A stretch of DNA of 64,000 nucleotides from Rhodalgimonas zhirmunskyi (GTDB lineage: Bacteria; Pseudomonadota; Alphaproteobacteria; Rhodobacterales; Rhodobacteraceae). A program made the position numbers and the translations under genes. Location of the stretch: the NCBI GenBank assembly GCA_030848925.1, contig JANFFA010000001.1:62001-126000 (forward strand), in the 5' to 3' direction. Shown here in pieces: positions 1 to 64,000 of this stretch. Position 1 is the first letter of the stretch. Each line of letters starts with the position of its first letter. Below the pieces are notes generated by a model. The model had not been told where the DNA came from, did no database searches, and worked only from the letters and a program-made list of their open reading frames with translations.

Positions 1-1
1 T

Positions 2-1138
2 TCCGGCCTTGCCCGGGTGGACCCGCAAGCAAGCCGTTTGATCGATAGCGGCAGCGGCGCCACGCTTGACCTCGCGCTCAGTCAGGGGGTGCCGTTTCGG
101 CTCTTTACCCTTGCCGATCCGCCCCGTGTCGTTCTTGATTTCCGCGAAGTCGATTGGCGCGGGCTCGACAAGGCGGCCTTTGATCGGGCCGACATGATCT
201 CTGACGTGCGCTTTGGCGGCTTTCGCCCGGGTTGGTCCCGAATGGTTCTGGAACTGGCGCAGCCAATGCGCGTGGGCAAAAGCGACATGCGCATAGATGA
301 AGATACCGGCGCGGCACACCTGCGGGTGACGCTGGACAGGGTGGATGCGGCAGGTTTCGCTGCCACTGCGATTTTGCCCGGCGATCCCGAGTGGGGTGTT
401 CCTTCGGTGCGCCCACCACGCAAACCCGGAAAAGACCGGCTGACGATCGTGTTGGATCCCGGCCATGGCGGCATTGATCCCGGCGCTGAACGCGACGGGC
501 TGAACGAGAAAGAGCTGATGCTGCTCTTTGCCTTCGAGCTTCGCGACGCGCTGTTGCGCAATGACGGGATCGATGTCGTTCTGACCCGCGAGGAAGATGT
601 CTTTGTCTCGCTCGAACGGCGCGTCGCGCTTGCACACAGGGCAGGGGCGGATATCTTCGTTTCGCTTCACGCGGATATGCTGACGGAAGGGCGCGCGCAT
701 GGCGCGGTCGCCTATACCCTGTCCGATCAGGCCAGTGACGAGGCCTCGCGCCTCTTGGCTGAGCGTCACGACCGCGATGATATTCTCTCTGGCGTCGACC
801 TGACCGGGCGGGATGACGTTGTGGCAGATGTGCTACTCGATCTGGCCCGGCTCGAGACGCGGCCGCGTTCTCTGGCGCTGGCAAAGCACATCGCCGATGG
901 GCTGAAACAGGCGAAAGTGCCCCTCAATCGCCACCCGCACCGAGAGGCGGCGTTCTCGGTGCTCAAGGCCGCCGATATACCCTCGGTTTTGCTTGAAATC
1001 GCGTTTTTGTCCAGTGATCGCGATCTTGCCAATGTTTCGGACCCGGCTTGGCGCGCGCGCGCCGCCATCGGCCTCGCCAACGGCATCCGTGCCTGGCAGA
1101 TCGAGGATGAGGCACTGCGCGCATTGGTGCGCCAATAG
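2..1138 (+). CDS. amiC: N-acetylmuramoyl-L-alanine amidase, AmiC type (5' partial)
   Basis: Periplasmic zinc amidase that cuts the bond between MurNAc and the stem peptide, needed for daughter-cell separation. The frame is open to the window edge, so the signal peptide lies outside. The visible N-terminal part looks like an AMIN domain. The C-terminal Amidase_3 domain starts at IVLDPGHGGIDPGA and shows the four expected metal/catalytic positions: His in DPGHGG, Glu in NEKEL, His in SLHAD and Glu in LLEIAF. It precedes mrcA, the usual alphaproteobacterial amiC-pbp1A-prfB order. LytM-domain factors normally activate this class, and a candidate activator lies at 59706-60956. Function is confident; the true start is unseen. 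Confidence 0.95.
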   Translation, partial: SGLARVDPQASRLIDSGSGATLDLALSQGVPFRLFTLADPPRVVLDFREVDWRGLDKAAFDRADMISDVRFGGFRPGWSRMVLELAQPMRVGKSDMRIDEDTGAAHLRVTLDRVDAAGFAATAILPGDPEWGVPSVRPPRKPGKDRLTIVLDPGHGGIDPGAERDGLNEKELMLLFAFELRDALLRNDGIDVVLTREEDVFVSLERRVALAHRAGADIFVSLHADMLTEGRAHGAVAYTLSDQASDEASRLLAERHDRDDILSGVDLTGRDDVVADVLLDLARLETRPRSLALAKHIADGLKQAKVPLNRHPHREAAFSVLKAADIPSVLLEIAFLSSDRDLANVSDPAWRARAAIGLANGIRAWQIEDEALRALVRQ

Positions 1139-1241
1139 CAACGGACAAGCGGTTCTGCTGGATCGCGCAATCAACGGATAACCTGCCGATAAAGCCCCCG
1201 TGAACTGGCGAATTCTGGCCCATTTTCCCCGCTGTTGTGTT

Positions 1242-1270
1242 TTGACGATCGGGGCGGCAGGGCGTATACA
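1242..1270 (+). promoter_or_regulatory. Sigma70-type promoter of mrcA
   Basis: TTGACG (1242-1247), a 17-nt spacer and TATACA (1265-1270) match a housekeeping promoter. The predicted transcript starts near 1277, which rules out the longest open frame (from 1235) as the real mrcA start and supports a start at 1385 or 1400. Confidence 0.6.
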
Positions 1271-1384
1271 ACTTGCCCAAGGGCCGGGCGGCACGGACCG
1301 AATCTGCGCGCGGTCGTGACGGCGCGTGGAACCCGGGCCGACAGCCGACCCATAATTGACCCTCTGAGCAGCCGGGGTATCCGC

Positions 1385-3898
1385 TTGATCCGTTTCATCA
1401 TGTCCGCTTTCGGGGGCCTTTTCAGCCTCATCACCATGAGTCTTTTCATGGTGGCGCTGGCCATCGGGGCGGTGTTCTGGGTCTATGGTCGCGACCTTCC
1501 CAGCCATGAAAGCCTTGCCCAGTATACCCCGCCGACGATCAGCCGGATTTACTCCGGCGAGGGCCGGATCATCGATGAATTCGCGCGTGAGCGCCGCCTG
1601 TTCGTGCCCGCCAGCGATATTCCGGACCTCGTGAAAGAGGCATTCATCAGCGCCGAAGACAAGTATTTCTATAGCCATCATGGCTATGACGCGCGTGGCA
1701 TCCTGTCGGCCGCGGTCGACGCGGTCAAATCCGGTGGCAAGAACGTGCGCGGCGCCTCGACCATCACCCAACAGGTGATGAAGAACTTCCTGTTGTCCGG
1801 TGATCGCCGGATCGAGCGCAAGATCAAGGAAATCATCCTCGCCACCCGGCTTGAGGAAAGCCTGTCCAAGGAAAAGATCCTCGAACTCTATCTGAACGAG
1901 ATCTTCCTTGGTCAGAATTCCTATGGCGTGGCCGCCGCCGCCCAGACCTATTTCAACAAGACTCTCGCCGAGCTTGCGCCGCACGAGGCCGCTATGCTGG
2001 CTTCTCTGCCAAAGGCACCCTCCGACTACCATCCCGTGCGCCGGAAAGAGCGCCTTTTGAGCCGCCGCAACTACGTGCTCAAGGAAATGATGGAAAACGG
2101 CTATCTCACGCAGGCGGTTTACGAGGAGGAGCGCGCCAAGCCACTGCGCTCGGTCCAGAATGGCGATTTCGATAGCTTCAAGGAAGAGTTGCCGCCGCGC
2201 GACTACTTCACCGACGAAATTCGCCGCCAGTTGAGCCGCAACTTCGGCGAAGAAGAATTTTTTTCGGGCGGCATGAACGTGCGCGCCACGATCGATCCGC
2301 AGATGCAAAAGATCGCTGCCAATGCCCTGCGCTGGCAGCTGGAGCGCTATGATCGCAGCCTTGGGCGCTGGCGTGGAACTGGTGAAAAGATTGCTGCCGC
2401 AGATCTTGAGAATTGGCGCGAAGCGCTCTCGAACATCATTGTGCCGCGCGATATCGACCTCGATTCAACGTGGTATCCGGCGGTCGTTCTGGGTGTTGAG
2501 GATCAGCAGTTGCGCCTTGGGATCGAAGGCTGGAAAGAGGGTGATCCCGATCCGGTGGTGCCACGCAAAGACATCTCTTGGATCAAGGGCAGTTTCTTTG
2601 ACAACTTCGAAACCGGCGATGTGGTGCTCGTGCGCCGGATGACCAGTGGCGATAACGGTGCCGGAGATTTCATCCGCTGGACCCTTCGGCAGGTGCCACA
2701 GGTGCAGGGCGCCTTCATGGCGATGGACGTCAACACTGGGCGTGTGATCGCGATGCAGGGCGGCTTCTCCTATCAGGATTCGGTCTATAACCGGGCCACG
2801 CAGGCCAAGCGTCAGCCCGGCTCTTCGTTCAAACCCTTCGTCTACGCTTCGGCGCTCGACAGTGGCTATACCCCCGCCACGATCGTTGTTGATGCGCCGA
2901 TCGAGATCGACACGCCGCAAGGTCTCTGGCGTCCCAAGAACGCCTCTAACCAGTACTACGGCCCAACGCCGCTGCGTACCGGGATCGAACGTTCGCGAAA
3001 CCTGATGACGATCCGCCTCGCCCAAGAGGTTGGCATGGACGTGGTTGCCGATTATGCCGAGCGGTTCGGTGTTTATGATCGCATGGGCCAATTCCTCGCC
3101 AATGCGCTGGGATCGCAGGAAACAACCCTGTTCAAGATGGTCTCGGCCTACGCCATGTTCGCCAACGGTGGTGAGCGGGTCGAGCCGACGCTGGTCGACC
3201 GGGTGCAGGATCGCTATGGCCACACCGTCTACAAGCATGACGAGCGTGAGTGCACCGATTGTGCCAACCCCGGCATTCCCGCCGACCGCAGCCCGGCCAT
3301 CGTATCGCGGCGCGAGCGTGTCATGAACGCGGTCACCGCTTACCAGCTTACATCGATGATGCGCGGCGTGGTTGAACGCGGCACGGCTTCGAAATACGTC
3401 AACCTGCCGGTTCCCACCGCGGGCAAGACCGGCACAACCAACGACGCCAAGGACGTTTGGTTCGTGGGCTTCACCTCGAACATCGTCGCGGGCTGTTACA
3501 TCGGTTATGACACTCCTCGCAGCCTTGGGCGGGGCGCTTCGGGCGGCGGGATGTGTGGCCCGGTGTTCCAGAAGTTCATGTCGAAGGCCATCAAGAAATA
3601 CGGTGGCGGCAAGTTCAAGGTGCCCAGCGAGTGCCAGTTTATCAATATCGATCGCTTCAGCGGTGCCCGTCTTGGCCCAGACGCCTCGGGTGATAACGTG
3701 GTCTCGGAATGCTTCCGCGAAGGCGAAGAGCCGATCTTCGGCGTGACCTTCGACGGCGGCTTCGCGATGGGATCGAACCTTCCGCTCTTCAAAGAGGCCG
3801 AGTCGGGCGGCAAGCAGGTGACCACCTCGTCAGGTAAAAAGGCGGTCGTCGGACCGAAGGCCAGCTTCGGCACGCTCAGTTCGGGCGGTCTCTATTAA
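1385..3898 (+). CDS. mrcA: Penicillin-binding protein 1A (bifunctional transglycosylase/transpeptidase)
   Basis: Inner-membrane enzyme that polymerises lipid II and cross-links peptidoglycan. After a short cytoplasmic segment there is one membrane helix (ITMSLFMVALAIGAVFWVY), then a GT51 glycosyltransferase domain with EDKYFYSHHG and GASTITQQ, then a transpeptidase domain with the serine motif SSFK, the SRN motif (RSRNLM) and KTGTT. Length, about 837 aa, is normal for PBP1A. I chose TTG at 1385 because a G-rich stretch lies upstream of it; ATG at 1400 is the alternative. A promoter at 1242-1270 suggests transcription independent of amiC. Confidence 0.95.
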   Translation: MIRFIMSAFGGLFSLITMSLFMVALAIGAVFWVYGRDLPSHESLAQYTPPTISRIYSGEGRIIDEFARERRLFVPASDIPDLVKEAFISAEDKYFYSHHGYDARGILSAAVDAVKSGGKNVRGASTITQQVMKNFLLSGDRRIERKIKEIILATRLEESLSKEKILELYLNEIFLGQNSYGVAAAAQTYFNKTLAELAPHEAAMLASLPKAPSDYHPVRRKERLLSRRNYVLKEMMENGYLTQAVYEEERAKPLRSVQNGDFDSFKEELPPRDYFTDEIRRQLSRNFGEEEFFSGGMNVRATIDPQMQKIAANALRWQLERYDRSLGRWRGTGEKIAAADLENWREALSNIIVPRDIDLDSTWYPAVVLGVEDQQLRLGIEGWKEGDPDPVVPRKDISWIKGSFFDNFETGDVVLVRRMTSGDNGAGDFIRWTLRQVPQVQGAFMAMDVNTGRVIAMQGGFSYQDSVYNRATQAKRQPGSSFKPFVYASALDSGYTPATIVVDAPIEIDTPQGLWRPKNASNQYYGPTPLRTGIERSRNLMTIRLAQEVGMDVVADYAERFGVYDRMGQFLANALGSQETTLFKMVSAYAMFANGGERVEPTLVDRVQDRYGHTVYKHDERECTDCANPGIPADRSPAIVSRRERVMNAVTAYQLTSMMRGVVERGTASKYVNLPVPTAGKTGTTNDAKDVWFVGFTSNIVAGCYIGYDTPRSLGRGASGGGMCGPVFQKFMSKAIKKYGGGKFKVPSECQFINIDRFSGARLGPDASGDNVVSECFREGEEPIFGVTFDGGFAMGSNLPLFKEAESGGKQVTTSSGKKAVVGPKASFGTLSSGGLY

Positions 3899-4028
3899 CC
3901 TGAAGCCAGACCGGTATTGCAGCATCCGATCAGTGCCGTGATTGCGGGCCAGCCACCTTGCCCATGCGGGTTGGCTGGTCTATCACCGTGCTTCAGACAA
4001 CCTCATCACCACCATGCAGGAACAGTAG

Positions 4029-5156
4029 ATGCGCGCGGAAATTCAATCCATCGCAGACGAAATCGAAAACTCGCTCGAGCTTCTTCGACAGCGCATGGAA
4101 TGGGAGACGGCACAGCACCGGCTCGAAGAATTCAACGCCCGGGTCGAGGACCCGAGCCTTTGGGATAATCCGGAGAGCGCCCAGAAACTGATGCGTGAGC
4201 GGCAGACGCTGGTCGATCAGATGGCCGTGCATGATGGCATCAAACAAGAGTTGCAGGACAACATCGATCTCATCGAACTGGGCGAGATGGAGGATGATAA
4301 GGAAGTCGTAACAGAGGCCGAAGAGGCGCTTCGTGCTCTAAAGATCAAAGCTGCCGAGAAGGAGCTAGAAGCGCTGCTGAATGGCGAGGCCGACGCCAAC
4401 GACACCTTCCTTGAAATCAACGCGGGCGCAGGTGGTACCGAAAGCTGCGACTGGGCCTCGATGCTGGCGCGGATGTATGTCCGCTGGGCCGAGAAGAAGG
4501 GCTACAAGGTCGAGCTGCAATCGCAAAGCGCGGGCGACGAGGCCGGGATCAAATCCGCCGCCTACAAGATTTCCGGGCATAATGCATATGGCTGGCTCAA
4601 ATCCGAAAGCGGCGTTCATCGGCTGGTGCGGATTTCGCCCTATGACAGTTCGGCCCGCCGGCACACCTCGTTCTCCTCGGTCTGGGTGTACCCCGTGGTT
4701 GACGATAACATCGAGATCGACGTGAACCCGTCCGATATCCGCATCGATACGTACCGCTCATCCGGGGCTGGGGGACAGCATGTCAACACCACAGACTCGG
4801 CGGTGCGGATCACACATATGCCGACAGGGATCGTCGTTACTTCGTCCGAGAAATCTCAACACCAGAACCGCGATATCGCCATGAAGGCCCTTAAATCGCG
4901 CCTCTACCAGTTGGAACTCGACAAGCGGAATGAGGCCATCAACGCCGCGCACGAGGCCAAGGGCGATGCGGGCTGGGGCAACCAGATCCGATCTTATGTC
5001 CTCCAGCCCTACCAGATGGTGAAGGATTTGCGCACCAACGTCGAAACCTCGGACACCCAAGGTGTCCTTGACGGTGATCTCGACAAATTCATGGCGGCAA
5101 CGTTGGCCATGGATGTCAGCGGCAAGACCCGCGCCGAGGCACAATCCGAAGAGTGA
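4029..5156 (+). CDS. prfB: Peptide chain release factor 2
   Basis: Recognises UGA and UAA stop codons and triggers peptide release on the ribosome. The 375-aa product has the catalytic GGQ at about residues 248-250. The codon-reading tripeptide, SPF in E. coli RF2, reads SPY (about 203-205) in the context [15 protein letters not shown]. The frame is continuous from ATG 4029, so the programmed +1 frameshift at codon 26 that regulates many bacterial prfB genes is absent. The 130-bp gap after mrcA holds a 7-bp stem (CCAGCCA/TGGCTGG near 3950-3980) with no T-run, so I do not call it a terminator. Confidence 0.96.
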
Positions 5157-5218
5157 TCGCGCTTTCCATACCCCACGCTTCGTCCTAACCTGACGCAAAC
5201 ACGCGAAGGGAGACGGCG

Positions 5219-6652
5219 GTGAGCGATATACTGGACAAGGACGCACTGGATCAGGCGGCGGCGCTTGAACGCGGCGAGATCAGCACCGAAGAATTGATGA
5301 TCGAAACGCTGGCGCGGATTGACGCGGTTAACGGAGAGGTGAACGCCATCGTGTCGCTGCGCGATCGTGATGCAATCCTCGAAGAGGCCCGCGCCGCAGA
5401 TAAAGCCCCGCGCAAGGGCTGGATGCACGGTCTGCCTCTCGCGGTAAAAGATCTCGCCAATGTCGCCGGTCTGCCGACGTCCATGGGTTCACCCATCTTC
5501 GCGGGCCAGATCGCCGAGAAGGACGATATTGTTGTCGCCCGGATGCGCGAGGCGGGCGCGATTATCATTGGCAAGACCAACACGCCAGAGTTTGGTCTTG
5601 GCTCGCATACATTCAACCCGGTGCATGGTGCCACTCATAACCCCTATGATCTCGGGCGATCTGCTGGTGGGTCTTCGGGCGGGGCGGCGGCGGCGCTGGC
5701 CTGCCGGATGCTGCCCGTGGCCGATGGCTCTGACATGATGGGCAGCCTGCGCAACCCGGCGGCCTGGAACAATGTCTATGGTTTCCGGCCCAGTTGGGGG
5801 CGCGTGCCGTCCGAGCCGCATGGTGACAGTTTCCTGCACCAATTGGCTACAAACGGACCGATGGCGCGTAGCCCGCGTGACGTCGCGGCACTGCTCGACG
5901 TGCAATCCGGCCGTGATCCGCGCCAGCCGCATTGTTACGACGCCGACCCGTGCCTGCCCGAAATCGGACAGGAAACAAAAGGCCTGCGTCTTGGATGGCT
6001 GGGCGATTGGGGCGGTGCCTTCCCCATGGAAGAGGGCATCCTCGAGCTATGCGAAACCGCGCTAGCGCAGTTCCCTGAGATCGGTATGACGGTCGACCCT
6101 GTCGCGCCCGCGTTCGAAGCGGCAAAGATTTGGGACAGCTGGACAACCCTGCGCTCTTGGGCGGTGGCCGGCGCTAGTGGTGCGCTTTACGAGCAAGAGA
6201 AAACCCGCGACATGCTCAAACCCGAAGCGATCTGGGAGATCGAGCGCGGCCTGTCCTATTCGGCGATGGAGGTGCACCGCGCGAGCTTGATTCGCTCACA
6301 GTGGTTCCGCCGTGCTGCCGAACTGTTCGAAAGCTACGATGCGCTTATCCTGCCTACGGCGCAGGTTTGGCCTTTCCCGGTGGATTGGCGCGCACCGCAA
6401 GAAGTCGCGGGTCAGAAGATGGACACCTATCATCGCTGGATGGAGGTCGTCGTTCCCGTAGGCTTGCTTGGGCTTCCGTGCCTTGCGATTCCGGCGGGCT
6501 TCGGCGCGTCCGGACCGGCCAAGGGCCTGCCCATGGGGTTGCAGGTTTTCGGGCCGCGTGGCAGCGATGCCCGATTGCTGGCCTTGGGCCAAGCATGGCA
6601 CGAGAAGACGCGGTTCACCGACATAAAACCGGAACTTCTCGGAAACACTTGA
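5219..6652 (+). CDS. Amidase signature family protein
   Basis: Predicted amide hydrolase of the amidase-signature (GatA-like) family. The Ser-cisSer-Lys triad is visible: Lys in AVKDLA, the Gly/Ser-rich GRSAGGSSGGAAAAL segment and the downstream GSDMMGSLRNPA block. The 477-aa length fits. It is unlikely to be the transamidosome GatA, because no gatB or gatC is nearby. Start is GTG 5219, behind an AGGGAG ribosome-binding site. Substrate is unknown. Confidence 0.85.
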   Translation: MSDILDKDALDQAAALERGEISTEELMIETLARIDAVNGEVNAIVSLRDRDAILEEARAADKAPRKGWMHGLPLAVKDLANVAGLPTSMGSPIFAGQIAEKDDIVVARMREAGAIIIGKTNTPEFGLGSHTFNPVHGATHNPYDLGRSAGGSSGGAAAALACRMLPVADGSDMMGSLRNPAAWNNVYGFRPSWGRVPSEPHGDSFLHQLATNGPMARSPRDVAALLDVQSGRDPRQPHCYDADPCLPEIGQETKGLRLGWLGDWGGAFPMEEGILELCETALAQFPEIGMTVDPVAPAFEAAKIWDSWTTLRSWAVAGASGALYEQEKTRDMLKPEAIWEIERGLSYSAMEVHRASLIRSQWFRRAAELFESYDALILPTAQVWPFPVDWRAPQEVAGQKMDTYHRWMEVVVPVGLLGLPCLAIPAGFGASGPAKGLPMGLQVFGPRGSDARLLALGQAWHEKTRFTDIKPELLGNT

Positions 6653-6710
6653 TTTCCAGAGGCAAAGCGGGCCACCCTTTCCAAATCTTGCATGCGTTTT
6701 GGGAGGGGCC

Positions 6711-7484
6711 ATGCCTACACAAGAACTCGAACTCGGTGTGCCCGAACTCCGGCCTGTCGAATACGCGATGTTGAAAGAGGCCCTGCGCCGTGGCTGGGCC
6801 GATTTCAAGCGTGCGCCCGGTTTCGGGTTCATCTTTGCCAGCGCTTATGTGTTCATCGGTCTGTTCATGCTCGCGATCACTTGGGCCACCGGGCAAAGCT
6901 ATTGGCTGGTCTTCGCCGCCGTGGGTTTTCCGCTGATTGGCCCATTTGCGGCTGTCGGCCTCTACGAGGTTTCGCGCCGGATCGAGCAAGGCAGGCCGCT
7001 GGACATCTACAAGGTCTTCGGCGTCGTTTTTCAGCAAAGCAAACGCCAACTGCCATCGATCTGTGCCGTGATCGTCTTTATTTTCCTGTTCTGGTTCTTC
7101 CTCGCGCACATGATCTTTGCCCTGTTTCTCGGGCTTTCGACCATGACGAATGTATCAAGTTCGTTCGAGGTCTATTTGACGGCCAACGGTTTGACGATGC
7201 TGGCAGTAGGGACTGTTGTCGGCGCCGCTTTTGCTGTCCTGATCTACATGATCACTGTGATCTCAATGCCTTTGCTGCTTGATAGGGAGGTCGATTTCGT
7301 CACCGCCATGATCACCAGTTTTCACACCGTGCTTCAAAATCCCGGGCCGATGCTGCTCTGGGCGTTGCTGATCGCAGTGCTGACTTTTGCCGCGATGCTG
7401 CCCGTTTTTCTTGGGCTTTACTTCGCTTTACCGCTGTTGGGCCATGCCAGTTGGCATCTCTACGACCAGATCGCAGAGCGCTAG
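6711..7484 (+). CDS. DUF2189 domain membrane protein
   Basis: A 257-aa integral membrane protein of unknown function that I recognise as the DUF2189 family common in alphaproteobacteria. A short cytoplasmic N-terminus is followed by about six hydrophobic helices, including FIFASAYVFIGLFMLAITW, YWLVFAAVGFPLIGPFAAVG and two near the C-terminus. ATG 6711 has a strong GGGAGGGG ribosome-binding site; the longer open frame lacks one. It converges on ilvN. No enzymatic motif is visible. Confidence 0.8.
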   Translation: MPTQELELGVPELRPVEYAMLKEALRRGWADFKRAPGFGFIFASAYVFIGLFMLAITWATGQSYWLVFAAVGFPLIGPFAAVGLYEVSRRIEQGRPLDIYKVFGVVFQQSKRQLPSICAVIVFIFLFWFFLAHMIFALFLGLSTMTNVSSSFEVYLTANGLTMLAVGTVVGAAFAVLIYMITVISMPLLLDREVDFVTAMITSFHTVLQNPGPMLLWALLIAVLTFAAMLPVFLGLYFALPLLGHASWHLYDQIAER

Positions 7485-7509
7485 GCCTGCGCGCGACCCT
7501 CGCTGGAAC

Positions 7510-7540
7510 AAAAAAAGGGCGTGCCGGTGAGAGCACGCCC
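7510..7540 (-). terminator. Rho-independent terminator of ilvBN
   Basis: Perfect 8-bp stem GGGCGTGC (7517-7524) with GCACGCCC (7533-7540), followed on the minus strand by seven T residues (7510-7516 on the plus strand are A). Only the minus-strand orientation has the T-run, so it serves ilvN. Confidence 0.85.
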
Positions 7541-7560
7541 AAGGCCATCTGAGTTTAGGA

Positions 7561-8121
7561 TCAGGTCCCGCGCGACAAGGCCGCTACGCCCGTTCTTGCC
7601 ACGTCGACAAGGCCGAGAGGGCGCATGAGCTCTGCGAAGGCGTCGATCTTTTCTGGTGTGCCGGTCATCTCGAAAACAAAGCTTTCCAAGGTGCTGTCGA
7701 CCACGTTAGCGCGGAAAATATCGGCCAGGCGCAGCGCCTCGACACGTTTGTCGCCAGTCCCGGCCACTTTGAACAGCGCCAACTCGCGCTCGACCGAAGC
7801 GCCCTCGACCGTCAGGTCATGCACTTCGTGCACAGGCACGATCCGGCCCAGCTGCGCCTTGATCTGTTCGATCACCTGCGGCGTGCCTGTGGTCACGATG
7901 GTGATCCGGCTCATCCGGCCGCTGTGGTCGACTTCGGCCACGGTCAGGCTTTCGATGTTATAGCCACGACCGGCGAAAAGGCCGATCACGCGAGCAAGAA
8001 CGCCGGGTTCGTTGTCGACAAGCACGGCAATGGTATGGCGCTCGGTGACGTCGCTGAAATCCGGGCGCAGGTTATAGGCCGAATGCTTGTTCGAGCCTTT
8101 TTTTATCTTGAGTGCGGACAT
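7561..8121 (-). CDS. ilvN: Acetolactate synthase small (regulatory) subunit
   Basis: Regulatory subunit of acetohydroxyacid synthase; it binds valine and gives feedback inhibition of the first common step of branched-chain amino acid synthesis. The 186-aa protein has an N-terminal ACT domain (HTIAVLVDNEPGVLARVIGLF ... GYNIESLTV) and the second ALS-associated domain in the C-terminal half. The start was placed at ATG 8121 (MSALKIKK); the longer open frame runs back into the ilvB 3' end. It lies 28 nt downstream of ilvB and ends at a strong terminator. Also known as ilvH in some genomes. Confidence 0.95.
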   Translation of the reverse strand: MSALKIKKGSNKHSAYNLRPDFSDVTERHTIAVLVDNEPGVLARVIGLFAGRGYNIESLTVAEVDHSGRMSRITIVTTGTPQVIEQIKAQLGRIVPVHEVHDLTVEGASVERELALFKVAGTGDKRVEALRLADIFRANVVDSTLESFVFEMTGTPEKIDAFAELMRPLGLVDVARTGVAALSRGT

Positions 8122-8149
8122 GTTGAAAATCCTTCTTGCGCGTGACGGA

Positions 8150-9904
8150 TCAGACGAGGGCCGCGCCGGCAGAGCCGATCGCGTCTTTGGTCGAGGCTTC
8201 GCCCAGCAGCATCTTGTTATGCGGTTCACCCGAGGGGATCATCGGGAAGCAGTTTTCATGCTTCTCGACCAGAACATCCATGATCACCGGACCGTCATAG
8301 GCCAGCATCTCGGCGATGGCGTCATCCAGATCGGCGGCGTCATCCACCTTGATCCCCTTGGCGCCAAACGCTTCGGCGAGCTTTACGAAGTCGGGCAGCG
8401 CCTCGGACCAGCTGTGCGAATAGCGTTCGCCATGCAGCAACTCCTGCCACTGGCGCACCATGCCAAGGCGTTCATTATTCAAGATAAATTGCTTCACCGG
8501 CAGGCGGAACTGAACCGCGGTGCCCATTTCCTGCATGTTCATCAGCCAGCTAGCCTCGCCCGCTACGTTGACGACAAGCGCATCGGGGTGCGCCATCTGC
8601 ACGCCGACCGACGCGGGCAGGCCATAGCCCATCGTGCCAAGGCCGCCCGAGGTCATCCAGCGGTTGGGGTCTTCGAAGCCGAGGTATTGCGCGGCCCACA
8701 TCTGGTGCTGGCCCACTTCGGTGGTGATGTAGCGGTCCATCCCCTTGGTCAGCTCTTCGAGCCGCTGAAGGGCGTATTGCGGCTTGATGATCTTGCCTTC
8801 CTGCTTGAACTTCAGGCAGTCGATCTTCTTCCAGTCCTCGATCTTCGCCCACCAGCTTTGCAGCCCGGCCTTGTCGGTCTTGCGACCGCGTGCTTTCCAG
8901 ACTTTCAGAATGTCTTCAAGCACATGGCCCACGTCGCCGACGATCGGGATGTCAACGCGGATCACCTTGTTGATGGACGAGGGGTCGATGTCGATATGCG
9001 CCTTCTTGGAATGTGGGCTGAACGCACTGACGAGGCCGGTGATCCGGTCATCGAACCGTGCGCCGATATTGATCATCAGGTCGCAGTCGTGCATCGCCAT
9101 GTTGGCCTCATAGAGTCCATGCATGCCGAGCATTCCCAGCCAGCCATCGCCGCTGGCCGGATAGGCACCAAGGCCCATCAGCGTCGAGGTGATCGGGAAG
9201 CCCGTCGCATCCACCAATTCGCGCAGAAGCTGGCTGGCGCCGGGGCCGGAATTGATCACGCCGCCGCCGGTGTAGAAGACAGGTCTTTTCGCCTTTTCAA
9301 TGGCTTCGACCAGTTCCGTGATCGCCTCCATATCGCCTTTCACGGGCGGCTGGTAGTGGCTGACCTTGACCTTCGAGGGCGGGGTATAGGTGCCCGAGGC
9401 GAATTGAACGTCCTTCGGAATATCCACAAGCACGGGGCCGGGGCGGCCCGAGGTCGCGACGTGGAAGGCCTCGTGAATGATGGTCGACAGGGCGCCGGGG
9501 TCCTTGGCGAGCCAATTGTGCTTGGTGCAGGGGCGGGTGATGCCCACGGTGTCGGCCTCCTGAAAGGCATCGTTGCCGATCAGGAAGGTCGGAACCTGCC
9601 CCGAAAGCACCACCAGCGGGATCGAATCCAGCAGCGCATCCGTAAGGCCGGTGACGGCATTTGTTGCGCCAGGGCCAGAGGTTACAAGGACAACACCGGG
9701 CTTGCCGGTGGAGCGGGCGTAGCCTTCGGCGGCGTGGACGGCGCCTTGTTCGTGGCGCACGAGAACGTGGCGAATATCGTTCTGCTGGAAAATCTCGTCA
9801 TAGATCGGAAGGACGGCCCCACCAGGGTAGCCGAATACGACTTCCACGCCCTGATCCTTGAGGGCCTGGACCACCATTCTCGCTCCGGTCATCTGACGTG
9901 TCAT
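8150..9904 (-). CDS. ilvB: Acetolactate synthase large (catalytic) subunit
   Basis: Thiamine diphosphate enzyme that condenses two pyruvates to acetolactate, or pyruvate and 2-oxobutyrate to acetohydroxybutyrate. The 584-aa protein shows the N-terminal pyrimidine domain (VFGYPGGAVLPIYDE, with the ThDP-activating Glu in VRHEQGAVHAAEGYAR) and the central and C-terminal ThDP-binding domains (GYGLPASVG ... ILNNERLGMVRQWQ). ATG 9904 has an AGAAGA ribosome-binding site. Transcription probably starts near 10062 and passes through a leader-peptide attenuator. It forms an operon with ilvN. Confidence 0.97.
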   Translation of the reverse strand: MTRQMTGARMVVQALKDQGVEVVFGYPGGAVLPIYDEIFQQNDIRHVLVRHEQGAVHAAEGYARSTGKPGVVLVTSGPGATNAVTGLTDALLDSIPLVVLSGQVPTFLIGNDAFQEADTVGITRPCTKHNWLAKDPGALSTIIHEAFHVATSGRPGPVLVDIPKDVQFASGTYTPPSKVKVSHYQPPVKGDMEAITELVEAIEKAKRPVFYTGGGVINSGPGASQLLRELVDATGFPITSTLMGLGAYPASGDGWLGMLGMHGLYEANMAMHDCDLMINIGARFDDRITGLVSAFSPHSKKAHIDIDPSSINKVIRVDIPIVGDVGHVLEDILKVWKARGRKTDKAGLQSWWAKIEDWKKIDCLKFKQEGKIIKPQYALQRLEELTKGMDRYITTEVGQHQMWAAQYLGFEDPNRWMTSGGLGTMGYGLPASVGVQMAHPDALVVNVAGEASWLMNMQEMGTAVQFRLPVKQFILNNERLGMVRQWQELLHGERYSHSWSEALPDFVKLAEAFGAKGIKVDDAADLDDAIAEMLAYDGPVIMDVLVEKHENCFPMIPSGEPHNKMLLGEASTKDAIGSAGAALV

Positions 9905-9949
9905 GTTCTTCTCAGCTCCGTCTAACATCTTGTTTCATCGCATAAAAAA

Positions 9950-10008
9950 GCCCCCGATTTCGGGGGCGCATGGGAGGGGTATCAGGGTTCCGTTACCGGC
10001 CCATGCGC
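9950..10008 (-). promoter_or_regulatory. ilvB transcription attenuator (antiterminator and terminator stems)
   Basis: On the minus strand a GC-rich hairpin (GCCCCCGA / TCGGGGGC, 9950-9967) is followed directly by six T residues (9944-9949) only 40 nt before the ilvB start. Just upstream, 9966-9974 can pair perfectly over 9 bp with 10000-10008 (GCGCATGGG with CCCATGCGC); that second stem overlaps the terminator by two bases and its upstream arm lies in the last codons of the leader peptide. A ribosome stalled at the leader's Leu/Ile/Val codons would leave the upstream arm free and favour readthrough; one at the stop codon would mask it and favour termination. The mechanism is inferred from layout. 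Confidence 0.75.
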
Positions 10009-10040
10009 TTATGTCCAACTTCTACGACAATAGATAGCAT
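9993..10040 (-). CDS. ilvB leader peptide
   Basis: A 15-residue open frame, MLSIVVEVGHKRMGR, with Leu, Ile and three Val codons (CTA, ATT, GTC, GTA, GTT) in its first eight codons. An AGGAAAGGG ribosome-binding site lies about 8 nt upstream of ATG 10040. It sits between a good promoter (10069-10097) and the attenuator stems, as expected for branched-chain amino acid leader peptides. Confidence 0.75.
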   Translation of the reverse strand: MLSIVVEVGHKRMGR

Positions 10041-10068
10041 CGCTTTTGCCCTTTCCTGCGTGGCCGCG

Positions 10069-10097
10069 ACATTAGAACCGCCGCAAAGGGGCGTCAA
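10069..10097 (-). promoter_or_regulatory. Sigma70-type promoter of the ilvBN leader
   Basis: On the minus strand, TTGACG (10092-10097), a 17-nt spacer and TAATGT (10069-10074). Predicted start of transcription is near 10062, about 20 nt before the leader peptide. The rest of the gap (10098-10367) has only a 7-bp stem at 10151-10174 (TGCGCCG/CGGCGCA); nothing else was recognised there. Confidence 0.6.
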
Positions 10098-10367
10098 CCG
10101 CCATTTCCCGGAAAAACATGTCGTGGGGGCGAAAAAATGCGACATTTTGTTGCGCCGGTTGTTGCGACGGCGCATGAAACGGAAAAATCAGTCGCTGCTT
10201 GGCCACTTTTCAGCTGTCATCACGATCTGTGAAGTTAACGGCGGCGCACGTCGCTTTTGTGTTGGTCTGCAAAGCGTATGCTCTCCGCCTGCAAAGCGTC
10301 TGGCGCGAAAACGCGGTTTCGGACATCGCGGAATGCGTTAACGGACCGTCACGCAGCCAAGCCCGGA

Positions 10368-10814
10368 TCAGGCGACCCGCGTCATCAGGTGATACTTTTC
10401 ACGCGGCTCGAACCCGGCGCGCTGATAAAGGCGGCGGGCGCGCTCGTTGTCGCGATCGACTTCGAGGTGGAGCGCCTTGACGCCATGTTCGGACAGGGCG
10501 GGCAGGAGCGTGAGCAAAACTTCCGAGCCCATGCCGCGCCCGCGCACTTTTTCACGAATGTAGAATTCGTCGATGAACCCGTCGATCCCGCCCAGTTCCA
10601 GAGAGTAGCCGAACGAGATCACGATATAGCCCACCGGCGCGCGGCGCGGACCGATCAGGTAGGCCACGCCATGCGGCGTGCCTTCCAAAAGTGGCACGAG
10701 GGCCTTGGAGCGGCCTTCCTCGGTGCTCTCGATCCCTGCGAAAGTGTGAAAAGCCGCGACGAGCGGTTCGAGGCGATCGATGTCTTCGAGACGGGCGAGG
10801 GTGAGGGAACTCAT
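10368..10814 (-). CDS. GNAT-family N-acetyltransferase
   Basis: A 148-aa acetyl-CoA-dependent transferase. The acetyl-CoA pyrophosphate loop is visible as REKVRGRGMGSEVL, followed by the C-terminal HLEVDRDNERARRLYQRAGF strand-helix typical of GNAT enzymes. The start at ATG 10814 overlaps the stop of the nuclease gene upstream by 4 nt (ATGA), so translation is probably coupled. Substrate is not predictable. It is the last gene of a three-gene coupled operon with a nucleoside hydrolase and an Mrr-type nuclease. Confidence 0.85.
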   Translation of the reverse strand: MSSLTLARLEDIDRLEPLVAAFHTFAGIESTEEGRSKALVPLLEGTPHGVAYLIGPRRAPVGYIVISFGYSLELGGIDGFIDEFYIREKVRGRGMGSEVLLTLLPALSEHGVKALHLEVDRDNERARRLYQRAGFEPREKYHLMTRVA

Positions 10815-11827
10815 TTTAGGGGCCAATATATCCGTTTAAGGGGTATCATATCACGCGTTTCAAGATCGAGCTTTTCATAATGTGTGACGAGATGCTCTAC
10901 GAGGTCATTGAGTGTCATCAGGCGGAGAGGAATCGAGGCGCGGTCAGCCTCGTACTGTGCGTCCTTCGTGAAGCCCCCGGTCGAGACGTATAGCCCTTTG
11001 TCGGAGGGGTGGCGACCACCGAGGAATGAGCGCAGCGCGGGCGCTCCGATAGCCCCTTTCCGGTGCTTGACCTCGACCACGATACGCGGGTCTTCGAGGC
11101 CGAGCGCGTCGGGTGTGGCGAGAATGTCTTGTCCCCGATCGGGGCCAATCGGCGAGACGCGGGTTTGGTAACCCATGGCGCGCAGAAGGCCGGCAACGAA
11201 ATGCTCCATCATCTCGGGAGAAAGACGCGCAATCATGTCTTTGATCAGTTCGAGGCTTTGTAGTTCGATATCCTCCGGGGAACTGTCGTCGTCGGTGTCT
11301 GCACTTGTATCATCTGTCGGAGTCTGCGGGCTGACTGGGAGGGGGACTCCCGCTAGTAGCGCTGTAATTTCTGTCTCGATGAAAGGGCGCAATTTGAACA
11401 AAGTTAGCAGCGCGTTCAGCGAGTAGCGCGCCTTTTGCGATAGGTCGTCGCGGGAAAGCTCCCCTGTCCAGTCGACGGTTCGAATGTAGGGCCAATATAA
11501 GTCGCCGCGGGTAATCGCAGTGGCGTCGAACTGGGCCGGTCCGGTGAAACGGCCCACGGCATAAACGCGCCTGTCGGGGGAATAGGTTATTACGCCATCA
11601 CCGATTTGAGGCTCGGTCAGAAAGCGCGCAATCTGACTCGCGCCGATACGGTTGGTGCCTTCGCTCTTGTCAGGATAAGTTTCCTGGACGGCCTCGAGGA
11701 TTGAGGCGGGGTCTGGATTAGAAGTGAAATCGCCTGCCTCGCCCCAGCCGATAGCAACAAGACCCCTATCAATGAAATCATCGAAAAGAATGCCTTTCCG
11801 TTCGGCGCGCACCATCCACATTGTCAT
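10811..11827 (-). CDS. Mrr-type restriction endonuclease with N-terminal PUA-like domain
   Basis: A 338-aa predicted nuclease. The C-terminal half has a PD-(D/E)xK core: GYQTRVSPIGPDRGQD with Asp about 234, then Glu252 and Lys254 in VVEVKH, and the later QYEADRA helix, as in Mrr-family type IV enzymes that cut modified DNA. The N-terminal part (MWMVRAERKG ... GLVAIGWGE ... GDGVITYSPDRRVYAVGRFTG) resembles the PUA/EVE-like modules often fused to such nucleases; that assignment is by pattern only. An acidic Asp/Ser/Thr-rich linker joins the halves. ATGA overlaps join it to both neighbours. Its GC content looks somewhat lower than theirs, suggesting acquisition. A defence role is inferred. Confidence 0.75.
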   Translation of the reverse strand: MTMWMVRAERKGILFDDFIDRGLVAIGWGEAGDFTSNPDPASILEAVQETYPDKSEGTNRIGASQIARFLTEPQIGDGVITYSPDRRVYAVGRFTGPAQFDATAITRGDLYWPYIRTVDWTGELSRDDLSQKARYSLNALLTLFKLRPFIETEITALLAGVPLPVSPQTPTDDTSADTDDDSSPEDIELQSLELIKDMIARLSPEMMEHFVAGLLRAMGYQTRVSPIGPDRGQDILATPDALGLEDPRIVVEVKHRKGAIGAPALRSFLGGRHPSDKGLYVSTGGFTKDAQYEADRASIPLRLMTLNDLVEHLVTHYEKLDLETRDMIPLKRIYWPLK

Positions 11828-12765
11828 AGCCGGGCCAACCTTTCGGTCAGAAGGGAGAAGAACGCATCGGCATCCAGATCGCCGATGAACAGCGCGTTGG
11901 GGGCGCGGTCGGTGACGCGCCACCAGTCGGCGACGGTCATGCCGAGGGTCAGTTCCGAGGCGGTTTCGATCTCGACGTTGATGTGGCGGCCCGAGAAGAT
12001 TTCGGGCGCGAGGAGGTAGGCGGTGACGCAGGGGTCGTGCAGCGGCGCACCGGCGGAGCCGTATTTTTCCTTGTCGAAGCGCTCGAAGAAATCGGTCATT
12101 TGAGCCACGGCCACGCCGGCGGGGGTGCCGAGGGCGCGGAACGCCTCGTTCCGGGGGGTGGTGACCAGCGCCTTGTGGGTGACATCGAGCGGCATCACGA
12201 CCAGCGGCGCGCCGGAGGAAAACACGATATGGGCGGCCTGCGGATCGACGTAAATGTTGAATTCGGCGGCCGGGGTGATGTTGCCCACCTCGAAATAGGC
12301 GCCGCCCATGAGGACGATTTCCTGAACCCGTTCAACGATGTCGGGGGCCTTTTCGAACGCCATCGCGATGTTGGTGAGCGGGCCGAGGGGGCAAAGCGTG
12401 ACGGTCTTGGGCGGCGCGGCGCGCAGCGTGTCGATGATGAAATCGACGGCGTGCTGATCCTGAAGCGGCATTTGCGGCACGGGCAGGTCGGGGCCATCAA
12501 GGCCGGTCTTGCCATGCACATGTTCGGCTGTGACCAGCGCGCGGCCAAGAGGGCGATCACATCCGGCGAAAACCTTGACCTCGGGCTTGCCGGCCAGTTC
12601 ACAGACCTTGCGCGCATTGAGCGCGGTGAGGGCGAGCGGCACGTTGCCGGCGACGCAGGTGAGGCCGAGCACCTCGATTTCTTGCGGCGAGGCGAGGGCG
12701 AGGAGGATGGCGACGGCGTCGTCTTGGCCCGGGTCGGTGTCAATGATGATCTTGCGCGGCGGCAT
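11824..12765 (-). CDS. Inosine-uridine preferring nucleoside hydrolase
   Basis: Hydrolyses the N-glycosidic bond of ribonucleosides for salvage. The calcium-binding signature DTDPGQDDA is at residues 9-17, and the family's mid-protein GPLTNIA and later active-site blocks are present. Length 313 aa is standard. It is the first gene of the ATGA-coupled operon with the nuclease and GNAT genes. Which Rih subtype it is cannot be told from sequence alone. Confidence 0.92.
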   Translation of the reverse strand: MPPRKIIIDTDPGQDDAVAILLALASPQEIEVLGLTCVAGNVPLALTALNARKVCELAGKPEVKVFAGCDRPLGRALVTAEHVHGKTGLDGPDLPVPQMPLQDQHAVDFIIDTLRAAPPKTVTLCPLGPLTNIAMAFEKAPDIVERVQEIVLMGGAYFEVGNITPAAEFNIYVDPQAAHIVFSSGAPLVVMPLDVTHKALVTTPRNEAFRALGTPAGVAVAQMTDFFERFDKEKYGSAGAPLHDPCVTAYLLAPEIFSGRHINVEIETASELTLGMTVADWWRVTDRAPNALFIGDLDADAFFSLLTERLARL

Positions 12766-12895
12766 GGGCGTTTCCTTTTACTGAACGCGCCGCGATTTGA
12801 TGCGAGGCGCAGGGAAGATGCAAGTCGCGTGACCCTGCCGCGCGGAAACTTGCGACCCGAGTGAGGGCGATCAAGGGGTGGTGGGTGTGGGGGGA

Positions 12896-13834
12896 TCAGC
12901 CATCCTGATCGAGGGCGGACTTGAAATCGGCAAAGCGGCGGTTGGCCTTGGCCCAATTGAATTGATAGCCCGGATCGGGGTGACGCCAGCCTTCGCCATA
13001 ATTCACCGCGAGCATCGCTTCGGCATCGCGCGGGATTGGCAGGCCGGTCGTCTCGCAGGTGATAAGCGGAAAGACCTGATCTTCGCTCAACTCGCCCGCG
13101 GTGTGCGGGTAGACGTGGACGCGGCCATCGATGACCCAAGCCGGGAACAGGTCGATGTTATAAGTGCCGCCGGATTTGAGCTTCATCGTGGCCGGGTTGG
13201 AGGGTTGGCGCGCGGACAACAGTCCCGCCTCTTGCAATGTGCTGCGGGTGTTGGCCCATTGCGTGACCGCCTCTTCGGTCGAGGCGGCATCAAGGCGGAT
13301 GGCCAGATCGACATCGTCATCATGCGCGATCAGGCTTTTGTCGCGCACCGCCCCCAGAAGGGTGCCGGAATTGAGGAACACGGCGCTGCCAAGGTCATCA
13401 AGACGCTGTATCACCGCGCGGATATCGTTCCAGATCGCCTGTTGATCCATGGTGGCGAAGGCGGAATGGAAATAGAGGCCGTCAAGTTGCGCGGGATCAT
13501 GCACCGCGTATTTCAGGACCTGCTCGAATTGTTGGTATTTCTCGACCTCACCGGCGACGAGGCGGGCGCGGAACAGGCGGTAGAGGGGTTTTTGCGCCCG
13601 GCGAGGCGGTTTGCCCCGGGCGAGGATGGTGAGGACCGTCGCTTCGAGGAACTCAGGGGTGTCCTGTAGTTCGGGGGTGGCTTGGCCGATGTCGCCCAGT
13701 TCGATCATCGCCGCGCGCCCCTTGTAGCCAACGGCGGGCGCGACGATCTTGGCCAAGGCGCTGCGACGAAGGGTGTCGATTTGCTTGGCGGGTTCATCCT
13801 TGGCGGGGGCATCCTTGGCGGAATCTGTGGGCAT
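12896..13834 (-). CDS. LicD-family nucleotidyltransferase-fold protein
   Basis: A 312-aa protein with the LicD/Fukutin-type active-site block near residues 155-179 (LNSGTLLGAVRDKSLI then AHDDDVDLAI), the Asp-rich motif of a nucleotidyltransferase fold. LicD itself moves phosphocholine onto surface glycans; many relatives modify other polymers, so the substrate here is open. The first 150 residues show no domain I recognise. ATG 13834 has an AGGA ribosome-binding site. The flanking gaps (12766-12895 and 13835-13966) show no clear signals. Confidence 0.75.
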   Translation of the reverse strand: MPTDSAKDAPAKDEPAKQIDTLRRSALAKIVAPAVGYKGRAAMIELGDIGQATPELQDTPEFLEATVLTILARGKPPRRAQKPLYRLFRARLVAGEVEKYQQFEQVLKYAVHDPAQLDGLYFHSAFATMDQQAIWNDIRAVIQRLDDLGSAVFLNSGTLLGAVRDKSLIAHDDDVDLAIRLDAASTEEAVTQWANTRSTLQEAGLLSARQPSNPATMKLKSGGTYNIDLFPAWVIDGRVHVYPHTAGELSEDQVFPLITCETTGLPIPRDAEAMLAVNYGEGWRHPDPGYQFNWAKANRRFADFKSALDQDG

Positions 13835-13966
13835 TGCGGAGTCCTGCTGATCGATCGGGCGCGATTTCAAGCGTAGACCTAGCGCGCCCGGGCGTTGAGA
13901 TACAGGCAAAAGGTGCCTTTGGGGAAACGAAACCGGGCGCGTGTTGGCGTGAATGCAGGCGCGGCG

Positions 13967-14785
13967 TTAACGCTGTTTTTCCTCGCGCTTGGCCTGATCC
14001 CAGAGTGCGTCCATTTCTTCGAGATTGCTCATGTGCGGGGTTTTGCCCCGCGCGGCCAGCAGCGCTTCGATCCGCTCGAAGCGGCGGGTGAACTTGGCGT
14101 TGGCGGCGCGCAGGGCGGCTTCGGGATCGACATCGAGATGACGGGCGAGGTTGGCGATGACGAACAGGAGATCGCCCAGCTCTTCTTCGATTTCCGTCTG
14201 GGTCAGCTCGGTGCGGGCCTCGTGCAATTCGCGGGCCTCTTCCTCGATCTTGTCGAGCACCTGATCGGTGCTGGGCCAGTCGAAGCCGACCCGCGCGGCG
14301 CGCTTTTGCAGTTTGACTGCGCGCAGAAGGGCGGGCAGGCCGACGGCGACGCCATCAAGCGTGCCTTTCTGGGCCTTGGCGGCGCGTTCGCGGGCCTTGA
14401 TCGCCTCCCAGTCTTGGGTTTGCTGTTCGGCGGATTTGGCGTTGCTTTCGTTACCGAACACATGCGGATGGCGCGCGACCATCTTGTCGGACATGGTGTC
14501 GGCCACCTGATCGAAGGTGAACAGGCCCTTTTCCTCGGCCATCTGGGCGTGGAATACGGATTGAAACAGCAGGTCGCCCAATTCACCTTTCAACTCATCC
14601 CAGGCCTCACGCTCGATCGCGTCGGCGACCTCGTAGGCTTCTTCGATGGTGTAGGGGGCGATGGTGGCGAAGGTCTGCTCAAGATCCCAAGGGCAGCCGG
14701 TGTCGGGATGGCGCAGGGCGCGCATGATTTCAACAAGGCGGGGCATGCCGCCGTGGGGATTGTGGATCAGGTCGTCGTCTCGCAT
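13967..14785 (-). CDS. mazG: Nucleoside triphosphate pyrophosphohydrolase MazG
   Basis: House-cleaning enzyme that hydrolyses (d)NTPs to monophosphates and PPi. The 272-aa protein has two MazG domains; the first carries CPWDLEQTFATIAPYTIEEAYE and ELGDLLFQSVFHA, the second EEARELHEA and EEELGDLLFVIANLARH. The start was moved to ATG 14785 (MRDDDLI) behind GGAAGG; the longer frame lacks support. It is divergent from the M20 amidohydrolase at 14862 across 76 bp. Confidence 0.93.
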   Translation of the reverse strand: MRDDDLIHNPHGGMPRLVEIMRALRHPDTGCPWDLEQTFATIAPYTIEEAYEVADAIEREAWDELKGELGDLLFQSVFHAQMAEEKGLFTFDQVADTMSDKMVARHPHVFGNESNAKSAEQQTQDWEAIKARERAAKAQKGTLDGVAVGLPALLRAVKLQKRAARVGFDWPSTDQVLDKIEEEARELHEARTELTQTEIEEELGDLLFVIANLARHLDVDPEAALRAANAKFTRRFERIEALLAARGKTPHMSNLEEMDALWDQAKREEKQR

Positions 14786-14861
14786 TGCCGTGCCTTCCGT
14801 TTGGTGGTTTGAGTTGTGGCAAGGGTGCCGAGATGAGTCCAGAGGACGGGGAGATAAGACC

Positions 14862-16025
14862 ATGGCCGTGATCAATCGAATTGCCGGGTTCGCCGATGAA
14901 ATGACCGCGTGGCGGCGGCATTTGCACATGAACCCCGAACTGGGGCTGGAATGCCATGAGACCGCCGCCTTCGTGGCCGCGAAGCTGCGCGAGTTCGGGG
15001 TGGATGAGATTCACGAGGGGATTGCCACCAGCGGGATCGTCGCGGTCATCAACGGGCGTGGCGCGGGGCCGGTGACGGGGCTGCGCGCGGATATGGACGC
15101 GCTGCCGATGCAGGAAGAAACCGGGGCGGAATGGGCCAGTCAGGTGCCGGGGCGGATGCATGCATGTGGCCATGACGGGCATACCACGATGCTGCTGGGG
15201 GCGGCGAAATACCTTTGCGAGACGCGCAATTTCGCTGGGCGCGCGGTGCTGATTTTTCAGCCGGCCGAAGAAACAATCGGCGGCGGGCGCATCATGGTGG
15301 AAGAGGGCGTCATGGAGCGTTTTGGCGTGGACGAGGTCTATGCCCTGCACACCGACCCGTTCAGCGCCTTTGGCGAGTTTCGCACAAGGCCCGGGCCGAT
15401 CATGGCGGCGGTGGATGATTTCGAGATCCACCTGACGGGCAAGGGCGGGCATGCCGCCTATCCGCATGATTGCGTCGATCCGCTGCCCGCCGCCACGGCG
15501 ATCGCGCAGGCGATGCAGACGGTGGTGAGCCGCAACACCAACCCGCTTTTGCCGCTGGTGGTGTCGGTGACGCAGATCCATGCCGGATCGGCGATGAATA
15601 TCATTCCGGAGAAAGCCTACCTTGCCGGGACCGTACGCTCGTTCGATCCGGAGTTGCGCGACATGGCCGAGCGGCGGATCGGCGAGATCGTGGCGCATCA
15701 GGCGGCGGTTTACGGCGTCGAGGGCAAGCTGGATTACCAGCGCAACTATCCGGCGACGGTGAACCACGACGCTCAGGTCGACACGGCGGTGCGCATCGCG
15801 CGCGAGGTGGCCGGCGCCGATCACGTGATCGACGATATCGCGCCCGAGATGGGGGCCGAGGATTTTTCCTACATGCTGGAAAAGCGGCCCGGGGCGTTCC
15901 TGTTTCTGGGGCAGGGGGTGGGGCCGTCGGTGCATCATCCGGGCTTTGATTTCAACGACGCGGCGGCGCCTTTGGGGGCGTCTTTTTTCGCGCGGATGCT
16001 GGAGCGGCATCCGGCCAAGGGCTAG
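14862..16025 (+). CDS. M20 family amidohydrolase, first tandem copy
   Basis: A 387-aa zinc/manganese amidohydrolase of the M20D (HipO/AbgA-like) group that removes acyl groups from amino acids or related amides. Metal ligands are visible in MHACGHDGHTTM, in FQPAEET and near the C-terminus (GAEDFSYML). ATG 14862 follows GGGGAGATAAG. It is 64 bp upstream of a second copy of the same length and close sequence. Compared with that copy it has HTDPFSAFG where the family usually has HN and a proline-rich loop, so substrates may differ. Exact substrate is unknown. Confidence 0.88.
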   Translation: MAVINRIAGFADEMTAWRRHLHMNPELGLECHETAAFVAAKLREFGVDEIHEGIATSGIVAVINGRGAGPVTGLRADMDALPMQEETGAEWASQVPGRMHACGHDGHTTMLLGAAKYLCETRNFAGRAVLIFQPAEETIGGGRIMVEEGVMERFGVDEVYALHTDPFSAFGEFRTRPGPIMAAVDDFEIHLTGKGGHAAYPHDCVDPLPAATAIAQAMQTVVSRNTNPLLPLVVSVTQIHAGSAMNIIPEKAYLAGTVRSFDPELRDMAERRIGEIVAHQAAVYGVEGKLDYQRNYPATVNHDAQVDTAVRIAREVAGADHVIDDIAPEMGAEDFSYMLEKRPGAFLFLGQGVGPSVHHPGFDFNDAAAPLGASFFARMLERHPAKG

Positions 16026-16089
16026 CCCATTGCGCAGGCGTCGGGAATGGGCTTGAGTAACGCGCGACACAGATAAGAAGGAACGCGAC

Positions 16090-17253
16090 ATGGCGGTGAT
16101 CAACCGGATTGCAGGGCTGGCCGACGAGATGACGGCATGGCGGCGGCATATTCACGAGAACCCCGAACTGGGCCGGGAGTGTCACCAGACGGCGGCCTTC
16201 GTGGTGGAGCGGCTGAAGGAGTTCGGCATCACCGACATCACCACCGGCTGGGCCGAAAGCGGCGTTGTCGCGGTGATCGAAGGGCAGGGCGAGGGGCCGA
16301 CCATCGGGTTGCGCGCCGATATGGATGCGCTGCCGATCATGGAAGAGACCGGACTTGACTATGCCTCGAAAACGCCTGGCAAGATGCATGCCTGTGGCCA
16401 TGACGGGCATACGGCAATGCTGTTGGGGGCGGCGAAATACCTGTCGGAGACGCGCAATTTCCGCGGCCGGGCGGTGCTGTTGTTCCAGCCCGACGAAGAG
16501 GGCGGCGGTGGCGGCGAGGCCATGGTGCAGGAAGGCGTGATGGAGAAATACGCCATTGACGAGGTTTATGGCATCCATAACGGGCCGGGCATTCCGCAAG
16601 GCTTTGTCGCGATGACGCCGGGGCCGCTTCTGGCGGCGGTGGATGCGTTCTACATCGACATTCAGGGCAAGGGCGGCCACGGGGCACAGCCGCATGACGC
16701 GGTCGATCCGGTGGTGGCGGCGGTCAGCATCGTGCAGGCGATCCAGAGCATCGTGAGCCGCAACAATGACAGTGCCAACCGGCTTGTGATCTCGGTCACG
16801 GAAATCCACACCGGCAGCGCGACGAATATCATCCCCGATACCGCGCGGATCACCGGCACGGTGCGCAGTTTCGCCCCCGAAACCCGCGATATGGTTGAGC
16901 GGCGCATGGGCGAGATCGTGGCGGGGCAGGCGGCCAGCTATGGCGTCAAGGCCACGCTGGACTACGACCGCGGCTATCCGGCGACGGTGAACCACCCCGA
17001 GCAGACGGCCTTTGCCGTCGAGGTGGCGCGCGACGTGGTGGGCGAAGAGATGGTCGATGGCAATACCACGCCGATCATGGCGGCCGAGGATTTCGCCTAT
17101 ATGCTGGAGGCGCGGCCCGGGGCCTATGCCTTTGTCGGCAATGGCGTAGATGGCGCGACGGTGCATCACCCGAAATACGATTTCAACGACGAGATCGCGC
17201 CGGTGGGGGCCTCCTACCTTGCGCGGCTGGTCGAAAGGGCGGCTCCGGTCTAG
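16090..17253 (+). CDS. M20 family amidohydrolase, second tandem copy
   Basis: Also 387 aa and clearly paralogous to the gene at 14862, starting with the near-identical MAVINRIAGLADEMTAWRRH. Metal-binding segments are MHACGHDGHTAM, FQPDEEGGGGG and AAEDFAYML. The family-typical GIHNGPGIPQG loop is intact here. An AAGGAA ribosome-binding site lies 10 nt before the ATG. It precedes agmatinase by 44 bp in the same direction, so the three genes probably form one unit for degrading acylated or guanidino nitrogen compounds (inference from order). Confidence 0.88.
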   Translation: MAVINRIAGLADEMTAWRRHIHENPELGRECHQTAAFVVERLKEFGITDITTGWAESGVVAVIEGQGEGPTIGLRADMDALPIMEETGLDYASKTPGKMHACGHDGHTAMLLGAAKYLSETRNFRGRAVLLFQPDEEGGGGGEAMVQEGVMEKYAIDEVYGIHNGPGIPQGFVAMTPGPLLAAVDAFYIDIQGKGGHGAQPHDAVDPVVAAVSIVQAIQSIVSRNNDSANRLVISVTEIHTGSATNIIPDTARITGTVRSFAPETRDMVERRMGEIVAGQAASYGVKATLDYDRGYPATVNHPEQTAFAVEVARDVVGEEMVDGNTTPIMAAEDFAYMLEARPGAYAFVGNGVDGATVHHPKYDFNDEIAPVGASYLARLVERAAPV

Positions 17254-17297
17254 GGCCGGTTGCAGGGCTTCACGGTTTTCAAAGAACGGAGGGCGCG

Positions 17298-18263
17298 ATG
17301 GCGCTGGAAGATGCAAAGAACGAGGTCGACGGGGCGTTTACCCGCAAGGACCTCAAGGGGCTGAGTTTCGAGAATACCTTTGGCGGGGCGACATCGTTCC
17401 TGCGCCGGCGCTATACCAAGGACCTGAGCGGTGTGGATATCGCCGTGACCGGCATCCCGTTCGATCAGGCGGTGACGAACCGGCCCGGAACGCGGCTTGG
17501 GCCGCGCGCGATCCGCGAGGCCAGCAGCCTGCAAAGCCCGGATGCGCCCTATGGCTGGGGCTATTCGCCGCTCGATGAATTCGCGGTGGTGGATTATGGC
17601 GACATGGCCTTCGATTACGCCGATATCCCCAGCTTTCCGGGCCGCGTGACCGAACATATCAAGGGCATTCTCGACGCCGGGGCGGCCAGTGTCGTGCTGG
17701 GCGGGGATCACTATATCTCGTTCCCGATCCTCAAGGCCTATGCCGAGAAGTTCGGGCCGATGTCCCTGATCCAGTTTGACGCCCATTCCGACACCTGGGC
17801 GGATGATGACTTTTCCCGCGTCGATCATGGGACGATGTTCTACAAGGCGGTGAAAAGCGGCCTTGTCGATCCCAAGACCAGTGTGCAGATCGGCATTCGC
17901 ACCGACAACCCCGATACGCTGGGCGTGAACATCATCGACGCGCGCGAGGTGCATGAAACCGGCCCCGCCGCCGTGGCGAAAAAGGCGCGCGAGATTGTCG
18001 GCGATCGCCCGGTCTATCTGTCCTTCGACATTGACGGGCTGGACCCGTCGGCCGCACCGGGCACCGGCACGCCGGTCTGGGGCGGGCTGTCGAGCGGGCA
18101 GGCGGCGATCATCCTGCGCGATCTTGCCGGGATTAACCTGAAAGGCGGGGATATTGTCGAGGTTTCGCCGCCCTTCGATACCACCGGGGCGACGGCGATT
18201 GCCGGGGCGCATGTGGCGATGGAGTTGATCTGCCTCTGGGGCTGGACCCGGCGCGGGGGCTGA
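17298..18263 (+). CDS. speB: Agmatinase / ureohydrolase family protein
   Basis: Binuclear manganese hydrolase that releases urea from agmatine or a similar guanidino compound. The 321-aa protein shows the family metal-binding motifs GGDHY, FDAHSDTW and SFDIDGLDPSAAPGTGTP. A GGAGGG ribosome-binding site precedes ATG 17298. It lies last in the unit with two M20 amidohydrolases. Guanidinobutyrase or guanidinopropionase activity cannot be excluded, so the symbol marks the family more than the exact substrate. Confidence 0.88.
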   Translation: MALEDAKNEVDGAFTRKDLKGLSFENTFGGATSFLRRRYTKDLSGVDIAVTGIPFDQAVTNRPGTRLGPRAIREASSLQSPDAPYGWGYSPLDEFAVVDYGDMAFDYADIPSFPGRVTEHIKGILDAGAASVVLGGDHYISFPILKAYAEKFGPMSLIQFDAHSDTWADDDFSRVDHGTMFYKAVKSGLVDPKTSVQIGIRTDNPDTLGVNIIDAREVHETGPAAVAKKAREIVGDRPVYLSFDIDGLDPSAAPGTGTPVWGGLSSGQAAIILRDLAGINLKGGDIVEVSPPFDTTGATAIAGAHVAMELICLWGWTRRGG

Positions 18264-18273
18264 GGCGCGTAAT

Positions 18274-18325
18274 GGCAGGGCCGCGATGTTTGCCCTGCCG
18301 ATACCGGGCCTATCTTTCATTTTTC
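18274..18325 (+). terminator. Possible terminator after speB
   Basis: An 8-bp stem GGCAGGGC (18274-18281) with GCCCTGCC (18292-18299), then, about 15 nt on, the T-rich start of a dispersed 3'-end element (TTTCATTTTTCTC). The distance between stem and T-run is longer than in a standard terminator, so confidence is limited. Confidence 0.4.
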
Positions 18326-18336
18326 TCTAAATACTC
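18314..18336 (+). repeat. Dispersed 3'-end element, copy 1
   Basis: A 23-nt T-rich sequence beginning CTTTCATTTTTCT and ending AAATACTC. It differs at one position (TCTCTAA versus TCTATAA) from the copies at 22271 and 59604. Similarity to the 59604 copy continues into the following ACCCGGCC. It lies downstream of speB. Confidence 0.7.
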
Positions 18337-18432
18337 ATACCCGGCCCGCCCAGCGTGATCGCCCACGGCCCCTTGAACCGATCCGCCTTACCCCCCATAA
18401 CCATCTGACCCGACCCAACCACACCGAGAGAC

Positions 18433-19797
18433 ATGGAACCCACGCACGCCGGCATGGCATTAGACGCCGCCTTCTGGATCACCTCTATCGCCATCCTTTG
18501 CCTTCTGGTGCTTTCGGGATTTTTCTCGGGCAGTGAAACCGCGCTGACGGCGGCGTCGCGCGGCAAGTTGCGTGCACGGGCCGACAAGGGCGATCGTGGC
18601 GCGGCGCGCGCGCTTCATATCACCGAGGACAACGAGCGATTGATCGGCTCGGTCCTGTTGGGCAACAACCTTGTCAATATCCTCGCCACCTCGTTGGCGA
18701 CGGCGCTGTTTTCGCGGCTGTTCGGGGATGGCGGCGTGGCGCTGGCGACGCTGGTGATGACGCTTCTGGTGCTGATCTTTGCCGAGGTGCTGCCCAAGAC
18801 CTATGCCATCACCAATGCCGAGGCCGCGGCCAGCCGCGTGTCGGCGCCGATCCGGCTGGTCATCAAGGTGTTTTCGCCGGTGGTCAGCGCGGTGCGCTGG
18901 TTCGTGCGGGGCATGTTGCGGATGTTCGGCGTCAAGGCCGATCCCGATAGCCAGATTCTGGCCGTGCGCGAGGAAATCGCCGGCGCGCTCTACCTTGGCC
19001 ATTCCGAAGGCGTGGTCGAGAAAGAGGACCGCGACCGTATCCTTGGCGCGCTCGATCTGGGTGAGCGCGCGGTCGAAGAGATCATGCTTCACCGCTCGCG
19101 CATCGAGATGCTGGACGCCAACCTCGATCCCGAAACCATCCTCGCCCAGTGCCTTGAAAGCAACCACACCCGTCTGCCGGTGTTCGAGGGTGATCCTGAC
19201 AATATCGTCGGGGTGGTGCATGCCAAGGACCTGCTGCGCGGGATGCACAAGCTGATGTTCGGCCCTGATGCCTCGGCCAAGGGGCTGGCGGATTTCAAGC
19301 TGGGCGATGTGGTGATGGAGCCTTACTTCGTACCCGAAACCACCACGCTGGACGACCAGATGCGCCAGTTCCTGCGCCGCCGGACGCATTTCGCGCTGGT
19401 GGTGGATGAATACGGCGATCTTCAGGGGTTGATCACGTTGGAGGACATTCTTGAAGAGATCGTCGGTGAGATCACCGATGAGTTCGACCCCGATGACGAG
19501 CAGGCCCTGCGCCCGCGCCCCGATGGCTCTTACATGATCGATGGGGGCATGACGATCCGCGACCTGAACCGCGCGCTCGACTGGTCGCTGCCGGATGGGG
19601 ATGCCAATACCGTGGCCGGGCTGGTGATCCATGACGCGCAGATCATCCCGACGGTGGGGCAGGTGTTTTCGTTCCACGGCGTGCGCTTCGAGGTGACGGC
19701 CAAGAAGGACAACCGGATCACACGGCTCAAGATCACGCCGCTGAACGGGCTGCGCGCGCAGGACAAGGGCGCTCAAGGCGCCGAAACAGCGCCCTGA
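18433..19797 (+). CDS. CNNM/CorC-type hemolysin-family membrane protein (DUF21 and CBS domains)
   Basis: A 454-aa inner-membrane protein with an N-terminal DUF21 (CNNM) region of about three to four helices (including the FFSGSETALTAASRGKLR and LIFAEVLPKTYAI signatures), a cytoplasmic CBS pair (about residues 205-345, with DEYGDLQGLITLEDILEEIVGEI) and a C-terminal CorC_HlyC domain. Relatives are linked to magnesium/cobalt export or homeostasis; transport by this one is inferred. A GAGAG ribosome-binding site precedes ATG 18433; MALDAAF at 18454 is an alternative start. Confidence 0.88.
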   Translation: MEPTHAGMALDAAFWITSIAILCLLVLSGFFSGSETALTAASRGKLRARADKGDRGAARALHITEDNERLIGSVLLGNNLVNILATSLATALFSRLFGDGGVALATLVMTLLVLIFAEVLPKTYAITNAEAAASRVSAPIRLVIKVFSPVVSAVRWFVRGMLRMFGVKADPDSQILAVREEIAGALYLGHSEGVVEKEDRDRILGALDLGERAVEEIMLHRSRIEMLDANLDPETILAQCLESNHTRLPVFEGDPDNIVGVVHAKDLLRGMHKLMFGPDASAKGLADFKLGDVVMEPYFVPETTTLDDQMRQFLRRRTHFALVVDEYGDLQGLITLEDILEEIVGEITDEFDPDDEQALRPRPDGSYMIDGGMTIRDLNRALDWSLPDGDANTVAGLVIHDAQIIPTVGQVFSFHGVRFEVTAKKDNRITRLKITPLNGLRAQDKGAQGAETAP

Positions 19798-19821
19798 GCC
19801 ACCTGTCCTGACGCTTGGCGA

Positions 19822-21072
19822 TCAGTCTGCCAGCTTGACCAGCGCGTGGCGCTTCTTGCCTGCCGACAGTTTCACCGGCGATGCGAGGGCCGCAGCATCG
19901 AACATGCGGCCCGCATCGGTCAGCGGGGCGTCGTCGACCTTGGCGCCATTCTCGGCGATCAGGCGCTTGGCCTCCTTGCCGGTTTTCACCAACCCCGAGC
20001 GCACGATCAGCTGCGCCGCCGAAATCCCGTCGCCCAACTCGGCGCGGGTGAGTTCGAGGGTGGGAAGGTCATCGCCCACTCCGCCCTTTTCAAACACTTC
20101 GCGCGCGGTGGCTTCGGCGGCCTCGGCCGCGGCGCGGCCATGACAGAGCGTCGTCACCTCGTTGGCGAGGATGATCTTGGCGGCGTTGATCTCAGAGCCA
20201 CCAAGCGCGCCGAGGCGCTCGCATTCGGCGATATCCATCTCGGTATAGAGTTTCAGGAACCGGCCCACGTCGGCATCCGTCGTATTGCGCCAGAATTGCC
20301 AGAATTCGTAAGGCGACAGCATGTCGGCATTGAGCCAGATCGCGCCATCGGCGCTTTTGCCCATCTTCTTGCCGTCGCTGGTGGTCAGCAGCGGTGAGGT
20401 CAGGCCGTAAATCTCGTGATCCAGCACCCGCCGGGTCAGGTCGATCCCGTTGACGATATTGCCCCACTGATCGCTTCCGCCGAACTGCACGAGGCAGCCA
20501 TACCGCCGGTTCAGTTCGAGGAAATCATAGGCCTGCAGGATCATGTAGTTGAATTCGAGGAAGGACAGCGATTGCTCACGATCCAGCCGCGACTTCACGC
20601 TTTCGAACGACAACATGCGATTGACGCTGAAATGGCGCCCGATATCGCGCAGGAAATCGAGGTAATTAAGACTGTCGAGCCACTCGGCATTGTTCAGCAT
20701 CAAGGCCGGGGTCTCGGCGTCGTAGTCGAGGTATTTTGCGAAGACCTGCTTGATGCCGGCGATGTTGTCGTCGATCTGATCCGGGGTCAGCAGCGGGCGT
20801 TCATCGGCGCGAAAGCTGGGATCGCCCACCTTGGTTGTGCCGCCACCCATCAGGGTGATCGGCTGGTGGCCGGTCTTTTGCAGCCAGCGCAGCATCATGA
20901 TCTGGATAAGAGACCCGACATGAAGGCTTTTCGCGGTGGCGTCGAAGCCGATATAGCCGGGCACGACCCCTTTGCTCAGCGCCTCGTCAAGGCCCTGGTA
21001 ATCGGTGCAGTCGGCAACGAAGCCGCGCGCCATCATGACGTTCATGAAATCCGATTTGGGGTGGTAGGTCAT
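19822..21072 (-). CDS. tyrS: Tyrosyl-tRNA synthetase
   Basis: Charges tRNA-Tyr. The 416-aa class I synthetase has the HIGH-type motif as HVGSL, the KMSKS loop as [10 protein letters not shown], and a C-terminal S4 RNA-binding domain ([18 protein letters not shown]). It is divergent from anmK across only 60 bp, a gap with TATAAG on the minus strand that could be a -10 element. CNNM/CorC converges 24 bp away with no recognisable terminator between. Confidence 0.97.
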
Positions 21073-21132
21073 CGTGCTTGTCCCTTATCATTCGCAGGCC
21101 TTATAGGGCGGGCAGGGATCAAGGAAAAGTCC

Positions 21133-22239
21133 ATGTTGAAAGCGGGCACGATAAAGGGGCCGATCAAGGCGCTTGGGGCGATGAGCGGCACCTCTCTCGA
21201 CGGGGTCGACGCCGCCATGATCGATACCGATGGCGAGGCGATTTACGGCTTCGGGGACAGTGCATACCGGACGTATGAGCCTGATGAACGCGCCATCCTG
21301 CGCGCGGCCTTGGGCAAATGGCCGGGGGCGGATCTGAGCGCGGCGCAAGAGGTGGTCGAGGCGGCGCATATCGAGGTGCTGCGCCAGTTCGAGCGCGCCG
21401 AGTTGATCGGTTTTCACGGCCAGACGCTGGCGCATGATCCGCGCGGGCGCGGCACCCATCAACTGGGCGATGGCGCGGTGCTGGCACAGGCGCTGGGGCG
21501 GCCGGTGGTTTGGGATTTCCGCTCGTCCGATGTGCGCCTTGGCGGTGAGGGCGCGCCGCTGGCGCCGTTCTTTCATTTCGCCTGTGCACGCTGGATCGGC
21601 GCGGGGGAACCGCTGGCCTTCCTCAACCTCGGTGGTGTTGGCAACATCACTTGGATCGACCCGCGCAAGGCCCGCCCCGAAGACGAGGACGCGCTGCTGG
21701 CCTTCGATACCGGCCCCGCCAATGCGCCGCTCAACGACCTGATGCAAGAGCGCCTTGGCCAGCCCTATGATCGCGATGGCGCGGTGGCCCGCAAGGGACA
21801 GGTCGAAACCGGCGCGCTGGAGCTGTTTCTGGACGATCCGTATTTCTTTCGGATGCCGCCCAAGTCGCTGGATCGGGATGCGTTTGCCGACATGATCGAT
21901 CTGGTGCGCGAGCTGTCCGATGCCGATGCGGCGGCCACGCTCGCGGGCATGTCGGCGGCGGCGGTGATGCGCGGGATGGAGCATTGCCCAAGCCCGCCCG
22001 CGCGGCTGCTGGTCACGGGGGGCGGGCGCAAGAACCCGGTGATGATGCAGATGCTGCGCGCCGCGCTCGATTGCCCGGTCATACCGGTCGAGGACGTGGG
22101 GCTTGATGGCGACATGCTGGAAGCACAGGCCTTTGCCTTCCTCGCCGTGCGGGTGGCGCGGGGCCTGCCCACGTCCTGCCCCGCCACCACCGGCGTGCGC
22201 GCCGCCGTGGGCGGGGGCGAGATCAGCTATCCGGAGTAA
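21133..22239 (+). CDS. anmK: Anhydro-N-acetylmuramic acid kinase
   Basis: Phosphorylates and opens anhydroMurNAc released by lytic transglycosylases, feeding recycled wall sugar back into metabolism. The 368-aa protein has the phosphate-binding [14 protein letters not shown] motif at its N-terminus and the family blocks [20 protein letters not shown] and [13 protein letters not shown]. The start was placed at ATG 21133 (MLKAG) behind AAGGA; the open frame runs far upstream antisense to tyrS, and that extension is not real. Confidence 0.95.
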
Positions 22240-22270
22240 ACCCGCCGCCGATCGAGGGCCACGCAAGCCC

Positions 22271-22293
22271 CTTTCATTTTTCTATAAATACTC
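22271..22293 (+). repeat. Dispersed 3'-end element, copy 2
   Basis: Same 23-nt element as at 59604, identical over 30 nt if the flanking AGCC and AA are included. It lies between the convergent anmK and radical SAM genes. A weak GGGC/GCCC stem (22256-22270) stands just before its T-run, so it may act as the anmK terminator. Confidence 0.75.
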
Positions 22294-22365
22294 AAATTAC
22301 CAATGGGTTGCCGTGAAATTCTCAGGTGAAACTGAGGGCGATCCGGCATAGTCAGGCCGAGATAA

Positions 22366-23316
22366 TTAGGCCGAGCAGGACGCCCCACCCAAAACGCAGA
22401 ATTTCGCGCAATGCGGATGGTTGAGACGCACGGGGCGTTCGGCCTCTTCCAAGGTGTGGCCCATCTCGAATTCTTCGTCATAGGCCAGCAGCGTGCAGGC
22501 CAGCACCACGGGGCGCGCGGCGCCCTTGCGCTTGACCACCATGCGCGAGGAGGAACACATCACATCCTCGGGCGATTTGTTCAGGATGCCCCAGCAGGCG
22601 GTGGTGATTTCCGGCACTTCCACGTTCATATCCATTTCAGGGAAAAGAACCGTTATTCCGGGGTCTTGCGCGTCGATCTTCAGGTCGTTCTCGGCGTAGA
22701 GCCGGGCGAATCCGGCGCGGGTATCGCCCTCACCTTCGCCAAAGGCGATGCGCCCGGCGACCGCCGTTCTGATACTGGCGTCGCGCAGCCAGCGCATGCC
22801 GTCGAGGGTGATCGCGAAGCTGCCTTTGCCGCGCTCAAGATCGTGCACCTCGGGCGAGAAATGGTCGATCGACACCCGTAGTGTCAGCTTGCCGGGATAG
22901 GCCGCGTTGAGCCGCTCAAGCCCGGCCTTGATCCGGGGGCGCTGCATCGGGCGCATCGCGTTGCTGAGCACCAGAACCTCGTAGCCCCGCGCCAGCGCAG
23001 CTTCGATGATGTCGAGCGTGGCGGGGTTCATGAACGGCTCGCCCCCGGTCAGGCCGATCTCGCGGATGGGCCAGTTTCGCTCGCCGATCTGGTCGAGATA
23101 GTCTTCGGCCTCGGGAGCGGTGAGATAGACCAGCGCATCGTTGTCGGGCGAACTTTCGATGTAGCAATTGGCGCAGGTGATGTTGCACAGCGTGCCGGTG
23201 TTGAACCACAACGTTTCCGGGTGGCTCAGCGCCACTTCGGCGCGCTCCTGCCCGTCGGCCGTTTTCAGCGGATCCTGAAACTTGCCCGCGTTCGCATTAA
23301 AATGCTGATCTTTCAT
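22366..23316 (-). CDS. Radical SAM protein with C-terminal Cys cluster, function unknown
   Basis: A 316-aa radical S-adenosylmethionine enzyme. The [4Fe-4S] motif CNITCANC (CxxxCxxC) is near residue 44, followed by GLTGGEPFMNP, the SAM-contact motif. The last 90 residues carry further cysteines (ACWGIL, MCSSS, ACTLL, HCAKFCVLGGASCSA), suggesting an auxiliary Fe-S cluster as in SPASM-type proteins. There is no peptide precursor or obvious partner next to it; it converges on anmK and diverges from zwf. I do not assign a substrate. Confidence 0.8.
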   Translation of the reverse strand: MKDQHFNANAGKFQDPLKTADGQERAEVALSHPETLWFNTGTLCNITCANCYIESSPDNDALVYLTAPEAEDYLDQIGERNWPIREIGLTGGEPFMNPATLDIIEAALARGYEVLVLSNAMRPMQRPRIKAGLERLNAAYPGKLTLRVSIDHFSPEVHDLERGKGSFAITLDGMRWLRDASIRTAVAGRIAFGEGEGDTRAGFARLYAENDLKIDAQDPGITVLFPEMDMNVEVPEITTACWGILNKSPEDVMCSSSRMVVKRKGAARPVVLACTLLAYDEEFEMGHTLEEAERPVRLNHPHCAKFCVLGGASCSA

Positions 23317-23465
23317 GCAAATGCTGCCTTTCCTGCTTGTGGAAGTGCTAGCGCGCGCGGCTCAGTGAGGGAAGCAGCAACCGCCGGTCTGACACCATTG
23401 TGAACGCGGGCCAAGCTGCTAGGATGCGCCCAACACGGGCCAGCTGCGGCCCTGGAAAGGTGCTC

Positions 23466-24941
23466 ATGGCCTCACGCGTTATCCCTGTTGATCCCTTTGT
23501 CCTCGTCATTTTCGGGGGGACCGGCGATCTTGCCCGCCGCAAGATCCTGCCGGCGCTTTTCCGGCGATTCTGCGATGGGCAGATGGAAGATAACTCGGCG
23601 ATTATCGGCGCGGCGCGCTCGGACCTCGATACCGCGGCCTATCGCCAGATGGTGCGCGAGGCGATTGTCGAATTCGGACAGGAGGGGGGCAGTTGCGAAG
23701 CGGGCACGATGGAGGCGTTTCTTGAAACCGTGCACTACGTCAGCATTGATGCGCGCGGCGAAACGGGCTGGTCGGAACTGGCCGGCTTGTTGGACAAGCT
23801 GCCCGGAGAGGAGCGAGTGCGCGCCTTCTATTTCTCGGTCGGGCCATCGCTGTTTGGCGACCTGGCCGAGCGTCTGCACTGCCATGGGATGGCCGGAAGC
23901 GAGGCGCGGATCGTGGTTGAAAAACCCTTCGGTCACGACCTTGGAACCGCCAAGGCGCTGAACAAAACGCTGGCACAGCATTTCGACGAAAGCCAGATTT
24001 ACCGGATTGATCACTACCTCGGCAAAGAGACAGTGCAGAACCTGATGGCGATCCGGTTCGCCAACATGCTGTTCGAGCCGCTTTGGAACGCACAATACAT
24101 CGACCACATTCAGATCACGGTGGCCGAAACCGTCGGCGTCGCCGGGCGCGAGGATTATTACGATCACGCCGGTGCGATGCGCGACATGGTGCAGAACCAC
24201 ATCATGCAGCTGTTGTGCCTGATCGCGATGGAGCCGCCCGCGAAATTCGAACCCGACGCCGTGCGTGACGAAAAACTGAAAGTTATCAGGGCATTGGAAG
24301 ACGTTCCGGCCAAGGATATCGTGCGCGGGCAATACCTTGAAAGCGATGACGGCTCGAAGCCCGGGTTTCGCGAGCATGTGCAGAACCCGGAGTCGACCAC
24401 CGAAAGTTTCATTGCGCTGAAGCTGCATATCTCGAACTGGCGATGGGCGGGGACGCCGTTTTACCTGCGCACCGGGAAGCGGCTCAAGTCGCGCACCTCG
24501 GAAATCGCGGTGGTGTTCAAGGATGCGCCGCATTCGATTTTTGGCGCCGAAGCGGGGCGGCATTGCAATATCCTGACCATCGTGTTGCAGCCCAACGAAG
24601 GGATCGAACTGGGCGTGACGATCAAGGAACCGGGTCCGGGGGGAATGCGGCTGGTCGATGTGCCGCTCGACATGACCTTTTCCGAGGCGCTGGGGCCGGA
24701 GGCCGAGTTTGTGCCCGATGCCTATGAGCGGCTGATCATGGACGTAATCCGGGGCAACCAGACGCTGTTCATGCGCGGCGACGAGGTTGAGGCGGCATGG
24801 GCCTGGACCGATCCGATCATCGCGGAGTGGGGCGCGCGTGAAGACACGCCGGTGGCTTACGATTCGGGCAGTTCCGGTCCGGTCGAGGCCTTGGCCCTGA
24901 TGCACCGTGACGGACGCCGCTGGCGGGAGATACGCAAATGA
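23466..24941 (+). CDS. zwf: Glucose-6-phosphate 1-dehydrogenase
   Basis: Oxidises glucose-6-phosphate to 6-phosphogluconolactone with NAD(P)+, the entry to both the pentose phosphate and Entner-Doudoroff routes. The 491-aa protein has the Rossmann motif IFGGTGDLARRK near residue 14 and the active-site RIDHYLGKE. The start was set at ATG 23466. A possible promoter (TTGTGA 23398, 16-nt spacer, TAGGAT 23420) lies just upstream. It overlaps pgl by 4 nt, heading a coupled zwf-pgl-pgi operon. Confidence 0.97.
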   Translation: MASRVIPVDPFVLVIFGGTGDLARRKILPALFRRFCDGQMEDNSAIIGAARSDLDTAAYRQMVREAIVEFGQEGGSCEAGTMEAFLETVHYVSIDARGETGWSELAGLLDKLPGEERVRAFYFSVGPSLFGDLAERLHCHGMAGSEARIVVEKPFGHDLGTAKALNKTLAQHFDESQIYRIDHYLGKETVQNLMAIRFANMLFEPLWNAQYIDHIQITVAETVGVAGREDYYDHAGAMRDMVQNHIMQLLCLIAMEPPAKFEPDAVRDEKLKVIRALEDVPAKDIVRGQYLESDDGSKPGFREHVQNPESTTESFIALKLHISNWRWAGTPFYLRTGKRLKSRTSEIAVVFKDAPHSIFGAEAGRHCNILTIVLQPNEGIELGVTIKEPGPGGMRLVDVPLDMTFSEALGPEAEFVPDAYERLIMDVIRGNQTLFMRGDEVEAAWAWTDPIIAEWGAREDTPVAYDSGSSGPVEALALMHRDGRRWREIRK

Positions 24942-25609
24942 AGCTGATTGAATATTCGGACGAGGAAATGCTGGCGATCGACCTTGCCAACACCCTCGCA
25001 GGGGAATTGAAAAACGTGTTGTTGCAGGGGGGGCGGGCGAGTTTCGTTGTCCCCGGTGGCGGCACGCCCGGGCCGGTGTTCGACAATCTATGCGAGGCGC
25101 GGATCGCGTGGGATCGGGTTGATGTGTTCCTGTCGGATGAGCGCTGGCTGCCCGAGGTGCACGTGCGCTCGAACGCGCGGCTGGTGAAGGAACGCTTGCT
25201 GACGGGGCGCGCGGGCGAGGCGCGGTTTCACCCGCTTTATGCCAAGGCCGACACGCCGGAAGAGATGATCCCGACGCTGGAGGCGGGGATCGCGCCGTGC
25301 CTTCCGATCAACGTGCTGCTTTTGGGCATGGGCGAGGATATGCACACGGCCTCGCTTTTTCCGGGGGGCGATAATCTTGAGGTGGCGCTCAGCGCGGAGG
25401 CGCCGGTGCTTGTGCCGATGCGCAGCGAGGCGGCGCCAGAGCCGCGGGTGACGCTGTCGGCGCGGGTGCTCAAGCGGGCAATGGCGAAACATCTGGTGAT
25501 CATCGGCGACAAGAAGCGCAACGCGCTTGAACGCGCGGTGGGGCGCGACCCGATGGAGGCGCCGATCGCGGCGTTTCTTGATGATATGACGGTACATTGG
25601 GCAGAATGA
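24938..25609 (+). CDS. pgl: 6-phosphogluconolactonase
   Basis: Hydrolyses the lactone made by Zwf. The 223-aa protein belongs to the DevB/NagB-like family, with [24 protein letters not shown] and [17 protein letters not shown] visible. ATGA overlap with zwf and another with pgi show translational coupling. Length is typical. Confidence 0.95.
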
Positions 25610-27219
25610 GCATGACGGACGCATGGAACGAATTGGCCGAGAAGGCCGAGGCGGCCAAGAGCCGCCGGATCGAGGACCTGTTTGCCGACCCGGAGCGCGC
25701 AGCGCGGTTTTCCGCCAGCGCGCTGGGGCTTCATTTCGACTATTCCAAAACCGCGCTGGATGAGGACGCGATGGCGGCGCTGATCGAACTGGCCGAAGCC
25801 GCCGACCTTGCGGGCGCGCGCAAGGCGATGTTCTCGGGCGAGAAGATCAACACGACCGAGGATCGCGCGGTGTTGCACACGGCGCTGCGCAATCTTGATG
25901 GCGGGCCGATCCTTGTCGATGGCAAGGATGTGATGCCCGAGGTGCGCGAAACCCACGACCGCATGGCGCAGTTTGCCGAGGATGTGCGCGCGGGGCGGAT
26001 CAAGGGGCAGGGCGGCGCGATCACCGATGTCGTCAACATCGGCATTGGTGGTTCGGACCTTGGGCCGGTGATGGCGGTGCAGGCGCTGGCGCCCTATCAC
26101 GATGGGCCGCGTTGCCATTTCATTTCCAACGTCGACGGCGCGGATGCGACCGATACGCTCAAGGGCCTTGATCCGGCGCGCACGCTGGTGATCGTCGCCT
26201 CGAAGACATTTACCACCATCGAGACGATGACCAATGCCCAGACCGTGCGCCGCTGGATGGCCCAAGCGGTGGCGGAGCCTGCGGCGCAATTCGCCGCGCT
26301 GTCCACCGCCGAGGATCTGACCGCCGCGTTCGGGATTGCACCCGAGCGGGTCTTTGGGTTCGAGGATTGGGTGGGGGGGCGCTATTCCGTCTGGGGGCCG
26401 ATCGGGCTGAGCCTGATGATCGCGATCGGGGCGGAAAGGTTCGATGACTTCCTTGCCGGGGGCGCGGAGATGGACGCGCATTTTCGGGAGGCGCCGCTGG
26501 CCGCGAACCTGCCGGTTTTGCTGGCGCTGACGGGCATCTGGCACAATCAGGGGCTGGGCTATGCGACACGCGCGGTGCTGCCTTATGAGCAGCGCCTGCT
26601 GCGCTTGCCCGCCTATCTGCAACAGCTTGAAATGGAGAGCAACGGCAAGCGCGTGACCAAGGGCGGTGAGGTTCTGGAGCGTGCGTCGGGGCCGATTGTC
26701 TGGGGTGAGCCGGGCACCAACGGGCAGCACGCGTTTTACCAGCTTTTGCATCAGGGCACGCAGATTGTGCCCTGTGAATTCATGGTCGGGATCGAGGGGC
26801 ATGAGCCCGAGTTGCGCGATCACCATATCCTGTTGCAGGCCAATTGCCTTGCCCAGTCCGAGGCGATGATGCGCGGGCGCGGGATCGAAGCGGCGCGCGC
26901 GATTGCCGCCGATCTGGGCTTTTCCGGCGCGGAACTGGAACGGCAGGCGGCGCAGCGGGTGTTCGAGGGCAATCGCCCCTCGGTGACGCTGATTTATCCA
27001 CGGCTGAGCCCGCGTGTGCTGGGCCAGATCGTGGCGCTTTACGAGCATCGGGTGTTTGTCGAAGGGGTGATCCTCGGGATCAATTCCTTCGATCAGTGGG
27101 GTGTGGAACTGGGCAAGGAACTGGCCAAAGCGCTGGAGCCGGTGTTGCGCGGGGACAGCGATGGCGCGGGCAAGGATGGCTCGACTCTGGCCTTGGCGAA
27201 GGTTTTGCGCGGCAGCTAG
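25606..27219 (+). CDS. pgi: Glucose-6-phosphate isomerase
   Basis: Interconverts glucose-6-phosphate and fructose-6-phosphate; in organisms using the Entner-Doudoroff pathway it also recycles triose-derived hexose back to Zwf. The 537-aa protein shows the PGI signatures [15 protein letters not shown] and [24 protein letters not shown] 25606 overlaps the pgl stop by 4 nt; a second ATG at 25612 is possible. Its stop codon abuts the stop of convergent xthA with no base between. Confidence 0.96.
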
Positions 27220-27999
27220 TTACGCCGCGAGGTCGATCCAGACCGGCACGTGATCCGAGGGCTTTTCGCCGCCGCGCACCTGCTTGTCGATGGTGCAGCC
27301 GCGCAAGAGATCGGCGCATTGCGGGCTGAGCAGCAGGTGGTCGATGCGGATGCCGTCGTTGCGGTTCCATGCTCCGGCCTGATAATCCCAGAAGGAATAT
27401 TGCTCGGGCGCTTGATTGACGGCGCGGAATGCCTCGGTATAGCCCAAGTTCAGCAGGCGGCGGAAGGCGGCGCGGCTTTCGGGGCGGGCGAGGGCATCTT
27501 CTTGCCAGGCTTCGGGGCGGGCGGCGTCTTCGTCTTGGGGGATGACGTTGTAATCGCCCGCCATGACCACCGGCTCTTCACCTTGCAAAAGCTCCTGCGC
27601 GCGGGCGTGCATCCGCTCCATCCAGGCGAGTTTGTAGTCGTATTTCGGCCCCGGCGCGGGGTTGCCATTTGGCAGGTAGAGGCCACAGAGGCGCACGGCG
27701 GTGTCGCCCACGACGGTGGCCTCGATCCAGCGGGCCTGCTCATCGCTGTCATCGCCGGGCAGCCCGCGCGTCACGTCTTCGAGCGGCAGCTTGGACAGGA
27801 TCGCCACGCCGTTGAAGCTTTTTTGTCCATGAGTTTCAACGATATAGCCCATGTCTTCGAAATGCTCGCGCGGGAAGTTCTCGTCGACCGACTTGATTTC
27901 CTGCAACAGGGCGACATCCGGCGCGGCGTCTTGCAGCCAGTCGGAAAGCGCATTGATGCGCGCCTTGATGCCATTGATGTTGAAGGTGGCGATTTTCAT
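27220..27999 (-). CDS. xthA: Exodeoxyribonuclease III (AP endonuclease)
   Basis: Base-excision repair nuclease that cuts at abasic sites and trims 3' ends. The 259-aa exonuclease-endonuclease-phosphatase family protein begins MKIATFNINGIKAR, with the metal-binding Glu in LLQEIK, MAGDYNVIP, and the terminal GIRIDHLLLSP and SDHVPVWIDL motifs. The gene has no room for its own terminator beyond pgi. Confidence 0.95.
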   Translation of the reverse strand: MKIATFNINGIKARINALSDWLQDAAPDVALLQEIKSVDENFPREHFEDMGYIVETHGQKSFNGVAILSKLPLEDVTRGLPGDDSDEQARWIEATVVGDTAVRLCGLYLPNGNPAPGPKYDYKLAWMERMHARAQELLQGEEPVVMAGDYNVIPQDEDAARPEAWQEDALARPESRAAFRRLLNLGYTEAFRAVNQAPEQYSFWDYQAGAWNRNDGIRIDHLLLSPQCADLLRGCTIDKQVRGGEKPSDHVPVWIDLAA

Positions 28000-28088
28000 G
28001 GCGCGCTCCTGTTGCCCGCTTGGCGTGGTGTTGCGGGCAAACTAGCAGGCCGGTCGGCAGGGCAACAGCCCGAAATCCACCGTTCGGA

Positions 28089-28412
28089 CTACATCGAGAA
28101 GGAGGTGCCACAACCGCAGGAACTGCTGGCATTCGGGTTATCGATCACGAAGCGCGCGCCGATCAACTCGTCACTGAAATCGATCGTTGCGCCCGACAGG
28201 AACGGCAGAGAAACCTGATCGACGATCACCTGCTGGCCCTGACCTTCAAGCACAAGGTCATCTTCGCCGGGTTGATCGAGACGGATGTCGTATTGAAAGC
28301 CCGAACACCCGCCGCCCTCAACCGCGACGCGCAGGGCCTGTCCCTGATCACTGGCACCGATTTCGGCCAGCCGGGTAAAGGCGCGGTCTGTGACTTTGGG
28401 CGGGATCTGCAT
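28089..28412 (-). CDS. erpA: Iron-sulfur cluster carrier of the IscA/ErpA family
   Basis: A 107-aa A-type carrier that hands Fe-S clusters to target proteins. The three conserved cysteines are in GGCSGFQY and the C-terminal SSCGCGTSFSM. ATG 28412 (MQIPPK) is preferred over 28424. No isc or suf gene adjoins it; the position beside dgt and xthA is known in related genomes. ErpA versus IscA or SufA cannot be settled by sequence reading. Confidence 0.88.
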   Translation of the reverse strand: MQIPPKVTDRAFTRLAEIGASDQGQALRVAVEGGGCSGFQYDIRLDQPGEDDLVLEGQGQQVIVDQVSLPFLSGATIDFSDELIGARFVIDNPNASSSCGCGTSFSM

Positions 28413-28524
28413 CGGGGGCCTCACGCTTGGATGTGTTGCAAATGCTTACGGCAAAACGGTTTTCCATTTCGCTTGGAATGCAATATATGTGCCCCTGACC
28501 GGCACGGCAAGAACAGGCAGACAC

Positions 28525-29670
28525 ATGACAAGCGCCCGCGCCCCTTTTGCGACCGACCCCGACCAGAGCCGGGGCCGGCTTTACCCCGAGGAAGAGAGCG
28601 TTTTTCGCTCATGCTTTCAGCGGGATCGCGACCGTATCATCCACGCCAGCGCCTTTCGGCGGCTCAAGCACAAGACGCAGGTGTTCATCGAACATGAGGG
28701 CGATTATTTTCGCACCCGCCTGACCCATTCGATCGAAGTGGCGCAGGTGGCGCGCACGATTTCGGGCGCGCTGAACCTCAACCCCGAACTGACCGAGGCG
28801 GTGGCGCTGGCGCATGACCTTGGCCACACGCCGTTTGGTCACACCGGTGAAGACGCGCTGAACGCGCTGATGGCGCCTTACGGCGGGTTCGATCACAATG
28901 CGCAGGCGCTGCGCATCGTCACCTCGCTTGAGCGCCACTATGCCGAGTGGGATGGGCTCAACCTGACGTGGGAAACGCTTGAGGGGATCGCCAAGCACAA
29001 TGGCCCGGTGATAGGCACCCTGCCTTATGCGCTGGCCGAATATGATGCGCGCCATGATCTGGAACTGCACACCCATGCCAGCGCCGAGGCGCAGGTGGCG
29101 GCGCTGTCCGACGATATCGCCTATAACAATCACGACCTGCATGATGGCTTGCGGGCCGAGTTGTTTTCGACCGATGAGATCGCGGAATTGCCAGTGCTGA
29201 TCGATTGCTTTGGCGAAGTCGACCGGCGTTATCCCGGTCTCAACAAGTATCGCCGCCGTCACGAGGCACTGCGCCGGTTCTTTGGCATACTTGTCGAGGA
29301 TGTGATCACGGTGAGCCGTCGCAACCTGGCCGAGTTCGATCCGCAAAACGTCGAAGATGTGCGCCATGCGGGGCGGATGATGGTGCAGTTCACGCCCGCT
29401 TTGTGGGCCGATCTGAAGGTGATCCGCGAGTTCCTGTTTCACAAGATGTATCGTGCGCCTGCTGTTGTCATCATGCGGCGCAAGGTGACGCAGGTGGTGA
29501 ACGATCTGTTCCCGCTCTACATGGGCGACCCGTCGCTTTTGCCGGGCCAGTGGCGCAAGGACGTGGCCGAGGCAGCCGATGAGCAGGCGCTGGCGCGGAT
29601 CGTGGCGGATTACATCAGCGGCATGACGGATCGTTTCGCGCTTCAGCAGCACGAGCGCCTGTTCGACTGA
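28525..29670 (+). CDS. dgt: Deoxyguanosinetriphosphate triphosphohydrolase-like protein
   Basis: HD-domain enzyme that converts dNTPs to deoxynucleosides and tripolyphosphate, controlling dNTP pools. The 381-aa protein has the HD metal ligands in RTRLTHSIEVAQVART, AHDLGHTPFGHTGE and SDDIAYNNHD. The start was set at ATG 28525 (MTSARAPF) behind AGGCAG. Its last 56 bp overlap the 3' end of the convergent FemAB-like gene. Confidence 0.93.
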   Translation: MTSARAPFATDPDQSRGRLYPEEESVFRSCFQRDRDRIIHASAFRRLKHKTQVFIEHEGDYFRTRLTHSIEVAQVARTISGALNLNPELTEAVALAHDLGHTPFGHTGEDALNALMAPYGGFDHNAQALRIVTSLERHYAEWDGLNLTWETLEGIAKHNGPVIGTLPYALAEYDARHDLELHTHASAEAQVAALSDDIAYNNHDLHDGLRAELFSTDEIAELPVLIDCFGEVDRRYPGLNKYRRRHEALRRFFGILVEDVITVSRRNLAEFDPQNVEDVRHAGRMMVQFTPALWADLKVIREFLFHKMYRAPAVVIMRRKVTQVVNDLFPLYMGDPSLLPGQWRKDVAEAADEQALARIVADYISGMTDRFALQQHERLFD

Positions 29671-30622
29671 CCCATGCGGCGAGGCGACCAAGCGGGGCGG
29701 TGGCGCGGCAATGCAGAAGCGTCGGGCCGCGCTGGTGAAGTGCTGCGCCTGTGCCGAGCTTGAACCGCGCGAGGCCAGTGTCACGCTCGGTTTCGACCGG
29801 GCCAAGGTCGAGCCGTTGAATGCCTGCTTGTTTGAGGGCGCAGCTGGCCTGCCAGAGCAACAGGTTATGAGCGCCGGTGGTGCGCGCCTCGGGGCGCTGG
29901 ACGGCGATGTGATAGGTGGCGGCCCCCTCATGTAACAGAAAGACCATCGCCGCCAGCGCGCGGCCCCGGCGGCGGGCGGTGAAGACGCGCACCTGATGCG
30001 GTGCCTGTGCTGCCGCCGCCATCAGCACGTCGAGAGGAAGGGCGCGATACCCGTGCGACTTGCGCTGCGCGGCTTCGAGTTCGAGGATCCAGAGGTGGCG
30101 TTTGGGCGCGAAAGAGTCCTCTGTGATCGTGAGGCCTGCCGCCTCGCCCCGGGTCAGACGATTGCGCCACTTGCCGTGGAGTTGCTTGCGGCGGGCGTCA
30201 TCGGGCGGTGACAGGTCGAGCCGCGCCTCTGTCTGCGGGGTGAGCAGGGGCAGGCCGCCCAATCGGCGCAGCACCTGCCCATCGGCGTGATCCGCCGGGT
30301 TCGAGATCAGCGCGCGGATGCCCATCGCGTGGGCTTGGGCGAAGAGGGGGCGGAGGGCGGCCTGTTTGTGGGGCGGGCCAAGGTCAGGGGTTGCCCACCA
30401 CGGGCCACCGGGCAGGAGGGCGACACGCCCGATCACCGGCATCTGTCGGAGAATGAGCGTCGCGCGGCCAACCTCTTCTTCCAGCGGGAGGGTAAGGATT
30501 TGCGCGCCAACCGCGCCGAGCGCGTCGGCGTAGAGTGTTGACTGGGCAAGGGCAGGCGGCGCGGGGGAGAGAGCGCGCGTTTGCGCAACCTGTGCCCCGT
30601 CAGTGATCGGATCGAAAAGCAT
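29615..30622 (-). CDS. FemAB-like / GNAT-fold acyltransferase
   Basis: A 335-aa protein resembling the BioF2-like Acetyltransf_6 group (FemAB fold): the segment HGKWRNRLTRGEAAGL, the later HIAVQRPEARTTGAHNLLLW and the GIQRLDLGPVETERDTGLARFKLG end block are typical. Such proteins attach acyl or aminoacyl groups to peptidoglycan or other acceptors; the substrate here is unknown. It overlaps dgt tail to tail by 56 bp, so the C-termini of the two proteins are encoded on opposite strands of the same DNA. Confidence 0.75.
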   Translation of the reverse strand: MLFDPITDGAQVAQTRALSPAPPALAQSTLYADALGAVGAQILTLPLEEEVGRATLILRQMPVIGRVALLPGGPWWATPDLGPPHKQAALRPLFAQAHAMGIRALISNPADHADGQVLRRLGGLPLLTPQTEARLDLSPPDDARRKQLHGKWRNRLTRGEAAGLTITEDSFAPKRHLWILELEAAQRKSHGYRALPLDVLMAAAAQAPHQVRVFTARRRGRALAAMVFLLHEGAATYHIAVQRPEARTTGAHNLLLWQASCALKQAGIQRLDLGPVETERDTGLARFKLGTGAALHQRGPTLLHCRATAPLGRLAAWVSRTGARAAEARNDPSCR

Positions 30623-30669
30623 GGCGGTATTAACGCAGCCATAACCTAATTCGTGGTTAAGATGCGCCT

Positions 30670-30819
30670 ATGTGGACTTTGTATATGTCGCGCCGCGCCG
30701 CAGAAACCGTTCTTGGCCATCGTATCCCGGCCCCCAGGGTGACGGTCTGGGTGCCGTTTCTGATCGCGTCAGCGTTGTCCTTGCCCGTGGTGGTGATCAC
30801 GCTGCTCTCACTGCTTTAG
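30670..30819 (+). CDS. Small single-helix membrane protein (49 aa)
   Basis: ATG 30670 opens a 49-codon frame: an N-terminal half with four Arg, then a hydrophobic C-terminus (VWVPFLIASALSLPVVVITL) long enough to cross the membrane, N-in by the positive-inside rule. It is divergent from the FemAB-like gene and is followed by a hairpin at 30828. I recognise no family. It is supported only by size, hydrophobic pattern and position, so it may be fortuitous. Confidence 0.45.
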   Translation: MWTLYMSRRAAETVLGHRIPAPRVTVWVPFLIASALSLPVVVITLLSLL

Positions 30820-30823
30820 CCAA

Positions 30824-30852
30824 GAAGAAAGGCCACCCGAGGGGCGGCCTTT
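30824..30852 (-). terminator. Terminator of ssb
   Basis: Perfect stem AAAGGCC (30828-30834) / GGCCTTT (30846-30852). On the minus strand it is followed by a T-rich tail (TTTCTTCTT), so it fits the end of ssb, 44 bp upstream; it could also stop the small plus-strand frame. Confidence 0.65.
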
Positions 30853-30895
30853 GCTGGAGTGTCTTGGGTATAAGGCGCGTTTTCGCGCCAAGGGA

Positions 30896-31417
30896 TCAGA
30901 ACGGGATTTCGTCGTCGTAGCCCGGGCCGCCCTGAGAGCCGCCGCCACCGCCACTGCCGCCGCCCATGGAACCACCCGAAGGGCCGCTGTCGTATCCACC
31001 ACCGTAATCGCCGCCACCGCCGGAGGGGCCGCTGTCATATCCGCCGCCGCTGCCGCCGCCTTCGTTGCGACCGTCGAGGAAGGTCATTTCGCCCGCATAG
31101 GGGCGCAGGACGACCTCGGTGCTATAACGGTCCTGACCGCTTTGATCCTGCCATTTGCGGGTTTCGAGTTTGCCTTCGATATAGACCTTGGAGCCCTTGC
31201 GCAGGTATTGCTCGGCCAGCCGCACAAGCGCTTCGTTGAAGATCGCGACGGTGTGCCATTCGGTGCGTTCGCGCCGCTCACCGGTGTTGCGATCTTTCCA
31301 GTTCTCGGAGGTCGCAATGCGCAGGTTGCACACCTTGCCGCCGTTCTGGAACGTGCGCACCTCGGGGTCGCGGCCCAGATTGCCAATCAGAATTACCTTG
31401 TTCACCGAGCCGGCCAT
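30896..31417 (-). CDS. ssb: Single-stranded DNA-binding protein
   Basis: Coats single-stranded DNA during replication and repair. The 173-aa protein has an N-terminal OB fold ([17 protein letters not shown] ... [10 protein letters not shown] ... [13 protein letters not shown]), a long Gly/Ser-rich linker with the repeated unit [11 protein letters not shown], and the acidic partner-binding tip DDEIPF. It is divergent from the lytic transglycosylase across 199 bp. I looked for the alphaproteobacterial LexA site (GTTC-N7-GTTC) in that gap and did not find it. Confidence 0.97.
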
Positions 31418-31616
31418 CGCATCCTCCTACAGAATCCCCGTTCAGGTTTTCCCGGTTACACCACTGCAAAGGTGTGAAGGAAAGCTTAAATTTACAGAAA
31501 ATTGGCGTTGTTCCCCACCACTTCCTCGCTTCGGAACGTGCGGACGCTCAACGCTGGCCTCTGTTGGCAAAAAACTATATAAAGCGGCGAAACGCATCTT
31601 TGGGGGCAGATGAAGC

Positions 31617-32204
31617 ATGCGCAGGGTTATAGTTCTTTCGGTTTCATTGGCCATCGCGACCACAGGCGGAGCGGCGGCAGACGTGTTTTCCACCAAGAAC
31701 CGCTCAAAACTGTTTGCCTCGCAGACGCGGGTTCTGGATACGCGCGCGAAAAGCCAATATTCTTCGTCGGTTAGGTTGCAGCCGCCCAGCGTCGTGACGC
31801 CTTCGAAATTCGGGTCGGTGAAGGGCTATAACGGCAAATATCGCGGGCCTTACCTGACCCTTGCGCGCACTGCGGCGCGCAAACATGGGGTTCCAGAGGA
31901 CCTCTTCTTGCGGCTGGTGCAACAGGAATCGGGTTGGAACGCGAAGGCGAAATCGCACAAGGGCGCGATCGGGCTGGCGCAGTTGATGCCGCAAACGGCG
32001 CGCGTTCTGCGGGTTGATCCGCATAACCCGGCGGAAAACCTTGAAGGCGGCGCGCGCTATCTTAAGCAGCAATACAGGAAGTTCGGCTCTTGGCGGCTGG
32101 CGCTTGCGGCGTATAACGCGGGGCCGGGGGCGGTGGAGAAACATGGGGGGGTTCCGCCGTATAAGGAAACCCGCAACTATGTGAAGGTGATCTGGGGCAG
32201 CTAA
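31617..32204 (+). CDS. Lytic transglycosylase (SLT domain)
   Basis: Periplasmic enzyme cutting the glycan strand to leave anhydroMurNAc, the substrate of AnmK (21133) after processing. The 195-aa protein has a signal peptide ([21 protein letters not shown]) and a C-terminal SLT domain: catalytic Glu in QQESGWN, then [22 protein letters not shown] and [10 protein letters not shown]. The middle segment before residue 75 is without recognisable domain. A TATATA element lies about 45 nt upstream. Confidence 0.92.
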
Positions 32205-32229
32205 GTAAGCGCCGCCCCGAGATTTATTT

Positions 32230-32772
32230 TCAGTTTTTTTCCAGCTCTTTCGCGTGCAGCCAATCGGCGTGTTGAGGCGCCTTCTTGGTGCGGCTCCACT
32301 CTTCGAGCATGTCCCATTTCACATCGTTCAGGCGGGCCAGCATGGCGTCTTCCTCGGGGTCGGGGCAGGCGAGTTCGACGCGGTGGCCGTTGGGGTCGAA
32401 AAAGTAGATCGAGTGAAAGATCGAGTGATCGGTCACGCCCAGAACCTCGACCCCCTCGGCTTCGAGATGCTCTTTGAATTCAATCAGTTCGGCGCGGTCC
32501 TTCACCTTGAAGGCGATGTGTTGCACCCATTCGGGGGTGTTGGGATCGCGGCCCATTTCGGGCTTGGTCGGCAATTCGAAAAAGGCCAGAACATTGCCCG
32601 CGCCCGCATCGAGAAACACGTGCATGTAGGGATCGGGCTCGTGCGTTGAGGGAACGTGATCCTCGGCAATGGCGAGGATGAAGTCCATACCAAGCATTTT
32701 CCCATACCATTCAACGGTTTGCTTGGCGTCCTTGCAGCGGTAGGCGACGTGGTGGATCTGTTCGATTTTCAT
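32230..32772 (-). CDS. VOC-family (glyoxalase/dioxygenase fold) protein
   Basis: A 180-aa vicinal-oxygen-chelate protein. Likely metal ligands are His in QIHHVAYR, His in VQHIAFKV and Glu in HRVELACP, the pattern of extradiol dioxygenases and glyoxalases. ATG 32772 was chosen; ATG 32787 is possible. The last 40 residues after the fold (KWDMLEEWSRTKK ...) are an extension I do not recognise. Substrate is unknown. It lies 72 bp downstream of the ABC operon in opposite order to ssb/slt. Confidence 0.8.
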   Translation of the reverse strand: MKIEQIHHVAYRCKDAKQTVEWYGKMLGMDFILAIAEDHVPSTHEPDPYMHVFLDAGAGNVLAFFELPTKPEMGRDPNTPEWVQHIAFKVKDRAELIEFKEHLEAEGVEVLGVTDHSIFHSIYFFDPNGHRVELACPDPEEDAMLARLNDVKWDMLEEWSRTKKAPQHADWLHAKELEKN

Positions 32773-32844
32773 TGCGGGCGCTCCCATTCAGATTGACTGG
32801 TTGCGCTTGTGACGGTTGCATTTGTAACCATCAACGGTAAATCG

Positions 32845-34929
32845 TCACTCTGCGGCGGTTTTGATGACCGGCTCCATCTCGGCGAATTTCTCGTCCGAGA
32901 GGTGGCATTTGATCTGGTGGCCGCCAAGGTCGCGAATGGGGGGAACCTCTTTTTCGCAAAGGTTTCCGGGGACTTGGCTTTTCCAGCGGCAGCGCGTCTG
33001 GAACGGGCAGCCGGGGGGCGGGTTCATCGCCGAGGGCACGTCGCCTTCCAGCACGATATGCTGTTTGATGATCTTGGTATCGGCGATGGGCACGGCTGAA
33101 AGCAGCGCCTCGGTATAGGGGTGGTAGGGGGGCGAGAAGACCTCTTCCGTGGTGCCAAGTTCGACGACGTGGCCGAGATACATGACCATCACCCGATCCG
33201 AGAGATAGCGCACGATGGAGAGGTCATGCGAGATGAACAGAAGGGTTGTTTTCTGTTCGCGCTGAATCTCCATCAGAAGGTCGGTCACGGCGGCCTGAAC
33301 CGACACGTCGAGCGCGCTAACCGGTTCATCGGCAACGACAATTCGCGCACCGCCGGCAAAGGCGCGGGCGATGCCGACTCGCTGTTTCTGGCCGCCGGAC
33401 AACTGCCTTGGCATTCGGGTGGCGAAGGCGCGCGGCAGTTTGACCAGATCGAGCAGGCGCAGCATTTCTTCGCGCCGCTCGCCATCGTTGGTGCCGTGGC
33501 CAAAGATTTCGAGCGCGCGGATGATCTGCCGCCCCACCGTCATCGACGGGTTGAGCGTATCGAACGGGTTCTGGAACACCATCTGGATATCGGCGATCGT
33601 CTGCGTGCTACGCTTTTCGATGGGGATGTCTTCGATGTTCTTCCCGTCGAGCAGGATCTGGCCGTCTGTCGCGGTTTCCAGCCCCATCAGCACCTTGGCG
33701 AAGGTGGATTTGCCGCAGCCGGATTCGCCAACGATGGCAAGGGTTTCGCTTTCGCGGGCCTCGAAACTAAGGGTTTCGTTGGCTTTGACGACGCGGGTTT
33801 CACCGCCGCCGAACAGGGCGTTGGCGGCGACTTCGTAATACTTCTTGAGCTTGTCCATCTTGAGGACGACGCGGCCGGGTTCGGTTTTGGTGGTCTGGGT
33901 GCCCACGTCAGGAAGCGCGGTCCAGTCAATTTCATCATACCTGAGACAGCGGGTTTCGTGGCTGGCGTCGCCCGATACATCGCGCATCAGGATGTTCTCA
34001 GAATCGCAGCGCCCAGCTTCGAAATAGTCGCAGCGCGGGCCGAAGTTACAGCCATTCGGGCGCTCGTGGGGCAGGGGGAAGTTGCCGGGAATGGCGATCA
34101 GGGGGCGCTCGTTTTTGTTCGCGCCGGGCAGCGGGATGGAGCGGAAAAGGGCTTGGGTATAAGGGTGTTGCATGTTGTTGAACACGGTTTGGATATCGCC
34201 GCGTTCGACCGCCTCGCCGCTGTACATGACGCAAATCCGGTCGCAGGTTTCCAGCACGAGGCCGAGGTTGTGCGAGATGAACAGCATCGAAGTGCCGTAT
34301 TTCTTGCCCAGATCCTTGACCAGATCGACGACCGCCGCCTCGACCGTCACGTCAAGCGCTGTGGTCGGCTCGTCCAGGATCAGCAGCGAAGGCTTGGACA
34401 TCAGCGCCATGGCGATGACGATGCGCTGTTGCTGGCCGCCGGAAAGCTGGTGTGGGAAGCTTTTGAGGATGCGTTCGGGATCGGGGAGCTTCACGTCGGT
34501 GACGACTTCGAGGGCGCGCTGGTAGGCGGCCTTTTCGCTGATCCCTTCGTGGATCATCGGCACTTCCATCAGCTGTTTGCCGATCCGCATGGCGGGGTTG
34601 AGCGATGCCATAGGCTCTTGATAAATCATGGCGATTTCGTTGCCGCGCACATCGCGCAACTCGGCATCCGACATCTCGGCCATGTCGCGGCCCTTGAACT
34701 TCACGCTGCCGCCGACGATGCGGCCGTTGACGCCCAGATCGCGCATCACGCCAAGCGCGACGGTGGATTTGCCGCAGCCGGATTCACCGACAAGGCCGAC
34801 CGCCTCGCCGGGGGCGACGGAGACGGAAAAATCCATCACGGCAGGGATTTCGCGCAGCCGGGTGAAGAAGGAAATCGAGAGCCTGTCGATTTCGAGGATG
34901 GGGCCTTCGTAGTCGCCGAGTTTAGCCAT
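32845..34929 (-). CDS. Peptide-type ABC transporter, fused double ATP-binding protein
   Basis: A 694-aa protein joining the two ATPases (DppD/DppF type) of an oligopeptide-family importer into one chain. Each half has a Walker A (GLVGESGCGKST; AIVGESGCGKST), a signature loop (LSGGQQQR; LSGGQKQR), a Walker B (LLILDEPTTALD; IVVADEPVSALD) and a C-terminal oligopeptide_HPY segment with cysteines (CNFGPRCDYFEAGRC; CPFQTRC). ATG 34929 has an AAAGGA site. Fused versions occur in GsiA-like systems. It is the last gene of the operon starting at 39152. Confidence 0.93.
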   Translation of the reverse strand: MAKLGDYEGPILEIDRLSISFFTRLREIPAVMDFSVSVAPGEAVGLVGESGCGKSTVALGVMRDLGVNGRIVGGSVKFKGRDMAEMSDAELRDVRGNEIAMIYQEPMASLNPAMRIGKQLMEVPMIHEGISEKAAYQRALEVVTDVKLPDPERILKSFPHQLSGGQQQRIVIAMALMSKPSLLILDEPTTALDVTVEAAVVDLVKDLGKKYGTSMLFISHNLGLVLETCDRICVMYSGEAVERGDIQTVFNNMQHPYTQALFRSIPLPGANKNERPLIAIPGNFPLPHERPNGCNFGPRCDYFEAGRCDSENILMRDVSGDASHETRCLRYDEIDWTALPDVGTQTTKTEPGRVVLKMDKLKKYYEVAANALFGGGETRVVKANETLSFEARESETLAIVGESGCGKSTFAKVLMGLETATDGQILLDGKNIEDIPIEKRSTQTIADIQMVFQNPFDTLNPSMTVGRQIIRALEIFGHGTNDGERREEMLRLLDLVKLPRAFATRMPRQLSGGQKQRVGIARAFAGGARIVVADEPVSALDVSVQAAVTDLLMEIQREQKTTLLFISHDLSIVRYLSDRVMVMYLGHVVELGTTEEVFSPPYHPYTEALLSAVPIADTKIIKQHIVLEGDVPSAMNPPPGCPFQTRCRWKSQVPGNLCEKEVPPIRDLGGHQIKCHLSDEKFAEMEPVIKTAAE

Positions 34930-35072
34930 TAACCAAATCCTTTGCGTCGAAAACGGGCGTCTGCATTGCGTCTGCACCTTGGCTGCGATCCGTCGGGCGT
35001 GGCGTGGCCCCCGAATCGAGGGGCCGGATCGTGTCGTGGGCGGGCGTGGCGTTCATCATCTGATCCCTTCCC

Positions 35073-36263
35073 TTAATCCCTGAGCGATTCTTCGCGCAGG
35101 CCATCGGCCAGCAGGTTGAGTCCCAGAACGAGGGTCAGCAGCGCGAAGGCCGGGGGCAGGGCGGGGTGAGGATAGACGGCGAGGAGTTTGCGCCCTTCGT
35201 TGATCGTCGTGCCCCAATCCGGGCTTTCCGGCGGCAGGCCAAGGCCGAAGAAGCCGAGCGTGCCCAGAAGGATTGTGGTGTAGCCGATGCGCAGGCAGAA
35301 ATCGACGATCAGCGGCCCGCGCGCGTTGGGCAGGATTTCCCACAGCATGATATACCACGGCCGTTCGCCCCGGGTCTGGGCGGCGGCGACGTAATCGCGC
35401 GTTTTGATGTCGAGTGTGAGGCCGCGCACGATCCGGAACACGGTGGGCGAGTTGACGAAGACGACCGAGACGAACACCACGAGGATGCCGGGCGGAATGT
35501 CGAACAGGTCGATCGGCGAGAATGCGATCTTGGAGCCCTTGGCGTTGATCGCCGAGATATAGACGATGAGCAACGGGATCAGAACCGCGGCGAGCCAGAT
35601 CCATTTCTTTTGCGGCTGGGGCCGGTAGCGCGACTGGATCAGCACGCCGAAGAAGATGATCGGGAAGAAGAACAGCACCGTCGCCATGAATTGCGGCAGG
35701 CCGGTCATGACGATTTCCGGCGTGACCAGCAGGTAGAACAGCAGGATCACCGGGAAAGCGAGGATCAGGTTGGCGAGGAAGCTGAGGAAGGTGTCGAGCT
35801 TGCCGCCGTAATAGCCCGCAGGCAGGCCCAGCGTGATGCCGACCATGAAGGCGAACAGCGTTGCCAGCGGGGCGATCTGCACCACGATCCACGCGCCCTT
35901 GACCATGCGCGAGAACACGTCGCGCGCAAGGTTGTCACCGCCCAGAAGGTAATAGGGGTAATCACCCGCCTCGGCGCCGCTGAGCGGGGTGCCGGGGAGT
36001 TTGTTCTTCATGCCCGAGACCTGTTCGAGCGGGCCGAAGGTGGCGATCATGTCGAAGGCCCCGGCATAGACGCCGGTGAACACCCAGAACATGACGAGGG
36101 CAAAGCCGATCATGCCGATGGTGCTGTCGAACAGCTTGCCATAAAGGCCAAGTCGCCGCTTGAACGTGATCGAAAGGGCGAAAAGCGCGACGAGGGAAAT
36201 CCAGACGGGCGTGAACTGAACCGCCATGCGCGTGAGGATGTCGAAGAAGCCGATGGGTTCCAT
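35073..36263 (-). CDS. ABC transporter permease, DppC/OppC type
   Basis: A 396-aa inner-membrane permease with the EAA loop (AAAQTRGERPWYIMLWEILPN) and the end block LLGTLGFFGLGLPPESPDWG typical of OppC. It is about 100 residues longer than usual: extra sequence includes a soluble loop after the second helix and a hydrophobic insertion around FFFPIIFFGVLIQSRYRPQ. It sits between the OppB-type permease and the fused ATPase. Confidence 0.92.
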   Translation of the reverse strand: MEPIGFFDILTRMAVQFTPVWISLVALFALSITFKRRLGLYGKLFDSTIGMIGFALVMFWVFTGVYAGAFDMIATFGPLEQVSGMKNKLPGTPLSGAEAGDYPYYLLGGDNLARDVFSRMVKGAWIVVQIAPLATLFAFMVGITLGLPAGYYGGKLDTFLSFLANLILAFPVILLFYLLVTPEIVMTGLPQFMATVLFFFPIIFFGVLIQSRYRPQPQKKWIWLAAVLIPLLIVYISAINAKGSKIAFSPIDLFDIPPGILVVFVSVVFVNSPTVFRIVRGLTLDIKTRDYVAAAQTRGERPWYIMLWEILPNARGPLIVDFCLRIGYTTILLGTLGFFGLGLPPESPDWGTTINEGRKLLAVYPHPALPPAFALLTLVLGLNLLADGLREESLRD

Positions 36264-36275
36264 TGCTGCGCCCCC

Positions 36276-37361
36276 TTATGAAATGCGGATGCGCGGGTTG
36301 AGGAAGACGTAGCCGATATCGGATATCAGCTGCGTCACCAGAACCACGATCACGGAGACGACGGAAACACCGAGCAGGAGCTCGATATCGTTGTTGCCGG
36401 CGGCCTGCACCAACGTCCAACCGAAGCCCTTGTAGTTGAACAGGGTCTCGACGATGACGACGCCGTTCAGAAGCCACGGGATCTGGAGCATGATGACGGT
36501 GAAGGGCGCGATGAGGGCGTTCCTGAGGGCGTGCCGCATCACGATATTCGAGAACTTCACCCCCTTGAGGCGCGCGGTGCGGATGTATTGCGCTGTCATC
36601 ACCTCGGCCATGGAGGCGCGGGTCATGCGGGCGATATAGCCCATGCCGTAAAGCGCGATGGTCAGCACCGGCAGGAAGAAATTCTCGAAATTCGGGTTCT
36701 CCATCGCCGAAGTGGCGGTGCCCTTGAACAGGGTGCGCCCGTCGATCCAGCCCCACTCTTTCAATATCGGTGAGATGCCGAAGCGGGAAGACGCCAGAAG
36801 CGCGATGAAAATGACGCCCGACACATATTCGGGCGTGGCGGTCGAGGCGATCGAGATGGTCGAAAGCGTGCGGTCGGTGCGCGAGCCTTCGCGCATCCCC
36901 GCCAGCACGCCGAGGATCAGCGCGGTGGGCACCATCAGCACGAAGACCCAGAACATCAGGATGCCGGTCAAGCCCAGCCGGGTGCCGATGATCGAGGCGA
37001 CGGTGTCCTTGAAGACGGTGGAATAGCCCCAATAGCCCTGAAGGATGCCGCAGAAATTCGGCGCATCGGCGGGATCGACGCCGGGGTCGATGCAGCGACC
37101 GATGACTTTTCCGTCAGGGTCTTCGTAGCGGTAAGAAGGCGCAACACCGAGCCATTCGGCGTATTTCTTGGGGGTCGATTGCAGGTAACCGCGTTTGTCG
37201 AGCCACGAGGCGACGGCCTCGTCCGACATGCGGAAATTGCCCTGTGTCTTGGCGAGCTTTTCGAGGTTCGGGTAGAGGTTCGTCATGAAGAAGACGATGT
37301 AGGTCAGGCACAAGGCCGTCAGGATCATCACCCCGACCCGGCGTAATATGAAAAGTCCCAT
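36276..37361 (-). CDS. ABC transporter permease, DppB/OppB type
   Basis: A 361-aa permease partner. It starts MGLFILRRVGVMILTALCLTY, the usual OppB N-terminus, and has an EAA loop (TARLKGVKFSNIVMRHALRN) followed by GVVIVETLFNYKGFGW. It lies 12 bp upstream of the DppC-type gene. Substrate specificity is set by the binding protein, and is unknown. Confidence 0.93.
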   Translation of the reverse strand: MGLFILRRVGVMILTALCLTYIVFFMTNLYPNLEKLAKTQGNFRMSDEAVASWLDKRGYLQSTPKKYAEWLGVAPSYRYEDPDGKVIGRCIDPGVDPADAPNFCGILQGYWGYSTVFKDTVASIIGTRLGLTGILMFWVFVLMVPTALILGVLAGMREGSRTDRTLSTISIASTATPEYVSGVIFIALLASSRFGISPILKEWGWIDGRTLFKGTATSAMENPNFENFFLPVLTIALYGMGYIARMTRASMAEVMTAQYIRTARLKGVKFSNIVMRHALRNALIAPFTVIMLQIPWLLNGVVIVETLFNYKGFGWTLVQAAGNNDIELLLGVSVVSVIVVLVTQLISDIGYVFLNPRIRIS

Positions 37362-37478
37362 TTATGCCCCTGTTGGTGGCTGTGGCCGCGAGTTGTCCGC
37401 GTGCCTTTTATCTTGTGGCTTGCGCCAGGGGGGTGGCGCGCGAGGGGGAAACCCCCGCGCGCCGGAAGTCGTGTCAGA

Positions 37479-39152
37479 TCAAGCGGTTACGCTCCACTTA
37501 TAGATCTGCGGCAGGTAAGCGATGTGCATGTCGCAGCCTGTGACGTTCTCGTTGTAGTGGCGATAGAGTTTGCGCCAGTAGGGCTGGATCGTGACCGCGT
37601 CGTCGATCAGGATCTGTTGCAGCTTGCCCGCCACTTCGCGGCGCTTGTCGGCATCCGCGATGGCGTTGGCTTCGGCCAGCAGGGCATCGAATTCGGGGTT
37701 GGCATAGCCGAATTCGTTCCATGCTTCGCCCGAGCGATAGGCAAGGCCCCAGATCTGGGTCGCTAGCGGGCGGTGGTTCCAGTTGGTCGAGCTGAACGGG
37801 TATTTCGTCCAGTCGTTCCAGAAGGTGGAACCGGGCAGGATCGTGCGTTTCACCTTGATGCCCGCGTCGCGCAACTGGGCGGCGACGGCATCGGTGGTGT
37901 TCTTGCGCCAGTCATCGTCGATCGAGTGGATTTCGATCTCCATGTCGGTATAGCCGGCCTTGTCCCACAGTTCCTTGGCCTTGGCCGGATCATGGGGAAG
38001 GCGGGTGACCGAGGGGTCATACTCGGGGTGTATCGGACCGGCGTGGCAGTTGTCGGCCACGCTGCCTTGGCTGGAGTAGCCCAGTTCGAGGCAGACCGCG
38101 TTGTCGACCGCCATCGAAATGGCAAGGCGCGCGTCCTTGTTGGCATAGATCTTCTTGCCGTCGACCTCGGCCAGCTGGTTCGGGCGCACCACGATGGTGG
38201 AGCCGGTGGTGACTTCGGATTTGGTCCATCCGAGACCGTCCATGATGTCGATGTAGTCGCCGACGGTTTCATAGAACAGGTCGACTTCTTCGGCCTCGGC
38301 CGCTGCGACCCAAGCCGCCGGATCGGTGCCGTAGTCGATAAACTCGATGGTGTCGGCGTAAAAACCGCCCTCGGGGAAGGCTTCGTCGCCCCACCATGGG
38401 TGATCGGTTTTCACCAGCACGGCCTTGACGCCCACTTCGAGGCTTTCGACCTTCATCGGGCCGGTGCCGACCATGGAGCCGATGTCGGCGTCGGCCGAGA
38501 AGCTTTCATGGGTGATGGCGGCCGGGTAGTCGGCCATGCCGGGGATGATGGTGATGTCGGGGGTCTTGCAGGTGAGCTTGACGGTGTGATCGTCGACCAC
38601 GGTGATCGCGCCTTCGCCGGCCTTGCCGCTTTCGTCGTCGATCAGCGAGGCCATGCGCCCGGCCATCGAGTTGCCTTCGACCGACTTGTCGCACCAGCCT
38701 TCGATGTTGCGGGCCACGTCGGCGGCGGTGAAGTCATCGCCGTTCGACCATTTCACGCCCTTGCGCACCATGAGGGTGTATTCGGTGGCGTCGTCGTTGA
38801 CCTCCCACCCTTCGAGGAGCATGCCGCGGAACGAGCCGTCGTTGTTGTATTCGACAAGGTATTCCAGCGTGCCTGCGCTGAGGTGCGCGATCTGGGTCCA
38901 GTCGAAGGTGCGCGGGTCCTTGAAGGCGCGCACTTCCATTTGCATGCGGATGGTGCCGCCACGGTTGGCGGCATGGCTTGCGGCGCGCGCGGGCGCTTGC
39001 AGGCCCAGAAGGCCATAGGCGGCCCCGGCGCTCACGCCGAGCGCGGTTGTGCGGGTGAGGAATTCGCGGCGGCTGAGTTTGCCCTCCTTGACTTCCCGGG
39101 CATACATATCGGCCGCCGGATGAAGGCGGGTGTCGGTCTTGGTTGGCGTCAT
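37479..39152 (-). CDS. ABC transporter substrate-binding protein, family 5, with Tat signal
   Basis: A 557-aa periplasmic binding protein of the peptide/nickel/opine class (SBP_bac_5). The N-terminus has a twin-arginine export signal, SRREFL, about 26 residues in, then a hydrophobic Ala/Gly core ending in APARA. Family blocks include [23 protein letters not shown] and [13 protein letters not shown] 39152 has AGGGAGA. It is the first gene of the importer operon. The Tat signal connects it functionally with tatABC at 56488. The ligand cannot be told. Confidence 0.92.
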
Positions 39153-39214
39153 CGTGTTCTCCCTGTGACGTCTGGCACCTGAGTGTTTTTGGTGGTGCAT
39201 CTTTTTGATTTTCA

Positions 39215-39306
39215 CGCAGGTTTGGCGTGTGGTTCCCTTTGTCCCTGCCGTGTTGCACGGATGCCGGGCGGGCTTATTGAAGCTATTCGCGCATGTTTGG
39301 CGCGAG
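39215..39306. promoter_or_regulatory. Pair of similar 17-mers upstream of the ABC operon
   Basis: The 329-bp gap between the binding protein (minus, start 39152) and the AraC regulator (minus, end 39482) has two similar sites 75 bp apart: CGCAGGTTTGGCGTGTG at 39215 and CGCATGTTTGGCGCGAG at 39290 (13 of 17 identical). Seventy-five bp is close to seven helical turns. They could be operators for the neighbouring AraC protein. This is weak; nothing else clear was seen in the gap. Confidence 0.3.
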
Positions 39307-39481
39307 CCGTCAACGCACGCTATCGGCATCTCAGTGTCTGTTTGCGACATTGAACAGGCCAGAAAACGACCAAGAGAGCAACCCCTAGCGTTCGTAAACC
39401 TGACGAGGGCACACAGTCCGAGGCCGGTGTGAGCGGCCCGTTTCCGTGGGATTGTTCAGGAAACCGGAGCGTGCCGCGACA

Positions 39482-40318
39482 TCAGGGCGCGGGCTGATCG
39501 GGGGCCGCATTTCGCAGTTGCGTCGGCGATTTGCCGGTGCGCGACTGGATGAAGCGGGTAAACACCTGTGGCGAGGCAAACCCGAGATGGGCGGCGATTT
39601 CGGTGAAGGGCAGCGTGCCGTCCTCGATCATCAGGCGCGCGGCATGCAGCGCGGTTTGCGACAGCATCTCGGTCGGGGTGAGACCGGAGCAGGTTTGCAC
39701 GGCCTCGTTCAGATGGTCCGGGGGGACGTCGAGTTCGGCGGCATAGGCCTGTGCCGCCTTGCCGCTGCGGAAATTGCGCGCGACCAGATCGGAGAACCGC
39801 GCCGAGAGGTGCTGCTCAGGTGTGGGGCCGGTGTTGGCGGGCAGATCAAGGCTCATCCGGCGCAGCCAGACCGAGATCAGCGTGGCATAGGCGCGCGCCG
39901 CCTGGGCGTGGAATTCACCGTAGGCATTGGCGCCGCCGGCGGCGCTGCGCGATTGTTCGCGCCCCATCGCTTCGAGCAGTTGGAACAATTCGTTCTGTTT
40001 CTGGGCGTCGCGCACGCGCAGGTGGCGCGGCGCGCCGGGCAGGGGAATGTCGCAGCCGCCCGGGATCACCAGCGCGATGCCGAAGCCCTGCGGGCCGGGA
40101 TCGATGGAAAACAGCGTGCCCGCCGGGATGAACAGCGCGTTGTGCACGGTCAGCCCCTGGCGCAGGCCGCGCAACGTGGCGAGGCCCTGGCCCTTGGTGA
40201 GCCAGATCACCAGATGGTCTTCGCGCGCATGATGCAGGCCCAGCCGCCATGCGCCGCCTGCCATCAGGCGGGCCAGCGGATGGGTTTCGGGCGTTTGGCT
40301 GTGCATGTCGCGGGGCAT
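39482..40318 (-). CDS. AraC-family transcriptional regulator
   Basis: A 278-aa regulator. The N-terminal half is a cupin-like sensor region (HNALFIPAGTLFSIDPG); the C-terminal 100 residues form two helix-turn-helix motifs, the second with LPFTEIAAHLGFASPQVFTRFIQSRTGKSP, the AraC signature. It lies just upstream in transcription order of the ABC importer operon and may control it. ATG 40306 is an alternative start; neither has a clear ribosome-binding site. Confidence 0.88.
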   Translation of the reverse strand: MPRDMHSQTPETHPLARLMAGGAWRLGLHHAREDHLVIWLTKGQGLATLRGLRQGLTVHNALFIPAGTLFSIDPGPQGFGIALVIPGGCDIPLPGAPRHLRVRDAQKQNELFQLLEAMGREQSRSAAGGANAYGEFHAQAARAYATLISVWLRRMSLDLPANTGPTPEQHLSARFSDLVARNFRSGKAAQAYAAELDVPPDHLNEAVQTCSGLTPTEMLSQTALHAARLMIEDGTLPFTEIAAHLGFASPQVFTRFIQSRTGKSPTQLRNAAPDQPAP

Positions 40319-40420
40319 ATCGGCCGATCTGAATTGGAGAAGGCGTCCGCGGCCTGAGTGTGCCGGGGAGCGGAGCTTTCGTTATAGCGCGTCAAAGGGG
40401 CTGCGGAAGCGGGCGGATTT

Positions 40421-41305
40421 TCAGCCAGCGGGAATTTGCCGCCAACCGTGGGTTGAGCCGTCGCTTGGGGCGCTCATGCGGGCGCGGAACCAGCTGCGCT
40501 GACGCTTGGCATATTGGCGTGTGGCGATGATCGCGCGGGTGCGCGCCGTGCTGAGCGGGATTTCGCCAGTCACATGAGCGATCAGCTCGGCGGCACCGAT
40601 GGCCTTGGATGAGGGCGCGGCGGGATCCCAGTGCGGGGCGTTGGCGCGGGCCTCGTCAAGGGCGCCTTGCGCCAGCATCTGGTCGAACCGGGCCTCGATC
40701 CGGGGGGTGAGCCACTCTTTCGGGGCGTCGAAGACGAGCGCGGTCGCGTCTGCGAGTGGCAGGAGCGGCGGTGGGGTGTCGTCTTGCCAGAGGTGCAGGG
40801 GTTTGCCGGTGGCGCGCTCGACCTCCCACGCGCGCTGCACGCGCATGGGGTTGAGTTGGTCGATGCGGGCGGCGGTGCCGGGGGCGATCTGTGCCAGCAT
40901 CTCTTCGCGGGTGAGGGTGCTGCTGTCTTGGCGCACTTCGGGCGGGATGGGCGGGATTTCGGCCAGCCCTTCGGTGAGGGCACTGAAATAAAGGCCGGTG
41001 CCGCCGGTGATGATGGGCCGGGTGGAGGTGAGCAGCGGCGCCACTTCGCGCAGCCAGTGGCCGACGGAGTAGGCCTGATCTCCGGGCACATGGCCATAGA
41101 GCGCATGGGGGGCGCGCGCCTCGTCCGCGGCGGAGGGCCGCGCGGTGAGCACGCGCCAGTTGGCGAAGACTTGCAGCGCGTCGGCATTGACGATGGTGCC
41201 GCCCTGCGCCTCGGCGATCATGAGCGCGAGGGCAGATTTCCCGCAGGCCGTGGGACCGGCGATGAGCACCGGTTTTTGCGGGTCGATGTCGTCAAGGAGC
41301 GTCAT
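40421..41305 (-). CDS. miaA: tRNA dimethylallyltransferase
   Basis: Adds the dimethylallyl group to A37 of tRNAs reading UNN codons. The 294-aa protein has the P-loop [12 protein letters not shown], the substrate block [19 protein letters not shown] (a divergent form of the usual DSxQVY segment, as I recall from related genomes) and [10 protein letters not shown]. The start was moved to ATG 41305 (MTLLDDID); the longer frame runs into the palindromic spacer. It is divergent from pyrH. Confidence 0.93.
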
Positions 41306-41357
41306 GGCGGGGGGGTAGCGCGGATGGGGGGCGCAGGGAAGAGAGAATTGGGGCGCG

Positions 41358-41477
41358 CGAATTCCTGCGAGGAATTCGTTCAAAAATCTTGCGAAGATTT
41401 TTGGGGCGCTTTGGGGGGCGGCTGGGCGCTGTCGAATTCTTCGAAAGAATTCGGGTAAAAATCCTCGTAGGATTTTT
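41358..41477. repeat. Tandem pair of double palindromes, 75-bp period
   Basis: Two units, starting at 41358 and 41433, each with two 21-nt hairpins separated by 3 nt. Unit 1: arms CGAATTCCT around GCG (41358-41378) and AAAAATCTT around GCG (41382-41402). Unit 2: arms CGAATTCTT around CGA (41433-41453) and AAAAATCCT around CGT (41457-41477). Arms are 9 bp and perfect in all four. Differences between units are compensated on both sides of each stem. G-rich spacers follow each unit. The array lies in the miaA/pyrH divergent gap. Confidence 0.9.
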
Positions 41478-41502
41478 GCGGCGCTCTGGGGGCGGGAGGC
41501 GA

Positions 41503-41531
41503 TTGACGCCGGACCCCGGGGACTGCATCTT
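41503..41531 (+). promoter_or_regulatory. Candidate sigma70-type promoter of pyrH
   Basis: TTGACG (41503-41508), 17-nt spacer, CATCTT (41526-41531), 50 nt before pyrH and directly after the palindrome array. The -10 match is weak (three of six). Confidence 0.4.
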
Positions 41532-41580
41532 GCGCGCGGTGCTTGCCACCCTTGACCTGCCCCCTTGAAAGGATGCCCCG

Positions 41581-42309
41581 ATGAGTTCCGACGCCGCCCA
41601 GACCAAGTTCAAGCGTGTGATGCTGAAAATCTCTGGCGAGGCGCTGATGGGCGACCAGGGATTTGGTCTGCATCCGCCCACGGTGCAACGAATCGCCAAT
41701 GAGGTGAAATCGGTGCATGAGCTTGGTGTCGAGATCTGCATGGTGATCGGTGGCGGCAATATCTTTCGCGGGTTGCAAGGCAGCGCGCAGGGGATGGAGC
41801 GCACCACTGCCGATTACATGGGGATGCTGGCCACGGTGATGAACGCGCTGGCGATGCAGAGCGCGCTTGAGGGGCTTGGCGTGTTCACCCGGGTGATCAG
41901 CGCGATCCCGATGGACCAGATCTGTGAGCCCTACATTCGCCGCCGCGCCGTGCGTCACCTTGAAAAGAAGCGGGTCTGCATTTTTGCCGCGGGCACCGGC
42001 AACCCTTATTTCACCACCGACACCGCCGCGACGCTGCGCGCCAGCGAGATGGCCTGTGAAGCGATCTTCAAGGGCACCAAGGTGGACGGGGTTTACGACA
42101 AGGACCCGGTGACCAACGCGGATGCGGTGCGGTTCGAGACGATCAGCTTCGATGATGTGCTGGCCAAGCACCTGAAGGTGATGGATGCGAGCGCGATCGC
42201 GCTGGCGCGGGACAACAACCTGCCGATCATCGTGTTTTCGCTGGATGAGCCGGGTGGGTTCCGTGGCATCCTTGCGGGCAAGGGAACTTATACCAAGGTC
42301 GTTAGCTAA
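41581..42309 (+). CDS. pyrH: UMP kinase
   Basis: Phosphorylates UMP to UDP in pyrimidine nucleotide synthesis. The 242-aa amino-acid-kinase-fold protein shows [12 protein letters not shown] at the N-terminus, [10 protein letters not shown], and [16 protein letters not shown] with the C-terminal [16 protein letters not shown] site precedes ATG 41581. First gene of pyrH-frr-uppS-cdsA-dxr-rseP; the usual rpsB-tsf are not upstream here, where miaA diverges instead. Confidence 0.97.
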
Positions 42310-42419
42310 GACGGTTCCCACTCTGCGCGGCACCCGCATGCTCTATACAAATCCGGGGGCGGCGTATATCAGAAGGCAACCCGCGACTGAGCGAGACGGA
42401 ATAGAGGAGAGACGGGCAG

Positions 42420-42989
42420 ATGGCCAACGAAGACTTCATGCTGGACACTGACGATCTGGAACGCCGGATGCAGGGGGCGATGGGCGCGCTGCGCACGGAA
42501 TTCGCCTCGCTGCGCACCGGGCGCGCCAGTGCATCGATGTTGGAGCCGATCATGGTGGATGCCTATGGTTCGACCACCCCGATCAACCAGGTGGGCACGG
42601 TGAACGTGCCCGAACCGCGGATGGTGACGATCAACGTCTGGGACAAATCGCTGGTGCAGGCGGTTGAAAAGGCGATCATGAATTCGGGTCTCGGGATCAA
42701 CCCGCAGACTAACGGCACGATCGTGATGCTGCCGATCCCCGAGCTGAACGAAGAGCGCCGCCGCGATTTGACCCGCGTTGCCGCGCAATATGCCGAACAT
42801 GCCCGCGTGGCCGTGCGCAACGTGCGTCGCGACGGCATGGACCAGATCAAGAAGGCCAAGGCCGACTCGCAAATCGGTGAGGATGACCAGAAATTCTGGG
42901 AGACCGAGGTGCAGGAGATGACCGACAAGTTCATCAAGGCCGTCGATGATGCGCTGGAAAACAAGCAAGAAGAGATCATGCAGGTCTGA
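42420..42989 (+). CDS. frr: Ribosome recycling factor
   Basis: Splits post-termination ribosomes together with EF-G. The 189-aa length and the blocks [20 protein letters not shown] and [27 protein letters not shown] are standard. It follows pyrH by 110 bp, a gap with TATACA near 42345 that might be a -10 element without a good -35. Confidence 0.97.
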
Positions 42990-43051
42990 GCCTCAGTCGG
43001 AGAGACGGTCGAGGGCGACAGTCTGAAAAGACGGGCGAGGGGAGCGGGCGA

Positions 43052-43789
43052 ATGGCCAAGACGAGCGACAGTTCCGGGACGGAACAGCGCGGCCCGCGCC
43101 ACGTTGCGATCATCATGGATGGCAATGGCCGCTGGGCCACGCAGCGCGGGCGCCCGCGCCTGTTTGGCCATCACGCCGGCGCCAAGCGGGTGCGCGAGAT
43201 CGTTGAGGCCTGTCCCGATCTGGGGGTCAAATACCTGACCATTTTCGCCTTTTCGACCGAGAACTGGAAGCGCACACAGGTTGAAGTGGCCGGGCTGATG
43301 AGCCTGTTTCGCCGCTACATCACCAAGGAGGCGCGCGCGCTCAAGGAAGAGGGCGTGAGGGTGCGCTTCATCGGCGACCGGGTGAAGCTGGACGCCAAGC
43401 TGATCAAGTTGATGGACGATCTGGAAGAGCTGACCTCGGAAAACGACCGGGTGCACCTGACCATCGCGTTGAATTACGGCGGGCGCGATGAGGTGGCCCG
43501 CGCCACCAAGCGGCTGGCACAGGATGTGGCAGCGGGACGGCTCGATCCCGAAAGCGTAGATGAAGAAACCCTGCCAAGGTATTTGGATACTTTCGTTTTA
43601 CCCGATCCGGACCTTGTGATCCGGACCAGTGGAGAGGCGCGGATTTCCAACTTCCTGCTGTGGCAGTCGGCCTATGCGGAATACGAGTTCATCGATACGT
43701 TGTGGCCGGATTTCACCGAAAAGGTCTTTGCCGGGCTGATCGGCAATTACGGCGCGCGGGATCGGCGCTTTGGCGGGGTGAAGACATGA
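43052..43789 (+). CDS. uppS: Undecaprenyl diphosphate synthase
   Basis: cis-Prenyltransferase that makes the C55 lipid carrier for peptidoglycan and glycan export. The 245-aa protein has the signature HVAIIMDGNGRWA with catalytic Asp, then FGHHAGAKRVREIVEAC, FSTENW and DLVIRTSGEARISNFLLWQ. Its stop overlaps the cdsA start (ATGA). Confidence 0.97.
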   Translation: MAKTSDSSGTEQRGPRHVAIIMDGNGRWATQRGRPRLFGHHAGAKRVREIVEACPDLGVKYLTIFAFSTENWKRTQVEVAGLMSLFRRYITKEARALKEEGVRVRFIGDRVKLDAKLIKLMDDLEELTSENDRVHLTIALNYGGRDEVARATKRLAQDVAAGRLDPESVDEETLPRYLDTFVLPDPDLVIRTSGEARISNFLLWQSAYAEYEFIDTLWPDFTEKVFAGLIGNYGARDRRFGGVKT

Positions 43790-44577
43790 GTGACGGCAAG
43801 TGGGGCGATCTGGGGCCGCGCGCGGGTTCGGCGGTGGTGATGATCGCCGTGGGGGCGGTTGCGCTGTGGCTTGGCGGGATCGCGTTCGCGCTTTTGGCGA
43901 CGCTGATCGTGGTGCTGATGATCTGGGAACTGGTGCGGATGGTGCGCCCGCGCCACGAGGTCGCCGCCCGCCAAGAGGCCGGCATCGTCGCCGTGCTGTT
44001 TCCGCTGGCCATTCTTTATCCGTCCTTCGCCGTTTTCCTGCTGCTGATTGCGGCGGGCGTTCTGGCCGGGCGGACGGGCACGCACATGGGGCTTGTCGCG
44101 CTTTACACCGGCGGGATTTTTCTGGCTGGGCTGGGGCTTGTGCAAATTCGGCTGGATCATGGGATGGGCATGGCGCTGTGGCTTGTAGGGTTGGTGGTGA
44201 TCACCGACGTGGCGGGATATTTCGCGGGCCGCATCCTTGGCGGGCCGAAGTTCTGGCCCAAGGTCAGCCCCAAGAAGACATGGTCGGGCACGGTGGCGGG
44301 CTGGATCGGGGCGGTGATCCTGAGCCTGATCGTGGCGATCTGGGTCTATGATTGGCCGATGGCCTGGGTGATCTGGACGGTTCCGGGGGCGGTGGCGCTG
44401 TCGCTTGCCTCGCAGATGGGCGACATCGCGGAAAGCGCGATCAAGCGCAAGATGAAGGTCAAGGACAGTTCCAACCTGATCCCCGGTCATGGCGGTGTGA
44501 TGGACCGGTTCGACGGCATGATGGGGGCCGGGCTGGCGCTGATGCTGGGGCTGCTCGTGGTGCATATGGCCGCATGA
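43786..44577 (+). CDS. cdsA: Phosphatidate cytidylyltransferase
   Basis: Makes CDP-diacylglycerol for phospholipid synthesis in the inner membrane. The 263-aa protein has about eight hydrophobic helices and the CDS signature near the end (SAIKRKMKVKDSSNLIPGHG then GVMDRFDGMM). ATG 43786 overlaps the uppS stop by 4 nt; its own stop overlaps dxr by 4 nt. The longer open frame upstream is spurious. Confidence 0.95.
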   Translation: MSDGKWGDLGPRAGSAVVMIAVGAVALWLGGIAFALLATLIVVLMIWELVRMVRPRHEVAARQEAGIVAVLFPLAILYPSFAVFLLLIAAGVLAGRTGTHMGLVALYTGGIFLAGLGLVQIRLDHGMGMALWLVGLVVITDVAGYFAGRILGGPKFWPKVSPKKTWSGTVAGWIGAVILSLIVAIWVYDWPMAWVIWTVPGAVALSLASQMGDIAESAIKRKMKVKDSSNLIPGHGGVMDRFDGMMGAGLALMLGLLVVHMAA

Positions 44578-45740
44578 GAAAGGTTTCGATTTTCGGCGCG
44601 ACAGGCTCGATCGGGCAATCGACGATCGACCTGATCGGGCGTGATCCGGATGGGTTCGACGTGGTTGCGCTGACCGGTGGGCAGAACATCGCGCAACTGG
44701 CGGCGGATGCGGTGCGGCTGCGCGCCGACATCGCGGTGACGGCGGACGCCGCGCTGTTGGGCGCGTTGCAAGAGGCGCTGGCCGGGACGGGGATCGAAGC
44801 GGCAGCGGGCGAAGAGGCCTTGCAAGAGGCCGCGGCGCGGCCCGCAGATTGGGTGATGAGCGCGATCGTGGGCGCGGCCGGGTTGAAGCCGGGGCTGCGC
44901 GCGCTGGAGCAAGGCGCGACGCTGGCGCTGGCCAACAAGGAATCGCTTGTCACTGCGGGGCCGCTGTTGATGCGGACCGCCGCACAGCATGGCGCGCGGG
45001 TGTTGCCGGTGGACAGCGAGCATTCGGCGGTGTTTCAGGCGCTGGTGGGCGAAGAGACCGACGCCGTCGAGCGGGTGATCATCACCGCATCGGGCGGAGC
45101 GTTTCGCGACTGGCCGCTGGAGAAGCTGGCCAGCGCGACGGTGGAACAGGCCAGCACGCATCCCAATTGGGACATGGGTCAGAGGATTACCATCGACAGC
45201 GCGTCTATGTTCAACAAAGCGCTGGAAGTCATTGAGACGAAGGAATATTTCGGCTTCACTCCGGATCAGATCGAGGTGCTGGTGCATCCGCAATCTCTGG
45301 TCCATGCGCTGGTGGGGTTTCGCGATGGGGCGCTGATGGCGCATCTGGGCGTGTCGGACATGCGCCATGCCATCGGCTATGCGCTGAACTGGCCCGAGCG
45401 GGCCGAGTTGCCGGTGGCGCGGCTGGATCTGGCGCAGGTGGGCAATCTTGAGTTTCGCGCGCCCGATCACGCGCGCTATCCGGCGCTTCGGCTGGCGTGG
45501 GAGGTGATGGACACCGGCGGATTGATGGGGGCGGTGTTCAACGCTGCCAAGGAAGAGGCGCTTGACGGGTTCATCGACGGAAAGATCGGATTTACCGAAA
45601 TGACCGGTCTGGTCGAGCAGGTGATGGGCCGCTGCGGGGCCGAGAAAGGCCTTGTTGATGCCGCAATGACCCTTGATAACATCACCGCCGCTGACCACAT
45701 GGCGCGTATCCGCGCGCGTCAGGCGATCGCGGCGAAATAG
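44574..45740 (+). CDS. dxr: 1-deoxy-D-xylulose 5-phosphate reductoisomerase
   Basis: Second step of the MEP isoprenoid pathway, NADPH-dependent. The 388-aa protein begins MRKVSIFGATGSIGQSTIDL (Rossmann loop) and shows ANKESLVTAG, LPVDSEHSAVFQ and the NWDMGQRITIDSASMFNKALEVIE metal/substrate region. Start fixed by the ATGA overlap with cdsA. It supplies precursors that UppS (43052) uses. Confidence 0.97.
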   Translation: MRKVSIFGATGSIGQSTIDLIGRDPDGFDVVALTGGQNIAQLAADAVRLRADIAVTADAALLGALQEALAGTGIEAAAGEEALQEAAARPADWVMSAIVGAAGLKPGLRALEQGATLALANKESLVTAGPLLMRTAAQHGARVLPVDSEHSAVFQALVGEETDAVERVIITASGGAFRDWPLEKLASATVEQASTHPNWDMGQRITIDSASMFNKALEVIETKEYFGFTPDQIEVLVHPQSLVHALVGFRDGALMAHLGVSDMRHAIGYALNWPERAELPVARLDLAQVGNLEFRAPDHARYPALRLAWEVMDTGGLMGAVFNAAKEEALDGFIDGKIGFTEMTGLVEQVMGRCGAEKGLVDAAMTLDNITAADHMARIRARQAIAAK

Positions 45741-45829
45741 GTCGAGAGCAGATCGGCCGGCGCAAAAGCGCGCTGAGAAACGAGACTAAGAAACGACACA
45801 AAAAACGACCGGAAAAGGCAGGACAGGTT

Positions 45830-47194
45830 TTGGATATCACGCAGTTTCTTCCCACGCCCGAAAATTTCGTGCTCTACCTCGTCACCTTCGTGATCGCGCT
45901 GTCGATCATCGTGGCGGTGCATGAATATGGCCATTACATCGTTGGCCGCTGGTGCGGGATCAAGGCGGACGTGTTCAGCATCGGATTTGGTCCGGTGCTG
46001 TGGAGCCGGGTCGACAAGCGCGGCACCAAGTGGCAGTTCGCCGCGCTTCCGTTCGGTGGATACGTCAAGTTTTACGGCGATGCCAATGCCGCCAGCGCCA
46101 AGGATGGTGAGGCGATGCAGACGGTGCCGGAAGACCAGTTGCGCCACACCATGCACGGCGCGCCGCTTTGGGCGCGCACGCTGACCGTGGCGGCCGGGCC
46201 GGTGTTCAACTTTATCCTGTCGATCATCGTGTTCGCGGGGTTGTTTTTCTATGAGGGCAAGGCGTCGGACCCGCTGACCGTGGCCGATTTGAACCCGCTG
46301 CCGCAGGGCACCTATGCGATAGAGCCGGGGGATGCGATCCTGCGCATCGGTGGGCTGGATGTGCCGTCGCTGGATGATGGCGCGGGGTTTACTGCGTTTC
46401 GTGAAAACCTGCCCGAAGAGCCGGACCTGACCTATGAAGTGCGTCGCGATGGGGCCGAGATCGAGGTCAACGGCCCTTACCCGTGGCCGCCGCTGGTGAG
46501 CCGCGTGGCGCCGAAATCAGCGGCCTTCGATATCGGGCTGGAGCAGGGCGATGTGATTACTGCGGTCGATGGTGCGCCGATCTTTGCCTTCGATCAGCTC
46601 AAGCGTTTGGTCGAAGGGGGCGAGGGCAAGCCCTTGTTGCTGACCGTCTGGCGCCCCGGTGACGAGGGGGGCGAGGCCGAGACCCTGACCTTTACCCTTG
46701 TGCCCAAGCGCACCGATGAGCCGCAGGCCGATGGAGGGTTCAAGACCAACTGGCGTATCGGCGTGGCCTCGGGGATGTTCTTTGAAGCGACAACCGAGCC
46801 GATTGGCGCGGGTGAGGCGCTGAACGGGGCGGTGCAGGCGACGTGGCGCACGATCACCACCTCGCTTTCGGGGCTGTGGCATCTGGTGACCGGGGCGATC
46901 GGGTCGTGCAACATGTCGGGCCCAATCGGCATTGCCGAGGTGTCGGGCGCGGCCGCGTCGCAGGGGATCAGCGATTTCATCCTGTTCATTGCCGGGCTGA
47001 GCACCGCCGTGGGCCTGTTGAACCTGTTCCCGATCCCGGTTCTGGATGGCGGGCACCTTGTGTTTTACGCCTATGAGGCGGTGACCGGCAAACCGCCGAG
47101 TGACAAGGCGTTGAACATCCTGATGGCGCTGGGTCTGGCGATCCTGCTTTCGGTGATGCTGTTCGCGCTGAGCAACGATGTGTTCTGCCCGTAA
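45830..47194 (+). CDS. rseP: RIP metalloprotease (site-2 protease)
   Basis: Membrane-embedded zinc protease that cleaves transmembrane segments in envelope stress and signal-peptide clearance. The 454-aa protein has HEYGH in the first helix, a PDZ domain around residues 225-285 (AFDIGLEQGDVITAVDGAPIF) and the C-terminal zinc motif NLFPIPVLDGGH. Start is TTG 45830 behind AGGACAGG. It ends at a strong terminator; bamA, which usually follows, is not here. Confidence 0.93.
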   Translation: MDITQFLPTPENFVLYLVTFVIALSIIVAVHEYGHYIVGRWCGIKADVFSIGFGPVLWSRVDKRGTKWQFAALPFGGYVKFYGDANAASAKDGEAMQTVPEDQLRHTMHGAPLWARTLTVAAGPVFNFILSIIVFAGLFFYEGKASDPLTVADLNPLPQGTYAIEPGDAILRIGGLDVPSLDDGAGFTAFRENLPEEPDLTYEVRRDGAEIEVNGPYPWPPLVSRVAPKSAAFDIGLEQGDVITAVDGAPIFAFDQLKRLVEGGEGKPLLLTVWRPGDEGGEAETLTFTLVPKRTDEPQADGGFKTNWRIGVASGMFFEATTEPIGAGEALNGAVQATWRTITTSLSGLWHLVTGAIGSCNMSGPIGIAEVSGAAASQGISDFILFIAGLSTAVGLLNLFPIPVLDGGHLVFYAYEAVTGKPPSDKALNILMALGLAILLSVMLFALSNDVFCP

Positions 47195-47216
47195 GGGGCG
47201 GACTGCCGCGTAAAGA

Positions 47217-47256
47217 AAAACCGCCCCCTGTGTGATGCAGGGGGCGGTTTTGTTTT
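47217..47256 (+). terminator. Rho-independent terminator of rseP
   Basis: Ten-bp stem CCGCCCCCTG (47221-47230) / CAGGGGGCGG (47238-47247), extended by A/T pairs, loop TGTGATG, then TTTTGTTTTG. It closes the pyrH-rseP cluster and faces the convergent TPM gene. Confidence 0.92.
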
Positions 47257-47298
47257 GTGCAGTGTCCTTGGCGTGGCGGGGTCAGAGGCGTGGCGGGT

Positions 47299-48150
47299 TC
47301 AGAACTTGCCCGACGCGCCGCCCCCGCCCGAGCGCCCGCCGCCGAAGCTTGACCTGGACGAGCTTTTCTTGCTGCGCTTGGCGATGCTGTAGCGGTGCAC
47401 GTCGCGGTAGCCGCAATTGGCGCAGCTGGTGATACGTTCGCCTTCGCCCTGCATCTCGCGCGTGGCGGCGCGCAGGACCTTGCGCGCAACGTTCAACTTC
47501 CGTTCGCCGCATTGCGGGCATTTGCGGAACGAGGCGAGCTTGTCGCGGATCATGCCCCAGAACATCGCCATGAATGCCGGTATGGCGATCAGCGCCGCCC
47601 ACCAGCCGCTGACCCCGCCCTTGGGCGCGGGTTTGCCTTCGTGAAACGGCGTGGCGATGTCGGTGATGATGCCGGTGACGCCCTTGGGAATGCCGGTTTC
47701 ATAGTCGTCGTTCTTGAGGTCGGGGATCACGTCGCGATCCAGCACGCGCTGCGCGGCGGCGTCCCATTCGCGCCCATACCCTGCGCCCAGTTCGATCCGA
47801 AGTTCACGGTCGCCGCGCAGGATCAGGAACAGGATGCCGTCGTTGCGCTCACTATCTCCGATGCCCCATTGATCGAACATGCCGGTGGCGAAGTCTTCGA
47901 GCGACTGGTCAGGGGCGAAGACCTCCTTGCGCGACAGGGTGGCGACCGTCATTTCGATGCCGGTGTCTTCGTAAAGCTGGTTCAGTTGGTCGGTGATACG
48001 CTGTTCGGTGTCGGGCGACAGGATGCCCGCGAAGTCGTTGACCGTGGTGCTTACGTAGTCCGGGTAGGTCTGTGCCACGGCCAGAGGCGCGACAAGGGCG
48101 AAGGCCAAGGTCAGCAGACCCGCCTGCAAGCGTGTGAAAATACGTGTCAT
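47299..48150 (-). CDS. TPM-domain (YgcG-like) exported protein with zinc ribbon
   Basis: A 283-aa protein: signal peptide (LLTLAFALVAPLAVAQ), a TPM domain (about residues 30-165: VNDFAGILSPDTEQRITDQL ... LILRGDRELRIELGAGYG), one membrane helix (WWAALIAIPAFMAMFW), then a cytoplasmic four-cysteine ribbon (CPQCGERK ... CANCGY) and a Gly/Ser-rich tail. TPM proteins have been linked to phosphatase activity or photosystem repair in other phyla; the bacterial role is unknown. It stands alone. Confidence 0.82.
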   Translation of the reverse strand: MTRIFTRLQAGLLTLAFALVAPLAVAQTYPDYVSTTVNDFAGILSPDTEQRITDQLNQLYEDTGIEMTVATLSRKEVFAPDQSLEDFATGMFDQWGIGDSERNDGILFLILRGDRELRIELGAGYGREWDAAAQRVLDRDVIPDLKNDDYETGIPKGVTGIITDIATPFHEGKPAPKGGVSGWWAALIAIPAFMAMFWGMIRDKLASFRKCPQCGERKLNVARKVLRAATREMQGEGERITSCANCGYRDVHRYSIAKRSKKSSSRSSFGGGRSGGGGASGKF

Positions 48151-48218
48151 TGCAATAACTCACGTCCTGTAATTTCAATGACGCAAGCTTATGGCGCATG
48201 GCCCTTTCGGGCAAGATG

Positions 48219-49391
48219 TCACGTCAGCGCGGCCGCGAAGCGCACCAGTTCGGCGAAAGCGGCCGCGAATTGGCTGTCTTCGATGGTCATCGCGACGCGG
48301 ATGTGGCCGGCCGCCGCCGTGCCGAAACTTTCGCCGGGCATGACGGCGATGCGACGCTCGTCCAGCAGGCGGCTGGCGAAGTCCTGGCCCGAGAGGCCAG
48401 TCGCGCGGATGTCGAGCATCATGTACATCGCGCCATCGGGCGGCACGGCGCGCACGACGTTTTGCCCTTCGAGCACGCTGAGCGCGATGTCGCGGCGGCG
48501 CCGGAACGGGGCGGCGATGTCGGCCTCGAACCCGGGGCCTTGGTTCAGGGCGAAAAGCGCGGCCTCTTGGATGAAGCCGGGCACGCCATAGGTGGTGTGG
48601 GTCGAAAGGTTGATGAGATGCGCGACCGCCTCTTCCGGGCCGACGACCCAGCCGACGCGGCTGCCGGTCATGGCATGGCTTTTTGACATGGAGCCAACGA
48701 CGAGGGTGCGCGCGGCCATGCCGGGCAGGGCGCGGATCGAGAGGTGCTCACCATTCCAGATCTGGGTGTCGTAAACCTCGTCCGAGATGACCCAGAAATC
48801 CTGTTCCTGTGCCTGCGCGGCGATCCCGTCGAGGGTGTCGCGGGTATAGATCACGCCGGTGGGGTTGTTGGGCGTGTTGATCAAAAGGCTGGCGGCGCCC
48901 TTGCTGGCGGCCTTGGCGATGTCGGCCTGCGCCGGTTGGAAGCCGGCCTCGGGGCGGGCGGTGACGGGGACGGGCACGGCGCTCGCGCCGCGAATGGTGC
49001 CGGGGTAGGTGGGATAGAACGGGTCGATGTAAAGCGCGCGCTCGCCCGGATCGCACAGGGCCATGTGGGTGGCGAACAGCCCGGCCTGACCGCCAGGCGT
49101 GATCACCACGTTTTCGCGCGCCGTGGGCACGCCGGTGGCGGCCTGCACCCGCGCGGCGATGGTGTCGCGCAGCGCCGGGATGCCGGGAATGTCGGCATAG
49201 CCGGTGTGGCCCGCGCGCGCGGCGCGGTGCATTTCATCGAGGATCGCGGGATCGGTGCGCACGTCATGTTCACCGATGGTCAGTTCGGTCACGTCTTCGC
49301 CCGCGGCCTTCATCGCGCGCGCCTTGAAGAACAGGTCCCAGCCGCCGCTGGTGCCGCCCGTCAGCCCGGTGATCCGATTTGAAAGTCCCAT
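48219..49391 (-). CDS. Class I/II pyridoxal-phosphate aminotransferase
   Basis: A 390-aa fold-type I transaminase. NTPNNPTGVIY, ISDEVYDTQIW and the PLP-lysine in VGSMSKSHAMTGSRVGW are visible. Start at ATG 49391 (MGLSNRITGL). Substrate could be aspartate, an aromatic amino acid or arginine; similar roseobacter genes are annotated simply as pyridoxal-phosphate-dependent aminotransferase. It is 61 bp downstream of the MmcQ/YjbR gene. Confidence 0.9.
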   Translation of the reverse strand: MGLSNRITGLTGGTSGGWDLFFKARAMKAAGEDVTELTIGEHDVRTDPAILDEMHRAARAGHTGYADIPGIPALRDTIAARVQAATGVPTARENVVITPGGQAGLFATHMALCDPGERALYIDPFYPTYPGTIRGASAVPVPVTARPEAGFQPAQADIAKAASKGAASLLINTPNNPTGVIYTRDTLDGIAAQAQEQDFWVISDEVYDTQIWNGEHLSIRALPGMAARTLVVGSMSKSHAMTGSRVGWVVGPEEAVAHLINLSTHTTYGVPGFIQEAALFALNQGPGFEADIAAPFRRRRDIALSVLEGQNVVRAVPPDGAMYMMLDIRATGLSGQDFASRLLDERRIAVMPGESFGTAAAGHIRVAMTIEDSQFAAAFAELVRFAAALT

Positions 49392-49452
49392 TCTGCCGCT
49401 CCTTTGCTTTGGCGCTATCGAGCGCAGGGAGAGGGGGAATGTCAATCCGGGC

Positions 49453-49803
49453 TCAGCCCTCACGCAGCGGCAAAAGCGCCTGTGCCTTCTTGGTCAGCGA
49501 GGCGCGGATCACGTCGTAGGAGATGGCGAGGCGGTGGCGCAGCTCGTCCTCGGTCAGCTTCTCCATCGGCAGCATGATCCACGAGCGGTGGAAATAGGGC
49601 GCCTTCACGCCGACGCCCGCGTCGATCAGCATCTGGGCAGTGTCCGTGTCGGGGCATTTCACCGTGACGCCCGCGCCCTTGGCACCGATGGCGGCGAAGA
49701 TCTTGCCGCCCACTTTCCAGACATCATGGCCCGGGCCGAAGGGTTCGGACCATTCGGCACCGGGAAACGCACCGGCGATCTGGTTGATGTGCGCGCGTTG
49801 CAT
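49453..49803 (-). CDS. MmcQ/YjbR-family DNA-binding-fold protein
   Basis: A 116-aa single-domain protein of the MmcQ/YjbR (DUF419) family, with the family blocks FPGAEWSEPFGPGHDVWKVGGKIFA and YFHRSWIMLPM. Members have a DNA-binding-like fold but no settled function. ATG 49803 has a consensus GGAGG site. Divergent from the cysS leader. Confidence 0.85.
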   Translation of the reverse strand: MQRAHINQIAGAFPGAEWSEPFGPGHDVWKVGGKIFAAIGAKGAGVTVKCPDTDTAQMLIDAGVGVKAPYFHRSWIMLPMEKLTEDELRHRLAISYDVIRASLTKKAQALLPLREG

Positions 49804-49836
49804 GGCGGCCTCCTTCTGATCTCGAACCATAGCCCC

Positions 49837-49865
49837 TTGGCAGGGCGGCGGGAAAGGCGTATCGT
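49837..49865 (+). promoter_or_regulatory. Promoter of the cysS leader
   Basis: TTGGCA (49837-49842), 17-nt spacer, TATCGT (49860-49865). The -10 ends 7 nt before ATG 49873, so the transcript would start at or next to that ATG, making the leader frame leaderless. Confidence 0.5.
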
Positions 49866-49872
49866 TTCCGCC

Positions 49873-49914
49873 ATGAAGACGACCTGCATCATTATCTGCT
49901 GCATTAGCTGCTGA
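49873..49914 (+). CDS. Cys-rich leader peptide upstream of cysS
   Basis: A 13-codon frame, MKTTCIIICCISC, with four TGC cysteine codons including one immediately before the TGA stop. It lies directly behind a plausible promoter and 83 nt upstream of cysteinyl-tRNA synthetase. Such Cys-codon clustering immediately upstream of cysS is what a ribosome-stalling sensor of charged tRNA-Cys would need. After the stop, CGGCGGGC (49921-49928) can pair with GCCCGCCG (49965-49972). No T-run follows, so control would be translational or Rho-dependent rather than through an intrinsic terminator. Function is inferred. Confidence 0.65.
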   Translation: MKTTCIIICCISC

Positions 49915-49997
49915 CATCGTCGGCGGGCCGTTCTTCTGTTTCCAACAAGATGTGAAGTTGCTAAGCCCGCCGCGTAACCCGCGCGCGCGAGGACTCT

Positions 49998-51470
49998 ATG
50001 ACCGATATCACGCTTTATAACACCAAGACCCGTCGCAAAGAGGCGTTCAAGCCGATCGATGCCCAGAACGTGCGGATGTATGTCTGTGGCCCGACGGTCT
50101 ATGACCGCGCCCATTTGGGCAATGCGCGCCCGGTGGTGGTGTTCGACACGCTGTTTCGCCTGTTGCGCCATGTCTATGGGCCGGATCACGTCACCTATGT
50201 GCGCAATTTCACCGACGTGGATGACAAGATCAACGCGCGCGCCGCCGAAAGCGGGCGCAGCATTGGCGAGATCACGGCCGAGACGACGCAGTGGTTCCTT
50301 GACGACATGGCCGCATTGGGCGCGTTGGAGCCGACCAAGATGCCGCGCGCGACGCAGTATATCCCGCAGATGATCGAGATGATCGAAGAGTTGATCGCGC
50401 GGGGGCATGCCTATGCGGCCGAGGGGCATGTGCTGTTTGCCGTGGATTCGTGGAAGGAAAGCTACGGCAAGCTGTCGGGGCGCACGGTGGACGACATGAT
50501 CGCAGGCGCGCGGGTGGAGGTGGCGCCCTACAAGCGCAACCCGATGGATTTCGTTCTGTGGAAGCCGTCCGGCCCTGACCTGCCGGGATGGGAGTCACCT
50601 TGGGGCCGGGGGCGGCCCGGTTGGCATATCGAATGCTCGGCCATGGCCTATGACCTGCTGGGCGAGAGTTTCGACATCCATGGCGGCGGCAACGACCTGA
50701 TGTTCCCGCACCACGAGAACGAGATCGCGCAAAGCTGCTGCGCCCATCCCGAGGGCGAGTTCGCGCGGTTCTGGATGCATAACGAGATGCTGCAGGTCGA
50801 GGGCAAGAAGATGTCCAAGAGTTTGGGCAATTTCTTTACGGTGCATGATTTGCTGGAAGGCCATGATGGCCAGCCGCCTGTTCCGGGCGAGGTGATAAGG
50901 TTTGTGTTTCTAAGTACGCATTATCGCAAGCCGATGGACTGGACGGAGAAGAAGGCGGAAGAGGCAAAAAAAACATTAAGGAAGTGGGCTATACTAGCAC
51001 GTGGAACCCCACCGTCCGAGCCGTCCAAAGAACTTCTAAGGTGCTTAGCAGACGATCTGAACACTCCCGGCGCGATAGCCGAGTTACATCGCTTGTATTC
51101 AACCAATGACGGTGGATCTTTGAGGGCTTCGGCCCAGTTGCTGGGGTTGATGACGGATGTAAACGAAGAGTGGCTGGGCGAGCCAAAATTCGACAATATT
51201 CGTTTGGAAATTGAAGAGCTGGTTCAACCAATTTTGCGTAGGATAGACGCTGCTCGCGCTCAAAAAGACTATCAAACTGCAGATGAGTTGCGAAATGGAC
51301 TTCGGGACGCTGGCGTTTTTATCAACATAACACCAAGCGGTGCGACGTGGAACTATACGTTGCAAGATGCTGCGAAAATGCGTGATCCGGATGTTCCAGA
51401 ACACGGTTTAATGGGGGCCGCAGTCAATATCGCTAGTTGGATGAGATCTAAGCTAGAGGCGCTGAAATGA
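49998..51470 (+). CDS. cysS: Cysteinyl-tRNA synthetase
   Basis: Charges tRNA-Cys. The 490-aa class I synthetase has zinc-binding [10 protein letters not shown], the HIGH-type motif as [33 protein letters not shown] and KMSKS (KKMSKSLGN) near residue 270. The protein is complete and normal in length. From about 50890 to the stop, base composition falls to near 48% GC by eye with codons such as ATA, CTA, AGG and TTA that neighbours avoid, while the first half is GC-rich. The gene thus looks like a mosaic. A Cys-rich leader lies upstream and a long inverted repeat downstream. Confidence 0.97.
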
Positions 51471-51512
51471 TCGGTAGACGACAAGGCGCAACGGCTCGCA
51501 AATTGACCACCC

Positions 51513-51656
51513 GGCGCGCATGCGCCATGCCCGACCTCCCCCCCGGGAGGGCATTTTATGAACGGATGTTGCGTGCACCACGCCGGCAGGGTGCTGAAAA
51601 CCTGTTGCATCAGGCTTCACCAGCCCTCCCGAGGTCGGGCATGGCGCATGCGCGCC
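51513..51656. repeat. 26-bp perfect inverted repeat flanking 92 bp, between cysS and cimA
   Basis: Left arm 51513-51538 begins GGCGCGCATGCGCC and ends GCCCGACCTC; right arm 51631-51656 is its exact reverse complement. A further 7 bp (GGGAGGG 51545-51551 with CCCTCCC 51624-51630) can pair if six C residues bulge. The interior holds a smaller stem (GCACC/GGTGC). It is not followed by a T-run. It may be a repeat family member, a cruciform or the remnant of a small mobile element. Confidence 0.85.
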
Positions 51657-51675
51657 TCAACGCAGAGGTCCGTCC

Positions 51676-53295
51676 ATGACCAAAGATCGGCTCTATATCT
51701 ATGACACCACCCTGCGTGACGGGCAGCAGACGCAGGGCGTGCAGTTCTCGACCCCTGAAAAACACCAGATCGCGGCGACGCTCGATGCGCTGGGGGTTGA
51801 TTATATCGAGGGTGGCTGGCCCGGGGCGAACCCGACGGACAGTGATTTCTTTGCCGAAGCGCCCAAGACGAAAGCGAAGTTCACCGCCTTTGGCATGACC
51901 AAGCGCGCGGGGCGCAGCGCCGAGAATGACGATGTGCTGGCCGAGGTGATGAACGCGGGCACCAAATCCGTCTGTCTTGTCGGCAAGACCCATGATTTCC
52001 ACGTCGAAACCGCGCTTGGCATCACTCTTGAAGAAAACCAAGAGAATATCCGCGCCAGCATCGCGCATCTGGTGGCGCAAGGGCGCGAGGCGCTGTTTGA
52101 CGCCGAGCATTTCTTTGACGGCTACAAGGCGAACCCCGACTATGCGCTGGCCTGTGCCAAGGCGGCTTACGAGGCGGGCGCGCGCTGGATCGTGCTGTGT
52201 GATACTAACGGCGGCACGCTTCCGCATCAGGTGTTCGAGATCACCCGCGCCACTATCGCCGCCGGCATTCCGGGCAGTCATATCGGCATCCACACCCATA
52301 ACGACACCGAGAACGCGGTCGCCTGTTCGCTGGCCGCGATTGATGCGGGGGCGCGGCAGGTGCAGGGCACGCTCAACGGGTTGGGGGAACGCTGTGGCAA
52401 TGCCAACCTGACCACGCTGATCCCGACGCTGATGCTGAAAGAGCCTTATGCCAGCCAGTTGAAAACCGGCATCACGGATGAGGCCCTGCGCCATCTGACC
52501 CAAGCCTCGCGCCAGTTGGACGATATCCTGAACCGGGTGCCGCGCAAGCAGGCGCCTTATGTGGGCGCGTCGGCCTTTGCACATAAGGCGGGGCTGCATG
52601 CCAGTGCGATCCTCAAGGATCCGACGACGTATGAGCATATCGACCCCGAACGCGTGGGCAATGCGCGGGTCATTCCGATGTCGAACCAGGCGGGGCAATC
52701 GAACCTGCGTCGCCGGTTGGCCGAAGCGGGGCTTGAGGTGGCACCGGACAACCCGGCGCTGCCGATGATCCTGGACGAGATCAAGCGGCGCGAGGCCGAG
52801 GGCTATACCTATGACAGTGCGCAGGCGAGTTTCGAGCTGCTCGCGCGGCGCGCGCTGGGGCTGATGCCCGAGTTTTTCGAGGTGAAGCGTTACAAGGTCA
52901 CGGTTGAGCGGCGCAAGAACAAGTATGACCAGATGGTGTCGCTGTCCGAGGCGGTGGTCGTGGTCAAGGTGGACGGCGAAAAGAAGCTGTCGGTGTCCGA
53001 AAGCCTTGATGGAGATGGCTCGGACCGGGGGCCGGTGAACGCGCTGTCGAAGGCGTTAGCCAAGGATCTGGGCCGGTATCAGGCGCTGGTGGACGAGGTG
53101 AAGCTGGTCGATTTCAAGGTGCGCATCACCCAAGGCGGGACTGAGGCCGTGACCCGGGTCATCATCGACAGTCAGGACGCGCAGGGGCGGCGGTGGTCGA
53201 CGGTGGGGGTTTCGGCCAACATCGTGGATGCGAGTTTCGATGCGCTGCTGGATGCGGTGAACTGGAAGCTGTTGCGCGATTCGGGTGAGGTGTGA
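51676..53295 (+). CDS. cimA: Citramalate synthase
   Basis: Condenses pyruvate with acetyl-CoA to (R)-citramalate, a threonine-independent route to 2-oxobutyrate and isoleucine, upstream of IlvBN. The 539-aa protein has the DRE-TIM signature LYIYDTTLRDGQQTQGV, the metal-binding HIGIHTHNDTENAVA and GLGERCGNANL, and a C-terminal regulatory domain of about 130 residues. Length and the IEGGWPGANPTD block favour CimA over LeuA. Start ATG 51676, after the inverted repeat. Confidence 0.93.
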   Translation: MTKDRLYIYDTTLRDGQQTQGVQFSTPEKHQIAATLDALGVDYIEGGWPGANPTDSDFFAEAPKTKAKFTAFGMTKRAGRSAENDDVLAEVMNAGTKSVCLVGKTHDFHVETALGITLEENQENIRASIAHLVAQGREALFDAEHFFDGYKANPDYALACAKAAYEAGARWIVLCDTNGGTLPHQVFEITRATIAAGIPGSHIGIHTHNDTENAVACSLAAIDAGARQVQGTLNGLGERCGNANLTTLIPTLMLKEPYASQLKTGITDEALRHLTQASRQLDDILNRVPRKQAPYVGASAFAHKAGLHASAILKDPTTYEHIDPERVGNARVIPMSNQAGQSNLRRRLAEAGLEVAPDNPALPMILDEIKRREAEGYTYDSAQASFELLARRALGLMPEFFEVKRYKVTVERRKNKYDQMVSLSEAVVVVKVDGEKKLSVSESLDGDGSDRGPVNALSKALAKDLGRYQALVDEVKLVDFKVRITQGGTEAVTRVIIDSQDAQGRRWSTVGVSANIVDASFDALLDAVNWKLLRDSGEV

Positions 53296-54266
53296 TGCTG
53301 GTGAAACTGGTCGTTTTTGCCGGGATTTCGCTGCTCATCTTCTTTGCGATTGCGCTGGGGTTGATCGTTTCTCAGCCCGCTAAGGGCGTGAAGAGCGCAG
53401 CGCAAACCCTTGTTTTCGAACGGATCATGGGGGCTGGGGATGTGGCGCCGCTGCCGCGTGTCGAGGTACTGGCCAGTGATGGCGCGCGCTATGAGGTCGC
53501 CCATCTGGCCGCGCCGGACAAACCGCTTTTGGTGATGCTGCACGGGTCGGGCTGGCATGGGGGGCAGTTCACAAGGCTGGCGCGCGCGCTTGAGGGTGCG
53601 GCCGAGATCGTGATCCCATCGTTGCGCGGCCATTACCAAGGCCCGGGCGAACGGGGCGACATTGCCCATATGGGGCAGTTGGAAGACGATATTGCCGCGC
53701 TGATCCGCGCCCGTGCGGCGCCGGGGCAGAAGGTTGTTTTGCTGGGGCATAGTTCGGGCGGCGGGCTGGTGGTGCGCTTTGCCGGGGGGGCGCATGGCGG
53801 GCTGATCGATCGCGCGATCCTGCTGGCGCCGTTCCTGCAATATGATGCGCCGACGACGCGCGCCAATTCGGGCGGCTGGGCGCATCCGCTGACGCGCCGG
53901 ATTATCGGGCTTTCGATGCTGAACATGGTCGGCATTCACGCGCTCGACGGGCTGACGGCGATGGAATTCGCCATGCCGGACGCGGTGCTGAACGGCCCCT
54001 TGGGCGATCAGGCAACGCTGGCCTATAGTTGGCGGTTGAACCAATCCTATGCGCCGCGCCGTGATTACCTTGGCGATATCAGTGCTTTGCCGCCGTTTCT
54101 ATTGATTGCCGGGGCCGAGGATGAGGCGTTCGTGGCCGAGGGCTACGCGCCGCTGATGACGCCCGCCAGCCCCAACGGGCGGTTCGAGGTCATTGCGGGC
54201 CGGGGCCACCTCGATATCGTTGATGCGCCCGAAACGGTTGCCTTGATCAAGGACGTGCTGCCATGA
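53295..54266 (+). CDS. Alpha/beta hydrolase with N-terminal membrane anchor
   Basis: A 323-aa protein: an N-terminal hydrophobic helix (LVVFAGISLLIFFAIALGLIV), then an alpha/beta hydrolase domain with the oxyanion block LLVMLHGSGWHGGQF, nucleophile Ser in LLGHSSGGGL, a probable Asp in LIAGAEDEAF and His in AGRGHLDIV. Start codon overlaps the cimA stop by one base (TGATG). Substrate is unknown. Confidence 0.85.
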   Translation: MLVKLVVFAGISLLIFFAIALGLIVSQPAKGVKSAAQTLVFERIMGAGDVAPLPRVEVLASDGARYEVAHLAAPDKPLLVMLHGSGWHGGQFTRLARALEGAAEIVIPSLRGHYQGPGERGDIAHMGQLEDDIAALIRARAAPGQKVVLLGHSSGGGLVVRFAGGAHGGLIDRAILLAPFLQYDAPTTRANSGGWAHPLTRRIIGLSMLNMVGIHALDGLTAMEFAMPDAVLNGPLGDQATLAYSWRLNQSYAPRRDYLGDISALPPFLLIAGAEDEAFVAEGYAPLMTPASPNGRFEVIAGRGHLDIVDAPETVALIKDVLP

Positions 54267-55021
54267 GCGTTGAGGCCTGCGCCAGCATCGTTGAAAAGGG
54301 CGATCCGCCCCGGTTTCGCGCCGTGATGGCCGCGCCGGTGGCGGCGCGCGACAAGCTGTTCCCGCTTTATGCCTTCAACGTTGAAGTGGCGCGCGCGCCC
54401 TGGGTCACGTCCGAGCCGGGGATCGCCGAAATCCGGCTGCAATGGTGGATCGACGCCTTGGGCGAGATCGCCGAAGGCGCGCCGGTGCGCCAGCACGAAG
54501 TTGTGGTGCCTTTGGCGATGGTTGTTACACCCGAGCAGGCGCGCGGTCTGATCCCGCTGATCGAGGCGCGGCAATGGGATATCTATCGCGACCCGTTCGC
54601 CGATACCGATGCGCTGCTCGCCTATCTTGGGCAGACCTCGGGGCGGCTGTTGGAAACCGCCGCGGCGCTGCTGGGGCAAGTGGATCCGGTGCCGGCACAA
54701 AAGGCGGGACTGGCGCAGGGCATTGCCAATTGGCTGGTTGCGGCCCCGGCGTTGCAATCGGCAGGCAAGCAGCCTTTGCCCGGGGACACGCCCGACGCCT
54801 TGCGCGCGCTGGCCGAGGTGGGGTTGGAGGCGCTGCGCACGGCGCGGGGGATGACGATTGCACCGGGCGCACGACCCGCGTTTCACGTTGCCGCCGAGGC
54901 CGGGGCGATCCTGTCGACGGCGCGCAAGGATCCGCGCGCGGTGGCCGAACGGCGGCTGGTGCCAAGCCCGTTCAAATCGAATATTCTGCTTTATAAATCG
55001 GTGCTTACCGGACGTTTTTAA
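54263..55021 (+). CDS. Squalene/phytoene synthase-like protein, catalytic Asp motifs lost
   Basis: A 252-aa protein of the trans-prenyltransferase head-to-head synthase fold. The first Asp-rich motif of true synthases (DDxxD after LYAF) reads LYAFNVEVARAPWV, and the second region reads GIANWLVAAPALQSAGKQPLP with no DxxxD. It therefore resembles NDUFAF6-like proteins, a family tied to respiratory complex I assembly, more than a carotenoid enzyme. ATGA overlap with the hydrolase gene. Confidence 0.78.
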   Translation: MSVEACASIVEKGDPPRFRAVMAAPVAARDKLFPLYAFNVEVARAPWVTSEPGIAEIRLQWWIDALGEIAEGAPVRQHEVVVPLAMVVTPEQARGLIPLIEARQWDIYRDPFADTDALLAYLGQTSGRLLETAAALLGQVDPVPAQKAGLAQGIANWLVAAPALQSAGKQPLPGDTPDALRALAEVGLEALRTARGMTIAPGARPAFHVAAEAGAILSTARKDPRAVAERRLVPSPFKSNILLYKSVLTGRF

Positions 55022-55051
55022 CCAGACGTTTTCACTGGGCGCTTTAACGCC

Positions 55052-56278
55052 TCAGGCGTAATCTTCATCGCGCTGGAACCAGAGCCAGATCAGCGCGGCC
55101 CCGGCCAGCATGAGGAACGGCGCCATGGCAAGGTTCACACTGGCCCAGCCGGTTTCGGCCGAACCGCCAGAGCAGTTCATCAACCCGCCCGAGGCCAGCG
55201 AGGCGACAGTGACGCCGCCGAACACGATCAGATCGTTCATGCCTTGCATGCGGCCGCGCTCTTCTGGCGTATGCGCCCCGGCGAGCATGGTCGTCGCGCC
55301 GATGAAGCCGAAGTTCCAGCCGATGCCCAAAAGCACCAGCGCGATATAGAAGTTTTCCAGCGCCACGCCCTGAAGCGCGACGAGGCCCGCCCCGGCAAGG
55401 ATGACAAGCCCGGTGGCGACGATGGTCTTGACCCCGAATCGCGCGATCAGGTGGCCGGTAAAGAAGCTGGGCACATACATCGCCAGCACATGCGCGGTGA
55501 CGATATTGGCCGCCGTGCCGGTTTCGAACCCGCAGCCGACAACGGCGAGCGGGGTCGAGGTCATCACGAGGTTCATCAGCGCGTAGGACACCATCGCGCA
55601 GATGATCGACACGGCGATGATCGGCGTCTTGAGCAATTCCAGCCGGCTACGCCCGCGCGCGGCACCTTCCTCGGGGGTGGGGGGCTTGGGAATATCGAGG
55701 AACAAGAACAGCGCCGAGCCGATCACGTTGAACAGGATCACGGCAAGGTAGGTGCCCATGAAGGGGACGGCCATCGCCTCGGCCGTGGCCTTGACCATTT
55801 GCGGGCCGATGATGGCGGCGGCCAGCCCGCCCGCCATGACGTAGGAAATCGCCTTGGGGCGGAATTCCTCGTCCGCCGTGTCGGCGGCGGCGAAGCGATA
55901 GAAGCCCTGTGCCGACATGTAGACCCCGGTAAAGAGCGAGGCGACGAGGAAAATCTCGAACGAGGCATGATAAAGACCGTAGGCCCCGATCGCGCCGCCG
56001 ATCGCGCCCGAGCCTGCGCCGATGAAGAACCCGACCTGACGGCCGAATTTCTGCATCATGGCCGAGACCGGCGTCGCCGCCAGCATCGAGCCCAGAACGA
56101 TCAGCGAAATCGGCAGGGTGGCAAAGCAGGGATTGGGCGCAAGGCTTTGCCCGGCCAGCCCGCCGATGGTGAAGATCATCGGCATTTGCGATCCCAGAAG
56201 CGCCTGAGCCAGAACGAGAATCGCAGTGTTGCGCTTCATGCGGGCGCGATCTTGGGGGGGGGCTGTCATTTCGGTCAT
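55052..56278 (-). CDS. MFS transporter
   Basis: A 408-aa integral membrane protein with about 12 hydrophobic helices and the MFS fold. After helix six there is a charged cytoplasmic loop (DIPKPPTPEEGAARGRSRLELLK). Start at ATG 56278 (MTEMTAPPQ). Close relatives are annotated only as MFS transporters. The substrate is unknown. It converges on the squalene/phytoene synthase-like gene. Confidence 0.88.
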   Translation of the reverse strand: MTEMTAPPQDRARMKRNTAILVLAQALLGSQMPMIFTIGGLAGQSLAPNPCFATLPISLIVLGSMLAATPVSAMMQKFGRQVGFFIGAGSGAIGGAIGAYGLYHASFEIFLVASLFTGVYMSAQGFYRFAAADTADEEFRPKAISYVMAGGLAAAIIGPQMVKATAEAMAVPFMGTYLAVILFNVIGSALFLFLDIPKPPTPEEGAARGRSRLELLKTPIIAVSIICAMVSYALMNLVMTSTPLAVVGCGFETGTAANIVTAHVLAMYVPSFFTGHLIARFGVKTIVATGLVILAGAGLVALQGVALENFYIALVLLGIGWNFGFIGATTMLAGAHTPEERGRMQGMNDLIVFGGVTVASLASGGLMNCSGGSAETGWASVNLAMAPFLMLAGAALIWLWFQRDEDYA

Positions 56279-56487
56279 GCCAACGGCCTTAATTCTTCGC
56301 CGCGGCATCGTCCAGAGGGCATATGAGTGCACGCTGCGACACCGCGTCCCGGTAAAGATCGGGCAAAAACACGCGATTTGGTGCCGGGAGGAGGCATTGT
56401 TGCTTCCATCCCGTTTCGCAAACCCTTAGATATCTCGGAGGATTCACCGGTGGGGCGAAACCCGCCGGACTAGGGAGACATAAACAA

Positions 56488-56715
56488 ATGCTGAACAATA
56501 TCGGCCTTCCGGGCCTTCTGCTTATCGCTGTCGTGGTGCTCGTGCTTTTTGGCCGCGGCAAGATCTCTTCGCTCATGGGCGAGGTCGGCAAAGGCATCAC
56601 CTCGTTCAAGAAGGGCGTGCAGGAAGGCACCGACGACGCGCTGGAAGACAAGTCGGACGAAGCGAAAGCGGCGGAAGCCAAAGACGTGACGCCCGCCGAC
56701 AAAGACAAGGTCTGA
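56488..56715 (+). CDS. tatA: Sec-independent translocase subunit TatA
   Basis: Pore-forming subunit that exports folded twin-arginine proteins. The 75-aa protein has an N-terminal helix (LPGLLLIAVVVLVLFGRGKI) with the conserved FGRGK hinge, an amphipathic helix (MGEVGKGITSFKKGVQE) and an acidic-leaning tail. It leads tatABC; a predicted substrate is the ABC binding protein at 37479. Confidence 0.96.
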   Translation: MLNNIGLPGLLLIAVVVLVLFGRGKISSLMGEVGKGITSFKKGVQEGTDDALEDKSDEAKAAEAKDVTPADKDKV

Positions 56716-56724
56716 TCCCTTCAA

Positions 56725-57462
56725 ATGTTCGATCTTGGCTGGTCCGAGCTTCTGGTCGTCGGCGTTGTCGCGCTGATCGTGGTTGGTCCAAAGGACCTGC
56801 CCGTATTGTTTCGCCGTGTCGGCCAATTCGTTGGGCGCGCGCGGGCCATGGCGCGGGAATTCAGCCGCGCGATGGAGGATGCGGCGGATGAAGCCGGCAT
56901 CAAGGAAACCGCGCAGAGCCTGAAAAAAATCGCCGATCCCAAGGCGATGGGCCTTGATGCGGTCAAGGATGCGGCCAGCGATTTCGCCAAGTATTCGCCC
57001 GACAGCGAGACGGCCAAGCTTGCCAAGGAACGGGCCGAGGCGAAGAAGAAGATCGAGGAACAGACCGCCAAGGCCGCCGAGAGCCGCGAAACCAAGGTCG
57101 AGGCGGCCAAAACGCCCGCGAAGAAGACGACCAAAGCCGCAGCCAAGAAACCGGCGGCCAAGACGGCGTCCAAGACGACAGCAGCCAAAAAAGCAACGTC
57201 CACAGCTTCCAAACCGGCGACGAAAGCCGCGGCCAAACCGGCGGCCAAGAAAACGACGACCAAGGCGGCGGCCAAGACGACGACCAAGACGGCGGCCAAG
57301 ACGACCACCGCCAAAACGGCCGCGAAACCGGCGGCCAAGACGACCACCGCGCGCAAGACAGCCACCAAGACAGCCAGTAAGCCGGCCACTAAGACCGCAG
57401 CTAAAACCGCTTCTAAAACTTCGGCCAAAACCGCGAAATCATCAGGCGATACATCCGCATGA
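56725..57462 (+). CDS. tatB: Sec-independent translocase subunit TatB with long basic tail
   Basis: Substrate-receptor subunit with TatC. The first 90 residues are ordinary TatB: MFDLGWSELLVVGVVALIVVGPKDLP and an amphipathic helix. A charged segment (91-125) leads into a low-complexity tail, about residues 129-240, of Lys, Ala, Thr and Pro only, in repeats such as KPAAKTTT. By hand count it has 31 basic and no acidic residues, resembling histone H1 tails. At 245 aa it is well over the usual 150-180. The tail is cytoplasmic by TatB topology. Its repeats make length drift likely. Confidence 0.93.
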   Translation: MFDLGWSELLVVGVVALIVVGPKDLPVLFRRVGQFVGRARAMAREFSRAMEDAADEAGIKETAQSLKKIADPKAMGLDAVKDAASDFAKYSPDSETAKLAKERAEAKKKIEEQTAKAAESRETKVEAAKTPAKKTTKAAAKKPAAKTASKTTAAKKATSTASKPATKAAAKPAAKKTTTKAAAKTTTKTAAKTTTAKTAAKPAAKTTTARKTATKTASKPATKTAAKTASKTSAKTAKSSGDTSA

Positions 57463-58589
57463 GCCAGTCCGACACCCCCAATAGCCCGGACGAGATCGAA
57501 GACAGCTCGGCCCCGCTGATCGAACATCTGGCCGAGCTGCGCACGCGCCTGATCCGCGCCGTGGGCGCCTTCATCGTCGGCATCATCATTGCCTTCGCCG
57601 TGGCCGAGCCGATCCTGCAATTCCTGCTGACCCCGATCGAAGCGACGCTGCGCGATCTGGGCGATCCCTCGCCGACGCTGCAATATACCAGCCCGCAGGA
57701 ATACCTGTTCACGCTGTTTCGCATCTCGATGGTGTTCGGGTTTGCGCTGTCTTTCCCGGTGATCGGCTACCAGCTTTGGCGTTTTGTCGCGCCCGGACTC
57801 TACAAGAAAGAAAAGAACGCGTTTCTGCCATTCCTGATCGCGTCGCCGGTGATGTTCCTGCTGGGGGCGTCCTTTGCGCAATTCGTGGTCACGCCGCTGG
57901 CGATGTCGTTCTTCTTGGGCTTTGCCGATGTGTCGTCGATCTTTGCCAACCTGCTGTCTGGCGCGGTCGATACCGCGCAATCGGCGGCGGTGGTGCCGGA
58001 AACCAGCGAAGGGGTGAAGATCACCTTCTTTGGTAAGGTCAACGAATCCCTCGACATCACGCTGAAATTCATCATCGCCTTCGGCCTGTGCTTCCAACTG
58101 CCGGTGCTGTTGTCGCTGATGGGCAAGGCGGGGCTGGTGTCGGCCAAGGGGCTGGGCAACGTGCGCAAATATGCCATGGTCGGCATCCTGCTTTTGGCCG
58201 CGCTGGTGACGCCGCCGGACGTGGTGACGCAGCTGATCCTGTTCACGGTGGTTTATGGGCTTTACGAGGTGTCGATCTTCCTCGTCTCGCGGATCGAAAA
58301 GAAGCGCGAGGCCGACTTGCGGGCGCAAGGGCTGTGGTTCGACGACGACGATGATGAAGACGACAGCGACGAGGCCGCCAAGGCCGAGACCCCCGCCGCG
58401 ACCGACCCCGAGGAAGAAGAAGACCTGTCCGAGGATGTGTTTGGCGAAGGCGAGGAATTCGACGATCCGATGATCGAGGAATTCGAAGACGAAGACGCCG
58501 AATACGATCCCGAAGCCAAGCCGAAAGACGGCCCAAAAGACGGCAAGGATGACGGCGAAGACGATGACGGCATGGTGAACAAGTCCTGA
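57459..58589 (+). CDS. tatC: Sec-independent translocase subunit TatC with long acidic tail
   Basis: Core subunit that reads the twin-arginine signal. Six helices and the family blocks LIEHLAELRTRLIRAV and LWRFVAPGLYKKEK are present. There is an enlarged periplasmic loop near residues 160-200. After the last helix (about 282) comes a tail of some 80 residues rich in Asp and Glu (by hand count about 41 acidic and 5 basic between 295 and 370). Length 376 aa versus about 260 in E. coli. ATGA overlap with tatB. Confidence 0.95.
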   Translation: MSQSDTPNSPDEIEDSSAPLIEHLAELRTRLIRAVGAFIVGIIIAFAVAEPILQFLLTPIEATLRDLGDPSPTLQYTSPQEYLFTLFRISMVFGFALSFPVIGYQLWRFVAPGLYKKEKNAFLPFLIASPVMFLLGASFAQFVVTPLAMSFFLGFADVSSIFANLLSGAVDTAQSAAVVPETSEGVKITFFGKVNESLDITLKFIIAFGLCFQLPVLLSLMGKAGLVSAKGLGNVRKYAMVGILLLAALVTPPDVVTQLILFTVVYGLYEVSIFLVSRIEKKREADLRAQGLWFDDDDDEDDSDEAAKAETPAATDPEEEEDLSEDVFGEGEEFDDPMIEEFEDEDAEYDPEAKPKDGPKDGKDDGEDDDGMVNKS

Positions 58590-59446
58590 TGTCCAAGTCT
58601 ACACGGAAGAAATCGCTGAAACGGATCGCAGGGGCGCTTGAACGAATGTCGCCGCCGCCGGGCAAGGCGCCCGATTTCGGCGCTGCTGATGCCTTTGTCT
58701 GGCATGTGGAACCCGACCGGCTGGTGCCTGTGCCGCAGGTCTCGCGCGTCGATCTTTCGCTTCTGATCGGGGTGGATCGCTCGCGCGATACCCTGCTGGC
58801 CAATACCGAGCAATTCGCCCGTGGCCTGCCGGCCAACAACGCGCTGCTTTGGGGCGCGCGGGGGATGGGGAAATCCTCGCTGGTGAAGGCGATCCACAGC
58901 ACGCTGGCGGCAAAGGGCCTGCCGCTCAAGATCGTGGAGCTGCAGCGTGAAGACCTGCCCTCGGTAGGGCGTCTGCTGGCCCTGTTGCGCAACGCGCCCG
59001 ATTGCCGGTTCCTGCTGTTCTGCGATGACCTCAGCTTCAGCCACGATGACCAGCATTACAAATCGCTCAAGGCCGTGCTGGACGGCGGCATCGAAGGGCG
59101 GCCCGAGAACGTGGTGTTCTATGCCACCTCCAACCGCCGCCACCTGATGCCGCGCGACATGATCGAGAACGAACGCTCGTCGGCAATCAACCCGTCCGAA
59201 GCGGTCGAGGAAAAGGTTTCGCTCTCGGATCGGTTCGGCCTCTGGCTTGGCTTCCATCCGTGTGACCAGGACGAGTTCCTCGCCATGATCCGCGGCTATT
59301 GCGACCACTACGGCATCGAGATTTCCGACGAGGAATTGCGCGCCGAGGCGATCGAGTGGCAGGCCACGCGCGGCGCGCGCTCGGGCCGCGTGGCATGGCA
59401 ATACGTCACCGACCTTGCCGGTCGCAAAGGCGTGCCGCTGGTGTGA
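58589..59446 (+). CDS. DUF815 AAA-type ATPase
   Basis: A 285-aa P-loop ATPase of the DUF815 family. Walker A is GARGMGKSSL (about residue 89), Walker B is FLLFCDDLSF, followed by YATSNRRHLMPR, a sensor-like block. The family has no established role. Its ATG overlaps the tatC stop (TGATG), suggesting co-translation with tatABC. Confidence 0.88.
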   Translation: MSKSTRKKSLKRIAGALERMSPPPGKAPDFGAADAFVWHVEPDRLVPVPQVSRVDLSLLIGVDRSRDTLLANTEQFARGLPANNALLWGARGMGKSSLVKAIHSTLAAKGLPLKIVELQREDLPSVGRLLALLRNAPDCRFLLFCDDLSFSHDDQHYKSLKAVLDGGIEGRPENVVFYATSNRRHLMPRDMIENERSSAINPSEAVEEKVSLSDRFGLWLGFHPCDQDEFLAMIRGYCDHYGIEISDEELRAEAIEWQATRGARSGRVAWQYVTDLAGRKGVPLV

Positions 59447-59504
59447 CGGGCGGTGCAGGGGGCGCTGCCCCCTCGGCCTGTGGCCTCACCCCCGGGATAT
59501 TTCA

Positions 59505-59589
59505 GGCAAAGTGAAGACACGGGCAAAGTGAAGACTCGGGCAAAGTGAAGACTCGGGCAAAGTGAAGAGTCGGGCAAAGTGAAGATCAG
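59505..59589 (+). repeat. 17-bp tandem repeat, five copies
   Basis: Unit GGCAAAGTGAAGACTCG repeated five times without spacers (59505, 59522, 59539, 59556, 59573). Copies differ only in the last five positions. It lies 58 bp after the DUF815 gene and before a terminator. The first unit grows out of GGGATATTTCA, which is similar to the reverse complement of the dispersed 3'-end element found just downstream. Confidence 0.95.
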
Positions 59590-59614
59590 GGGCGCACGAG
59601 CCCCTTTCATTTTT
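59588..59614 (+). terminator. Terminator of tatABC-DUF815
   Basis: Stem AGGGGC (59588-59593) / GCCCCT (59600-59605), loop GCACGA, then TTCATTTTT. The T-rich tail belongs to copy 3 of the dispersed 3'-end element. Confidence 0.75.
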
Positions 59615-59626
59615 CTATAAATACTC
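59604..59626 (+). repeat. Dispersed 3'-end element, copy 3
   Basis: Same 23-nt sequence as the copy at 22271. It lies at the end of the DUF815 transcript and before the convergent nlpD-like gene. All three copies in the window have the T-rich strand in the direction of the upstream gene. Confidence 0.75.
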
Positions 59627-59705
59627 AATACCCGGCCTGCCGTCCCGCGCCCCGGTGCGGTGTCCGGTGCGGCGTCCGGTGCGGTGTCTGGGCGCGGCGG
59701 CGTGC

Positions 59706-60956
59706 TTATTGCAGGTAGCCCATGGGATCGGTGCTGTCGAAGCCTTTGCGGACTTCGAAATGCACATAGGCGCTTTTGCCGCCGGGGATCTGGGCGATCT
59801 TCTGGCCGCGTTTGACCGTGTCGCCTTTCTTGACGGCGATGTTGTCGACATTGGCGTAGACGGTGGTCAGGTCGCTGGCGTGTTTCACAACAATGATCTG
59901 CACGTCTTCGGTGGTCTTGGTGATATAGGCCACGGTGCCAGCGTCGGCGGCGCCGATCGCGGTGCCGGAACTTGCGGCGATGTCGATGCCTTCGTTCTTG
60001 CCCTTGGAATAGTCGCGGATGATCTTGCCCGTGACCGGATAGGCGAGGCGTCCGCTGCCGGTGCTGGCCTTGGTCTGGGTTTTGCCCAGATTGGCGGCGG
60101 GTTTGCTGTCTTCGGCCTTTTGCGTGGCAAGGGGGGCGGTCTTTTCGGCCGGAAGGGGTTTGGTCGCGCTGGGGGGCACGGGTGTGGGGCTGCCGGTGCC
60201 GGGGGCGACGGTCTCGGGTTCGCTCTTTTTCGCGGCGGTCTTGGGCGCGGTGGCCTCGGCCACGGGGATCAGCAGGAACTGGCCTTCGCGGATGGCGAAA
60301 TCGGGGCCGAGCCCGTTCCATTCCGCAAGGCTGCGCACCGAGACATTGTAGAGCCGCGCGACGGTATAGGCGGTTTCGCCGCGCTGGACCTTGTGGCGCT
60401 GCGGTTCGAGGCCGCGGGCGATTTTCGGCTCTTTCGCGGCGGCGGCTGGTTTGCTGGCCTGTGTCGCGGGCGCGAGCGAGGTGGTTTCGACACGCTGGCT
60501 TCCGGCGCGGTCGATGGCGGTTCCGGCGAGCGTGGTGATGTCGACATCGGGTGGCTGAATCGGGCCGGTGGTGGGCGAGCCGGTGGCGGGAGAGGGTTCG
60601 GCGACGCGGCGGGGCAGGGCGACGATTTCGCCTTCGCGCAGCGGATCGGCCGGGGCCACGCCGTTGTAACTGGCCAGCGCCTTGGCATCGAGGCCGACGC
60701 GGGCCGCGACCGAGGACAGCGTATCGCCGCGCCGTGCCACGGCGACCTGGTAATTGGGATAGGAGATCACGCCGCGATCATCGGGCGCGGGCCGTTTGGC
60801 CGTGGCCGCGCGGGCCGCATCGGCGGTGTTCAGCCCGCCGCCAATGGCGCCGCGGAAATCCAGATCGAGCGGCTTGTCACAGCCACTGAGGGCCAGCGCC
60901 GCGCCAAGAAACAGCACCTGTGGGCCAAGTGCCCGGTTCGTTACGAGAAAACGCAT
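59706..60956 (-). CDS. nlpD: NlpD-like lipoprotein: two LysM domains and a degenerate LytM (M23) domain
   Basis: Envelope lipoprotein that probably activates cell-wall amidases rather than cutting itself. The 416-aa protein has a lipobox (ALALSGC), two LysM peptidoglycan-binding domains (near VARRGDTLSSVAARVG and VQRGETAYTVARLYNV) and a C-terminal M23 domain. In active M23 enzymes the zinc ligands lie in HxxxD and HxH; here the first reads NEGID and the second YVHFEV, so two histidines are missing. It closes surE-pcm-nlpD. A candidate target is AmiC at the window start. The initiating ATG 60956 (MRFLVTNR) was preferred. Confidence 0.88.
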   Translation of the reverse strand: MRFLVTNRALGPQVLFLGAALALSGCDKPLDLDFRGAIGGGLNTADAARAATAKRPAPDDRGVISYPNYQVAVARRGDTLSSVAARVGLDAKALASYNGVAPADPLREGEIVALPRRVAEPSPATGSPTTGPIQPPDVDITTLAGTAIDRAGSQRVETTSLAPATQASKPAAAAKEPKIARGLEPQRHKVQRGETAYTVARLYNVSVRSLAEWNGLGPDFAIREGQFLLIPVAEATAPKTAAKKSEPETVAPGTGSPTPVPPSATKPLPAEKTAPLATQKAEDSKPAANLGKTQTKASTGSGRLAYPVTGKIIRDYSKGKNEGIDIAASSGTAIGAADAGTVAYITKTTEDVQIIVVKHASDLTTVYANVDNIAVKKGDTVKRGQKIAQIPGGKSAYVHFEVRKGFDSTDPMGYLQ

Positions 60957-61016
60957 CTCGACTTCCCTCAATCCGTGCCCCCTGTTGCCGGGGCTTTTCA
61001 ATACTCGTCACGGGCG

Positions 61017-61670
61017 TCAGCCGTCGCGGCCAAGCCCTTCCAGTAGCGGGACGAAGCGCACGGGGCGCAATTCGTCGTAATCGAAGCCGCTTTCGGTGCG
61101 TGTCACCTTGATCAGGCTTTGCACCGCGTTCGACTGTCCTACCGGCACGACCATGATACCGTTAATTTTCAACTGGGCCAAGAGCGGGCCGGGCGGATCC
61201 TCGGCGGCGGCGGTCACGATGATGCGGTCGAACGGGGCCTGTTCGGGCAGGCCGAAGCTGCCGTCCGATGTCATTGCGGTGATGTTGGTAAGGTCCAGTT
61301 CGCGAAACAGCTCGGACGCCTCGCGCACCAGTCGGCGGTGACGGTCCACGGTATAGACCCGGCGCGCCAGTTGGCTGAGGATCGCGGCCTGATAGCCCGA
61401 GCCGGTGCCGACTTCGAGAACCTTGTCGCGCGGTTGAACATTCAACGCCTGGGTCATCAGCCCGACGACCGAAGGCTGGCTGATGGTCTGGCCACAGGCG
61501 ATTGGCAGGGGCATGTCCTCATACGCGCGGGTGGCGAACAGGCCGCGCACGAAGGGGCCGCGGTCGATCTTCTCCATCGCGTGCAGAACCCGTTGATCCG
61601 TCACACCTTTCGAGCGCAGCGCGAAGAGGAACTGCATCTTGCGTTCGGCGATATCCTGCGGCGCGCTCAT
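61017..61670 (-). CDS. pcm: Protein-L-isoaspartate O-methyltransferase
   Basis: Repairs isoaspartyl residues in aged proteins using SAM. The 217-aa protein has the SAM-binding [19 protein letters not shown] and the family segment [16 protein letters not shown]. It sits 6 bp after surE and 60 bp before nlpD on the minus strand, the common surE-pcm-nlpD order. Confidence 0.94.
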
Positions 61671-61676
61671 CTGGGG

Positions 61677-62456
61677 TTACTCGATCCCCTTGAGCTTTTC
61701 GACGACCTCGTGGGCGGTCAGGTCGGCCCGCATCGGCGTGACCGAGACATAGCCGTCGAGATTGAGCGCGGCATCCGAGCCGGGCAGGGTGGGCATGTGC
61801 TGTTCACCGCCCTTGACCCAGAGAAACTTGCGCCCCGAGGGCGAATGGTGCGGCTCGACCGTGAAGCGGGTCTGGCGGCGGAAGCCTTGCGTCGAGGCGC
61901 GGAACCCCTTGACCCCATCGGCATCGACGGGCGGAAAGTTGACGTTGTAGAACAGGCGGTAATCCGCTTCTTCCACCGGCGTGTGGGCAAGGATCCGTCG
62001 GATCACCTCGGCGCCATGCGCGCGGGCGGCTTCGAACGGGTCATCGGCATGGATGTTGGCCGGGCCGAGGTATTGCGACAGGGCCACGGCGGGGATGCGT
62101 TGCAACGCGCCTTCCATGGCGCCGCCCAGCGTGCCGGAATAAAGCGCGTTCTCGGCCGAGTTGTTGCCGCGGTTGACGCCCGACAGGATCAGGTCGGGAC
62201 GTTCGTCCATGACGTAGTGCAGGCCCGCCATGACGCAATCGGCCGGGCTGCCTTCGGCGGCGTAGCGCCGCTCGCCCATCTGAGAGAGCATCATCGGGTG
62301 GGTATAGCTGATCGCATGGCCAACGCCGGATTGCTCGAACGCGGGGGCGACGACCCAGACCTCGCCCTTGGGACCGGCCAGCTCGGTGGCGATCTCTTCG
62401 AGGACCTGAAGGCCGGGGGCGTTGATGCCATCGTCATTGGTGATCAGAATTCGCAT
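61677..62456 (-). CDS. surE: 5'/3'-nucleotidase SurE
   Basis: Metal-dependent nucleoside monophosphatase linked to stationary-phase survival. The 259-aa protein starts [15 protein letters not shown] with the metal-binding DD and continues with [26 protein letters not shown]. First gene of surE-pcm-nlpD. Its upstream region holds a 12-bp repeat. Confidence 0.96.
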
Positions 62457-62497
62457 GAAAGTCGCCCCGTTTTCTCTCAGTGATACGCCCGGTTGAT

Positions 62498-62538
62498 GGC
62501 CCCGTCTGTGGCCCGGTCTCTGGCCCCGTCTGTGGCCC
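62498..62538 (-). repeat. 12-bp tandem repeat upstream of surE
   Basis: GGCCCCGTCTGT, GGCCCGGTCTCT, GGCCCCGTCTGT and a partial GGCCC in direct succession, 42-82 bp before the surE start. The last part forms a GGCCC-TTCG-GGGCC hairpin. The rest of the 294-bp gap to the SDR gene (62539-62750) shows no gene I can support. Confidence 0.8.
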
Positions 62539-62750
62539 TTCGGGGCCGCCTTGCAACAGAGCCGGACACAGGCCCTTGGTTCGTTCTATAGCGTTGCGCG
62601 GCCACGATAAACCAGCCCAAAGGCGACGCGCGAGGGGTCACAGGGGCGCGGGGGGCGAAAAATGTGGCCAAATCTCTTCACCGGAGGGAACCGACAGGCA
62701 AAACCCGGCGAAACGCGGCGCTTTGACGGGGGCGCGCCGCGCGGCGCGGT

Positions 62751-63404
62751 TCAGGCGATTTCGCCGATACTGGCCAGCAGGCGGCGCGCCTCGTCAGCGG
62801 GATGGGCCAGCGCGGCGCGGTTTTCACCGGGGTGGAACTTGCCGCGATGCGACGTCGCCATCGGTTCGGGGGTAAGGATATGCACGCGCGGCCCGCTTTT
62901 GGTGTTCTCGGCGGCCCAAGAGCGCGCCAGCGCGATCTGTGCGGCCTTGGTCGCGCCGTAGGCGCCGTGGAACTTAGCACCCAGCGGCGCGGGGTCGTCG
63001 AAAAACAGCGCGCGGCCGTCATCGCCCAGAAGCGGGGTGACATAGGCGATCAGCGTGCCGGTGGCGGTGGTGTTCACGGCGACGGATTTTTCCCACGCCT
63101 TGGCATCGATATGGGGCACCGGTGACAGCGGCACGGTGTGGATCGCGGTATGCGCCCAGAGATCCACCGCGCCCCAGCGATCATGGATGCCGCGGCAAAG
63201 CTGTGCCATCGCGTCGGGATTCGAGACATCCATCGGCGCCAGCGTGGCGCTGCCGCCCTTGGCCTGTATCCGGTCGTCCAGCTCTTCGAGCGCGCCGGTG
63301 GTGCGCGCCACGGCGACGATGTGATGGGTGTCGGCCAGTGCCTCGGCCAGACCTGCGCCAAGCCCGCGAGAGGCCCCGGTGATGAGTGCGATCTTCTTTT
63401 CCAT
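62751..63404 (-). CDS. Short-chain dehydrogenase/reductase-family protein, YciK-like
   Basis: A 217-aa Rossmann-fold protein. The cofactor loop is LITGASRGLGAGLAEAL; the catalytic Tyr/Lys pair is in YGATK. The position of the catalytic Ser, normally in a VxxSS block, reads ALFFDDPAP, so Asp stands where Ser is expected. Start at ATG 63404 (MEKKIAL). Substrate unknown; catalysis may be altered. Confidence 0.82.
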   Translation of the reverse strand: MEKKIALITGASRGLGAGLAEALADTHHIVAVARTTGALEELDDRIQAKGGSATLAPMDVSNPDAMAQLCRGIHDRWGAVDLWAHTAIHTVPLSPVPHIDAKAWEKSVAVNTTATGTLIAYVTPLLGDDGRALFFDDPAPLGAKFHGAYGATKAAQIALARSWAAENTKSGPRVHILTPEPMATSHRGKFHPGENRAALAHPADEARRLLASIGEIA

Positions 63405-63475
63405 GGGGGCGGGTTTGCTGCGAGTTGCGCCGCGCGTCAAGCCCTGCCTGCATCGCGCGGGGCGGCTGCGCCGCT

Positions 63476-63757
63476 TTATCGCGGCGCGGTCAGGACGGTG
63501 GTGCGCCCTCCGTGGGCGATGATCACCGATCCCGCGTCAATCGCGGCGATTTCACCACCGGCGACGGGGTCGCCCTTGTTGACCCGGATCACATCACCCG
63601 AGGGCAAGCGCAACAGCGCGCCGGGGGCGGATTCGCTTCCAAAGGTGCCAAGAAGGATGGTTTTGCGCAGGTTCAGCCGCGCCTCTGTGGTGGCGATTTC
63701 CGCCGCCTTGAGCTGTTCGGGGGTGGCCCCGGTATCGTTGGTGTCCGACTGTGCCAT
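63476..63757 (-). CDS. Small PilP/PulC-like domain protein
   Basis: A 93-aa protein whose second half (LLGTFGSESAPGALLRLPSG ... GDPVAGGEIAAIDAGSVII) resembles the small beta domain of type IV pilus PilP and secretion protein PulC, as I recall from Rhodobacterales annotations. No signal peptide is evident. Start at ATG 63757 (MAQSD). No other pilus gene is in view, so function is open. Confidence 0.6.
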   Translation of the reverse strand: MAQSDTNDTGATPEQLKAAEIATTEARLNLRKTILLGTFGSESAPGALLRLPSGDVIRVNKGDPVAGGEIAAIDAGSVIIAHGGRTTVLTAPR

Positions 63758-63882
63758 ATGGGATGTTCGCTTCGCGTGTTCAGATCGTGAAGCGCGCACA
63801 TATGGCTTGTTTTATTGGGGCGAAAGGGGGGTCACGCAGGCGTGTCGGGCGATGCGCGGAAGGCCGCGCAGCTGCCCTGTGG

Positions 63883-64000
63883 TCACTCGGCGGCTTTCAG
63901 CTCAAAACCCTTTTTGATCATGTCCGAAGGCTCGACCGGGTATTCACCCGAGAAACAGGCATCGCAATATTGCGGACAGCTGTTCGAGCGCCCCTCGGCT
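63883..64000 (-). CDS. purF: Amidophosphoribosyltransferase, C-terminal end (partial)
   Basis: Only the last 38 codons are in the window. They read in frame to a TGA at 63883-63885 and include NSCPQYCDACFSGEYPVEP, the conserved C-terminal region of PurF, first enzyme of purine synthesis. The 125-bp gap to the PilP-like gene shows no clear terminator. Confidence 0.8.
   Translation of the reverse strand, partial: AEGRSNSCPQYCDACFSGEYPVEPSDMIKKGFELKAAE

Follow-up and report, generated by a model that had tools for sequence, protein, structure and literature searches.

Attenuation of an aminoacyl-tRNA synthetase operon by means of a leader with many cognate codons, the type of control considered here for the cysteinyl-tRNA synthetase gene cysS, is exemplified by the pheM leader of pheST in Escherichia coli. 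The pheM leader differs from that of cysS in its Phe codons, its Shine-Dalgarno site and its canonical intrinsic terminator.

Among the alphaproteobacteria, the 14-codon trpL leader of Sinorhizobium meliloti has its ATG at the very 5' end of the RNA (PMC7298713). Like the element proposed for cysS, trpL is leaderless and combines two mutually exclusive structures with transcription attenuation (PMC7298713); it carries Trp codons and precedes the biosynthetic operon trpE(G), whereas the cysS leader carries Cys codons and precedes a synthetase gene. Leaderless polycysteine uORF attenuators have been described in mycobacteria (Shell et al. 2015, PMC4633059; Canestrari et al. 2020, cited via PMC13236596). 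There, a leaderless short ORF rich in Cys codons controls downstream genes in response to cysteine, as would be the case here, but the lineage is unrelated and the genes, for example cysA2, are those of cysteine metabolism and not cysS.

The uORFC-8-2 motif (Brewer et al. 2021, RNA Biol, PMC8632094) is reported with 145 examples, upstream of cysS and in Rhodobacterales only, and was proposed to be a ribosome-mediated attenuator of cysS. It is described as having two stems, the first of which contains the Cys codons, and then a U-rich 3' end, where a U run compatible with an intrinsic terminator is reported for every example. Judged by its sequence, the leader element described below is the same motif and, having been predicted computationally in 2021, is not new. 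The AUG-initiated short ORF before cysS, the tandem Cys codons, the predominance of UGC with some UGU and the U-rich 3' end all agree with that description. The tandem Cys codons are placed there "usually" at 14-15; they are codons 9-10 in the present sequence, mostly 8-11 in its relatives and 14-15 in one of them. In the present element the Cys codons lie inside the first pairing (P1) and a conserved T-rich tract is found, a comparison in which the uORFC-8-2 stems are represented by their verbal description. A probable leaderless start, a pairing that begins with the first codons and the partner strand of the second pairing (P2) are described here and do not figure in the text on uORFC-8-2 (PMC8632094). 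The present analysis thus adds the probable leaderless start, covariation evidence for P1 and P2 and an independent confirmation of uORFC-8-2, an uncurated computational motif: a scan of the region against Rfam 15 with E values up to 5 gave no match. The earlier note on this DNA, made from the sequence alone, had stated that no experimental description of such a leader was known in Rhodobacterales. This agrees with the literature searched, where no experiment on the element was found and PMC8632094 alone names it; a computational description does exist.

The leader and its conservation

The window, a stretch of 64,000 nucleotides from Rhodalgimonas zhirmunskyi, contains the following features upstream of and including cysS.

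49837..49865, + strand: promoter-like TTGGCA-17-TATCGT, -35 at 49837-49842 and -10 at 49860-49865, with the start predicted at or next to A49873
49873..49914, + strand: leader ORF MKTTCIIICCISC with its stop, 13 codons, conserved in relatives, no Shine-Dalgarno site upstream
49989..49993, + strand: Shine-Dalgarno sequence GAGGA of cysS; a similar motif precedes cysS in 85 of 91 relatives
49998..51470, + strand: cysS, cysteinyl-tRNA synthetase, TIGR00435 equivalog

The product of cysS matches TIGR00435 with 443 bits (cut-off 340). The leader runs from the ATG at 49873 to the TGA at 49912-49914, which is 83 nt from the cysS ATG at 49998, and has TGC at codons 5, 9, 10 and 13, codons 9-10 being the tandem pair; the earlier note had described these features correctly. 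When the 250 nt upstream of cysS were shuffled with dinucleotides preserved, an ATG ORF of 8-20 codons with at least four Cys appeared in 22 of 20,000 shuffles, or about 1 in 900. Much stronger evidence that a Cys leader before cysS is not due to chance comes from its conservation in related sequences.

A divergent gene of the MmcQ/YjbR family (49453-49803, minus strand), which shares its intergenic region with the cysS promoter, is assigned by a weak NCBIfam match only (36 bits, under the curated cut-off). About 200 nt downstream of cysS, and in the same orientation, lies a citramalate synthase gene (TIGR00977, 51676-53295).

Upstream regions of cysS were collected from 121 genomes of the host family, one per genus, and from 16 genomes of other families of the class. 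A leader with at least two Cys, an ATG ORF of roughly 9-18 codons just upstream of cysS, is present in 100 of the 121, and eight more have a single-Cys version identified by eye (MTAIARIIAICITR, MNRNGLIIRCIAR and others). Hence about 90% of the sampled host-family relatives, at one genome per genus, possess a leader with at least one Cys. Most leaders have 13 or 14 codons. One further genome has kept the leader ORF (MNAPNRIIGIIIGG) without any Cys codon, possibly through decay or a change of specificity. No leader was found in about a dozen of the 121, some of which are cut by contig ends.

The core of the leader in relatives is I-C-C-I, with tandem Cys in 71 of the 100 leaders. Both Cys codons occur (TGC 253 times, TGT 15 times). 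The core Cys occupies codon 9-11 in 78 of the 88 leaders that have a Cys-Ile core, mostly 22-28 nt upstream of the arm that P1 and P2 share. An Ile is found three codons before the stop in 92% of the leaders, and a Cys directly before the stop in only half.

A covariance model of the element has matches in 242 of 298 host-family genera, and the matches listed are located just upstream of cysS by their coordinates. In a search of 240 genomes across the class, strong matches were confined to the host family; seven weak matches fell outside it, none of them near cysS. This distribution suggests that the element is old within the host family and, as far as sampled, restricted to it. Second matches of the model in four genomes were weak (24-27 bits) and were taken as chance.

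The start of transcription

The promoter-like site agrees with consensus at 9 of 12 positions and is the sole such site in the 1.2 kb scanned, where 0.4 would be expected; 7 nt separate TATCGT from the leader ATG. When relatives are aligned on the leader ATG, TTG(G/A)C appears about 35 nt upstream and TA 12-13 nt upstream, and 87% have a C at position -1. In 89 of 100 relatives the two boxes are both found at this spacing, compared to 1.1% at other positions of the same sequences, a count in which the choice among nested ATGs gives a slight advantage to the leader. Of 91 relatives, 7 have a Shine-Dalgarno-like 4-mer ahead of the leader and 85 have one ahead of cysS. The conserved promoter position and the lack of Shine-Dalgarno sites suggest that the leader is very probably leaderless across the host family, with transcription beginning at its A.

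The earlier note had proposed a Cys-codon leader for cysS, possibly leaderless, and had named two observations that would speak against it: a lack of conservation of the TGC codons or the frame, and a transcription start downstream of 49915. The alignment of cysS upstream regions shows the short Cys-rich frame and its Cys codons to be conserved across the host family, which supports the first part of the proposal. The conserved promoter places the predicted start at the ATG, and what the note offered as possible has become very probable.

Two alternative pairings

The RNA that begins at the leader contains two predicted pairings.

49875..49886, + strand: 5' arm of P1, the G of the start codon and leader codons 2-5, supported by swap tests and independent pairs
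49924..49936, + strand: 3' arm of P1 (CGGGCCGTTCTTC region), supported by swap tests and covariation
49931..49942, + strand: T-rich tract TTCTTCTGTTTC at the base of P1, with conserved T columns
49922..49928, + strand: 5' arm of P2, GGCGGGC, overlapping the 3' arm of P1
49965..49971, + strand: 3' arm of P2, GCCCGCC, about 36 nt beyond its 5' arm

In P1, nucleotides 3-14 of the mRNA pair with the GCGGGCC that follows the stop codon and with the adjoining CGTTCTTC, giving a duplex energy of -12.4 kcal/mol in the window. In the swap test, the 5' segment of each species was paired with its own 3' segment and with the 3' segments of other species, which gave z -13.9 for broad and z -11.7 for narrow segments. 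The influence of shared ancestry is reduced in 21 disjoint pairs of near relatives, chosen by cysS protein distance and differing in both arms: the own pairing is better than the swapped one in 20 of them, by 5.5 kcal/mol on average (sign test, p 2e-5). Examples of the covarying arms are ATGAAGAGC/GCTCTTTC, ATGAAACGG/CCGTTTCAT and ATGACC/GGTCAT. In 81 of 91 relatives the P1 duplex takes in one or more bases of the AUG. A column-wise count on a MAFFT alignment gave little signal and is uninformative, because the register of P1 shifts; counts per position show two neighbouring registers (nucleotide 6 against position 8 of the arm, z 4.5; 5 against 9, z 3.0; 6 against 10, z 2.8).

P2 lies within the 8-bp stem after the leader stop that had been noticed earlier, in which CGGCGGGC (49921-49928) pairs with GCCCGCCG (49965-49972). 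Across relatives 91.7% of its cells are paired, the outer pair undergoes a compensatory G-C/C-G switch in 19 sequences, and the refined swap test gives z -8.8. As both pairings covary and share the GCGGGCC just after the leader stop, P1 and P2 are, on this comparative evidence, mutually exclusive. They are also balanced, since nucleotides 1-66 of the window RNA fold as P1 with -20.4 kcal/mol and the P2 hairpin has -18.6 kcal/mol.

Other candidates were rejected. Single folds made a hairpin at the stop codon look promising (in the window, CTGCTGAC-ATC-GTCGGCGG), but the swap test gave no covariation for it (z +1.1), and it is thus left out of the model. An initial swap test of downstream pairing (z -9) was dropped due to overlapping segments; the clean version gave z -3.9.

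The loop of P2 contains an element, AAGUUGCUAAG, that is conserved in relatives. For the conserved GAAGTTGCTAAG at 49954-49965, in this loop, the assigned pairing is limited to a few bases of upper P2. In one relative the sequence of the P2 3' arm, GAAGTTGCTAAGCCCGCCGCG, is retained upstream of cysS and a recognisable leader ORF is lost.

Ile codons of the leader (49888-49905 and the corresponding codons of relatives) are ATT in 56% of cases compared to 21% in cysS, and the ATT that follows the core Cys is nearly fixed. These observations suggest selection at the RNA level, which perhaps keeps the loop open.

The T-tail score after P1 has a mean of 1.66 across relatives against a background of 0.50, and 6% of background positions reach its median. 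With its 37-nt loop, its bulges and a T tract that is interrupted by C and G, P1 is atypical and, compared with the terminators of E. coli, a poor intrinsic terminator. A simple scan for intrinsic terminators with loops of 3-8 nt reported none, in agreement with the earlier note; the loop limit of such a scan makes it blind to P1, and a covarying stem with a conserved T-rich tract does exist outside its range. The conclusion drawn in that note, that the mechanism would have to be translational or Rho-based, is thus not upheld, atypical as the structure is. Our best guess from these sequence features is that P1 acts by termination.

A model of the switch and its alternatives

By combining these observations, it is possible to describe how the element may work. 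We consider it to be a ribosome-mediated attenuator of cysS with a leaderless leader ORF and a P1/P2 switch, with a probability of about 0.8. When Cys-tRNA is plentiful, the ribosome would complete the 13 codons and depart. The first leader codons would then pair with the segment behind the stop codon, forming P1, which runs into the T-rich tract, and transcription of cysS would mostly end there. With Cys-tRNA in short supply, the ribosome would stall at codons 9-10, the tandem Cys pair, and mask much of the 5' arm of P1. The freed segment would pair with the downstream GCCCGCC to form P2, and cysS would be transcribed and translated.

The main argument for this direction of regulation, in which scarce Cys-tRNA leads to more CysS, is that the position of the Cys codons agrees with the geometry of P1. 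A ribosome with the usual footprint, stalled at the core Cys, would hide part of the P1 5' arm, while the shared arm would stay available for P2. Stalled at the Cys next to the stop codon, it would leave the P1 5' arm uncovered; the retention of this Cys in only half of the leaders is what one would expect if stalls matter only where they cover the arm. In theory the masking is incomplete, because a stall at codons 9-10 leaves about the first 10 nt exposed.

In a more specific form of this model, to which we give slightly less than even odds, the switching arm is the start region of the leader ORF, P1 ends cysS transcription and at the same time prevents re-initiation on the leader, and residues 2-5 serve pairing only. 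A leaderless start, together with a switching stem made from the first codons, would mean that an attenuator can work without a 5' UTR. If the attenuator model is true, an essential synthetase is controlled by its own charged tRNA throughout the family, providing a clean, testable system in a large alphaproteobacterial group.

The attenuation might instead be translational, the P1/P2 switch mainly governing a third pairing (P3) of the P2 3' arm with the Shine-Dalgarno region of cysS, so that stalling opens translation. Such a pairing is in line with swap tests in which the P2 3' arm was set against the stretch ahead of cysS (z -3.9) and against the Shine-Dalgarno region (z -3.1), and in the window the predicted accessibility of the Shine-Dalgarno site rises from 0.25 with the arm free to 0.49 with the arm occupied. 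Over 91 relatives, however, the mean effect is small (0.40 to 0.45, p 0.03) and clearly opposite in 13%, and the conserved T-rich tract is left unexplained. We regard translational control as fairly unlikely.

The attenuation might also depend on Rho, which would load onto a free pyrimidine-rich stretch once the leader has been fully translated, whereas a stalled ribosome and P2 would hide this stretch. The conserved tract beyond the P1 arm, which is C/T-rich and G-poor, and the atypical character of P1 as an intrinsic terminator favour this reading. The strong covariation of P1 would then need another reason, and the tract is short for a Rho site. We regard Rho dependence as rather improbable.

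It is also conceivable that the peptide itself is active, by nascent-chain arrest, as a small Cys-rich redox or metal sensor, or in trans like peTrpL, a leader peptide for which such action has a precedent (PMC7298713). The conserved Ile/Cys-rich core extends beyond the Cys residues, including the Ile found at 92% three codons before the stop. Residues 2-5, however, vary freely and track the RNA pairing, many relatives have T, R, G or A in place of core residues, and the preference for ATT over ATC mentioned above points to selection on the RNA. An active peptide has little chance of being the explanation. Finally, that so short an ORF, known here from sequence, is an untranslated chance occurrence over a conserved promoter and a structured 5' UTR is highly improbable, as its ATG, frame, synonymous TGC/TGT Cys codons, stop and position are conserved in more than 100 genera.
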